From assembly GCA_947176375.1 (NCBI GenBank), contig CAMWQM010000016.1:1-43906 (forward strand): a stretch of 43,906 bases of DNA, read 5' to 3'. Shown here one piece after another: positions 1-43,906 of the stretch. Within the stretch, counting starts at the first letter, position 1. Each line of letters begins with the position of its first letter. Source of the DNA: an uncultured Helicobacteraceae bacterium. Lineage in GTDB: Bacteria; Campylobacterota; Campylobacteria; Campylobacterales; Helicobacteraceae. Under the pieces are notes generated by a model. The model was given only the letters and a program-made list of their open reading frames with translations. It did not search any database and was not told the origin of the DNA. A program made the translations under genes and the position numbers.

Positions 1-450
1 AATTAACCTATCTTTTTGTTTTCCTATTCCATATATTAGGTCGGCTTCTTCATTTAATGTTTCTGGTGTTGGCTCAATATCAGCTTCTTTTATCCTAACA
101 GCTTCAGTTAGCTTATCTATTACAAATCCAGCAATCTCATCATTATTTTTAATAACTATATATCGAGTATCTTTATTTTGCTTGATTTCAGGTAAGCCGA
201 ATTTTAATCTTAAATTTATTAAAGGGAAAACATTTCCTCTTAAATTAAATACGCCTAATACATAATCTGGAGTTCCTGGAACGCGAGTAAATTCTATTGG
301 TTTTACAATTTCTTGTATGCTAAGGATAGGCACTGCAAACTCTTCACTTCCAACTAAGAAGCCAACAACTTGCAGTATATCTTCATGCTCACTTTCTGTT
401 TCTATCTTTGTCTGTGTTTTAAATAAATCTTTTAATTTTTCACTGCTCAT
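1..450 (-). CDS. cheW: Chemotaxis adaptor CheW (C-terminus cut by window edge)
   Basis: CheW couples chemoreceptors to the CheA kinase on the cytoplasmic face of the membrane. Reading from an ATG at 448-450, the 150 visible codons stay open to the window edge. They show the CheW-like SH3-type fold: an early VVGFLVGSEEFAVPI strand pair, the hallmark VPGTPDYVLGVFNLRG segment around residues 67-82, and a VIDKL stretch near residue 124. A strong ribosome binding site (GAGGTGA) lies just upstream of the ATG and fixes the start. The gene begins 10 bases after the cheA stop, so the two are almost certainly co-transcribed. CheW proteins are usually about 160-170 residues, so only a few C-terminal residues should be missing. 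A CheV would need an added receiver domain, which cannot be excluded from the cut end, but the position directly after cheA fits CheW. Confidence 0.93.
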   Translation of the reverse strand, partial: MSSEKLKDLFKTQTKIETESEHEDILQVVGFLVGSEEFAVPILSIQEIVKPIEFTRVPGTPDYVLGVFNLRGNVFPLINLRLKFGLPEIKQNKDTRYIVIKNNDEIAGFVIDKLTEAVRIKEADIEPTPETLNEEADLIYGIGKQKDRLI

Positions 451-460
451 AAATCACCTC

Positions 461-2878
461 TTAATTATTAATATTGAAGTTAATATTTCTTTTTACCACA
501 TTCACTAGATATTCTGCCGAATAAGGCTTAGTAATATATTCTGTCATTCCAGATTCCACGCTTCTCATTCTATCAGTTTTTGTGGCTCTACTTGTAACTG
601 CAATTAGTGGAAGATATTTAAATTTATTGTATTTTCTAATCTCGGCAGCAAGAGTGTAGCCATCCATTCTAGGCATTTCAATATCTACTAAAACAGCATC
701 TATATAATATTCACCATTTTTTATTATTTCTAATGCTTCTATACCATTTGTTGCTTCGACTATCGTTACTCCTAGCGGTTCTAAATATTTTTTAATAATA
801 GTTCTATCGACTTGACTATCATCAACAGCTAAAATCACATAATCACTAGGTTTTGTCTTTTCCTTGCCACCTTTATCATCTTCTTGTAGGCTACTTATAA
901 TTGTGCCTTTTACATGTTTTGCCATATTCATCATACCAGCAACATCAACAATTAGAGTTATTTTTCCATCACCTCTAACGGTTGCTCCAGCAATACCTTC
1001 TGTGCCTTTTAAATAATATCCAAGCGATTTGATAACAACCTCTTCTTGCCCGACTAGATAATCAACCACTACACCAATTTTATTTTCTGCAAGTCCAATT
1101 ACCACGACATAAAGCTCACTTGAATTATTAATCACATTATCTATTGCAAAAATATCAGATAATTTAACAAGAGTTAGTATCTCATCTCTCAATCTAAGCA
1201 CACTCTTGCCCTCAACCATATAAACTTCATCTTGACTAACTCTAACAGTTTCTAAAACAGAACTAAGCGGAATCGCATAATATTCCTCCTGCACTCCGAC
1301 AATCAAAGCTTGAATAATTGCTAATGTAAGCGGAATCTTTAGCTTAAGCACGGTTCCTCTACCAAGCTCAGATTCTATATCTATCATACCATTTAGCTTT
1401 TCTATGTTTGTTTTTACAACATCCATTCCCACGCCTCTACCACTTACATTTGTAACAACTTTAGCAGTGGAGAATCCAGCTTTAAAAATTAGAGAAAAAG
1501 CCTCTTTATTACCCATCGTATCGGCTTCTCTCTCGTTTATTATCCCTTTTTCCAAAGCTTTTTGTTTTAATGCGTCGGCATCAAGCCCTTTACCATCATC
1601 TGCAACTTCAACTACAATGTGATTGCCCTCATTATAAGCTTTTAGCTCTATCTTTCCTGTTTCACTTTTACCATTTGCAATTCTATCTTCTTTATTTTCG
1701 ATTCCGTGGTCACAAGAATTTCTAATAATATGCACTAATGGGTCGCCTATTTCCTCAACAATTGACTTATCAAGCTCTGTTTCCTCACCACTTATAATAA
1801 GTTCGATATTTTTACCCAAATCACGCGATAAATCTCTCACCATTCGTGGAAATTTATTAAAGACTTTGCTTACAGGGAGCATTCTAGTTTTCATAACTGC
1901 TAATTGTAAGTCGGTAGTTACTATCGAAACAGCGGAAACTACTTGATTTAACTCCTCTAAAAAGCCCTCACCATCGTATCTCTCCTCTACATCATCATAA
2001 ATACTAATCAATCTATTTTTCCCTAGCACTAACTCACCTATTAGATTCATCAAATGGTCTAGTCTCTTAACATCAACTCTAACGGTTTGCTCTATGCTTG
2101 TTGAAACTGCACCATCGTCTTTTTTATTAGCTTGTGACTTTTTAGCAGGGCTAGAAGCTGCGGGTTTTGGACTAGGAGCTGGTTTTGATCTCTCTGTTGC
2201 AGAATTTGTATAATCTGCTTTTTCTTGCTCTTTTTTCTGAGCTCTCCTTGCTTTATCCTCTTCCTGTCTTTGTTTTAATAATCTTTGAATCTCATTTTCT
2301 ATCTCATCTGCACTAAATTTAGAATAATCAGGTTCATTTGCTTCTTCTGTTTTTGTTTCCCCTTCTTTGGCATTCTGCTCAGCTGGTTTTTCATCTTTTT
2401 CTTCTGCTTTTTGCTCCTCTTTTTCTTCTTTTATTGTTTCTTGTTTTATCGTTTCTTGGGGCTTTGAAGTATCCTGTGTGGCTATTTGCTCACCATTAGA
2501 AATACTCTGCAATCTTAATACAACATCATCAATAACTATATCTGATTTATCACTACCTGTATCTCTGATATTTGTTAATAAACCTTTCATCATATCAATA
2601 GATTCTAAAACTACATCCATAATATCTGGCGTTATTACTAGCTCACCCCTCCTAGCTTTATTCAAAACATCTTCCATATTATGTGTGAGGCTGGTTAGAA
2701 TATCGAAGTTTAAAAATGAGCTAGAGCCTTTAATGGTATGTGCTACACGAAAGATTCTATTTAATAAATCTAAATCTCTAGGATTATGTTCAAGCTCTAT
2801 TAAATCTTGGTCCAGTTGTTCAATCATCTCAAAGGCTTCTATAAGGAAGTCTTCTAATATCTCTTGCATTTCATCCAT
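461..2878 (-). CDS. cheA: Chemotaxis histidine kinase CheA with fused receiver domain (CheAY)
   Basis: CheA autophosphorylates on histidine and passes the phosphate to CheY-type receivers to control the flagellar motor. Counting from the longer 809-residue frame (ATG at 2890), the HPt domain has the HTIKGSSSF box with His51. A charged Glu/Lys-rich linker covers about 135-260, and the dimerisation helix starts near 265. The ATPase core has HIIRNSCDHG (N box), DDGKGLD and GRGVGMD, and is followed by a CheW-like P5 domain. A receiver domain occupies about 683-809, with acidic VDDS, phospho-acceptor Asp736 in VLVDIEMP and Lys788 in ITKP. The fused receiver is typical of Helicobacter and Campylobacter. 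I place the start at the ATG at 2878 (MDEMQEIL), because as I recall the H. pylori protein begins at that point and GGGG lies just upstream. The ATG at 2890 has no visible ribosome binding site. The gene is first of the pair with cheW. Confidence 0.95.
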   Translation of the reverse strand: MDEMQEILEDFLIEAFEMIEQLDQDLIELEHNPRDLDLLNRIFRVAHTIKGSSSFLNFDILTSLTHNMEDVLNKARRGELVITPDIMDVVLESIDMMKGLLTNIRDTGSDKSDIVIDDVVLRLQSISNGEQIATQDTSKPQETIKQETIKEEKEEQKAEEKDEKPAEQNAKEGETKTEEANEPDYSKFSADEIENEIQRLLKQRQEEDKARRAQKKEQEKADYTNSATERSKPAPSPKPAASSPAKKSQANKKDDGAVSTSIEQTVRVDVKRLDHLMNLIGELVLGKNRLISIYDDVEERYDGEGFLEELNQVVSAVSIVTTDLQLAVMKTRMLPVSKVFNKFPRMVRDLSRDLGKNIELIISGEETELDKSIVEEIGDPLVHIIRNSCDHGIENKEDRIANGKSETGKIELKAYNEGNHIVVEVADDGKGLDADALKQKALEKGIINEREADTMGNKEAFSLIFKAGFSTAKVVTNVSGRGVGMDVVKTNIEKLNGMIDIESELGRGTVLKLKIPLTLAIIQALIVGVQEEYYAIPLSSVLETVRVSQDEVYMVEGKSVLRLRDEILTLVKLSDIFAIDNVINNSSELYVVVIGLAENKIGVVVDYLVGQEEVVIKSLGYYLKGTEGIAGATVRGDGKITLIVDVAGMMNMAKHVKGTIISSLQEDDKGGKEKTKPSDYVILAVDDSQVDRTIIKKYLEPLGVTIVEATNGIEALEIIKNGEYYIDAVLVDIEMPRMDGYTLAAEIRKYNKFKYLPLIAVTSRATKTDRMRSVESGMTEYITKPYSAEYLVNVVKRNINFNINN

Positions 2879-2931
2879 CTTATACCCCATTTCTACTTTT
2901 AATTTTTGGGATTTTATCTTTTTTATCGTAA

Positions 2932-2964
2932 TTTAACAATATTTAACACTCTAAAATTGTTAAA
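2932..2964. other. AT-rich inverted repeat between cheA and the phosphoesterase gene
   Basis: TTTAACAAT at 2932-2940 is the exact reverse complement of ATTGTTAAA at 2956-2964, with a 15-base loop. It overlaps the stop codon of the phosphoesterase gene. The stem is nearly all A/T and no T-run follows it in the direction of transcription, so a terminator role is doubtful. Confidence 0.3.
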
Positions 2965-3718
2965 ATATTTTTTTAAATTTATTATCAAGTATGCTAAATA
3001 CACTATTATCGTGATAAAATGAGCCTAAAGCCACATAAATAAAACTTTCACTCTCTACAATTTTGCCTATATGAAAATGCCCCTCTATAATCATAGAAAT
3101 TTCAAGATTTAAAGAATTAATATATAATTTGTAAGATTCTAGTCGTTTTTTTATTATATGATTTGCATTTTGTGGATATTTTATTTGTTTATTTTCTACT
3201 TTTTTACTAATAAAATTATAGAGTCTGCCTTTTGTTAAACAATCAAAAAAGTTTAAGATTCTAGCACTTTTACTAGAAGTTAAAATCTTTATATACATTT
3301 CATATTTTTTATTTAAAAATATATCACCATGCGCTAAAAGCACTTTTTTATCTTTAAATTGTGCAATTAGTGGCTGATTTTTGCGACTAATTTTTAAAAC
3401 TTTTGGCAAGACATTTGCTAGATTAAAATCGTGATTTCCCTCAAAATAAATAATTTCAATCTTATTTGATAAAGAATCTAATAAAGAAAGCATAATATTA
3501 TTAGATTCCACACTAGAAGTTAAATTACCAACTAAAATATTTGAAATATCGCCTAGTAAAAATATCTGTGATGGAAACTCATTTTTTTTTAGCATTTTTT
3601 TAAAAATATCAATCAAGTCGCCTTTGCCATTTTTAATATGCGAATCTGCTAAAAAAATGGCATCTTCTTTTATTATTAAAATATTATTAAAATTCGCCAT
3701 CTTTAAATCACGGCACAT
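2960..3718 (-). CDS. Metallophosphoesterase, probable UDP-2,3-diacylglucosamine diphosphatase (LpxH-like)
   Basis: This is a calcineurin-like phosphoesterase of 252 residues. The five metal-site blocks are visible in order: LADSH (residues 23-27), LLGD (near 54-57), EGNHDF (near 95), AHGD and EGHFHIG near the C-terminus. Together these bind a two-metal centre. Length, the GNHD/HGD/GHxH pattern and the absence of a signal peptide fit the LpxH family, which cleaves UDP-2,3-diacylglucosamine to lipid X on the cytoplasmic side during lipid A synthesis. A general cytoplasmic phosphoesterase remains possible. The ATG at 3718 overlaps the argC end by 11 bases. A second ATG at 3700 (MANFNNIL) would remove the overlap and may be the real start. 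Neither start has a clear ribosome binding site, which suggests translational coupling to argC. Confidence 0.75.
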   Translation of the reverse strand: MCRDLKMANFNNILIIKEDAIFLADSHIKNGKGDLIDIFKKMLKKNEFPSQIFLLGDISNILVGNLTSSVESNNIMLSLLDSLSNKIEIIYFEGNHDFNLANVLPKVLKISRKNQPLIAQFKDKKVLLAHGDIFLNKKYEMYIKILTSSKSARILNFFDCLTKGRLYNFISKKVENKQIKYPQNANHIIKKRLESYKLYINSLNLEISMIIEGHFHIGKIVESESFIYVALGSFYHDNSVFSILDNKFKKIF

Positions 3719-4712
3719 AGGCTATCTTTGGGATTCCTAAAGTTTCATCAAAGTCAAATATTAAGTTAGCATTCACCACGGCCTGTGAGCTTGCCCCACG
3801 AAGAAGATTATCAATGCTAACACTAATAAATAAATCGGCTCCATTATTTTTTGCAAAAATATCACAAAAGTGCGTCCCACTAACGCTTTTCACATCAACA
3901 GGATTATCTTTTATACGAATGAAAGATTCATTTTGATAACAATCTTTTAAAACATTAAGCACATCTATCTCTTCTTTTAATTTTGCAAAAATAGATACTA
4001 ACATACCACGAGTAAAAGGGCTTAAATGCGGGATAAAATTTACTTTTATGTCCTCTTTGCCAAAAACGCTAATCTTCTCACTAATTTCAATTTGATGGCG
4101 ATGAGAAAGTGGTGAATAACTAAAAATATTATCATTTATATTTGGATAATGAGTATTATCACTTAATTTCTTTCCAGCTCCACTCACACCACTTTTTGCG
4201 TCAATAAAAATACTTTTATCTCCCAAATACCTAATAAAAGGTAAGATTCCAAGCAAACTTGCAGTAGGGTAGCAGCCCGGATTCGCAACCAAAGAAGCAT
4301 TTTTAATATTTTCTCTATTCCATTCAATCAAGCCATAAATTGCATTTTCTAAATTAGTAGAATCTAAATGTTTTGAGTAATTAAGATTAAAATTAGATTC
4401 GCTTAAGCGATAATCTGCACTTAAATCAATAACTTTAGTTTTAGATTCTAAAATCTTTGGCACTATTTTCATAGATTCTGTGTGTGGCAGCGCTAAAAAC
4501 ACTAAATCAAGCTCTTCTATTTTATCAAAATTGATTTTTTGGATAGGCATATTTTTAACCACATTAATAAGGCTAGGAAAAATCTCATAAATATTCCCCT
4601 TACCGCTTGTATTTGCAAGATAGCAAACTTCAAATTTAGGATGATTATTTAAAATTTTAAGAAGCTCTAATCCTGTATATCCACTAATACCTAAAACACC
4701 TACCTTTTTCAT
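3708..4712 (-). CDS. argC: N-acetyl-gamma-glutamyl-phosphate reductase
   Basis: ArgC is the NADPH-dependent enzyme that reduces N-acetylglutamyl 5-phosphate to the semialdehyde, the third step of arginine synthesis. The 334-residue protein has the Rossmann start GVLGISGYTGLELL (residues 5-18) and the catalytic cysteine Cys147 in VANPGCYPT. It also has GVSGAGKK, the HRHQIEI block with the catalytic histidine, and HLSPFTRGM. Length is normal for the family. A ribosome binding site (AGGAA) precedes the ATG by six bases. Other arg genes are not in the window. H. pylori is an arginine auxotroph lacking this gene, as far as I recall, so its presence leans towards an enterohepatic Helicobacter or a relative. 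The downstream phosphoesterase overlaps its 3' end. Confidence 0.96.
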   Translation of the reverse strand: MKKVGVLGISGYTGLELLKILNNHPKFEVCYLANTSGKGNIYEIFPSLINVVKNMPIQKINFDKIEELDLVFLALPHTESMKIVPKILESKTKVIDLSADYRLSESNFNLNYSKHLDSTNLENAIYGLIEWNRENIKNASLVANPGCYPTASLLGILPFIRYLGDKSIFIDAKSGVSGAGKKLSDNTHYPNINDNIFSYSPLSHRHQIEISEKISVFGKEDIKVNFIPHLSPFTRGMLVSIFAKLKEEIDVLNVLKDCYQNESFIRIKDNPVDVKSVSGTHFCDIFAKNNGADLFISVSIDNLLRGASSQAVVNANLIFDFDETLGIPKIAYVP

Positions 4713-4773
4713 AACTATTTCCTAAAAAATAAAATAAATGCGATATTTAAAGATAAAATTTTATTAAAATTTA

Positions 4774-4779
4774 TATAAT
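4774..4779 (+). promoter_or_regulatory. Likely sigma-70 -10 box for leuC
   Basis: The sequence TATAAT sits 34 bases before the leuC ATG in the argC-leuC divergent region. Campylobacterota promoters commonly have a good -10 box and no conserved -35, which matches the AT-rich tract upstream. AAAGGA just before the ATG is the ribosome binding site. Confidence 0.5.
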
Positions 4780-4813
4780 TTCAAACTGATTTTGGCACTT
4801 TAAAGGATTAAAA

Positions 4814-6079
4814 ATGCAACAAACTATAACAGAAAAGATTTTTTCAAATCACATTAATAGAGAGGTTAAGGCTGGTGAGATAATAGAATGCGATATTGAT
4901 ATGGTTATTGGAAATGATATAACCACGCCTTTATCAATAGAAGCTTTTAAAAAAGCTGGAGCTAAAAAACTAGCAAAGCCGAACAATTTTTTCTTAGTAT
5001 TAGACCATTTCATCCCTGCAAAAGATATACAATCTGCAAATCAAGCTAGAAAAAACAGGGATTTTGCAAAAGAGCAGAATCTAAAATATTTCTTTGATGA
5101 AAGAGATATGGGGATAGAACACGCACTTTTACCAGAAAAAGGACTTGTAATGCCTGGTGATGTGATTATAGGTGCAGATTCACACACCTGCACACACGGA
5201 GCCTTAGGAGCATTTTCAACAGGAATGGGAAGCACAGATTTAGCCTATGCAATGATGACAGGGAAAAATTGGTTTAAAGTGCCTCAAAGCATAAAAGTAG
5301 AATTTGTCGGCAAACCTGCAAACCACATATATGGAAAGGATTTAATTTTAGAATTAATTAGAATGATTGGCGTTGATGGAGCGCTTTATAGTGCATTGGA
5401 ATTTTGCGGTGAGGGCATAAAATATATGAGTATGGATGATAGATTTTCAATCTGCAATATGGCAATAGAGGCAGGAGCAAAGTCTGGAATTATAGCTTAT
5501 GATGAGATTACAAAAGAATTTTTAGATAGTAGAGAAAGCCTTCGCTCCACACCAAAGATTTATCATAGCGATGAAAATGCCACTTATAAACAAAAAATTA
5601 CTATTAATATAAGCAAATTAGAACCTGTGGTGGCTTATCCCTACCTACCATCAAATGGAAAACCAATTTCAAAAGCAGTGAATGATGATTTAAAAATTGA
5701 CCAAGCATTTATCGGCTCTTGCACAAATGGACGAATTAGCGATTTGAGAATTGCAGCTGAGATTCTTAAAAATAAAAAGATTCATAAAGATGTTAGACTT
5801 ATTATAACACCAGGCACGCAGAAAATTGCAAGGCAAGCAGAAAAAGAGGGATTGATTGAAATTTTGCTTGAGGCTGGAGCATTGATTAGCAATCCTACTT
5901 GCGGAGCGTGCTTGGGTGGATATATGGGGATTTTGGGCGATAATGAAAGATGTATTTCTACTACAAATCGTAACTTTGTAGGGCGTATGGGGTCAAAACA
6001 TTCTGAAGTTTATCTAGCAAATTCTGCAGTTGTAGCAAAAAGTGCAATAGAAGGTAAAATAGCAGACCCAAGATGGTAA
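4814..6079 (+). CDS. leuC: 3-isopropylmalate dehydratase large subunit (short, LeuC type 2 form)
   Basis: LeuC is the aconitase-family [4Fe-4S] subunit that, with LeuD, isomerises 2-isopropylmalate to 3-isopropylmalate in leucine synthesis. At 421 residues this is the short form (HAMAP LeuC type 2, related to homoaconitase) and not the form of about 470 residues. The three cluster ligands are in place: Cys303 in FIGSCTNGR, and Cys363 and Cys366 in PTCGACLGG. Other conserved blocks are LDHFIPAKD (63-71), GADSHTCTHG (120-129) and GRMGSKHSE near the C-terminus. No leuD follows; instead there are more than 700 bases without a gene. Homoaconitase activity is an alternative for this type, but leucine synthesis is more likely in this group. 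Confidence 0.92.
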   Translation: MQQTITEKIFSNHINREVKAGEIIECDIDMVIGNDITTPLSIEAFKKAGAKKLAKPNNFFLVLDHFIPAKDIQSANQARKNRDFAKEQNLKYFFDERDMGIEHALLPEKGLVMPGDVIIGADSHTCTHGALGAFSTGMGSTDLAYAMMTGKNWFKVPQSIKVEFVGKPANHIYGKDLILELIRMIGVDGALYSALEFCGEGIKYMSMDDRFSICNMAIEAGAKSGIIAYDEITKEFLDSRESLRSTPKIYHSDENATYKQKITINISKLEPVVAYPYLPSNGKPISKAVNDDLKIDQAFIGSCTNGRISDLRIAAEILKNKKIHKDVRLIITPGTQKIARQAEKEGLIEILLEAGALISNPTCGACLGGYMGILGDNERCISTTNRNFVGRMGSKHSEVYLANSAVVAKSAIEGKIADPRW

Positions 6080-6815
6080 AATCAAATAAATAATAATTTT
6101 GCTTAAAAAATTGCTTGATAAAAATTATTTTTAAAGAGTAATTTTGTTGTGATATTTTTAGAGCAACTAAAGCTTAAATTATATCAACAATAGCAAATAT
6201 TTTTTGAACTTAAAAGAATCTAGGCAAAATAATAAAAAATAGCTTATTATTTAAGTTTTAGATTCAAACTTAATAAAAATATTTATATTTAAGATTTAGA
6301 ATCTAACTTCAAAATGGAAGCAAAATCTAAAAATGCTTTGTAACAATAATTTTAAATAAATTAAATCTATTTTTGCCTTTAATAATAAATTTTTAGATTC
6401 TCTAGCAATTTTAAATCTAAAATCTATAAACTTCATACTTTAATCTTATTAATAATTTATCTTTTGACTAGTTAAAATTATCACTAAAATATTTATATCA
6501 TAAATTGCTAAAAACTTATTTTGAAAGATATATCAGTGAATTTCAAATATTTTAAGTGCTTATTTATCAAAACTTTTAAATAGAATCATTACTTTAGAAA
6601 TTAATTAAATTATTACATTACTAAAATCTAATAGCTTAAAATTGCATTATTGTTTAATCTTTAATGTGGAATCTATAAAGCTCGATTAAAGATTTAAATA
6701 TAAATCAATGATTTAGATTCCACTTTTTAAAAATATATTTTATTGGATTTTAAAATTAGATCACTAAATTCCGCACTAGACAAATCTACATTAAAATCTA
6801 ATTTAAGATTACTTT
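6080..6815. other. Gene-free AT-rich stretch with repeated TAGATTC/GAATCTA motif
   Basis: I find no convincing gene, RNA or decayed gene in this stretch between leuC and mqo, which converge on it. Stops are frequent in all frames. The one visible pattern is the octamer family AGAATCTA/TAGATTCT: examples at 6215-6222, 6259-6266, 6297-6305, 6394-6401, 6581-6588, near 6668 and 6714-6721, with several AATCTA cores besides. An inverted pair AAATTAGAT (6753-6761) and ATCTAATTT (6796-6804) lies just after the mqo stop but has no T-run. Confidence 0.6.
6092..6133 (+). terminator. Possible leuC terminator hairpin
   Basis: AATAATTTT at 6092-6100 pairs perfectly with AAAATTATT at 6121-6129, followed directly by more T residues. 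It lies 13 bases after the leuC stop. The stem has no G/C pairs, so it would be weak; position and the T-run are the only support. Confidence 0.3.
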
Positions 6816-8168
6816 TTAGCTTCTGCTCATTCCTAAATCATTGTAGAATCTATCTATATCAAAATTTTTATTTAAATATTTTACAATTTCTAATGTATCA
6901 ATTTCTGCATTTTGCAGACAGCTTGTAGCGCCAGGAGATGGTGTCATATTAAATGTAATACCTTTATTTGTAGTAATCTTTTTTTCACCAAGTTCAAGCT
7001 TTCTTAAAGTCATATCAATAACTTGTGGGCGAACCTCTCCATATCCCCTTGCATAAGTCAAATCATCTAGACTTAATGATGGGATAATTTTCCTTGCATC
7101 TTGCAAAAACAATCTTTTTCCAATAAAAGGTAATTCAAATAGAATATTTCTAAAAGCATAGCTCCTTATCTCACTATCTTTTAACAAGTCAAATCCAACT
7201 TTTAGCGTCCCTAATTTAAAATCTATAATCAATAGCTCACTGCTTAGGTTTCCAAACAAATGCTCTGAACGTTCCAGCTTTGGCATTACAATCGCAGTAG
7301 GTCCAAACCTAGTAGCACCATTTAAGCTAATATCTGGATCTCCATGTAGTGCTGCAAATGGAAGTTTTGGATTTTGCACTCCATAAACCTTACCTCGTAA
7401 AAACTCTCCATTGACAAAATAAAAACTCCCAGCCACAGGCAGACAACCTAAATCTTTGCCATACCCACATTTTTGTGCCAATGGAAGCGAATACGAACCA
7501 GCATTTACAAGGATAAACTTTGCATTTATTATTCTCTTGTTTTTGGAGATTATTTTATAACTACCATCTTCATTTTGTTTGATACTCATTACTTTAAAAT
7601 TTGTTTTTACTTGATTATTTGGATTCGCTTTCATTGCCTCTTGTGCAAAATTTTCACTTAAAGCTTCAAAACTCATTCCACACCAAGATTCCTCATATCC
7701 AGATGCTACTACATTTTCACTCCTATCTCCTCCATCTAGGGATTCTATAATTTTTGGCTCAATTCTTTTGACTTCTTCTTTATTGAAAAATGTAATACCC
7801 TCAAAAATATTACTAAATTCATTATGTCTTTTTGTCATAAACTCACATTCTTTATCACCAACCCCAATGGCAATTTTTTGCATTTTAAAAATTACTTTGT
7901 TTTGTAAACCCTTGTTTAGCGCATAGTTTTTAACTTTATCGGCTGCTACTTTTACTTTTCTAGCTTTTTGTGCTGTATAGTTTGTCTCGATAGAACCATC
8001 GTGAATTGTCTGTGAGTTTGCTGTAGAATGTGAGCTAATAGAAGCTAATTTATCACATTTTTCAAGCAAAACCACTTTATTAATATCAGTATATTGACTT
8101 AATACATAAAATGCAGCTGAGCCAGAAATTCCACCGCCAATTATAGCTACATCAAAGTTATTGTCCAT
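6816..8168 (-). CDS. mqo: Malate:quinone oxidoreductase
   Basis: Mqo is an FAD-dependent, membrane-associated enzyme that oxidises malate to oxaloacetate and passes electrons to the (mena)quinone pool, replacing NAD-malate dehydrogenase in the citric acid cycle. The 450-residue protein opens with an FAD Rossmann motif ([13 protein letters not shown], about 8-20). It carries blocks I recognise from the H. pylori enzyme: [16 protein letters not shown] near residue 50, [38 protein letters not shown] and the C-terminal [15 protein letters not shown]. Length equals that of H. pylori Mqo as I recall it. AAGGGG precedes the ATG. The gene begins 9 bases after znuC, so it is probably co-transcribed with the metal transporter genes, an uncommon pairing. 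Confidence 0.95.
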
Positions 8169-8177
8169 TTTTACCCC

Positions 8178-8909
8178 TTAATTATTTTGTTTGATATATT
8201 GATTGATTGCTTCTATTTCACAAAAATGTCCATCAATTTCTAAATTATTTTTTATTAATTGATGACTTACAATTTCTTTATTTATAAATAAAACTCTGTT
8301 GGCACATTCAAGTAAAATAGAAATATCATGACTGATTACTATTATAGTATGATTAAGATTTATTTGTTTTAATAATTTATAAATTTCTTTCTGTGTAGGC
8401 AAATCAATATTTGAAGTAGGCTCATCAAAAATTAGTAATTTTGGATTCCCGCATAATGCTCTAGCTATTAACACACGCTGTCTTTGACCACCTGACAAAT
8501 CACTAATTTTTCTTTTTGCTAAATCTTTAATTCCCAACTTTTGCATAATCTCCAAAGCATCTAATTTATCATTTTTAGAGACTCTATAGCCAAATTTTTT
8601 TCGCTCTAAGAAGCCCATTAGCACGACATCTAAAGCCTCTATTGGAAAGTTTTTATTTATGCTTGTATCTTGTGGAGTATATCCTATTAGAGAATTTTTG
8701 TTAAATAAAGTTACATTAGGAAATATTATGTTTCCACTCGTTGGTTTTAATAAACCTAACAATAATTTTGCTAGAGTGCTTTTTCCACCACCATTTGGAC
8801 CAATAAATGCTATGAATTCACCCTCTCCTATGCTAAAATTAATATTTTCTAATACAAAATCTTTTTCATATTTAAAACTAATATTATTACAGACTAGAAT
8901 CTCATTCAT
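8178..8909 (-). CDS. znuC: Metal ABC transporter ATP-binding protein (ZnuC-like)
   Basis: This is the cytoplasmic ATPase of a cluster-9 (Zn/Mn) ABC importer. From the ATG at 8909 it has 243 residues. It shows Walker A GPNGGGKST (37-45), a Q-loop in YTPQDTS (near 77-83), signature LSGGQRQR (138-145), Walker B LLIFDEPTS (about 158-166) and the switch histidine in VISHD. A longer reading from TTG at 8915 would overlap the znuA stop by four bases, but the ATG two codons later is the more ordinary start. Coupling to znuA is clear either way. The C-terminal tail has an extra GHFCEIEAINQY segment. The substrate could be zinc or manganese; zinc is favoured only by the histidine-rich partner. No permease gene lies next to it. 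Confidence 0.88.
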   Translation of the reverse strand: MNEILVCNNISFKYEKDFVLENINFSIGEGEFIAFIGPNGGGKSTLAKLLLGLLKPTSGNIIFPNVTLFNKNSLIGYTPQDTSINKNFPIEALDVVLMGFLERKKFGYRVSKNDKLDALEIMQKLGIKDLAKRKISDLSGGQRQRVLIARALCGNPKLLIFDEPTSNIDLPTQKEIYKLLKQINLNHTIIVISHDISILLECANRVLFINKEIVSHQLIKNNLEIDGHFCEIEAINQYIKQNN

Positions 8910-8911
8910 AA

Positions 8912-9898
8912 TCAATTATTTGCTAATAAATCTATAAATTTCTCTAAATTATCTAACCATTCATATGCAAGTGGGTCGTTCATCTCTACTTTTAACTTTG
9001 CTTCTTTTGCAATAGCTAATGCGTTTTTTTGTGAAAATTGTGGCTGGATAAATATAGTTTTAATATTATGCTTTTTAATTATTTCAAGAATTTCCTTTGT
9101 GTGCGTTATTTTTGCTTCTTTACCATCTCTTTCTATCGAATATTCCACCAAACCAAGCTCATTAGCTATATAACTATATGCAGGATGATATACTAAAAAA
9201 GACTTATTTTTAGTTTCCAGTTTCTTTTTAGATTCATTATAAAGCACATCGATTCTTTGTAATATTTTCTCTAGATTCTGCTTATAAATATCGGCATTAG
9301 CAGAATCTAAATCTATTAATGAGTTAGCAATTTGTTTTATATGATATTTTGACAGAATGAAAGAAAGCCAAATATGTGGCTCGTGAGCGTGATTAATATG
9401 GTTAGATTCTAATTTATTATGCTTATGGGTGTTAATCATAGGATCTTGCTTACTTTTAATTACAGAATCTCTGCTATTATGTTTATAAATATTATGTGTG
9501 GAATCTTGATTATGATTATGCAAAAAATCCCCTCTATCACCCTCTTTATTATGTTCGCTAAAAGTATCCAAATAAGCATTAAAATCACTTTGCTCTAGCG
9601 GTGGAATGATTTTCATATTTGGATTTACAGCTTTAAATCGCTCTAACCACGCCTTTTCAAATGGCATTCCTATATTAAAATACAAGCTGGATTTACTTAA
9701 TTCTTGTAATTGCTTTATTGATGGCTCGTAGGTTTCTGGACTCTTGCCTTTAGGCACCATAATATTTACATCTACTAAATTTCCTGCAATTTGCTTTACA
9801 AAAAAAGCCTGTGGCAAAACACTTACACTAATAATCATTTTAGCACTAAGTGGCAAAACACAAATAAAAACAACTAATATAATTTTAAAAAAATTCAT
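8912..9898 (-). CDS. znuA: Metal ABC transporter periplasmic binding protein (ZnuA-like)
   Basis: This is the periplasmic metal receptor of the importer. A signal peptide is plain (MNFFK, hydrophobic 6-17, LSA near 17-19). A histidine-rich loop (about 116-172, ten histidines) precedes the core, as in zinc-binding ZnuA proteins. Metal-ligand positions by family analogy are residue 55 in SPETYEP, His175 in EPHIWLS, His238 in VYHPAYSY and Asp308 in MNDPLA. The first is glutamate where family members usually have histidine. The 328-residue length is normal. An AAGG ribosome binding site precedes the ATG, and a TATAAT box with a palindrome lies 34 bases upstream. The gene heads a unit with znuC and mqo. 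Manganese or another divalent metal cannot be excluded. Confidence 0.88.
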   Translation of the reverse strand: MNFFKIILVVFICVLPLSAKMIISVSVLPQAFFVKQIAGNLVDVNIMVPKGKSPETYEPSIKQLQELSKSSLYFNIGMPFEKAWLERFKAVNPNMKIIPPLEQSDFNAYLDTFSEHNKEGDRGDFLHNHNQDSTHNIYKHNSRDSVIKSKQDPMINTHKHNKLESNHINHAHEPHIWLSFILSKYHIKQIANSLIDLDSANADIYKQNLEKILQRIDVLYNESKKKLETKNKSFLVYHPAYSYIANELGLVEYSIERDGKEAKITHTKEILEIIKKHNIKTIFIQPQFSQKNALAIAKEAKLKVEMNDPLAYEWLDNLEKFIDLLANN

Positions 9899-9927
9899 AT
9901 ACTGCCTTAATTACTTTAAAATAAGTC

Positions 9928-9943
9928 TTGTATTATACTACAA
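9928..9943 (-). promoter_or_regulatory. znuA -10 box inside an operator-like palindrome
   Basis: On the minus strand TATAAT (9937 to 9932) lies 34 bases before the znuA ATG. It is enclosed by the inverted repeat TTGTA-N6-TACAA (9928-9932 and 9939-9943). A palindrome centred on the -10 box of a metal-uptake gene is what a Fur/Zur-family repressor site would look like; the identity of the regulator is inference. Confidence 0.5.
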
Positions 9944-9950
9944 AAAGTTT

Positions 9951-11585
9951 TTATTCAATAGTTTTCATAGGCTTGCCTACATAATATCCTTGAGCAAAAT
10001 CAATACCAATAGATTTTACCACATCATAAATTTCTTTTGAGCTTACAAATTCTGCTATCGTGTAAATATTTAATTGTTTTGTAAATTGCACAATAGTTTG
10101 CACTATTACCCTTGCATTATTATCTTTATCAATATTTTTAATCAAAGAACCATCAATTTTTAGAAAATCTATTGGGAGTTTCATCAATACAGAAAAAGTA
10201 GAATATCCACTTCCAAAATCATCTAATGCAACTTTCACGCCTAATTCTTTAATATTTGCAATAAAATTGCTAACACTATCAAAGTCTTCAACACTTTCTT
10301 GCTCTGTAATCTCAGCAATAATTCTGCCCTCTAGTTTATAATACACAATCCTATCCATAAACCATATTAAAAAATCTGGTGAAATCATATCTTCTAACGC
10401 AAGATTTATGCTAAAGATGCAGTCATCTCTTTGAGATAGGCATTTAAAAGAATTTTCTATCATAAGTCTAGATAGTTTGGAATACGCATTTGAACGTTTA
10501 GCAATTTCTAAAAATAGCCCAGGAGGAATAATATGACCCTCTTTATCCTCAATTCGCATTAATGCTTCATATTTAGTCTTTTTATTATCCAAATAGTCTT
10601 GTATTCCATCAATTTTTTGATAAAAGGGAATAACATCATTATTTTTAAGTGCGTGGTAAATAATTTCAGTATATTGAATATTATTCTTTAAAGTATTTAA
10701 AATAGGTAAATTACGATTATAAACAACAATAGGATTCTTATACTCTTTTGCGTGATGAAGAGCCATTATCGCATTTACCATACTATATTTTGCACTATCA
10801 TAAGAAAATGCTATACCAATAGTTGCTGTTATATTTAGATAAGTGTAACTATCAATTAATATCTCTTTTCTACCTAAATATTCTAGAAAACTATTTAATT
10901 TATCTATAAACATACCTCTATCGGTGCAATTTATCCAAAGAATCGCAAAGTCATCGCCGTGGATTCTATATAAAAGATAATTTTCATCTTTAAAATAATT
11001 CTTTAAAATATTTGCAACAGAATATAGAATCTCATCTGCCAACCTTACGCCATAAAAGCTATTTATTTCTTTAAAATTACTTAAATTTAGCACTGCTATC
11101 ACATGATTTGGATACTGCTCTAAATCCTGACGCAAAATTATACTTGTGCGAAGTCCTGTTAGCGGGTCAATAGTGATACGATTATGCAAATCATACATTT
11201 GATATGCAATAGTATTATGAAAATATTTTGAAATTTCTGATACTTCAATAGGATAGTTTATAATTCTTTGAGACCAAGATTCAAAGCCATTTTTATTATC
11301 TTCATAAAAAGTCTTTATATCATCATATAAATCATTTAGAGATTTTACTATACCACTTTTAATAAATTTATTTGATAGAATAACAATAAGCCCAAAAAGA
11401 CAAATATTTAATAATATAATAACTGCTATATAAACCGCTACAAATGCTGTGCTATAAAAGGCTGCACTATTTTTAAAAACCACAAATAGAAGGATTCCGC
11501 AAGTTATATAAGCAATATTTAAAATTAAAACAAATAATAATGGAATGAATAAAAACAACCTAAAGCTAGATCCTATACCTTGCAT
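9951..11585 (-). CDS. Membrane protein with GGDEF and EAL domains, likely c-di-GMP phosphodiesterase
   Basis: The 544-residue protein has two N-terminal membrane segments (about 10-36 and 46-71), a short linker, a GGDEF domain (about 130-300) and an EAL domain (about 310-544). The GGDEF signature is altered to HGDDF (in YRIHGDDFAIL), so cyclase activity is doubtful. The EAL half keeps the catalytic set: EALMR, the Asn in INLALED, Glu in AEITEQE, DDFGSG, Lys in FLKIDG and Gln in AQGYYVG. The most likely activity is hydrolysis of cyclic di-GMP, with the GGDEF half possibly regulatory. The first periplasmic loop is short, so sensing may be through the membrane or the linker. AAAGG precedes the ATG. 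It lies 29 bases after hydE on the same strand and may receive read-through from the hydrogenase operon. Confidence 0.9.
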   Translation of the reverse strand: MQGIGSSFRLFLFIPLLFVLILNIAYITCGILLFVVFKNSAAFYSTAFVAVYIAVIILLNICLFGLIVILSNKFIKSGIVKSLNDLYDDIKTFYEDNKNGFESWSQRIINYPIEVSEISKYFHNTIAYQMYDLHNRITIDPLTGLRTSIILRQDLEQYPNHVIAVLNLSNFKEINSFYGVRLADEILYSVANILKNYFKDENYLLYRIHGDDFAILWINCTDRGMFIDKLNSFLEYLGRKEILIDSYTYLNITATIGIAFSYDSAKYSMVNAIMALHHAKEYKNPIVVYNRNLPILNTLKNNIQYTEIIYHALKNNDVIPFYQKIDGIQDYLDNKKTKYEALMRIEDKEGHIIPPGLFLEIAKRSNAYSKLSRLMIENSFKCLSQRDDCIFSINLALEDMISPDFLIWFMDRIVYYKLEGRIIAEITEQESVEDFDSVSNFIANIKELGVKVALDDFGSGYSTFSVLMKLPIDFLKIDGSLIKNIDKDNNARVIVQTIVQFTKQLNIYTIAEFVSSKEIYDVVKSIGIDFAQGYYVGKPMKTIE

Positions 11586-11614
11586 TATTTACCTTTTTTC
11601 TACTTTCTTAAATG

Positions 11615-13342
11615 TTACATTATATCAAAAAATGTTAAATCTAAATAATTTGGAAATATTAAATTTAAATCTAATGGAAATTTTTTACTCAATCTATCAA
11701 AAAAAGTAGTATTTGCAAAAATATCTCCTGCAATTCCCATATTCTCTACTCCATAATTGACACTAATATCACGCATAAGCAATATCAAATAATCAATTAA
11801 AGACTCAACCATTCCAAAACAGAGAGTTTCATTATCAATCCCAGCCAATGTGAAACTCATAATTGAATGTATCGTAGAGATATTATCATAATAAAGCTCT
11901 CCATTAACATTTATATTTTTAAAATCAATCTTTGGACCAATATCCCTTAAATACGATTCTGCAAAAATTAAAATCTGCTCTTTTTTTAACTCAAAACCTA
12001 AAATAAAACTTACAACTGCAAAAATATCTAAAATATTTTTTGTATATTTTGGAATAGAATCTAGCGCTTCTATCCGATCTAAACTATCTCTAAAATTTTG
12101 CTTATAATTTTGCAATAATTTAGTGCCATTTGGGCGCTTTGCAATAGAATCTAAAATATTTTTTGGATTCATATCAAAATGAATATTTATTGTTTTGATT
12201 AGATTTTTGTTATCTAATATTCCAAATATTGTTTCATTTAAAGTGCTAATATAGCTAATAAATAGCTTATCATCACGATTGTTAAATGTAAAATCCAAAA
12301 AATTAGAATCAATCTTATTTAGATTACCATTTTTAGAATCATTTTGCAAAAATTTCTTTTGTATAAAATATCCTCTCTGCCCTACTACAATCTCAAAAAA
12401 CTCATCTTTAAAATCACTTCGATAATCTAATATCACAATACTATTTTGGTTTAATTTGATATCTTTATCTTGTTTTTGTGCTTGAGCTAATTTTTTGTTA
12501 GTCTTTATGCCAGATTCTAAAGTAGTTTCTGTATTAATTTTAGATTCTATGTCACTAAATTTATTGCTAGATTCCACTTTTTTAGCATATAAAAAAACAA
12601 TCTCTTTGTCTAAAAGCAAAGATGAAATGATATACAAAATCACATCATAGGGCAAAATAAATAATGCTTTACTAAAGCCTAACTCATCAGTAAAAAGCTC
12701 TTTAATCCTTAAAGTAATACTTGGTTTTTCAAATGTAGCTAACGCCTTTATCTCATCTTTAGAAGCACACGTATATACGCTGATATTTGCAATATCATTT
12801 GCAATAATAAAATCAAAATCTTTTGTATCTAAAGAAATTTCTATCTTTCCTTTTGTGGTTTGTAAAATCACAGATTTATTATTCTCTAACATAGAAACAA
12901 TCTCTAACAGCGCACTTTTTAGGGAATCTTTAGAATCTAACACATTATTTTTATAGTAAATTTCAAAATCAATCTTTGAGTGAGGAAAATCAAAAATATT
13001 GCAAAAATTTATATTATTAATATCTTTAATCGCATTAATTTCACCCAAACTAAAATCAAAAGAACAAGTATTTTTAGTAATATTTAGGGAATATTCTTTT
13101 GTCATATTTTTAGCAACTTCTACATTTTTAAAAATAAAATAAAGTGATAGCGGAATCTCACTCTGCAATCTTGTAGCAAAAAAGCTTAAATTTTCCTCTC
13201 TGCCATTTACAAAAAATAATAATTCATTATGTAAAACCATATCACAATGCTTCAAATCGCACTCTGTAGCTATATTTTGCATAATTTTTAGAAAATAATA
13301 TTTATTAGAATTTTTATATAAAAATATAAATTTTAATATCAA
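11615..13342 (-). CDS. hydE: Hydrogenase operon protein HydE (HP0635-like)
   Basis: This is the fifth gene of the uptake hydrogenase operon, 575 residues, in the place of H. pylori hydE, which is reported to be needed for full hydrogenase activity; its biochemical role is unknown. The sequence shows no membrane segment, signal peptide or metal motif. It looks like a soluble alpha/beta protein with a low-complexity Lys/Gln/Ser/Asn linker near 260-300, and a C-terminal helical part. The start is a TTG two bases past the hydD stop. AGAGG lies nine bases before it, inside the hydD end. The first ATG (13282, MQNIATECD) has no ribosome binding site, which is why I prefer the TTG. Assignment rests on position and size, not on a recognised domain. 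Confidence 0.75.
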   Translation of the reverse strand: MILKFIFLYKNSNKYYFLKIMQNIATECDLKHCDMVLHNELLFFVNGREENLSFFATRLQSEIPLSLYFIFKNVEVAKNMTKEYSLNITKNTCSFDFSLGEINAIKDINNINFCNIFDFPHSKIDFEIYYKNNVLDSKDSLKSALLEIVSMLENNKSVILQTTKGKIEISLDTKDFDFIIANDIANISVYTCASKDEIKALATFEKPSITLRIKELFTDELGFSKALFILPYDVILYIISSLLLDKEIVFLYAKKVESSNKFSDIESKINTETTLESGIKTNKKLAQAQKQDKDIKLNQNSIVILDYRSDFKDEFFEIVVGQRGYFIQKKFLQNDSKNGNLNKIDSNFLDFTFNNRDDKLFISYISTLNETIFGILDNKNLIKTINIHFDMNPKNILDSIAKRPNGTKLLQNYKQNFRDSLDRIEALDSIPKYTKNILDIFAVVSFILGFELKKEQILIFAESYLRDIGPKIDFKNINVNGELYYDNISTIHSIMSFTLAGIDNETLCFGMVESLIDYLILLMRDISVNYGVENMGIAGDIFANTTFFDRLSKKFPLDLNLIFPNYLDLTFFDIM

Positions 13343-13344
13343 TA

Positions 13345-13890
13345 TTAATAGCCTCTAAAGGAATTATTAGCAATTTCTTGAAGTGAAATATCTTTAACTT
13401 GTTCAACGCTAAAATCAAGCTCTTTTAAGTGATTAATCACAATCTTACACATATTTAATGCAGAATCCACAATGATAGGTGATATTTCAAAAGTAGTTTC
13501 AGATTCTAAAATTTGTGGAATCGTTGCTACAATCTTAATTGTCGGCAAATCGCCAAGCAATTCTATCATTTTTAAAGTTTGTAGCATTTCAACTTCGTGT
13601 GCTGTGCCTTGCCAATTAAGATTGCTAGGAATATCATTAAAATCAAAAAAAAACACATCTCCAATCTCTCCATCACTAGCATTAATACAATCAAGCAAAA
13701 TCACATAATCATAAGAAGTGATAAGCGGAATAAGGCTCTGCGCCAAAGTTCCACCATCTACAATATCAAGCGTATTATTAGTGCTACTAAAAGCAAAATT
13801 AACTTTAAGGTAATTTGATAAATGAACTCCTATACCTTCATCACCAAATAAAATATTACCTATTCCAAGTATTAAAACTCTCAATTTCAA
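13345..13890 (-). CDS. hydD: Hydrogenase maturation endopeptidase HydD
   Basis: HydD belongs to the HybD/HyaD family, which removes the C-terminal peptide of the [NiFe] large subunit once nickel has been inserted. The 181-residue protein begins with the family signature VLILGIGNILFGDEGIG. Likely nickel-sensing ligands by analogy with HybD are Glu18, Asp67 in ILLDCIN and His98 in GTAHEVEM. The start is TTG (13888-13890), with AAAGG six bases before it, and no closer ATG offers an equally complete N-terminus. It follows hydC by nine bases. Its substrate is surely the HydB protein two genes upstream, whose C-terminal tail is intact. Confidence 0.93.
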   Translation of the reverse strand: MKLRVLILGIGNILFGDEGIGVHLSNYLKVNFAFSSTNNTLDIVDGGTLAQSLIPLITSYDYVILLDCINASDGEIGDVFFFDFNDIPSNLNWQGTAHEVEMLQTLKMIELLGDLPTIKIVATIPQILESETTFEISPIIVDSALNMCKIVINHLKELDFSVEQVKDISLQEIANNSFRGY

Positions 13891-13899
13891 TACAAACCT

Positions 13900-14583
13900 T
13901 TAATTTTTACTCTCTTGATACCTAAATCCACCAACAATAGAATCTACACCACCATCTGGGTGTTTAACTGCATTCCAAACAGCCATATAAATATGTATAG
14001 GAATAAAAATAATAATAATCCAAGTAACAATATGATGTATCATTCTAACATTAGCAAGTCCGCCAAGTGCTACTTCAAGCCACTTAAACATACTAAATAA
14101 GATTCCACCAAGTCCATTGTGATATACATTATAATACAAAATCACACCTGTAAGGGATATGATAAGCACCAAAACTGCCAAAAAGAAATATGAAAAAAAC
14201 TGCAATGGATTATAAACACCTTTTATATATGGATGTGGTCCTAAAAATAAATAGTTTTTAATCTGTCCTATCCATATTTTTATGTTAAATAAATCAGAAA
14301 CAGACATCCTTTCATTTTTATTTCTACCATCAGCTAAAAATAAATATAGCCTAAAAATAGAAACTGATATTAATAAGAATCCAACCATAATATGCCAACT
14401 TCTAAACAATGCATATAGAAAATTTGTAGGCTCTGTGTTTGGCTCTGGGCTTAAAAATGGATATGCAATATAAAATCCGCTAAAAATAAGGAAAAATATG
14501 CAAAATGCCCTTATCCAATGGAAGAATCTAACGATAGGAGTAAAAGTCAAACTTCGTTTAAAAGTTTTATTTTGTTCTTTCAT
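13900..14583 (-). CDS. hydC: [NiFe] hydrogenase cytochrome b subunit
   Basis: HydC is the di-heme cytochrome b that anchors the periplasmic hydrogenase and passes electrons to menaquinone. The 227 residues hold four or so membrane helices (about 23-42, 62-83, 127-152 and 182-203). Candidate heme ligands are His22 (RFFHWIR), His64 (SWHIMVG), His183 or His184 (MIHHIVTW) and His197 (IPIHIYM), the usual pattern for HyaC-type subunits. A very strong ribosome binding site (GAGGAGG) precedes the ATG. The gene starts 10 bases after hydB and 9 bases before hydD. Confidence 0.95.
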
Positions 14584-14593
14584 TTCTGCCTCC

Positions 14594-16318
14594 TCATACT
14601 CTCAAAGTCGCTGGATTTACTTTATATTCACCTATCTTATTACCTTTGAGATCTATCATATGCACAGCACAAGCAATACAAGGGTCAAAAGAATGTATTG
14701 TTCTAATAATTTCTAGCGGTTGTGTAATATCTGCAACCTTTATACCAATAAGGCTTGCTTCATAAGGTCCTTTTTGCCCTTTAGAATCTCTAGGTCCTGC
14801 ATTCCAAGTCGAAGGAACAACAGCTTGATAATTGGAAATTACGCCATTTTGTATTTTCACCCAATGACTTAAAGTCCCTCGTGGAACATTGCCTATATAT
14901 CTACCTTGATAAGTCTTATTTTTATCAATCACATATTTTGCACAAGTGGATTTATCAATTTTTAGATTCTCTATTAATTCATTAAATATTTCAATCCCAT
15001 AGTCAGCTGATAATTTACATTCCAAAGCTCTTGCAGCAGTCCTACCCAATGTGCTAAATAATGCACTAGTAGGAAGTCTTGTATCTTTTAAGAATTGTGT
15101 TGCTATATTAGTTATTCTTTTATTTTTAGCAGCAAGTCCAACCACGATAGCAGCCAATGGTCCTACTTCCATAGGAATTCCATCGTATCTAGGAGATTTA
15201 ATCCAGCTATATTTACCTTCTAAATCAAGTAATTCTGTTTTTACTTCTTTTTTATCTAATCCTATGCTAGTGCCCTTTTTAAATCCTGTATAATTAGGCT
15301 CTGTCTCACCATCATAAGGGTGAAGTGGAGCATCATTTTTATACCACGAATGCGTAGCCTCCTCAGTGATTAGATTCTCATCTATTTCATATAGTTTTGA
15401 AATATCATAATCTTTTACAATACCACTGCTATACAAATATTCGCCATTTCCTATCGGAATCTCCTCAAAACATAGGAAATTTTTTACCCCTGAACCTTTC
15501 AATACACTAGGCTCATTTTTATACACTTCAGCAGCCATTAAAATATCAGGATAGTAAGCTCTATCTACAAAATCTCTAACATATTGATATTTGCTTAGCC
15601 ATTCTCCTAGTCTACTAGGATCTAACATATCCATAACAGAAGTAACTCCACCAACAGTTAAAGTCTGCGGATGCGGCTGTTTTGAGCCAAAAATAGCCAT
15701 CATTTGAGCTGCCACTCTTTGCACTTCTAATAATTTTAAATAATGCGATAAAACGATTAAATTCTGCTCTGGGCTAAATCTATATGTTTTATGTCCCCAA
15801 TACGCATTTGCAAAAGGTCCTAAAGCTCCTTTTTGAACAAAATCAGCAACCTTTGCTTGAACAGCTTTTAACTCATCTTCTCCTGTATTCACAGGAAAAT
15901 CTGCATAATTAAATGCAAGTTTGGAAGCTTTTGCAGGAGAGGCTTTAAGTGCAGAAGTAATATCACACCAATCAAGCCCATGCAATGTATAAAAATGTAC
16001 AAGGTGATCGTGCAATACTAATGAAATATTCATCAAAGACCTAATTAATTGTGCATTCTTTGGTGGAACTATACCAAGAGCATCTTCTACCGCAGAGATT
16101 CCAGCTTTATAGTGAGAAAAAGTGCAAACTCCACAGATTCTTTGCATTATAAATCCAGCATCTCGTGGATCTCTATTTTGCACTACTTTTTCTAATCCCC
16201 TCCAAAGTGTAGATGACGAAAATGCATCTTGTATAACATTATTATCATCAACCACAACCTCAATTCTTAAATGTCCCTCAATTCTTGTTATAGGATCAAC
16301 TACGATTCTTTTTGTCAT
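14594..16318 (-). CDS. hydB: [NiFe] uptake hydrogenase large subunit
   Basis: This subunit carries the Ni-Fe(CN)2CO active site that oxidises hydrogen in the periplasm. Both cysteine pairs are present: Cys62 and Cys65 in [10 protein letters not shown], and Cys547 and Cys550 in DPCIACAVH. The sequence runs 21 residues beyond His553, and this tail is the peptide that HydD should remove. Length 574 is normal. DPITRIEGH (8-16) is the usual N-terminal block. AGGGAG precedes the ATG. The protein has no signal peptide of its own and is expected to be exported together with HydA through its Tat signal. H. pylori and related species use this enzyme to respire intestinal hydrogen. Confidence 0.98.
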
Positions 16319-16330
16319 TGTAAAACTCCC

Positions 16331-17488
16331 TTATTCTTTATTTTTTACCATAGCAGAAATAGCAGCGTGTGCAGCAATACCAATGGCAGTAGCACTTAAC
16401 AAAACAACTCCTATTGTATCAGCAGTTTTATCAGCACCTATCCCATTAAATGCAGTAGCGTAAAGTTTATTGCCTAAAGGTTCTTCAAACGGACTCATTG
16501 TATCCCAAAAATTAGGCTCACTACAACCTATACAACCATGCCCAGCTTTTACAGGCCAGCTTGTATGTTGATTAAATCCTAGTCTTGAGCAGTTATTAAA
16601 TGTATATGGTCCTTTACAGCCAACTTTATATAGACAATATCCATTTTCAGCACCCTCATCACCAAAGCTTTGGACAAACTCACCAGCATCAAAGTGCCCT
16701 CTTCTCTCACATAAATCGTGGATTCTATGTCCATATGCCCAAGTAGGTCTATTATAAGCATCAAGTTTAGGTAAAACACCAAATAAAATATAATGCAAAA
16801 CGCTACCTACAATATTTTTTTCACTAGGGGGACAACCTGGAACATTAATCACAGGCTTATTTGTGATTTTACTAAGTGGCATTGCATTAGTTGGATTAGG
16901 ATTTGCAGCTTGAACTCCACCAAAACTAGAACAAGTCCCTATTGCAAATATAGCTTTTGCATCTTTTGCAGCCTCTCTTGCATTATATGCTCCAGTATAT
17001 CCTAAAGCCCCTATTGTAAGATAAAATTCACTATCACCAGCTGGAATTCCACCTTCAACCATCAATATATATTGACCTTTATAGGTTTCTAGTGCATTAG
17101 TAAGATTCTCCTCTGCTTGCCACCCTGAAGCTGCCATAACAGTTTCGTGATATTCTAAACTGATATAATCAAATATCAAACTATCAATGCTAGGCGCATC
17201 ACTTCTTAATAAACTCTCACTGCAACCTGTGCATTCTGCCATATGTAGCCATACAACAGGAATCCTACCTGCCAATTCTGCTGCCTTCGCAGTAAGTGGA
17301 ATAAAAGATGATGGAAGCGCTAAAGTCGCAGTCATAGCGGCAGCCCATTTCATAAAATCTCTTCTTGAAATTCCATTTTTTTCTAATAATTCCTTAACAT
17401 CTTTGCTATCTTTGTTTTGTATATCTGGCAAAGATTCTAATTCACCAAGTCGCTTTAAAGCATTCTGATATAGTTGGTCTTGTTTCAT
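16331..17488 (-). CDS. hydA: [NiFe] uptake hydrogenase small subunit with Tat signal
   Basis: The small subunit carries the iron-sulfur relay from the active site to HydC. The 385-residue precursor has an unusually long N-region (about 40 residues) before the twin-arginine motif SRRDFMK (41-47) and hydrophobic stretch, as in H. pylori HydA. Cluster ligands include CTGCSES (proximal), GTCSSFGG, PGCPPSE, the HDLCERRGHFD and NGYCLYKVGCKGP blocks (distal), and NNCSRLG with GHGCIGCSE (medial). A C-terminal hydrophobic helix (about 358-380) anchors it in the membrane. AAAGGGG precedes the ATG. It is the first gene of hydABCDE. Confidence 0.98.
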   Translation of the reverse strand: MKQDQLYQNALKRLGELESLPDIQNKDSKDVKELLEKNGISRRDFMKWAAAMTATLALPSSFIPLTAKAAELAGRIPVVWLHMAECTGCSESLLRSDAPSIDSLIFDYISLEYHETVMAASGWQAEENLTNALETYKGQYILMVEGGIPAGDSEFYLTIGALGYTGAYNAREAAKDAKAIFAIGTCSSFGGVQAANPNPTNAMPLSKITNKPVINVPGCPPSEKNIVGSVLHYILFGVLPKLDAYNRPTWAYGHRIHDLCERRGHFDAGEFVQSFGDEGAENGYCLYKVGCKGPYTFNNCSRLGFNQHTSWPVKAGHGCIGCSEPNFWDTMSPFEEPLGNKLYATAFNGIGADKTADTIGVVLLSATAIGIAAHAAISAMVKNKE

Positions 17489-17706
17489 TTATAATTCCCC
17501 TTTATAAAAATTAAGCCTTAAAATAATACAAAATATCATTAAATATAATATAAGGCTAGTATTTAGTTTCTTTGAAATAATTACAAAAAGTAATCATTTT
17601 TATGAAACTAGAATTTTACTATAATTTGTATTTAAAAAATTATTTAATTAAAAATGTTTTAAAACATATTTTGCAAGAATCTAACATTTAAAAAATGGGG
17701 TATTGA
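17489..17706. promoter_or_regulatory. Divergent promoter region hydA / HIT protein
   Basis: This 218-base region separates two divergent units. TATAAT at 17620-17625 (+) is a good -10 box for the HIT gene. For hydA, TATTAT on the minus strand (17528-17523) is a candidate -10, 35 bases before the ATG. It is flanked by a perfect 7-base inverted repeat: AGCCTTA at 17514-17520 and TAAGGCT at 17551-17557. These are among the few G/C-bearing words here and could be an operator. No Fur or NikR site is evident to me. Confidence 0.4.
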
Positions 17707-18039
17707 ATGACAATATTTGAAAAGATAATAAAAGGTGAGATTCCATGTAAAAAAGTTTTAGAAAATGACGAATTTTTAGCATTCTATGATATAAATCCAA
17801 AAGCTCCTATTCATATTCTAGCTATTCCTAAAGTTTGTGTCAAAGATTTTGATACAGCAGATTCAATGATGTTGGGGAGATTAAGTGGTTTTATACAAGA
17901 AGTTGCAAAAAAAGTAAATATTGATAAAAGTGGCTATAGAATTATTTCAAATATAGGAAGTGATGGGGGACAGGAAGTTCCACATTTGCATTTTCACATA
18001 CTAGGTGGTGGGAAACTAAAATGGGAGAATCTAGTTTAA
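17707..18039 (+). CDS. HIT family (HINT-type) nucleotide hydrolase
   Basis: This small cytoplasmic protein (110 residues) of the histidine-triad superfamily belongs to the purine nucleoside phosphoramidase branch. The triad HLHFHILGG (about 95-103) is intact, and the N-terminal TIFEKIIKGEIPCKKV and FYDINPKAPIHILAIPK blocks are typical. GGGG lies six bases before the ATG. The physiological substrate in these bacteria is unknown. The lipoprotein gene follows after 26 bases with its own ribosome binding site (GAGGAT). Confidence 0.95.
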   Translation: MTIFEKIIKGEIPCKKVLENDEFLAFYDINPKAPIHILAIPKVCVKDFDTADSMMLGRLSGFIQEVAKKVNIDKSGYRIISNIGSDGGQEVPHLHFHILGGGKLKWENLV

Positions 18040-18065
18040 TTTTTATATAAAAGCGAGGATAGAAA

Positions 18066-18668
18066 ATGAAACATTTACGAAAAATTGGAGAATATGGGAT
18101 TATAGGTAGTATAGGAATTGGCGCATTATTAGTAATAAGTGGTTGTGGTGATAATAAAAATTCTACTACTCAAACTACAAATCAAACAATAAAAAATGGT
18201 GCATTTGTAGTTATCGAAGAACAAATGGATGGGAGCTACAAGATACTAGAGGAGTATCCTAGTGAAACTACAAGAGTGTTTCTAAAAGCAAAAGATGGCA
18301 CAGAGCGAATGCTTACTCAAGAAGAAATAGATGCAATGCTAAAAGAAGAGGAAAAAAAGATCAACAATGGCACATCAGAGCTTACAAATCCTAGCGGAAG
18401 TGGGCTATCGCTTGGTGGGGCAATACTAGCTTCTGCTGCTGGGGCAATTATTGGTAGTTGGATAGGAAATAAATTATTTAATAATCAAAATTATCAAGCA
18501 CAGCAAAGAGCAAGCTACAAATCTCCGCAAGCTTATGAAAGAAGTAAAAATTCATTCAATACTGCAAAAAATACGACAGCTACAAGAGGTGCTACACCGA
18601 GCAATGCTAGAAGTGGATTCTTTGGTGGTGGAAACAATGATGGCAATAAAAGAGCAATTGGTGGATAA
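18066..18668 (+). CDS. UPF0323 family lipoprotein
   Basis: I recognise this as the Campylobacterota lipoprotein family UPF0323 (HP0232-like, from memory). The 200-residue protein has a lipoprotein signal with lipobox VISGC (Cys27). There follows a domain with [22 protein letters not shown], a conserved [13 protein letters not shown] stretch (about 97-109), and a glycine-rich hydrophobic segment (about 115-134, [17 protein letters not shown]) like a glycine-zipper. The Ser/Asn/Gly-rich tail contains the family's [10 protein letters not shown] and SGFFGG words. Function is unknown. A membrane-inserted glycine zipper in the outer or inner membrane is plausible. Confidence 0.9.
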
Positions 18669-19217
18669 ATTTAGATTCAATTAATTTTATCTTCTAGCAA
18701 ATTTAAATATTTTTTATGTAATTTGCTTTATAAAAATTTGATTTACTAGATTTAGTGATTTTATTTACCAAATAATTTTTATCACATAAACTAGACTCTA
18801 AAAATGTGATTTTAAAACCACAAACTTTATAAAATAGGATTAATTATATTGATTTTAGATTTTATCACTATCTCTAAATTTATCAAAAAGTAGAATTCTA
18901 AATCTATAAGAAATAATTAAATCAATCTCTCTAAAAAATAAAATCTATATTTTAGCTTCTATCAATTTAGATTCTGCATTGAATATTAAATATTTGGAAT
19001 CTAATTTTACAAATCTTTAAATATTTTAGTCCTCAATTCCAAAAAATCACAAAGATTAAAAATCTAATTTCAAAAGATTCCAATCAATGGCTTTAAAGTT
19101 CCATAAAGTTTAGAATCTAAATAAAATATCATTATTAAATCTTACAAAGGATATGGAGGGAGAGATACTCAATATAGATTCTAGTTTTGGGATCTAAATT
19201 CAAAAACAAATAAGAAT
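18669..19217. other. Gene-free AT-rich stretch with repeated TAGATTCT/AGAATCTA motif
   Basis: No gene, RNA or decayed gene is visible in this stretch between the lipoprotein gene and the ccoI end, which converge on it. The motif family occurs at 18672-18678, 18968-18975, 18997-19003, 19075-19081, 19111-19119, 19175-19183 and 19213-19220, in both orientations. Two of these (19111 and 19175) read TAGAATCTA or TAGATTCTA. Confidence 0.6.
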
Positions 19218-21632
19218 CTAGTAAAATTTTTCTTTCTTAATTTTTAGTGAGTTTAGCACCACAAGAAGCGAACTAAAACTCATACTAAGTGCTGCAAAAA
19301 GCGGGATTATAAAGCCAAGCGAAGCAAGCGGAATCGTAAGGAGATTATAAACTATACTAATTTTTATATTTTGTTTTATCACACCATAAGTTTTTTTAGA
19401 TAGTTTATAAGCCGAAAGTAGGCTATCCAAACTATCGTCTAGTAGAACTATATCGCTAGATTCTATTGCTACATCACTTCCCTGCCCCATAGAGATTGCA
19501 ATATCACTTTTGTTTAGAGCTATCGCATCATTTATCCCATCGCCTACCATTACACATTTAAAACCATCTTTGTGAAGTTTGTCTACAAAATTACTCTTAT
19601 CTATGGGATTCTGATTGAAATAATATTCACTAATTCCTAGCTCATATGCCACTTGTCTAACTACACTTTCTCTATCTCCGCTTAAAATTACTACCCTAAA
19701 ATTATTATTTAAAAAATTAGAGACTATATCTTTTGCATTATCTTTTAGCCTATCTTGCAAATTAAAAATAGCCACTAATCGCCCATTTATAGCAAAATAA
19801 AATTTCATATTAGAATCTTTACTTTGTGCTTTAAGCTCATTTTCTATTGTATTTGTTGTAATTACATTTTCTTGTATAAAAGTAAGCGAGCCTCCAAGAA
19901 GATGTAAATCTTTATATCTTGCAGAAATTCCCCTTTGATTTACTTGTTTAAAATCCTCTATCTCTAGCTTTTCTCTCACCCCCAAATACTCACTAATGCC
20001 AGCACTAATGGGATGAGTATTTAGCCTCACAAAAGAAGCTAAAATATCTTTATCAAAAGTCTCTAAAAACTCAGCTCTAACCACCTTTGGTTTGCCAAAA
20101 GTTAGTGTGCCTGTTTTATCAAAAATAATTGCATTTGCCTTTGCAAAAGTCTCCAAAAATCTTGCCTCTTTAAATAATAATTTATGTTTATAAGCCTCAC
20201 TAATGCCAATAATCGTGGCAATAGGTGTAGCAAGAGCCAAAGCACAAGGACAAGCAATAATTATCACAGCCACAGCAACCACCATAGATTTTTCAAAACT
20301 ACCGCTAATCCACACCCAAGCAATAAAAGTAACAATAGCGACTACCAAAACAAAGCCACTAAAATAATAAGATATACTATTTGCTTTAGTCTCTATGCTA
20401 GGCTTTTTATGGAGTGATTGAGAGAGAAGATTTATAATATTATTCATTGTGGAATCTTGTAAGCTCTTTGTTGCCTTGTAGGTTATGGTATAGTCTAAAT
20501 TGATACTTCCAGAAACTAGGCTATCGCCCTTTTTCTTTTCCACAAAAGCACTCTCACCACTCAACATTGAACTATCTAGCAGAGTAAAGTTGCTAAGCAA
20601 GATTCCATCAATTATGATTTTTTCTCCAGGTTTTAGCTCGATAATATCACCAATCTCTATTTCTTCGGGAGAAAGTTGTTTAATTACATTATCTCTTAAT
20701 ACATTTATTTGGGCTGGAATCTCTGCAATTAGCTTATCTATGCTATCACCTGCATTTTTACGTGAGCGGACTTCTAAAAATTTACCAATCAAAATGAAAG
20801 TTATAATCATCGTAACAGATTCAAAATAAGTCTCTCCACTATGCGTAAGTGCAGCATAAATAGAATAAAAATATGTAAGGCTTGAGCCGAAACTAACCAA
20901 TAAATCCATATTTATAAAGCCATTTTTTAGACCATAATATCCACTTCTAAAAAATATTGAGCCAGAATAAAAAAGTGTAGGTGTAGCAAGCAAAAATGAG
21001 GCAAAATTTAATATATTTCTAACCTCAATTTCCATTCCAAGAAAATAGCCAGAATATTGTGCCACTGCAATCCACATAATATTCATAGTGCAAAAAATTG
21101 CAATAATCATCTTTGTGTAATATTCTTTTCTCTCTTTTGTATTTATATGCTCTAAAATTTTTGGGTCGTAGGCTTGAGCATTATAGCCAATAGAGCGAAT
21201 CTTCTCTATAATATTGCTGATTTTAATTTCATTTGGATTGAAAATTATCTTTGCTTTATTATTTGTGTAATTTATATCAATATCATAGATTCCGAATGTA
21301 TTATTTAAAACCTTTTGATTGAGCCATACACAAGCAATGCAGTGAATTCCCTCTAAAATTAGTGAAATTTCACTTTTATTATTATCTAGCTTTTTTACAA
21401 ATTTAGCTTCAAAAGTAGCAGTATCAAATCTTGCCAAATCATCACTATAATCTTTGGGTGGAGCGAGTTTAGAATCTCCTAATTTATCATAAAAACTAGC
21501 TAAATTAATATCATTTAGAAGAATAAAAACACCTTCGCAACCCTTACAGCAAAAATACTCAATCTTACCATTAATCTCACGCCTAAAAAGTGCATCTTTT
21601 TTATATTCTAAATGGCAGTGAGAACAAGTCAT
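19218..21632 (-). CDS. ccoI: Copper-translocating P1B-type ATPase, CcoI/FixI type
   Basis: CcoI exports copper from the cytoplasm for assembly of the cbb3-type cytochrome c oxidase. Unlike ordinary CopA, the 804-residue protein opens with the CcoI/FixI metal-binding region: Cys3 and Cys6 (TCSHC) and Cys28, Cys29, Cys32 (FCCKGC). A heavy-metal-associated domain follows with Cys98 and Cys101 (IHCIACVW). Then come eight membrane helices, the actuator SGES (358-361), the copper-path Cys461-Pro-Cys463, the phosphorylated Asp505 in DKTGTLT, His540-Pro541, and GDGINDA near the C-terminus. It is the last gene of a run starting at pepF and lies five bases after the TerB gene. A general copper-efflux role is the alternative. 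Confidence 0.92.
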   Translation of the reverse strand: MTCSHCHLEYKKDALFRREINGKIEYFCCKGCEGVFILLNDINLASFYDKLGDSKLAPPKDYSDDLARFDTATFEAKFVKKLDNNKSEISLILEGIHCIACVWLNQKVLNNTFGIYDIDINYTNNKAKIIFNPNEIKISNIIEKIRSIGYNAQAYDPKILEHINTKERKEYYTKMIIAIFCTMNIMWIAVAQYSGYFLGMEIEVRNILNFASFLLATPTLFYSGSIFFRSGYYGLKNGFINMDLLVSFGSSLTYFYSIYAALTHSGETYFESVTMIITFILIGKFLEVRSRKNAGDSIDKLIAEIPAQINVLRDNVIKQLSPEEIEIGDIIELKPGEKIIIDGILLSNFTLLDSSMLSGESAFVEKKKGDSLVSGSINLDYTITYKATKSLQDSTMNNIINLLSQSLHKKPSIETKANSISYYFSGFVLVVAIVTFIAWVWISGSFEKSMVVAVAVIIIACPCALALATPIATIIGISEAYKHKLLFKEARFLETFAKANAIIFDKTGTLTFGKPKVVRAEFLETFDKDILASFVRLNTHPISAGISEYLGVREKLEIEDFKQVNQRGISARYKDLHLLGGSLTFIQENVITTNTIENELKAQSKDSNMKFYFAINGRLVAIFNLQDRLKDNAKDIVSNFLNNNFRVVILSGDRESVVRQVAYELGISEYYFNQNPIDKSNFVDKLHKDGFKCVMVGDGINDAIALNKSDIAISMGQGSDVAIESSDIVLLDDSLDSLLSAYKLSKKTYGVIKQNIKISIVYNLLTIPLASLGFIIPLFAALSMSFSSLLVVLNSLKIKKEKFY

Positions 21633-21637
21633 AAAAA

Positions 21638-22438
21638 TTAACTTTGAGTAGCAGAATCTAGACTACTAGAGAGCAGTTTGTAAGCACAATCAATCTCTCT
21701 TAAAGTATCATAAGGGCTATCTTTAAAGCTTTTATTTATATTTTTATTCAATAAAATATTTTGCTTATTATCTTTAATCTTTTTACTATACGCAGATTCT
21801 AAATCCTCTTTGCTAAAATCCTCTCCCAATTCAAATAGCTCTAGTGCCCTACTTTTAGTCATTTCTATCCCACTACTATACTTTTCTTCAAACTCATCAT
21901 AAAGCTTGTTGAAATCATCATTATTTAGCTCAAAAAGGGCTGCTATATCAATTATTTTCTCTCGCTCAACTTCATCTAGCTTTCCATCGGCATAAGCTAG
22001 GGCAAATAAAAATTCAACTACTTTTAATCGCTTTTTATACTCTCCTTTTGTAGCCTCCTCAAATGCTCTAGCAAGTGAATCTAAATCATCTTTATTCTCA
22101 TCAAAAATACTCTGCAACGCCTCTCTTGCATCTTTATAATCTTCTAATTCTTTAGCTATATCATCTAGCAAATTTTTGATTAATTCTTGCTCTAATTTAC
22201 AAATCTTACCATCGCTTGCTGCCATAGCACTTAGTAATCCAGCTAAGATTCCAAACTCTGTCTTTTTAATCCTGTCTACCGAAGTCATTTCGATATATGG
22301 ATTATCACTTGGCTTATATTCTGCATTAAATGTATTAGAAGAATTCTCTCTTTTATATGGATTTTTTAGATAGTCTTGGAATCCATTATAAAGCATATAC
22401 AGAACAACTCCAGCAATTATTAATAATACAACTTCCAA
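21638..22438 (-). CDS. Membrane-anchored TerB-like protein with a degenerate J-like C-terminus
   Basis: The 266-residue protein starts with one membrane helix (about 2-18), followed by an acidic helical TerB-like domain. Two similar acidic repeats are visible: MAASDGKICKLEQELI (about 70-85) and LAYADGKLDEVEREKI (about 146-161). A C-terminal segment (about 195-260) has the helix pattern of a J domain (ALELFELGEDFSKEDLESAYSKK and IDCAYKLL), but the HPD motif is absent, replaced near KKIKDNKQN. The layout resembles DjlA (helix, TerB, J) with a J domain that probably cannot stimulate DnaK. The start is TTG at 22438, with AAGGAG six bases before it. It sits in the operon next to ccoI; its role is unknown. 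Confidence 0.75.
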   Translation of the reverse strand: MEVVLLIIAGVVLYMLYNGFQDYLKNPYKRENSSNTFNAEYKPSDNPYIEMTSVDRIKKTEFGILAGLLSAMAASDGKICKLEQELIKNLLDDIAKELEDYKDAREALQSIFDENKDDLDSLARAFEEATKGEYKKRLKVVEFLFALAYADGKLDEVEREKIIDIAALFELNNDDFNKLYDEFEEKYSSGIEMTKSRALELFELGEDFSKEDLESAYSKKIKDNKQNILLNKNINKSFKDSPYDTLREIDCAYKLLSSSLDSATQS

Positions 22439-22448
22439 ATCTTACTCC

Positions 22449-22706
22449 TTATTTTTTATTTTCTTTTTGGGCTTGTTTTTCTAAGATACGCTCTTCTGTT
22501 AAAGCTATCTTTCTAATTTGTCTATCTTTTACTTTTTCTCTAAATTCCTCTTTTTCCTCGATAGATTCGACTTTTTTTGGAGTAATTAACAAAACTAAAA
22601 AGACAAATATTGCTAAAATTAAAGCAACTTCTTTGCTTTCCTCTCCACCAAAAAATAGCCAACCTAGCCCGATAAAAAGTGCTAGAATAAATTTTAAAAC
22701 TATCAT
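22449..22706 (-). CDS. Small membrane protein of unknown function
   Basis: I do not recognise this gene. It encodes 85 residues with two short membrane helices (about 3-19 and 27-42) joined by a loop with GGEESK. A highly charged, probably coiled-coil tail (about 46-85, rich in Glu, Lys, Arg) follows. The ATG overlaps the stop of the preceding gene by four bases (ATGA), so it is translationally coupled to the HdrB-like gene, and the TerB-like gene follows after 10 bases. It is too short and unlike CcoS or CcoH for me to call it a cbb3 assembly factor. A membrane anchor for a neighbour is possible. Confidence 0.7.
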   Translation of the reverse strand: MIVLKFILALFIGLGWLFFGGEESKEVALILAIFVFLVLLITPKKVESIEEKEEFREKVKDRQIRKIALTEERILEKQAQKENKK

Positions 22707-23506
22707 ATAAAATCAAAACCAAATTTATGGTATCTAAAATTTAGTGCATTTTCATCTTTTATACCAAGAGAAAGCAATAATAATTGTGGCAGAAAAATAA
22801 TAGGCATTTTACCCAAATCCCTATTTGCCGCTTTTGTCAAATACTTCCTTTCTTTATCAAACATATCAAAAATTGCACTTGAAAGTGAGAGTATAAAATC
22901 ACTTCCTGAATCTAGTGCTTTCTCAAAACTTTTAGCGCTATATTTATAAGTAAGGTTGGGATTAAAAGACTGATTTTTATAAAATTCACAATACTCCTCT
23001 AAAGCTATTTTTAAACCTAATTCCTTATAAATCTTAACTATACTATTATTTTTTAAATAATGTGAGTGAAAAATACTTATACTAAAAGAGTTAAAATCTG
23101 CTTTTTGATTCTGTTTAATTTTCTCTAACATTGCATCACTGCTTAGTAAATCTGCTAAATATATTACTTTTGTATCTTGTGAATATTTTAATTTAAATTT
23201 TCCCAATTCATTTTGCACTAAATTAAAAAGTGAAGGATTGCATTCAATTTCCCTTTTTGCAAAAGTTAGATTATTAAATGCATCCTCTTCTAATACTAAT
23301 AAATCTTTATTTTTACTACTCGCCTTTGCGATATTATAAGCTTGAGCTATAAAAAATAGCTTTTCATTTACCAAATGTCCTAATTTTCCACCATAATACT
23401 CAAACTTATCTTCATAAATAGCATCAATTTCAAGCCTTTTAAATAATGCTGTTGCAGATTCTATAAGTGATAAATTTTCATAATGATAATAAACTAAATA
23501 ACTCAT
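22703..23506 (-). CDS. HdrB/MfrE-like protein that has lost its CCG-domain cysteines
   Basis: The 267 residues follow, in order and spacing, the CCG-domain protein of heterodisulfide reductase HdrB and of MfrE/SdhE in Campylobacterota fumarate reductases. SYLVYYHYENLSLIES sits where the family has YAFFPGCTLES. FEYYGGKLGHLVNEK stands for the SCCGAS block, with CC replaced by YY. LLVLEEDAFNNLTFAK stands for the ICNTCTLQL block. ILSLSSAIFDMFDKE stands for TPCPLCHMQLDM, and MPIIFLPQLLLLSLGI matches the ending MPILHLPQLVGLALGL. Only two cysteines remain (in REIECNP and EEYCEFY), far too few for the noncubane 4Fe-4S clusters. The comparison is from memory of family sequences. It overlaps both neighbours by four bases and is thus coupled to the FrdB-like gene. 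Confidence 0.75.
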   Translation of the reverse strand: MSYLVYYHYENLSLIESATALFKRLEIDAIYEDKFEYYGGKLGHLVNEKLFFIAQAYNIAKASSKNKDLLVLEEDAFNNLTFAKREIECNPSLFNLVQNELGKFKLKYSQDTKVIYLADLLSSDAMLEKIKQNQKADFNSFSISIFHSHYLKNNSIVKIYKELGLKIALEEYCEFYKNQSFNPNLTYKYSAKSFEKALDSGSDFILSLSSAIFDMFDKERKYLTKAANRDLGKMPIIFLPQLLLLSLGIKDENALNFRYHKFGFDFI

Positions 23507-24210
23507 TTTTTACTATCCTGTGGTATGATTTTATATTTAGATTCTACTAAACTTATCATTTTAGCAAATTTATTACGATTAAAGAATTTGCTTTTTTCTT
23601 CTAATAGTGCTGATTGCACACTTTTAATCTCCAAATCAATAGAATTATCACTAGGATAAATCATATTTTCTAAACTAATACTATTTATAGCACCGCTCTC
23701 AAGACTAGATATAGAATCTAGCAATTCCTTTTTATTATCTTTATAATGTATCATCATCCATTTAATATACATAACAAAACCATCCCCAATATAGTCATCC
23801 AAATCAAGAGGACTTATAAGATTAATTAAAATATATTTTTTAAACTCGCTTTTAGATTCCTCGCTTAAGAAAGTAAATTTATCTAGCAGAGGTTTGTATT
23901 TATTAAAAATAGCTTCTTTATTAATCAATAAATCTTTTTTTGCATATTTAGTAGAAATTGGATTAATCTCTAGGCTATTTCCAAAATGATTTTGCAAGTC
24001 AAGTAATTTTATATTATGAAATATAACCTTATTATTTATCCTAAAGCCAAATGAATTTTTATCATAAGAAAAATCCTCCAAACTTTCCTCTATCTTTTGC
24101 ATTAAATTTTTTAATTCTAGATTCTTATCAACGCTTATCTCAAGGCTTTGGTAATATTCATTATAATCTTTTTTACTATCAAACCTAAATACTTTGATTT
24201 TAAAATCCAT
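23503..24210 (-). CDS. Cysteine-free FrdB/SdhB-like protein
   Basis: The 235 residues contain no cysteine, yet the first 110 follow the N-terminal plant-ferredoxin-like domain of fumarate reductase or succinate dehydrogenase iron-sulfur subunits. IKVFRFDSKKDYNEYYQSLEI matches the family opening. LMQKIEESLEDFSYDKN corresponds to the segment before the 2Fe-2S loop. FGFRINNKVIFHNIKLLDL corresponds to the NGK-x-LAC strand, and LEINPISTKYAKKDLLINKE to the EPL...VIKDLVVD segment. The 2Fe-2S loop itself is shortened. The C-terminal helical half (about 115-235) lies where the CxxCxxC cluster domain should be but carries no ligands. It may correspond to a Campylobacterota domain of unknown function. 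It begins directly after the pepF stop, with GAGG as ribosome binding site. Confidence 0.7.
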   Translation of the reverse strand: MDFKIKVFRFDSKKDYNEYYQSLEISVDKNLELKNLMQKIEESLEDFSYDKNSFGFRINNKVIFHNIKLLDLQNHFGNSLEINPISTKYAKKDLLINKEAIFNKYKPLLDKFTFLSEESKSEFKKYILINLISPLDLDDYIGDGFVMYIKWMMIHYKDNKKELLDSISSLESGAINSISLENMIYPSDNSIDLEIKSVQSALLEEKSKFFNRNKFAKMISLVESKYKIIPQDSKK

Positions 24211-25965
24211 TTAAACCTCTTTTTTATAAATTTTTATAAATTCATCTAATAGTTTTTTAACCTCTGCTATCCCAAACTCCCAAAACTTATCGTCTTCAAT
24301 ATCAAAGCCAAAAATACTGACTAAATCTTTTGGAGATTTTGAACCACCAAGTGATAAAAACTCACTATATTTCTCTACAAAGCCCTCACTTCCACTTTTA
24401 TACAGACCAAATAAAGTTAAAGACAATAATTGTCCATAGCTATAAGCATAGCAATAAAATGGCGAATGGATAAAATGCGGTATATAGCTCCACCAAATCT
24501 CGTAGTTTTTGGTTAATTCTAGGGAGCTTCCAAACATTTTTTGATTTTCTTCTAGCCAGATTCTATTTAAATCATTAACTTCTAGCTCATCGCTAATAGA
24601 GTGGATTTTGCGCTCAAAATTTGTCATAACAATCTGTCTAAAAAGCGTAGAAAAAATATCCTCAATCTTTCCAGCATACAGCCCTAAAAGCTCCTCTTTG
24701 CTATTCATTTTACTAACTTCTTGTTTCATTTTATCAAATAAAAGCATTTCTCCAAAAACAGAAGCAGTCTCTGCAGTAGTAAGCGGGGTATCCATATTTA
24801 GATAGCCAACGCTTTTGGATAATTCTTGATGAATTGCGTGTCCAAACTCGTGAGCTATTGTAAATACATCTCTTCTACCATTTGTATAATTTAACAAAAC
24901 ATATGGATGAGCTTTTGGCACTGCACCATGAGAGAATGCTCCACCTCTTTTATTTGCCTTTGGGTGCGAATCCACCCAGCCATTTTTAAAAGCATTTTTA
25001 ACAATATTTCCAAATTTTGGTGAAAAATCGCTATAAGCACTAATTGTTAGCTCCTTTGCCTCTGTATAGCTAAATTCACTTTCTTTAAAATCAAGCGGAG
25101 CGTATCTATCATAATCTTTTAGTTTTTTAATTCCTAGAATCTCGCCTTTAATTTTATAGTATTTATGCACTAGATGGAAATTCTTAACCACTATATCAAT
25201 CATACCATCTACGCTTTTTTGGCTAATTTGATTATTTATATGCCTAAAAGATTCTGCCCTCTTGTAGCCTCTTAAATTATTTGAGATTTGTAAATCTTTT
25301 CGCACAATATTAATGATATATTTTAAAATATGAGAAGATTTATCTAGCTTTTTAGTCAGCTTTTTTTGTGCTTTTTTTCGCTCACTTCTATCCTTTGAGT
25401 GAAGTTTCGAGAGTATCTCTTCTTCGCTTAAAACTTCATCATTAAATTTAAACTTCATTCTGCTCATATATTCATCAAATAACCTACTAAAGGCATCTAC
25501 TCCAACAGGTGCAACCTTTAGCAAAATTTTTTCTTCATCTTTATTTAACTGGTAGATTTTACTCTCCTCTAGCCTCTTTAGATAATATTTATATTTCTTA
25601 CTTGATTTGATATATTTTGCAATCATATCCTTTGGTAGCTTTGTAAAATCTAACTCAAAAAAGATTATATGATTTTGAATATCATTTGCTAAAAGCTCGT
25701 ATTTTGCGTAAAACGCCCCGTTATTTGTATCTTTTGCAAAAAGCAAAAATACATAAGCCATAATCCTAGCCAATCCATCGCAAATCGCCTCATATTCAAT
25801 AAGAACAGATTCAAAATCATTAATATCTGAAAGATTATTGCTATATTTTTTCTCAAAACTCTTTGACTCTTTTGCCAAAGTTTTAACAAAAGATTCTAAT
25901 TCAGTATTATTTCTAAATAAAGGCTCTAACCTCCACTCATCAATATTATTATCTATATTACTCAA
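24211..25965 (-). CDS. pepF: Oligoendopeptidase F (M3 family metallopeptidase)
   Basis: PepF is a cytoplasmic zinc endopeptidase that cuts short peptides. The 584-residue protein has the zinc site HEFGH (372-376, in AHEFGHAIHQ) and the third ligand Glu399 in TAETASVFGE, with the usual C-terminal YCYAYSYGQLL block near 510. Length is normal for the M3B subfamily. The start is TTG at 25963-25965, with AAGGAG seven bases upstream. It is the first gene of the six-gene run leading to ccoI. Confidence 0.95.
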   Translation of the reverse strand: MSNIDNNIDEWRLEPLFRNNTELESFVKTLAKESKSFEKKYSNNLSDINDFESVLIEYEAICDGLARIMAYVFLLFAKDTNNGAFYAKYELLANDIQNHIIFFELDFTKLPKDMIAKYIKSSKKYKYYLKRLEESKIYQLNKDEEKILLKVAPVGVDAFSRLFDEYMSRMKFKFNDEVLSEEEILSKLHSKDRSERKKAQKKLTKKLDKSSHILKYIINIVRKDLQISNNLRGYKRAESFRHINNQISQKSVDGMIDIVVKNFHLVHKYYKIKGEILGIKKLKDYDRYAPLDFKESEFSYTEAKELTISAYSDFSPKFGNIVKNAFKNGWVDSHPKANKRGGAFSHGAVPKAHPYVLLNYTNGRRDVFTIAHEFGHAIHQELSKSVGYLNMDTPLTTAETASVFGEMLLFDKMKQEVSKMNSKEELLGLYAGKIEDIFSTLFRQIVMTNFERKIHSISDELEVNDLNRIWLEENQKMFGSSLELTKNYEIWWSYIPHFIHSPFYCYAYSYGQLLSLTLFGLYKSGSEGFVEKYSEFLSLGGSKSPKDLVSIFGFDIEDDKFWEFGIAEVKKLLDEFIKIYKKEV

Positions 25966-26222
25966 AATCCAACTCCTTAAAAATTATTTATTTTAATAGT
26001 CTTATTATTGGTATTCCTAAAAATTTATAATAAAAATAAATTTAAAAACATTTTTTCTTTGATTTTATTAATATTATTTTGAATTTTATTTTTATTTTCT
26101 TTAAATGTTACATATAAACTAGATTTTAATACTAAAGATTCTATTCTAAAATTTATAGATTTTAGTGATTTTAGATTCCACTTTATTGTTTTAGAGTTCA
26201 TTTCATTCTCTTTTAAAACTAT
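25966..26222. other. Intergenic region between pepF and dnaJ
   Basis: This 257-base stretch lies between two minus-strand genes, downstream of dnaJ and upstream of pepF. It is T-rich on the plus strand and holds AGATTCTA (near 26137) and TAGATTCC (near 26170). It presumably contains the dnaJ terminator and the pepF promoter, but I cannot pick either out with confidence. Confidence 0.4.
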
Positions 26223-27347
26223 CTACTCGCTAATCCACTCTTTTATCTTATCAATACAATTTTCTAATATAGTCTTATGTGGCTCACTCTTTTGCCCAAA
26301 AGATTCGTGTAAGGCTATGAGTAATTTTTTTTGCTCACTTGTTAGTTTTTCATTTGGATATGTGATTTTTATTTGCACGATTAATCGCCCACGTTTTGAG
26401 CTATTTAAACTTTTAACCCCTTCATTATTAAAAATAAATCTTTCTTTGTCTTTCGTATTCGGTGGAATCTTTAATTCTAATTCACCTTTAAGTGAAGGCA
26501 CTTTGATACTACCTCCTAAAATTATATTTGTAAAAAATACAGGAATCTCTATATAAATATCACTTCCATCACGGACAAAATACTCATCATCTTCCACATC
26601 AATAATAATATATAAATCGCCTCTAGTTCCATCTGGTAGCTCATTTCCACGATTATGTGCTCTAATTCTATTATCACTATCAATTCCTTCTGGAACATTT
26701 ATCTCAAAGCTCTCATCTTTTATTATAAATTGCTTACCTTTACAAGTTTCGCATTTATCTTTTATAATCTCTCCATTTCCATTGCATTCAGGACACATTT
26801 GAGTAAAAGTCATAAATCCACTTTTAGTATAAAGTCTGCCATTTCCATTGCATAATGTGCATTTACCCTTACTTTTAGCACCGCTTCCTTTGCAAGTTTT
26901 ACAATACTGCCTATATTGATTTTTTATTTCCTTTTTACAACCAAAAACTGCTTCTTTAAAACTTAAATTCAATGTGATTGCAAAATCACTCTCAAAACCA
27001 CCTTTTTCTTTCTTTTGGCTAAATCCTCCAAATCCACCACCAAATACACTCTCAAAAATCGAACCTAAATCACCAAAAACATCGCCAAAATCCTTTCCGC
27101 TAAAGCCACTAAATCCACTAGATTCTAACCCTGCTTTGCCGTATTTGTCGTAAATCTCTTTTCTATTATCATCACTTAATACTTGATATGCTTCATTTAT
27201 TTGCTTAAATTTTTCCTCTGCTTCTTTATTGTTAGCATTTCTGTCTGGGTGATATTTTAAGGCTAGTTTTCTATAAGCTTTTTTTATAACATCTTTATTG
27301 CTTGTTTTGCTAATTTCTAATATTTCATAATAATCAAACTCTTCCAA
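26223..27347 (-). CDS. dnaJ: Chaperone DnaJ
   Basis: DnaJ delivers unfolded proteins to DnaK and stimulates its ATPase. The 374-residue protein has the J domain with His33-Pro34-Asp35 and a Gly/Phe region (about 75-115). A zinc region has four repeats: CKTCKGSG, CTLCNGNG, CPECNGNG and CETCKGKQ, the last lacking the final GxG. C-terminal substrate-binding domains complete it. The start is TTG at 27345-27347, with AGGTT ten bases before it, and the protein begins as expected (DYYEILEISK). TACAAT on the minus strand (27387-27382) is a possible -10 box. grpE and dnaK are not nearby. Confidence 0.96.
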   Translation of the reverse strand: MEEFDYYEILEISKTSNKDVIKKAYRKLALKYHPDRNANNKEAEEKFKQINEAYQVLSDDNRKEIYDKYGKAGLESSGFSGFSGKDFGDVFGDLGSIFESVFGGGFGGFSQKKEKGGFESDFAITLNLSFKEAVFGCKKEIKNQYRQYCKTCKGSGAKSKGKCTLCNGNGRLYTKSGFMTFTQMCPECNGNGEIIKDKCETCKGKQFIIKDESFEINVPEGIDSDNRIRAHNRGNELPDGTRGDLYIIIDVEDDEYFVRDGSDIYIEIPVFFTNIILGGSIKVPSLKGELELKIPPNTKDKERFIFNNEGVKSLNSSKRGRLIVQIKITYPNEKLTSEQKKLLIALHESFGQKSEPHKTILENCIDKIKEWISE

Positions 27348-27400
27348 ATATTCAACCTATTTTTTAAATTTTAAAAATCGTATTGTAATAAATTTTACAA

Positions 27401-28327
27401 CTAATATTTATAAATTTCACTATATTTAGCCTTAAATCTTTTATGAAACCAAAACCACTCACCCTTATTTTCATTTATAATTTTTTGGGTAAAATCTGCT
27501 TGAAGTTGCGTCATAGCCTCTATATCTGCTTTGGAATCTTTAGTAATTATCGCATTGCAAATTTTTACAAAATTTAGATTATAATTGCGATAATCAGCAC
27601 TTAAAGTAGTGTAGGCAAAAACTATCGGAATATTGTATTTTCTTGCTAATATAGAAGCAGCTGCTGTGTGCGTTACATCTTTACCAAACATTTTTACAAA
27701 GATTCCTTCAAACTGCGATACATTATGGTCAATAACCAAACCTATAATATTTTTCTTATCTTTCAAAAGCTTTACTAAATGCCTGCTTGCACCAACTTTA
27801 TCCAAAAACGATGAGCCAAATCTCTGCCTTGATTTTTGCATTAATAAATTTATTGAGCTAAATTGTGTAAATCTCCCTACAACACTTAAATTTATATTTT
27901 TATGCTTATACGCAACATATCTAGCAGTCCCCTCCCAATCGCCATAATGTGCTGTTATAAATATAAAATTTCCTTTATTTATTAAATCTTTTATTAAATC
28001 CTCATTTCTTACCCTAAATTTACTAATATACTTTTCTTTTGACATATAGAGCAAACGCAAAGCGTTTAAAATCACAAAGGCAAAATTATCATAACATTGA
28101 TTTAATATTTTTATTTTTTCTTTTTCACTTAAAGTGTTATTGTAAGCAAAATCTAGGTTATTAAAACAATCTTTTTTTCGCCTTTTATCAAAAGTTTTAA
28201 AAATAAATGAGAGAAATTTCACATTATAAAAAAAGATTCTATCATTCATTATTGACAAGATAAATCCACTAGAATATGCAAATATAAGTATAAAAATATC
28301 AATTATTTTATCTATAAACTTTTTCAT
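27401..28327 (-). CDS. waaM: Lipid A biosynthesis lauroyl/myristoyl acyltransferase (LpxL/HtrB family)
   Basis: This enzyme adds a secondary acyl chain to Kdo-lipid A at the inner membrane. The 308-residue protein has an N-terminal membrane helix (about 8-28) and the HX4E catalytic motif, His127 to Glu132, in TAHYGDWEGTARY. The later GLVIDHNVSQFEGIFVKMFGKD block is typical. The ATG overlaps the stop of waaC by four bases (ATGA), so the two are coupled. The pair waaC-waaM with a Ppx/GppA gene upstream matches the order I recall from H. pylori (HP0278-0280). Confidence 0.92.
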   Translation of the reverse strand: MKKFIDKIIDIFILIFAYSSGFILSIMNDRIFFYNVKFLSFIFKTFDKRRKKDCFNNLDFAYNNTLSEKEKIKILNQCYDNFAFVILNALRLLYMSKEKYISKFRVRNEDLIKDLINKGNFIFITAHYGDWEGTARYVAYKHKNINLSVVGRFTQFSSINLLMQKSRQRFGSSFLDKVGASRHLVKLLKDKKNIIGLVIDHNVSQFEGIFVKMFGKDVTHTAAASILARKYNIPIVFAYTTLSADYRNYNLNFVKICNAIITKDSKADIEAMTQLQADFTQKIINENKGEWFWFHKRFKAKYSEIYKY

Positions 28328-29319
28328 TTTAATAAATCTTTAATATGGCTTAAAATTAGCTCTGGCTCAATTTGTGCGATTGAAAAATCATTTTTTACAA
28401 TTTTTTCTTGTTTAATTTTGCAAATTGATATATGATTTTCTCCATCAAGTTTAAATCTTTCTATCGGTGTATTGCCATAGAGTGTGATTGATGGAATTTT
28501 CAAAGCCCACGAAAGGTGTGTTAGCCCTGTATCACCGCCTATAATTAGATTCATATTTGAAATTAAGAATTTTATTTCAGCTAGATTTAAATGTGGCAGG
28601 AAGTAAAATACATTACTTCTACTTGCTAGATTTTTAATTTCAGATTCTTTTTTATCCCAAATAAGATAGATTCTAACATCTCTATATTTTTTTTCAATTC
28701 CAAGTGCAACTTGATAAAAGGAATCTAGAGGGTATTCTTTTTGTTCTTTTGAAGCCTCTAGTATGAATAGAATCTTTTTTTCTTTATTGAAAATATTTTT
28801 TAATTTCTCACTCTCTAAGACTCCTATCGTTTTATCTCTATGCTCTAGCATTTGGAGACTAAAATCTTTTTTTAAATTAAAAGCAGTTTGTAAAATTGCA
28901 TACTGCCGCTTTAAAATGTGCTCGTTATAAGCAATGCTTACTTTTTTCGTATAAAATAAACTTGCAAGCCTTTCTCTTATGCTAAATTTATCATAGCCTA
29001 TAATTTTTTTTGTTTTTAGAATCTTGCCTATAATAGCAGACTTTATCAATCCTTGAAAATCAAGCACAAGCTCAAATTCTTTAAGATTCCTAATCCTCCT
29101 AAAACACTCAAATATAAGTTTCCTATCTCTCTTGCTTTTTCTTAAAGGAATATCACATATCTCATCGATAAAAGACGAATTTTGCAACATTTCTCTAAAG
29201 TTAGAATCTACAATCCAAGTGATATGCAAATCTTTAACCTCACTTTTTAGATACTCCAAAAATACCAAAGTGCTTATTATATCCCCAAGTGAGCTAAGTC
29301 TAATAATGGCTATTTTCAT
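28324..29319 (-). CDS. waaC: LPS heptosyltransferase I
   Basis: WaaC is the GT9-family transferase that adds the first L-glycero-D-manno-heptose to Kdo of the LPS inner core. The 331-residue protein starts with KIAIIRLSSLGDII, the classic GT9 opening with the catalytic Asp. It has GFDFQGL-like LVLDFQGLIKSA and the nucleotide-sugar site GGDTGLTHLSWALKIPSITLYG. Heptosyltransferase I is favoured over II by the LSSLGDII start and by the coupling with waaM. The gene lies three bases after the Ppx/GppA gene. Confidence 0.92.
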   Translation of the reverse strand: MKIAIIRLSSLGDIISTLVFLEYLKSEVKDLHITWIVDSNFREMLQNSSFIDEICDIPLRKSKRDRKLIFECFRRIRNLKEFELVLDFQGLIKSAIIGKILKTKKIIGYDKFSIRERLASLFYTKKVSIAYNEHILKRQYAILQTAFNLKKDFSLQMLEHRDKTIGVLESEKLKNIFNKEKKILFILEASKEQKEYPLDSFYQVALGIEKKYRDVRIYLIWDKKESEIKNLASRSNVFYFLPHLNLAEIKFLISNMNLIIGGDTGLTHLSWALKIPSITLYGNTPIERFKLDGENHISICKIKQEKIVKNDFSIAQIEPELILSHIKDLLK

Positions 29320-29322
29320 TTT

Positions 29323-30780
29323 CTAATCAAACTCAATATTTATAGCTTCTGGCTTATGCAAGGAATTAATTTTTTCTTTTATTAAATAAGCTTTATTTTT
29401 ACTTGTTATAAAAAGTGTATTTTTTCTAAAGGAAAAACTAAATTTATCATCACTAAGGCTTAAAATCTCTGCAATACTTAAAATAAAACTAAGCCATTGA
29501 AGCACCAAAATATCTGGCATTAGAGTGCTAATGTGTGCTATTTCATCATCTTGTGGAATCTTTTTATTACTATATTTTACGAGCAAGCAAATAATAGCTT
29601 TATCAGCGTGAGAATAACCATAACTAAGTGCATTTAGCAAAAAATATGCGCTATGTTCGTGCAATGAGTAGAAATTTAAATAATTACCAATTTTTGTCAG
29701 CCCTGCTGCATTTTGTAAATGAAATAGATATTTTTTATTAATATCAAACTCATCACTTAATACTTCAAATAATTTTGTGGCATTAATTTTGACAATATTT
29801 TGAGCTCTCTCCTCTAAGCTAAATCTATCCAACAAGCTTCTATACGAGGGATTAAAACCTTTTGGAAACATAAATCTTTGATTTCTAAGTAAATTGCTTA
29901 AAAATACCCCCTCTCGCACTCCAACTCCGCTTGTTATAACATTTTTTGCACCAAATTTTTCTAACAACATTGAGAAAATCAATGCTCCCTCTCTAATATT
30001 ATCTTCCCTGTCTTGCGGAACATTAAAGTCTTTTAGCTTTTTTATCTCACTACTATAAATATTTTTAAAATAAGATAAATATTTTTTAATACTAAATTCA
30101 TAGCCATGAAGCGTATTTATAGGATAATTTTCCTTTTTCATAATAAGCTTTGATAAAGCCCTTATTGTCCCACCGATTCCAAAGATATTAATATGGCTAA
30201 ATGTAGATGGAATCTTGCTAAACTCATTATTTATAAACTCCTTTGCTTTTTTAATATCTGCTTTGGAATCAAAAAATAGCTCTTTAAGCCTAATTGTTCC
30301 TAAATTTAGTGATATCAACTCTTTAATTTCACCATTTCTTATAATCGCACATTCTGTGGAACCGCCACCTATATCAATAGTTATTCCATCTTTTTTATGA
30401 AGAAGATTGGAGCAAGCCACTGCTCCATAAAATGCCTCTTTTTGCCCATCAATTACTTTTATTTGCACTTTTGTTTTTTTCTTTATTAAGGATATAAATT
30501 CATTTCTATTTGGTGCATCTCTAACCGCACTCGTAGCAACGCATAATAATTTTCTTGCTTTGTAAGTCTTTGCTATTTTTGCAAAATCACAAATAGCATT
30601 TAGCGCTCTTTCTATTGGCTCATCTTGCAAGATTCCATTATTTTCATAGCAACCCTCTGAAATCCTAACCTTACTTTTAGATTCAAAAATAAGTGAAAAT
30701 CCAAATCTGCTTGTGCGTCTAAAAATAGCCATTCTTGCAGAGTTAGAACCTATATCAATAACTGCAGTAACCTTACTCAA
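29323..30780 (-). CDS. Ppx/GppA family exopolyphosphatase / pppGpp phosphatase
   Basis: This is a member of the ASKHA-fold Ppx/GppA family, which trims polyphosphate or converts pppGpp to ppGpp. The N-terminal AVIDIGSNSARMAIF and the later TIDIGGGSTECAII are the two phosphate-binding loops. SAVRDAPN and GIGGTIRAL are also conserved, and the last 170 residues or so form the HD-like domain. A TTG at 30786 directly abuts the AAGGG ribosome binding site, which is too close. The TTG at 30780 (reading MSKVTAVID) has a six-base spacer, so I set the start there. Which of the two activities dominates cannot be read from sequence. Confidence 0.9.
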   Translation of the reverse strand: MSKVTAVIDIGSNSARMAIFRRTSRFGFSLIFESKSKVRISEGCYENNGILQDEPIERALNAICDFAKIAKTYKARKLLCVATSAVRDAPNRNEFISLIKKKTKVQIKVIDGQKEAFYGAVACSNLLHKKDGITIDIGGGSTECAIIRNGEIKELISLNLGTIRLKELFFDSKADIKKAKEFINNEFSKIPSTFSHINIFGIGGTIRALSKLIMKKENYPINTLHGYEFSIKKYLSYFKNIYSSEIKKLKDFNVPQDREDNIREGALIFSMLLEKFGAKNVITSGVGVREGVFLSNLLRNQRFMFPKGFNPSYRSLLDRFSLEERAQNIVKINATKLFEVLSDEFDINKKYLFHLQNAAGLTKIGNYLNFYSLHEHSAYFLLNALSYGYSHADKAIICLLVKYSNKKIPQDDEIAHISTLMPDILVLQWLSFILSIAEILSLSDDKFSFSFRKNTLFITSKNKAYLIKEKINSLHKPEAINIEFD

Positions 30781-30918
30781 AATCAACCCTTGATATAAAA
30801 ATTTTGCAATTATAAATTAAAGTTAATTAAAAAAATATTTTTTAATTAAAATTGCTATTATTTATAGACTGCTAGAATTTGCTAGTAAAATTTTTCTAAA
30901 AACTAAATTTAAATAGCC

Positions 30919-31974
30919 TCATAAATATAAAGCTTGATTTTTACTTAATATTTTATTTGCAGATTCTATAACTTCATCGGGAGTGATTAATTTCATACAA
31001 TTATGATGCTTTAAAGGGCATTCGCGCTTTTTGCAAGGAGCACAAGATAGATTCTTGTTTAATAAAATTGCATTTTTGCTCCAAGGGCTTGTTTCTTTAG
31101 AATCTGTTGGACCAAACATTGCAATTATAGGGATATTAAAACTAGCTGCAATGTGCATAGGACCGCTATCATTTGTAATAAATAAATCAAGCATAGAAAT
31201 ATAATCACAAAGTTCTTGTATGCTTGTTTTGTTGATTAAATTTATAAAATTAGTGTTATTAATTTTAGATTCAATTAAATTTAGGGACTTTACCTCACTA
31301 TTCCCAAACAAAAACACCATATAATCATTTTCTAAAAAATAATCAATTACTTCTACAAAATATCGCTCCTCCCATCTTTTTGCACTTCCATACGCAGCAC
31401 CAGGATTAATACCAATACAAGGCTTTAAATTATCCTTATTAAAATTTTTTATTTTTTTTGATATTAACTTTAGCTTTAAATCCTCTTCAATCTTGCTATT
31501 TGGATAATATAAAGGCTTCGCAATAAGATAATTGATTAAATTTAAATATGAGAGGACTTGATGAATATTTTTTATAAATTTTACTCTTTTAGTCAACAAG
31601 AATCCTCTAAAATTCCTAGAGTAACCTACTCGTATCGTTGTCTTTGTGAAATATAAAAGCAGAGCTGAAAAAAATGTATTACTAAAACTTATGGCAATGT
31701 CGTGCTTACCTATCATTTTGGATAGTTGTAAAGTGGCTTTAAATCTATTTTTTTGGCTTTTGGTTTTATCTATGTAAATATTTTGAATTCTATTATCTCG
31801 TTTATAAATTTCTGTGCTATGAAGCGTGCCTACAATATTAAAAGTAGCGTTTGGAAAGTGAGATTTTAATAACTCAAAACTAGGCGAAACCATCACACTA
31901 TCTCCTAGCCAATTTGGGAGCCTAAGTAGAATCTTTAACTTCCTTTCATCTGGCATTCCTCGTTGTTCTAGCAA
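30919..31974 (-). CDS. waaF: ADP-heptose:LPS heptosyltransferase II
   Basis: WaaF adds the second heptose to the LPS inner core. The 351-residue GT9 protein has the opening KILLRLPNWLGDSVM and the site FITNDSGPMHIAASF. Near the C-terminus it has the cysteine-rich segment CAPCKKRECPLKHHNCM, which I associate specifically with WaaF. The start is TTG at 31972-31974 with AAGGAG five bases before it. The ATG six codons later is poorly placed relative to any ribosome binding site. About 138 bases without a gene separate it from the Ppx/GppA gene; no ferredoxin gene is present there, unlike the H. pylori arrangement I recall. Confidence 0.93.
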   Translation of the reverse strand: MLEQRGMPDERKLKILLRLPNWLGDSVMVSPSFELLKSHFPNATFNIVGTLHSTEIYKRDNRIQNIYIDKTKSQKNRFKATLQLSKMIGKHDIAISFSNTFFSALLLYFTKTTIRVGYSRNFRGFLLTKRVKFIKNIHQVLSYLNLINYLIAKPLYYPNSKIEEDLKLKLISKKIKNFNKDNLKPCIGINPGAAYGSAKRWEERYFVEVIDYFLENDYMVFLFGNSEVKSLNLIESKINNTNFINLINKTSIQELCDYISMLDLFITNDSGPMHIAASFNIPIIAMFGPTDSKETSPWSKNAILLNKNLSCAPCKKRECPLKHHNCMKLITPDEVIESANKILSKNQALYL

Positions 31975-32001
31975 TTTTTCTCCTTAAATTTAAAGTATTT
32001 T

Positions 32002-32007
32002 TATAAT
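32002..32007 (+). promoter_or_regulatory. Possible -10 box for hisS
   Basis: TATAAT lies 81 bases before the hisS ATG in the waaF-hisS divergent region (31975-32088). AAAGG just before the ATG is the ribosome binding site. The reverse strand at the same spot reads TTATAAAA and could serve waaF. Confidence 0.35.
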
Positions 32008-32088
32008 GATATTTTATAGATAAATTAATTGTAATTTTACATAAAGATAGATAGAATCCGCAATTTTAAAATAATTTAAAGGTTTTTT

Positions 32089-33432
32089 ATGCAAGACAAT
32101 CAAACAAAAAGCAATAAAGACACTAATAAAATCACTCCACGCACCCTAAGTGGCTTTAAAGATAGGCTACCAAAAGAAGCAATGGCTAAATCAAAATTGC
32201 TCTCAATTGTTAGCAAAGTATTTGAAAATTTCGGATTCATGCCGATTGAAACGCCACATCTAGAATATGCTGATATTTTAATCAAGCAAGGTAGTGATGA
32301 GATTCAAAAAGAATTATATAAATTTAAAGACCACGGAAATAGAGATGTGGCACTAAGATTTGACCAAACAGTCCCGCTTGCTAGATTTATCTCACAGCAC
32401 AGAAATAAAATTGATTTACCTTTTAAACGATATGCTATTGGTAATGTGTTTCGCGGAGAGAGAGCGCAAAAGGGACGATATAGAGAATTTACACAATGTG
32501 ATTTTGACTTTATTGGTAGCAGTAGCATTGCTTGCGATGCAGAGATTATTCAAGTAATTTATGAATCAATGATCGCGCTAGGAATTGAGGAATTTACCAT
32601 TTGGTTAAATAATCGCAAGATTCTAAATGGAATCTGTAAATACTTTGGAATCTTAAAAGATAATGATATTTCAAATATATTAAGAATAATTGATAAGATT
32701 GAAAAAATCGGTGAAAATGAAGTAATTGAAGAATTAAGCAAAATGATAGATAAAAATAGTGTTAAAAAAATGCTAGAGATTGCAAGTATTAAACAAAATG
32801 GAGATAGCACAGAATTTTTTAACGAAATATCATATCTAAAAGATTGGAATAATGATTTAAAAACTGGAATAGAGGAAATTGAAAGTGTCTATGAAATACT
32901 CTCAAACCTCCAAATGGATAGAGATACTTATCGTGTGAATTTTTCTATCGCAAGAGGGCTTGGATATTACACAGGCGTGGTTTATGAAACTACATTAAAT
33001 ACACAAAGGGGGTTAGGAAGTGTGTGTTCAGGTGGTAGATATGATAATCTAGCAAGGAGCTTTTCAAGTGAAAATATAAGTGGAGTTGGTGCTAGTATAG
33101 GAATAGATAGACTACTATCTAGTATGGAAACAAACTCTAAAAGGCAAACTTCTGCAAGAGTGCTGATAATTTGTATGAATAAGAACCACTTTTCCTATGC
33201 ATATAAAATTGCAGAAACTTTTAGAAGAAGTGAGATTCCAACAGAAGTATATCCAGAGATTAACAAAATTAAAAAGCAGTTTTCTTATGCTAACTCAAAA
33301 GGACACGAATTCGTAGTCGTAATAGGTGATGATGAACTACAAACAAATGAAATCACATTGAAAAATATGACTTCTGGTATGCAAATGAAAGGCTTAAGCA
33401 CTCTAAAAGCTATACAATTACTAAAAGAATGA
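32089..33432 (+). CDS. hisS: Histidyl-tRNA synthetase
   Basis: This class II aminoacyl-tRNA synthetase charges tRNA-His. The 447-residue protein has motif 1 near residues 45-60 ([15 protein letters not shown]) and motif 2 with [22 protein letters not shown]. The histidine-specific block is [12 protein letters not shown], and motif 3 is [14 protein letters not shown]-terminal anticodon-binding domain follows (about 355-447). It starts a three-gene run in which each start overlaps the previous stop. Confidence 0.97.
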
Positions 33433-33782
33433 AAATAAAATTTAAATTAGAATCTAGCTTTAATGATGGTATTGATGTAGTTTGCAAAAAATGCAAAGAA
33501 TTAAGCAGTGAATGCAAATGTAAAGCAATAAAAATTAAGATTCTACCAAAAAATCAGCACAAAATAAAATATAAACTAAATAAAATCAATAACAAGCTAG
33601 TTAGCTCATTTTATCCATTCTACATAGATAATGAAAAAGAGTTGCTAAAAACCTTAAAGAAAAAATTTGGATGTGGTGGAAATATAGAAATTATTGATGA
33701 TTATGTACAAATAAACTTGCAAGGAAATATCATAGAATTAGCAACGCTAGAACTACAAAAACTAGGATTTAGCACCATTTGA
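33429..33782 (+). CDS. SUI1/YciH family protein with a cysteine ribbon
   Basis: The 117-residue protein resembles the bacterial YciH branch of the eIF1/SUI1 translation-factor family. It has a possible N-terminal zinc ribbon (Cys19, Cys22, Cys29, Cys31), then a core. [28 protein letters not shown] (written in parts: [14 protein letters not shown] and [13 protein letters not shown]) is the hallmark stretch. The usual glycine/lysine-rich beta strand before it is replaced by [12 protein letters not shown]. YciH may influence start-site choice; the function here is unproven. The ATG overlaps the hisS stop by four bases (ATGA), so translation is coupled. Confidence 0.8.
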
Positions 33783-34648
33783 AAATAAATTTTAATAACA
33801 GCATAATAGAGTCTTATATTTGGCATAAAGAAAGTTTCCTTATTAAAAGAGATGATTTAATCTCACCCTTTATAAATGGAAATAAAGTTTATAAATTTTA
33901 TTTTTTGCTAAATAGAGATTTTGAAATCATTACTAGCTATGGAGGTAATCAAAGTAATGCAATGGCAACGCTCTCATACATCGCTAAAGTTAAAAATGCA
34001 AGATTTGTATATTTTACAAGAGAATTGCCAACTTTATTACTAAATCAAGTAAGTGGGAATCTTAAATTCGCACTAGAAAATAAAATGGAATTAAAAATTT
34101 CAAATGATATGAAAAATGATTGCATTGCTTTTGCAAATGAAAATAATGCTATTTTTGTCCCGCAAGGTGGAGCGATGAATGAGGCAAGAGAGGGAATAGC
34201 AAAATTAGCACAAGATATTATTAATTTAAATTTAGAAAATTTATGTGTCTTTTATAGCTCTGGCACAGGGACTAGCAGCCTATTTTTACAAGAATATTTA
34301 AAAAAATATAATATAGATGTTTTTACCACACCTTGCGTTGGAAATAAGAATTATTTATATAAGCAATTTTTAATATTAAGTAAAAAAAAGCAGAATTTCC
34401 CACAAATTTTGCAAACAAAAGATAAATTCACATTTGCAAAGCCAAATATCAAGCTACTAAATATTTATAGAGAATTTTTAAAGCAAGGAATTGAATTTGA
34501 TTTGCTCTATGATTGTGTAATGTGGCACGCTATTATTGATAATTTTCATATTATTAAAAATTATAAAAATCGCTTGTTTTTACACTCTGGAGGAATTTTT
34601 GGCAATAAAAGTCAAATAGAGCGGTATGAATACTATAATATGTTTTAA
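33779..34648 (+). CDS. PLP-dependent ACC deaminase / D-cysteine desulfhydrase-like protein
   Basis: This belongs to the tryptophan-synthase-beta fold group of PLP enzymes. FLIKRDDLISPFINGNKVYKF carries the lysine expected to bind PLP (in GNKVYKF). TSYGGNQSNAMATLSY (about 55-70) is the substrate and phosphate loop, and FVPQGGAMNEAREGI and FYSSGTGTSS follow. At 289 residues it is shorter than typical desulfhydrases (about 325-340), and the C-terminal region is divergent, so the real substrate is uncertain. The start is TTG at 33779, overlapping the previous stop (TTGA). Confidence 0.75.
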   Translation: MKINFNNSIIESYIWHKESFLIKRDDLISPFINGNKVYKFYFLLNRDFEIITSYGGNQSNAMATLSYIAKVKNARFVYFTRELPTLLLNQVSGNLKFALENKMELKISNDMKNDCIAFANENNAIFVPQGGAMNEAREGIAKLAQDIINLNLENLCVFYSSGTGTSSLFLQEYLKKYNIDVFTTPCVGNKNYLYKQFLILSKKKQNFPQILQTKDKFTFAKPNIKLLNIYREFLKQGIEFDLLYDCVMWHAIIDNFHIIKNYKNRLFLHSGGIFGNKSQIERYEYYNMF

Positions 34649-34667
34649 TTTTTTAGGAGAATAAAGA

Positions 34668-35240
34668 ATGAAAACAATATTTAGAATCTTTTTATTAATA
34701 CTAGTATTTGGAATTCTAGAAGCAAAAGCTAAAGATTTTATAGAAAGCAACAATCTATCCTTTGGAGTAAATCTCAATACAGGCACGATGATGGGAGCTG
34801 GAGCAGAATTTGGCTTTTTAATGTATAAAAATGGAAATTTTGAGATTTTTAATTTTATTAGCCTAAATAGCACAGGATTAAAACTAACTGAAGATAAATT
34901 TGACTATGTAAGTTTATTTGCACAAGAAAAAATTACTTTTAGCTATTTGCTTGGAAGCTCTGTTGTGTCGCACATAGGATTTGATTATTTTCGTCCATAC
35001 TTATTTATTAGTGGTGGTTTTGGTGGAATCTTTGGCAAAAAAGATGGGTATAAATTGCCATATTATTGGGATGGTTTTGCTGGATTAGGACACGAGTTTA
35101 TTACACAGAATGGACACACATTTTTCTTTGAATTAGGTGGTGGTGCAGTGGGATTAACATCTAAATTAAGTGATAAAAAACTGCAAAATACTTTAGGAGG
35201 AAATTTTAGAGTAATTCTTGGATATAGAATCTACTTTTAG
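34668..35240 (+). CDS. Small outer-membrane beta-barrel-like protein
   Basis: I do not recognise the family. The 190 residues have a clear signal peptide (hydrophobic 5-17, probable cleavage after EAKA near 22). Alternating polar and hydrophobic strands rich in Gly, Phe and Tyr follow (for example FGVNLNTGTMMGAGAEFG, HIGFDYFRPYLFISGGFGG, HTFFFELGGGAVGL). The chain ends in a terminal phenylalanine (LGYRIYF), the usual outer-membrane insertion signal. A barrel of about eight strands would fit the length. AGGAG precedes the ATG. It follows the PLP enzyme by 19 bases. Confidence 0.75.
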   Translation: MKTIFRIFLLILVFGILEAKAKDFIESNNLSFGVNLNTGTMMGAGAEFGFLMYKNGNFEIFNFISLNSTGLKLTEDKFDYVSLFAQEKITFSYLLGSSVVSHIGFDYFRPYLFISGGFGGIFGKKDGYKLPYYWDGFAGLGHEFITQNGHTFFFELGGGAVGLTSKLSDKKLQNTLGGNFRVILGYRIYF

Positions 35241-35698
35241 ATTCTATATAATATATATATTGCAAGCAAAATTGATTTTAAATATAAGCAAAGCTATCCT
35301 CACAACCTTAAATTTGAATACAATAAAAAAAGAAAACAATCTAGAAAATATTTATCATTAATAAATAAGAATTTTTAAATAATCTTTGCAAATAAAATGA
35401 AGCAATCTAGAAAAATAGTATAGATTCTTTAGTTTCTTATAAAACTTCAAAAAGATAATACAAGAATTTAAAATCTAAATCTTTAGAAGTTCTTTTATTG
35501 TTTTTAGAATTAGATTATAGATAGTCATACTTAGTGAACAAAAAGCTAATTTTAAATTACAAACACAATCTTTAAAGATTCTACAATTTTAAGCATTTGC
35601 TAATTTAGATTCTAAAATTAATATATTAGCCTATTATTGAGATTTTACTAGGCTTTATTTAAAGAATTATTAATTTTTATAAGTTTTTGAGATTGAAT
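35241..35698. other. Gene-free AT-rich stretch with TAGATTCT motifs
   Basis: No gene or RNA is visible between the barrel-like gene and the perR end, which converge on it. TAGATTCT/AGATTCTA words occur at 35238-35245, 35421-35428, 35576-35583 and 35606-35614. A TATATATA run lies near 35251-35260. No clear terminator hairpin was found. Confidence 0.55.
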
Positions 35699-36157
35699 TT
35701 ATTGCATTACTACTTTTAATTCTTTTATATCTGATTCTGCTACATCTGCACAGATAGGGCAGATTCCATTTAAAATAATAGAAGAATCATCAATATTGCT
35801 ATACCCGCTATTCATTTCACAATAATTTTGAAAACTAGCTATATCAATATCAAAATCTTCTAATTTATCGCATATTTTGCAGTATAAATGCACATGTGGC
35901 TTTTTATTAATCTCATATTTTTGCTTTTGAGTTGGCGTTTTAATACTCTTTATAATATTTGCACCCTGCATTGCAAGGACATTTTTATATATTGTTGCAA
36001 GCGAAACAGAAGGAATCTTGCTCTTTATCCTAACAAAAATATCATCTATACTTGAGTGTCCATGCTTTTCTAATTCATATAGAATAGCAATTCTTTGTGG
36101 TGTAATTTTTAATTGTTTATTTTTTAGCATTGCTGTAAAATCACTATTATTCATCAT
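35699..36157 (-). CDS. perR: Fur-family peroxide regulator, PerR type
   Basis: This DNA-binding repressor has a winged helix (about 10-80, with LKITPQRIAIL and SLATIYKNVLAM, the recognition helix). A dimer and metal domain follows, with two CxxC pairs: Cys93/Cys96 (LYCKIC) and Cys133/Cys136 (GICPIC), which form the structural zinc site. HVHLYCKICDK is typical. PerR-like repressors sense peroxide by metal-catalysed oxidation and control catalase and peroxiredoxin genes. Length (152) and sequence favour PerR over Fur. The ATG at 36157 is preceded by AAAGGG seven bases upstream. Confidence 0.85.
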   Translation of the reverse strand: MMNNSDFTAMLKNKQLKITPQRIAILYELEKHGHSSIDDIFVRIKSKIPSVSLATIYKNVLAMQGANIIKSIKTPTQKQKYEINKKPHVHLYCKICDKLEDFDIDIASFQNYCEMNSGYSNIDDSSIILNGICPICADVAESDIKELKVVMQ

Positions 36158-36326
36158 TTTGCAACCCTTTAATAATAAATTAATATTTTAATATTTATAA
36201 AATTATAAACAATCATTATATAATAATTTTATTGTATATCAAAATTTTTTATAATTTTTTAAAAAAATAATTGTAAAATTCACCCTTTAATGTTTAGAAA
36301 AAATAAAGTGTAATGCAGGAGTAAAT
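36158..36326. promoter_or_regulatory. Divergent perR / ffh promoter region with possible PerR site
   Basis: On the minus strand TATAAT (36207-36202) is a -10 candidate 45 bases before the perR ATG. Just upstream of it lies the palindrome ATTATATAAT (36215-36224), within TCATTATATAATAATT, which resembles an AT-rich Per box and could allow autoregulation. For ffh, TAAAAT preceded by TG (36274-36279) is a -10 candidate 48 bases before the start. The operator call is inference. Confidence 0.4.
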
Positions 36327-37658
36327 TTGTTTGATACATTGACTAGTTCTTTTAAAGGCATTGTAAATAAAATTAGATTCCAAGATGATGAGAAAGCGCT
36401 CACTAGGACACTAGATGAGCTAAAAAAGATTCTATTAAAAAATGATGTTTATCATAAAGTTACAAGAGAAATACTCTTAAATGTGGAATCCGAATGTAAG
36501 AAAAATGGCATAGGAAGGGATATTTTTAAAAAAGCTTTAGAAAATTCTCTTTTGGGCGTTTTTAGCGGTAATTATGGCTTTAACTTTGCTTCAAAACCAC
36601 CTACAATAGTGCTTATGGTTGGATTACAGGGAAGTGGAAAAACAACAAGCAGTGCAAAATTAGCAAACTATTTAAAATTAAAAGGCAAAAAAGTCCTGCT
36701 TGTTGCTTGTGATTTGCAAAGACTTGCAGCAATAGAGCAATTAAGACAGCTTTCTTCTGAAATCGAAGTAGATTTTTTTAGTTTGGATAATAAAAATTCA
36801 CTTGAAATAGCAAATGAAGCGATAAAATATAGCAAAGATTCCACTTATGATGTAGTTATCATCGATACTGCAGGACGTTTAGCTATAAATAGTGAGCTAA
36901 TGAAAGAGCTAAAAGAAATAAAAGAAAATGTAAAAGCAGATGAAACTTTCTATGTGCTAGATAGCCTAAGCGGGCAAGATGCAGTTCGTAGTGCAGAATC
37001 TTTCAACAAAGAAATAGGTTTAAGCGGAGTAATTTTAAGCAAGTTTGATAGTGATACAAAAGGCGGAATCGCACTTTCTGTTACAAAGCAAATCGGAGTG
37101 CCTATTAGATTCATAGGAAGTGGCGAGAAAATCCCTGATTTAGATATTTTCTTACCTGATAGAATCGTAGGACGATTGATGGGTGCTGGAGATGTGGTTG
37201 GCTTTATTGAAAAAACTACTGCTGTTGTAGATGAAAAAGAGGCAAAGAGGCTAACAAAAAAGATAAGAAAAGGTAATTTTAATTTCGTAGATTTTTTAGA
37301 GCAATTAGAAAGTATCAAAAAAATGGGGTCTATGAAGTCGCTTATCTCAATGATGCCTGGACTTGGAGCTATGGGTGATGCGCTAAAAAATGTAGATATT
37401 GATAATTCAAAAGAGATTAAAAATATTAAAGCTATGGTTTCATCAATGACACCAAAAGAACGAGAGAATCCTAGCATTCTAAATGGTAGTCGAAAAAAAC
37501 GAATAGCAAATGGATGTGGGCTTGAAGTTAGTGATATAAATCGCTCTTTAAAGCAGTTTGAGAGTGCATCTAAAATGGCAAAGCAAATGTCTTCACCAAA
37601 TGGTGTAAAAAATATAATGAATATGATTAAAGGTGCAAATCTTAACAAAATGAGATAA
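36327..37658 (+). CDS. ffh: Signal recognition particle GTPase Ffh
   Basis: Ffh binds signal sequences with the SRP RNA and hands ribosomes to FtsY. The 443-residue protein has the N domain, G1 GLQGSGKTT (99-107), DTAGR, SKFDSDTKGG and the insertion box. A methionine-bearing M domain (about 290-443) has SMMPGLGAMG and RKKRIANGCG for RNA binding. The start is TTG at 36327, with AGGAG five bases before it. It begins the conserved series ffh-rpsP-khpA-rimM-trmD-rplS. An SRP RNA gene is not visible in the window. Confidence 0.97.
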   Translation: MFDTLTSSFKGIVNKIRFQDDEKALTRTLDELKKILLKNDVYHKVTREILLNVESECKKNGIGRDIFKKALENSLLGVFSGNYGFNFASKPPTIVLMVGLQGSGKTTSSAKLANYLKLKGKKVLLVACDLQRLAAIEQLRQLSSEIEVDFFSLDNKNSLEIANEAIKYSKDSTYDVVIIDTAGRLAINSELMKELKEIKENVKADETFYVLDSLSGQDAVRSAESFNKEIGLSGVILSKFDSDTKGGIALSVTKQIGVPIRFIGSGEKIPDLDIFLPDRIVGRLMGAGDVVGFIEKTTAVVDEKEAKRLTKKIRKGNFNFVDFLEQLESIKKMGSMKSLISMMPGLGAMGDALKNVDIDNSKEIKNIKAMVSSMTPKERENPSILNGSRKKRIANGCGLEVSDINRSLKQFESASKMAKQMSSPNGVKNIMNMIKGANLNKMR

Positions 37659-37694
37659 ATTTAAGATATAATTTCAATTTTTTAAAGGAGTATT

Positions 37695-37919
37695 ATGGCA
37701 ACAGTTATAAGATTAACAAGAGTAGGACGAAAGAAAAAACCATTTTATAGAATAGTGGTTACAGATAGTAGAAAAAGGAGAGATGGTGGCTGGATAGAAT
37801 CTATCGGATACTACAATCCATTAAAACCAGATATTAAAAATATCAACAAAGAGAGAATGCAATATTGGATTAGTGTTGGAGCTAAAATGAGCGATAGAGT
37901 AAGGGCTATCACACAATAA
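37695..37919 (+). CDS. rpsP: 30S ribosomal protein S16
   Basis: This is S16, an early-binding small-subunit protein. The 74 residues include the family core [19 protein letters not shown] and [14 protein letters not shown]. An excellent ribosome binding site (AAAGGAG) precedes the ATG. The short C-terminus is normal for Campylobacterota. Confidence 0.98.
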
Positions 37920-37931
37920 TTTTCACTAATC

Positions 37932-38174
37932 ATGGTAGCTGAATTTATAGAATCTTATACTAAAAAGATTTCATCAAAGCCAGATTGCATAATGGTAAAA
38001 GAAAATATAGATGAGCAAGAAAATGTCTGCAATGTTATAATCTATGCTGATAATGCGGATGTTGGGCGTTTAATTGGTAAAAATGGCAAAATGATTAGCT
38101 CAATAAAAAATGTTATTTCTGGCTGTAAAGCTAAAAATGGTATGAGTTATAAGATTGCAGTTGAGCCAATATAG
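37932..38174 (+). CDS. khpA: KH-domain RNA-binding protein KhpA
   Basis: This 80-residue single KH-domain protein has the GxxG loop in GRLIGKNGKMISSI (about 55-68). It sits between rpsP and rimM, as in many bacteria. KhpA binds RNA broadly and may assist ribosome assembly. No strong ribosome binding site is seen, so translation may be coupled to rpsP, whose stop is 12 bases upstream. Confidence 0.92.
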   Translation: MVAEFIESYTKKISSKPDCIMVKENIDEQENVCNVIIYADNADVGRLIGKNGKMISSIKNVISGCKAKNGMSYKIAVEPI

Positions 38175-38181
38175 AGCTAGT

Positions 38182-38733
38182 ATGAAAGAAAATAAAATTA
38201 ATGATAATTTTGATATTATAGTTGCAAAATGTGGCAGAAGCATCGGATTAAAAGGCGAGATTAATCTAATAATTTATACAGACTTTTTAGAAATTTTTAG
38301 CAAAGGTAATGTTTTTAAATGTGGCAAAACCTTGCTAACTCTAGAATCTTTTAATAAAATTAAAGGTAGTGCTAAATTTAAAGAAATAAGCAATATAGAT
38401 TTAGCAAAAGAACTTAACTCTCACTTACTTTACAGCTCTAGAGAGCTCACTAGAGAACATTGTGAACTTAAAAATAATGAATTTTTTTGGTTTGATATAG
38501 TTGGGCTTAAAATATTTGATAATGATGAGTTAATAGGAGAAGTGGGCGATATACAGCGATTTGGAAATGTGGATTATCTAGCAATTAATGTGGAATCTAA
38601 TATTAATAAAAAATATAATCTAAAAGCAAAAAGCTTTCTTATTCCCTACATAGAGCGCTACATTATAGATACAAATTTAGCACTAAATAGAATTCTAGTA
38701 AGAGATAGTATTCCCTTGTTAGAAGAATCTTAA
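38182..38733 (+). CDS. rimM: Ribosome maturation factor RimM
   Basis: RimM binds S19 and helps 16S rRNA 3' domain maturation. The protein has the N-terminal barrel (IVAKCGRSIGLKGEINLIIYTD) and a PRC-barrel C-terminal half (FFWFDIVGLKIF...GEVGDIQRFGNVDYLAI, shown in parts). I choose the ATG at 38182, seven bases after the khpA stop. A longer reading from TTG at 38155 would overlap khpA and has no better ribosome binding site. The chosen form has 183 residues. Confidence 0.93.
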   Translation: MKENKINDNFDIIVAKCGRSIGLKGEINLIIYTDFLEIFSKGNVFKCGKTLLTLESFNKIKGSAKFKEISNIDLAKELNSHLLYSSRELTREHCELKNNEFFWFDIVGLKIFDNDELIGEVGDIQRFGNVDYLAINVESNINKKYNLKAKSFLIPYIERYIIDTNLALNRILVRDSIPLLEES

Positions 38734-38769
38734 AAAAATAATAAAGAATAAAAAAATTAAAATAGAACT

Positions 38770-39474
38770 ATGAAATTTAGCTTTTTAACATTGTTCCCAA
38801 ATCTAATCTCTTCATATTTTACAGATTCTATTCTAAAGAGAGCGCTAGATTCCAAAATAATTGATATTGAGATTATAGATTTTAGGGATTTTAGCACAAG
38901 AGCTCATAAAAAAGTGGATGATTTTCAAGCAAGTGGCGGGGCTGGATTAGTAATATGCGCTGAAGTATTAGAAAACACACTAAATTACATTAGCACAAAA
39001 GATTCACATATCATTTACTTAACGCCTGTGGCAAAGCGATTTAATCAATTTGATGCAAAGAGATTAGCTAGTAATTATAAACATATTATTTTTATTTGTG
39101 GGCGTTATGCGGGCATTGATGAGCGAGTAATTGAATGCTTTGTAGATGAAGTTTTTAGTATAGGTGATTATATTCTAACAGGTGGTGAATTAGCTTCTTT
39201 AGTGCTATGTGATTGTATTTCTAGGCAAATTCCAAATGTGCTAGGAAATAGCAAATCACTAGAGGGTGAGAGTTTTGAATCTAATTTGCTTGAGGCTCCT
39301 GTTTTTACAAAAATCATCGATAATTCAAAAAAAGTATCAAATTTAAGTATTCCTTCAGAGTATTTAAAGGGAAATCATAGTAGAATCAGAGTTTTTAAAA
39401 ATCATTTATCATTAAAAAAGACGAAATATTTTCGTCCAGATATATTAAAACAAAGGCAGACAAATGCAAAATAG
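38770..39474 (+). CDS. trmD: tRNA (guanine-N1)-methyltransferase TrmD
   Basis: TrmD methylates G37 of tRNAs, preventing frameshifting. The 234-residue SPOUT enzyme has [15 protein letters not shown] at the start, GGAGLVI, the knot segment [14 protein letters not shown] and [15 protein letters not shown]. Its end overlaps the rplS start by 11 bases, a common arrangement. Confidence 0.97.
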
Positions 39475-39820
39475 ATATATAGAGTTGTTTGAAAAATCTC
39501 AAATTAAAAATAAGCAAGTCCCTAACTTCAAAGCAGGTGATACAATTAAAATTGGTATTACGATTAAAGAAGGGGATAAAACTAGGATTCAATATTTTGA
39601 AGGTATATGTATAGCGATTCGAGGGCATGGTGTAAATAGAACCTTTAGAGTTAGAAAGATTGGAGCAAATAATATAGGTGTTGAGAAAAATTTCCCTATT
39701 TATAGCGATAGTTTAGCAAGCATTGAAGTCTTAAGAATTGGTAGAGTTAGAAGGGCAAAACTATATTATTTAAGAGATAGAAAAGGAAAAGCTGCAAGAA
39801 TTAAAGAATTAAGAAAATAA
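39464..39820 (+). CDS. rplS: 50S ribosomal protein L19
   Basis: L19 sits at the 30S-50S interface. The 118 residues contain [27 protein letters not shown] and the [37 protein letters not shown] region typical of the family (quoted in parts: [14 protein letters not shown] and [18 protein letters not shown]). It is the last gene of the conserved translation cluster. Confidence 0.98.
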
Positions 39821-39826
39821 AAACTT

Positions 39827-41104
39827 GTGATTTTCTCATTTTTAAAAAATAGAAAAGTTAAAAATAATATATATGGTTTTATTTTCTTTTCTATTTTAAT
39901 AATAATGTTAAATTTATATGTTTATTTAGATTTAAATAAACATATAAAAAGTAGATTTTACTATCCAAAAATTGATTTCATAGCTAATTCAAAAACTAAT
40001 ACACAAAATACAAACTTTCAATTTACTAATTTACAAAACTATGAAGTAATAATTCCAAATATAGAAAAAAGTGCCCACTCAAGCTCAATAGTTGATATTG
40101 GTGATAAGCTTATGGTGGTATATTTTGCAGGAAGTAAAGAGGGAGCAAGAGATGTAAAAATCTATCAAGCCTTCATAAATAAAAATAAAGTTAGTGATAA
40201 AAATAGTGTAGATATTAATGATGCTGATAATACTAATGGGGTTGCAGAAATATTAGGAGAGCCAAAAAGCATTTTAGATTCTAAAATGCTTTCACTATTG
40301 AGCGGTAAATTTATTAAGAATCTAGGCAATCCCGTTGTATTTAGAGATTTAAATAATAAAATCCATTTCTTTGTAGTTGGTGTTAGTCTTGGGGGCTGGG
40401 CTACAAGCAAGATTTATCAGCTAGAATTTAATGAAAATTTAAATTCTCTAATTTATAAGGGTGAGTTGCAATTAGGCGCTATGGCAAATTTTTCTCATCT
40501 TATTAGAACACTTCCTGTGCTACTGCAAAATGGTGGTTTTATACTACCATACTATCACGAATTAGCAAGAAAATACAGCCTTGTGGCGTTTTTTGATAGC
40601 AATGCAAAATATATCTATTCTAAAAAAATCAATAATTTAAACAACCTCCTTCAACCTAGCGTAGCCCTGCTAGATCCTAAAAATTGTTTAGTATTTTTTA
40701 GAAATTACAAAGAAGGCAAAGCTTTAATTCAAGAATGCTCTAATAGTGGGGACTTTTGGAAAAAACCATCCACAAGCAATCTTTTTAATTATGGTAGCTC
40801 TAGTGTGCTAATAAGCTTTATGAATGAGGATAGAAATAATATTCTGCTTATACACAATGATGGAAAAACTGCTACAAATGATAATGCACGCTCATCTATC
40901 AGTCTATACTATCTAAAAAATAAAGAAACTAATGAATTTATACATTTAATCAACCTTGACAAAGACAAAGAAGAAGTTAGCTATCCATCAGCTATAATTG
41001 ATGAATCTTATTTACATATAACCTATACAAACGATAGGAAAAATATCAAATACAAGGCTATCAGCCTAGAATCTATCAATAAACTAATAAAAGAATTGCA
41101 ATGA
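39827..41104 (+). CDS. Membrane-anchored sialidase-like (BNR/beta-propeller) protein
   Basis: The 425-residue protein has one N-terminal membrane helix (about 14-34), with the rest predicted periplasmic. The body looks like a sialidase-fold beta-propeller: HSSSIVDIGDKLMVVYFAGSKEGARDVKIY near 72-102, NPVVFRDLNNKIHFFVV, ILPYYHELARKYSLVAFFD, LQPSVALLDPKNCLVFFRNY and SYPSAIIDESYLHITYTNDRKNIKY (each a propeller-like blade; longer pieces here given by their position in order). Classical Asp boxes (SxDxGxTW) are weak, so sialidase activity is not assured. The start is GTG, six bases after the rplS stop; no strong ribosome binding site is seen. The next gene overlaps its stop. Confidence 0.7.
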   Translation: MIFSFLKNRKVKNNIYGFIFFSILIIMLNLYVYLDLNKHIKSRFYYPKIDFIANSKTNTQNTNFQFTNLQNYEVIIPNIEKSAHSSSIVDIGDKLMVVYFAGSKEGARDVKIYQAFINKNKVSDKNSVDINDADNTNGVAEILGEPKSILDSKMLSLLSGKFIKNLGNPVVFRDLNNKIHFFVVGVSLGGWATSKIYQLEFNENLNSLIYKGELQLGAMANFSHLIRTLPVLLQNGGFILPYYHELARKYSLVAFFDSNAKYIYSKKINNLNNLLQPSVALLDPKNCLVFFRNYKEGKALIQECSNSGDFWKKPSTSNLFNYGSSSVLISFMNEDRNNILLIHNDGKTATNDNARSSISLYYLKNKETNEFIHLINLDKDKEEVSYPSAIIDESYLHITYTNDRKNIKYKAISLESINKLIKELQ

Positions 41105-41730
41105 TGGGAATATATTGTTTAATATTGGCTAGTTTGCTTTATTTAAGCGGATTTATCATAAATAAAAAAATAAAATATACCTTTGTATTGCTTTTCTTTA
41201 CACTCTCATTCATATCACTGCAAACTTTTGGCATAGAGTTAGCAAATAAATCCCATTCACTAGCGCTAGATTTAATAAGCAAATATTCGTTATCCTTGAT
41301 TTTATATTCATTTTTTAGTGCTCCTAGCTATTTATGCACTTTATTAAGCTTATATGTGATATTTAAGATTCTAGTTAGAGATTTTACTCCAAACAAATAC
41401 GCAAATATTTTAAAATATAAGATAAATCCGCTTTGCTTCATAGTATTTGTAATCTTTGGCTTAATTTTATTTTTGGGGAATCTTAATTTATTCATATTTG
41501 ATATTTATCACGCTAATGCCATTAATATAGCTATTTTTGTTTTTATTTTTATAGCAAGTTTGTATTTTATAGATAGATTCTGTGCTATATTAGCCTTAAT
41601 TGCGTTATTTTTTAGCTTAGATTCAAATATTTTAGTCGGACTTATGTGCATATATTTGTGGCTTTTTAGCGTATTTTATATATTTATTAAAGGATTTATA
41701 TTTATCAAGGGCAAAATATGCAAAGAATAA
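41101..41730 (+). CDS. Polytopic membrane protein of unknown function
   Basis: I do not recognise this gene. The 209 residues contain six or seven membrane helices (about 2-20, 26-44, 62-92, 102-128, 137-156, 160-175 and 180-200) with short loops and a basic tail (FIKGKICKE). It overlaps the upstream sialidase-like gene by four bases and the downstream sulfatase-like gene by 13 bases. The three genes are therefore likely made together. A role as a transport or scaffold partner for the two periplasmic enzymes is only a guess. Confidence 0.75.
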   Translation: MMGIYCLILASLLYLSGFIINKKIKYTFVLLFFTLSFISLQTFGIELANKSHSLALDLISKYSLSLILYSFFSAPSYLCTLLSLYVIFKILVRDFTPNKYANILKYKINPLCFIVFVIFGLILFLGNLNLFIFDIYHANAINIAIFVFIFIASLYFIDRFCAILALIALFFSLDSNILVGLMCIYLWLFSVFYIFIKGFIFIKGKICKE

Positions 41731-43742
41731 ATTTTAGCAAGATTATATTTCAATCATTCGCATTTATGATATTTTTGTATATTTTGCATTGTTTATTGCG
41801 TTTGATTTTTATCATTATGGTTGGTATTTATCAAGGTGCTATTGATAAAGTGGAAATATCACAATTAGCACAAATGTTTCATAATGCCTTTTTGTATGAT
41901 GGGCAGATTATTGGCGTTATGACAAGCATATTTTTTGGCATTTCGCTATTATTACTACGAAGCGGAATAGTAGAAAAATTAGCCAAAATACTACTTAAGA
42001 TTTATATTATCTTGATTATTTTTATTACAGCATTTGTAGGCTTTGCTAATATAGGATTTTATGAAATTTATAAAGAAACTTTCAATGCCACTTTGCTTGG
42101 ACTTATTTTTGATGATAGAGTAGCGATTTTTCAAACTGCTTTGAAAGATGATTTCGGAATCTTAAATAAAATTATTCTCTGGCTAATCTTTAGCTTTGCT
42201 ATGCTTTTTATATTCAAATTTTTAAATAAAAAAATACTAGATTCAAAAATAAATAGCAATGTTACTAGTGGAATTATTTTATTTATCATATTTGGTTTTG
42301 CTCAATTATTTGCAATTAATGGAAATATCGGGCTAAGGGGAATCTCACTTGGTAAAGAAATCATTCCAGTTTCAAATCCATTTTTAAGACAAATTACAAT
42401 GGGTGGCTTTAGAGACCTAGGATATGTTTATAAAAGCTATGTTTTAATTTCTAATTCAAAATTTAGCAATTACATTGATGAAAGTCCACTTACAGCCACA
42501 AGATTTTTTTTTAAACTTGAAAATAATAAAGATTCTACGCTAAATTTAGAATCCTTGCTTACAAAAGAGGTTAATAATCCACATAATAAACAAATAGAGC
42601 ATATTTTTTATATCATTGCTGAGAGTTTTAGCAGCTGGCATTTTGATAAAGACTTTGAATCTCTTGGGCTTACAAATGAGCTACAAAAACTGCTAAATAG
42701 CAGTAATGCACTTAAAATAGATATTTTACAAAATGCAGCTAACACGATTAAGAGCCTTGATGTGCAGATAAGCGGACTTTATCAATTTGAGATTCCACTT
42801 AACTTAAGTGTAGGGCATAATCCTATTTTTAAAACTTCAGCTGGTTATATTTTTAAAGATTTAGGCTATGAAAATAGATTCTATTATGGTGGCTCTGGGA
42901 CTTGGCAAAAAATAGATTCCTATACCAAATCACAGGGCTTTGATAAGATTTTTTATAATACTCATATCATTCAAAATGCAAAAGATAAAGGATATAAAGC
43001 ACCTTATGAAAACTCTTGGGGAGCCTACGACAATCACTTATATAATTTTATAAAAGATAATACTCTAATAAACTCCAAAACAAAAAGTTTTTCTATGATT
43101 TTAAGCACATCTTATCATCCACCATATGATGTGCCTTTAGAACAGTTTGATATAGAACTAGATAAAATTAATAATTTTGTAGAAAATAATGAAAAAATCA
43201 TCAATAAAGATAGGGCAAAGAAGATTCTATCTCATATAATCTATCAAGATAAAATGATATCCAAGTTCATAAAAGAAATGGCAAATGAGATTCCAAATAG
43301 TCTTTTTGTAATCACAGGCGATCATTATGATAGGGAATATCCATTTAGCAAAAGTGATTTAAATATCACAAATAAAATTCCATTTATAATCTATGCTCCA
43401 AATTTAGAGCCAAAATTAGTCTCAAATATTGGCTCACACATTGATATAGTTCCAAGCATTGTGGAATTAGTCGCTCCAAATGGATATAAATATATGAGCT
43501 TTGGAATGCCATTATTTAGCAAAACTAGTAACAAAAAGAATAAAAATGCTCTAGGATATTTTGCTGTATCAAATGAAAATTTCATTTATAATGGCAAAAT
43601 GATAGAATATTTTGATAAAAATTCAACATCTAATGATTATGAAAAATTAGCAAAAGATTTATTTAAAGATTTAAATAGAGCTAAAGCTTTAAGCTGGTGG
43701 ATTTTTAACAATGGATATGAAATAACAGAATCTACTGATTAA
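41718..43742 (+). CDS. LTA-synthase-like membrane sulfatase/phosphotransferase family protein
   Basis: The 674-residue protein has five N-terminal membrane helices (about 10-38, 63-82, 91-117, 150-169 and 183-200) and a large periplasmic domain of the alkaline phosphatase/sulfatase superfamily, the layout of LtaS. Likely metal and catalytic residues are Glu302 (YIIAESFS), nucleophile Thr343 (AANTIKSLDVQISGLY, 41 residues later as in LtaS), a His in STSYHPPY, and Asp-His in TGDHYDRE. Such enzymes transfer phosphoglycerol or phosphoethanolamine from lipids to glycans. Gram-negative bacteria lack LTA, so the acceptor here may be a periplasmic glucan or LPS. AAGG precedes the ATG. Confidence 0.85.
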   Translation: MQRINFSKIIFQSFAFMIFLYILHCLLRLIFIIMVGIYQGAIDKVEISQLAQMFHNAFLYDGQIIGVMTSIFFGISLLLLRSGIVEKLAKILLKIYIILIIFITAFVGFANIGFYEIYKETFNATLLGLIFDDRVAIFQTALKDDFGILNKIILWLIFSFAMLFIFKFLNKKILDSKINSNVTSGIILFIIFGFAQLFAINGNIGLRGISLGKEIIPVSNPFLRQITMGGFRDLGYVYKSYVLISNSKFSNYIDESPLTATRFFFKLENNKDSTLNLESLLTKEVNNPHNKQIEHIFYIIAESFSSWHFDKDFESLGLTNELQKLLNSSNALKIDILQNAANTIKSLDVQISGLYQFEIPLNLSVGHNPIFKTSAGYIFKDLGYENRFYYGGSGTWQKIDSYTKSQGFDKIFYNTHIIQNAKDKGYKAPYENSWGAYDNHLYNFIKDNTLINSKTKSFSMILSTSYHPPYDVPLEQFDIELDKINNFVENNEKIINKDRAKKILSHIIYQDKMISKFIKEMANEIPNSLFVITGDHYDREYPFSKSDLNITNKIPFIIYAPNLEPKLVSNIGSHIDIVPSIVELVAPNGYKYMSFGMPLFSKTSNKKNKNALGYFAVSNENFIYNGKMIEYFDKNSTSNDYEKLAKDLFKDLNRAKALSWWIFNNGYEITESTD

Positions 43743-43906
43743 AAAATGTTAGATATTTTCTTGAATTTTATATAGTTTTAATCTTAAAAATTTAAAATAG
43801 CACAACAAATTTAAACTAAATATAGAATCTTTTAATACTATCAATATTGCCATACTTAACATTTATTAATACTTTTTTATAATTATTAACATATTTTTAT
43901 ATCCCC
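43743..43906. other. Terminal 164 bases without a gene
   Basis: After the LTA-synthase-like stop the sequence is AT-rich with TAGAATCT (near 43824-43831) and no clear open frame or hairpin. It may hold the promoter of a gene outside the window; I see nothing definite. Confidence 0.4.

Follow-up and report, generated by a model that had tools for sequence, protein, structure and literature searches.

A predicted Helicobacter-type Kdo hydrolase and an LtaS-like protein encoded by an overlapping gene trio of an uncultured Helicobacteraceae bacterium

The first two of three overlapping genes of an uncultured Helicobacteraceae bacterium, designated ORF1 and ORF2, very probably encode a two-protein Kdo hydrolase of the Helicobacter type, an activity that is predicted for this organism from homology, gene order, co-occurrence and predicted folds, with Kdo removal itself published for the H. 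pylori proteins. The genes lie in a stretch of 43,906 nucleotides (contig CAMWQM010000016.1 of assembly GCA_947176375.1), which was analyzed as a whole and is called the window here. The Kdo hydrolase HP0579/HP0580 of H. pylori is already known, and the trio likely carries its counterparts; new are the predicted fold of ORF2, which has no match among solved structures, the loss of the ORF3 site in one clade and the absence of the trio from four further genomes of the same genus. In H. pylori, published work links the hydrolase step with the remodelling of lipid A and with resistance to polymyxin, and the polymyxin sensitivity of hydrolase mutants is increased 37-fold and 1147-fold in two strains, respectively. 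The LtaS-like ORF3, co-inherited with the pair, is a direct and testable candidate behind an as yet uncharacterised phosphorylated decoration of Helicobacter LPS.

Organization and setting of the gene trio

The trio is attached to the end of a translation operon, ffh-rpsP-KH-rimM-trmD-rplS, the gene names of which were read off the translations. The features are as follows:

39464-39820, forward strand: rplS, which closes the translation operon and behind which the trio is attached
39827-41104, forward strand: ORF1, GTG start, 425 amino acids, predicted sialidase-like propeller
41101-41730, forward strand: ORF2, 209 amino acids, predicted membrane protein
41718-43742, forward strand: ORF3, 674 amino acids, predicted LtaS/OpgB-like membrane protein

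A preliminary description of the window had reported three genes overlapping by 4 and 13 bases at the end of the translation operon, and the same coordinates were found: ORF1 and ORF2 share 4 bases (41101-41104), ORF2 and ORF3 share 13 bases (41718-41730), and the rplS stop codon ends 6 bases before the GTG of ORF1. A 4-base overlap between ORF1 and a following open reading frame with at least four hydrophobic segments, as counted by a simple hydropathy scan, is shared by 27 of 51 named loci, and this arrangement is therefore not due to chance. In 21 other loci, inspected with flanks of about 6 kb, rplS was not seen next to ORF1, and the trio is absent, behind rplS or elsewhere, from the remaining four genomes of the genus to which the window belongs. 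Promoter-like sites around the trio (43 versus 49.5 expected) and terminator-like sites (5 versus 2.6 expected, every one on the reverse strand) are uninformative. Phase variation via the T9 tract at position 42504 in ORF3 was also considered and is unsupported, as the window has fewer A9/T9 tracts than its shuffles (3 versus a mean of 21.2).

Counterparts in Helicobacter pylori

By gene order and homology, the trio ORF1-ORF2-ORF3 is the predicted counterpart of HP0580-HP0579-HP0578, a comparison that runs via the synteny of H. cetorum and gastric-type genomes rather than via sequences labelled as H. pylori; a scan of named records with a single peptide pattern returned no record with this label. 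The gene order in H. cetorum is nth-fliN-hypothetical-tonB1-pyrC-ORF1-ORF2-ORF3-selU-folD-lepB, where fliN, tonB and folD exceed the Pfam cut-off, pyrC has a weak amidohydrolase match below it, and the other names were read off the sequence. The published H. pylori operon HP0584-HP0578, with tonB1 in third place and pyrC as HP0581, matches this order, and the trio falls on HP0580-HP0579-HP0578. In the published work, HP0579/HP0580 form a two-protein Kdo hydrolase that strips Kdo2-lipid A of its outer Kdo. The annotation of HP0578 reads 'LTA synthase family protein', and no published function for it was found in the literature searched. The preliminary description had taken the trio for a system not recognised from H. 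pylori, which is ruled out by the H. cetorum synteny together with the literature on HP0580-HP0578.

Like the window, H. pylori has the two hydrolase genes KdoH1/KdoH2 (HP0579/HP0580) as an adjacent pair, a sialidase-like gene followed by a membrane-protein gene, and ORF1/ORF2 are homologous to the H. cetorum pair in the HP0580/HP0579 position. HP0578 follows the pair directly, as ORF3 does, whereas the window trio is attached to rplS instead of pyrC. The Francisella KdoH1/KdoH2 (KdhAB) is, in published descriptions, a two-component inner-membrane Kdo hydrolase as proposed for ORF1/ORF2, a likeness that comes from descriptions and not from sequences.

The three proteins

ORF1 had been described as a sialidase-like propeller, ORF2 as a polytopic membrane protein and ORF3 as a protein with LtaS-type catalytic residues, all of which agrees with the present data, though ORF3 has Lys in place of an Arg. 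ORF1 matches the Pfam family BNR_2 (E 3.7e-48), and its AlphaFold model (pLDDT 88.2) retrieves GH33 sialidases (best E 2.5e-12) and KDNases from the PDB with Foldseek, so that ORF1 has the GH33 fold of the sialidase-like subunit of KdoH1/KdoH2. Sequence profiles of ORF1 found no sialidase in the PDB: no chain was matched at 0.01, and a single hit at 0.15 was taken as chance. Identity to the gastric relatives is only 36-37%. The protein has an N-terminal helix that is likely a membrane anchor. The active site of GH33 sialidases comprises Glu, a Tyr nucleophile and three Arg. The putative site residues of ORF1, assigned without residue-level superposition, are E245 and R292 (each in all 72 distinct ORF1 rows), R355 (71), Y386 (70) and R404 (68). 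A conserved His84 was seen at the place of the first Arg motif, as judged by eye.

ORF2 is a membrane protein with about seven long helices. It has no match in Pfam and none among PDB sequences at E <= 1; searching 30 ORF2 members against Pfam gave four families with one member each (E 0.0087-0.059), which were taken as chance. A profile-profile comparison (hhalign) matches ORF2 to the gastric HP0579-type family over 153 columns (probability 98.3, E 1.1e-14), a group whose tie to HP0579 comes from the H. cetorum gene order rather than from sequences labelled as H. pylori. As in KdoH1/KdoH2, the propeller gene is thereby followed directly by the gene of a polytopic membrane homologue of HP0579. 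The predicted model (pLDDT 90.9) has no Foldseek match with E <= 0.001 among solved structures, and may represent a new membrane fold.

From its sequence, ORF3 is classified as an LtaS/OpgB-like membrane protein of the alkaline-phosphatase superfamily and of the HP0578 type. It matches the Pfam family Sulfatase (E 4.6e-26), its profile matches in the PDB are VP1736, LtaP, LtaS and a second LTA synthase, and identity to the gastric-type members is 36-39%. An LtaS-type site has a Thr nucleophile, Glu, Asp-His metal ligands and a Trp/Arg glycerol-phosphate site. ORF3 contains E302, T343, W396, K398, H467, D535 and H536. When its profile is aligned with LtaS by HMMER, the Thr, the Trp, the 'NH' His and the 'GDH' motif line up with the corresponding LtaS residues, which we take to be the catalytic ones, and K398 replaces the Arg. 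Thr, Asp-His and Trp at aligned places thus link ORF3 to LtaS/LtaP/OpgB, members of the same superfamily, whereas the Lys and the Gram-negative host set it apart from LtaS; to our knowledge, Gram-negative cells have no LTA. ORF3 reaches 29.2 bits against a cut-off of 970 for the LTA synthase equivalog NF053595 of NCBIfam, and is by this measure a relative of LtaS rather than LtaS itself. Its best partial NCBIfam matches are OpgB-type and far below cut-off (OpgB equivalog NF003000, 35 bits versus 574); a protein on contig C8 of the same genome is a better OpgB match (E 6.6e-43), likewise below cut-off.

Distribution and co-occurrence

ORF1 was found in 89 of 121 family genomes and ORF3 (E <= 1e-20) in 66, of which 65 also have ORF1; these counts, like the correlation below, are uncorrected for relatedness among genomes. 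Both genes are linked on one strand of one contig in 45 of the 121 genomes, from six genera, and their matched parts lie 557-1291 bases apart. ORF3 is absent from 24 of the 89 ORF1 genomes and present but unlinked in 20 more, so that Kdo removal does not depend on it. The expected co-occurrence of the trio in other genomes thus holds, though ORF3 is linked in 45 of the 89 genomes with ORF1 and missing or apart in the other half. For linkage, one best ORF1 place per genome was counted, leaving out eight second pieces of split matches and, for ORF3, two (G091, G004). Across 33 linked trios, tree distances of ORF1 and ORF3 correlate with 0.82, a value unreached in 999 permutations. ORF2 was detected in only 24 of the 121 genomes by single-sequence search, which counts against the Kdo-hydrolase reading.

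When 398 genomes were sampled evenly across the order, ORF1 turned up in 31, every one within the family of the window, and ORF3 in 36 (E <= 1e-40); eight of these 36 are weaker relatives in genomes of other families, and in those eight genomes no ORF1 was found. This sample misses some, since the named scan found ORF1 in three Campylobacter-labelled records. Among viral contigs, a pattern from H. cetorum ORF1 matched two stretches, neither of which encodes a relative.

Proposed function and alternative explanations

As 2-keto acid sugars, Kdo, KDN and sialic acid can all be served by one fold, and family GH33 is listed as covering Kdo hydrolase as well as KDNase. We infer that ORF2 would hold or present Kdo2-lipid A in the inner membrane, while ORF1, tethered by its single helix, would cleave the outer Kdo with its sialidase-type propeller in the periplasm. 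ORF3 could then take a head group, phosphoglycerol or else phosphoethanolamine, from a phospholipid and attach it to the inner core of the same LPS; that it is such an LPS-modifying transferase, with this presumed donor and acceptor, is a serious possibility with somewhat less than an even chance. The window genome has one gene of the Kdo-transferase family (PF04413) and two of the PAP2 phosphatase family. The earlier suggestion that the trio decorates or trims a periplasmic or surface glycan can accordingly be narrowed to LPS trimming as the likely role and, perhaps, decoration.

The fold of ORF1 alone does not name the sugar, and its top fold matches, GH33 sialidases and KDNases, would also suit a true sialidase or an enzyme trimming another ulosonic acid (pseudaminic acid, legionaminic acid, KDN) on a surface glycan that ORF2 and ORF3 help to build or modify. 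However, Kdo is favoured by the pairing with an HP0579-type membrane protein and by the synteny with HP0580, and with no PDB sialidase found by the sequence profiles this explanation is very improbable. For ORF3, the OpgB-type partial matches and the 20 genomes in which ORF1 and ORF3 lie apart would fit an OpgB-like enzyme whose targets are periplasmic glucans or other molecules, placed next to the Kdo hydrolase by incidental co-transcription only. This is rather unlikely in view of scores far below the family cut-offs, the better OpgB match on contig C8 and a linkage with ORF1 that holds across six genera.

ORF3 might also be mainly a structural or regulatory third partner of the Kdo hydrolase, with dispensable catalysis. 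One clade, with H. equorum, Helicobacter sp. TUL and Ca. H. avicola, has other residues or none at the positions of Thr343, His467 and Asp535, yet dN/dS among these three genomes is 0.18-0.20 for ORF3 (0.14-0.16 for ORF1), and within the family ORF3 is nearly confined to ORF1 genomes. Synonymous sites are saturated in two of the three pairs, though (dS about 1.3-1.5), and ORF3 values of intact pairs scatter from 0.08 to 0.28. After collapsing identical proteins (ORF1 rows from 89 to 72, ORF3 rows from 48 to 37, of which L083, L143, L146 and L147 do not adjoin ORF1), Thr343 and Asp535 are each kept in 33 of 37 distinct ORF3 proteins, Thr being absent in four, so that catalysis usually seems to matter; together with the 24 ORF1 genomes lacking ORF3, this makes such a mainly structural or regulatory role improbable. 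Degenerate sites in orthologues, raised in the preliminary description as a point against its reading, are therefore found for the sulfatase-type site in these three genomes, whereas the conserved propeller residues are mostly intact. A combined version of the preferred Kdo-hydrolase reading, in which ORF3 would be a dedicated third component that modifies or chaperones the trimmed mono-Kdo core and is now a conserved pseudoenzyme, partner or regulator only, in this one clade, with an ORF2 fold new to solved structures, is put forward tentatively and as doubtful. Natural contrasts are offered by the clade with the pseudoenzyme and by relatives that lack the trio.

Gene organization and identity of the trio

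The preliminary description had placed an overlapping trio of genes behind the translation operon. Its coordinates and overlaps (4 bases between ORF1 and ORF2, 13 bases between ORF2 and ORF3) stand. All three genes lie on the plus strand at the end of the window, and ORF1 starts 6 bases downstream of rplS.

39827-41104, plus strand: ORF1, sialidase-like propeller, Pfam BNR_2 (E 3.7e-48)
41101-41730, plus strand: ORF2, polytopic membrane protein, without Pfam match
41718-43742, plus strand: ORF3, LtaS/sulfatase-like protein, Pfam Sulfatase (E 4.6e-26)

The contig ends 164 bases past ORF3, and the far junction thus lies outside the available sequence. Runs of nine A/T are under-represented in the window, with three present (3582, 13645, 42504) where shuffles predict about 21.

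Scanning named genomes with a single peptide pattern yielded 51 loci, 48 labelled Helicobacter and three Campylobacter, and none from a record labelled H. pylori. The gene order in H. cetorum is nth, fliN, a hypothetical gene, tonB1, pyrC, ORF1, ORF2, ORF3, selU, folD and lepB; among the neighbors fliN, TonB and folD have Pfam matches above the cut-off, pyrC has a weak amidohydrolase match, and the remaining names are our presumptive assignments from reading the translations. The H. pylori operon HP0584-HP0578 is described with tonB1 as third and HP0578 as last gene (passage in PMC13367063), pyrC is given as HP0581 (passage in PMC10269868), and HP0578 is annotated as “LTA synthase family protein” (entry in PMC9927306). 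HP0579/HP0580 (KdoH1 and KdoH2) are reported to be the Kdo hydrolase and to remove the terminal Kdo jointly (passage in PMC12342981), and they appear as such also in passages of PMC5371381 and PMC3245313 and in tables of PMC9570263 and PMC5368276. The H. cetorum gene order is that of HP0584-HP0578, and the trio is tied to H. pylori via this synteny. Because this order matches the published one and HP0579/HP0580 are the Kdo hydrolase, the trio is known from H. pylori, and the earlier view of a system not recognized from this species did not hold. Of the three genes, two thus make up an already known system, and the third is a widely conserved companion of predicted function.

The putative Kdo hydrolase

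It is likely that ORF1 and ORF2 together are a Kdo hydrolase. Most likely they would take the outer Kdo off Kdo2-lipid A at the periplasmic side of the inner membrane, the place at which characterized Kdo hydrolases are said to work (passage in PMC12856342). The genome of the window encodes a member of the Kdo-transferase family.

The AlphaFold model of ORF1 (32 rows, pLDDT 88.2) is strand-rich, a helix spans residues 9-38 at its N terminus, and Foldseek matched the model to GH33 sialidases (best E 2.5e-12) and KDNases; no PDB relatives were found by sequence profile. Sialidase, KDNase and Kdo hydrolase are all covered by the GH33 listing in a table of PMC9120202. Among 72 distinct rows, E245 and R292 are conserved in 72, R355 and R227 in 71, Y386 in 70 and R404 in 68. 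The Glu-Arg-Arg-Tyr order resembles that of the sialidase site, a likeness at the level of sequence order. His84, kept in 87 of 89 rows with the other two gapped, presumably occupies the position of the first Arg of sialidases, as placed by eye.

In 44 of the 51 named loci, ORF1 is immediately followed by an ORF with four or more hydrophobic segments, and in 27 of these 44 the overlap is again 4 bases. The seven exceptions are L077 with a frameshifted copy, L085, which stops about 660 bases past ORF1, L114 with a short ORF of three segments, and L094, L098, L121 and L125. A single-sequence search found ORF2 in only 24 of the 121 family genomes, probably due to its short length and divergence. 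Profile-profile comparison of the window type (13 rows) with the gastric type (14 rows, including H. cetorum) gave a probability of 98.3 (E 1.1e-14, 153 columns). The ORF2 model (pLDDT 90.9) has seven helices of at least 12 residues, and Foldseek against the PDB gave no match at E <= 0.001 (best 5.1). In Ca. H. avicola (metagenome assembly, L077:7137-8060) the frame of ORF2 shifts near a nine-T run at 7561, which may be due to misassembly or represent a switch. Long hydrophilic stretches are inserted between the membrane helices of some ORF2 relatives (326-458 aa; L043:4613-5959 and those of L083, L086 and L087).

The LtaS-like companion

ORF3 has only partial NCBIfam matches (OpgB 35 bits, cut-off 574; LtaS 29.2 bits, cut-off 970), and its profile retrieved four PDB sequences: the uncharacterized VP1736, LtaP, LtaS and a second LTA synthase. 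The LtaS-type residues proposed from the sequence were recovered by alignment, as Thr, Trp and the Asp-His pair are common to ORF3 and LtaS, whereas ORF3 has Lys where LtaS has Arg. Among 37 distinct proteins, Trp396, His536 and His574 are invariant, Glu302, Thr343, His467 and Asp535 are each present in 33, and Lys398 in 31. In H. marmotae Thr alone is missing in the site alignment; in G062 (L143), the sole family genome with ORF3 and without ORF1, Thr is kept and Glu302, Lys398, His467 and Asp535 are changed. No functional study of HP0578 was found in the literature searched by its locus names. We take jhp0525 to be HP0578 from its place before jhp0526/HP0579. The putative protein jhp0525 was statistically associated with levofloxacin resistance (p 0.031, 18 strains; passage in PMC5157799). 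Three more sulfatase/LtaS-like genes in the genome of the window (L003, L004/L006 and L005 on contigs C6, C24 and C15) seem split or contain stops, and contig C8 carries an intact OpgB-like gene (L002:1063-2634).

From its family and neighborhood, ORF3 is predicted to act on the same LPS core as ORF1 and ORF2, with transfer of phosphoglycerol or phosphoethanolamine as the most likely reaction. Alternatively, it might be a partner protein rather than an enzyme, a reading that gains weight from one Helicobacter clade, in which Thr343, His467 and Asp535 are jointly lost (H. equorum, Helicobacter sp. TUL and Ca. H. avicola, each represented by two loci in the site alignment):

L082:7932-9908, L080:7981-9957 and L077:8042-10033: ORF3 without Thr, His467 and Asp535

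Pairwise dN/dS values among these genomes lie at 0.18-0.20 (ORF3) and 0.14-0.16 (ORF1), and only the H. equorum-TUL pair (dS 0.27) is not saturated at synonymous sites. Three pairs whose ORF3 site is mostly intact gave 0.15, 0.08 and 0.28 for ORF3 and 0.15, 0.28 and 0.19 for ORF1. In the ORF3 tree the three genomes form one clade on a long stem, which the ORF1 tree does not show. The long stem and the dN/dS values therefore suggest that ORF3 of this clade changed rapidly around the site loss and seems to have been maintained afterwards. Apparently, it is conserved there as a pseudoenzyme, next to a Kdo hydrolase propeller that is intact.

Distribution and origin

The survey of the trio's co-occurrence supported the expected association of ORF1 and ORF3. 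ORF1 is present in 89 (E <= 1e-5) and ORF3 in 66 (E <= 1e-20) of the 121 family genomes; 65 contain both, one ORF3 alone, 24 ORF1 alone and 31 neither (Fisher p 9e-13, genomes treated as independent of kinship). Both genes lie on the same strand and contig with space for ORF2 between them in 45 genomes from six genera; they are apart in 20, where the counted ORF3 may be a paralogue. Across 33 distinct linked trios the correlation between the tree distances of ORF1 and ORF3 is 0.82, which fits co-inheritance, and shared species history would give the same. In an even sample of 398 genomes across the order, ORF1 occurs in 31, every one in the window's family, and ORF3 (E <= 1e-40) in 36, eight of which are weaker matches in other families.

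At the thresholds applied, neither ORF1 nor ORF2 nor ORF3 had a match in the four other genomes of the window's genus, one of which is only 56% complete. These genomes share the ffh-rpsP-KH-rimM-trmD-rplS operon; the gene behind it is convergent and, by our reading, resembles the CorC/TlyC type, and the trio (window 39821-43742) is absent behind rplS within the fetched stretches (L156-L159). None of 21 other ORF1 loci with flanks of about 6 kb (20 genomes; L041 equals L108) has an rplS neighborhood. The trio's absence from the rest of the genus, together with the grouping of the window's ORF3 with Campylobacter-labelled relatives, could stem from horizontal transfer or from repeated loss. These relatives are L081 and L093, with which the window protein clusters in the tree of ORF3; in that of ORF1 they diverge immediately outside the window protein plus the clade formed by L050-L052 and L128-L130.
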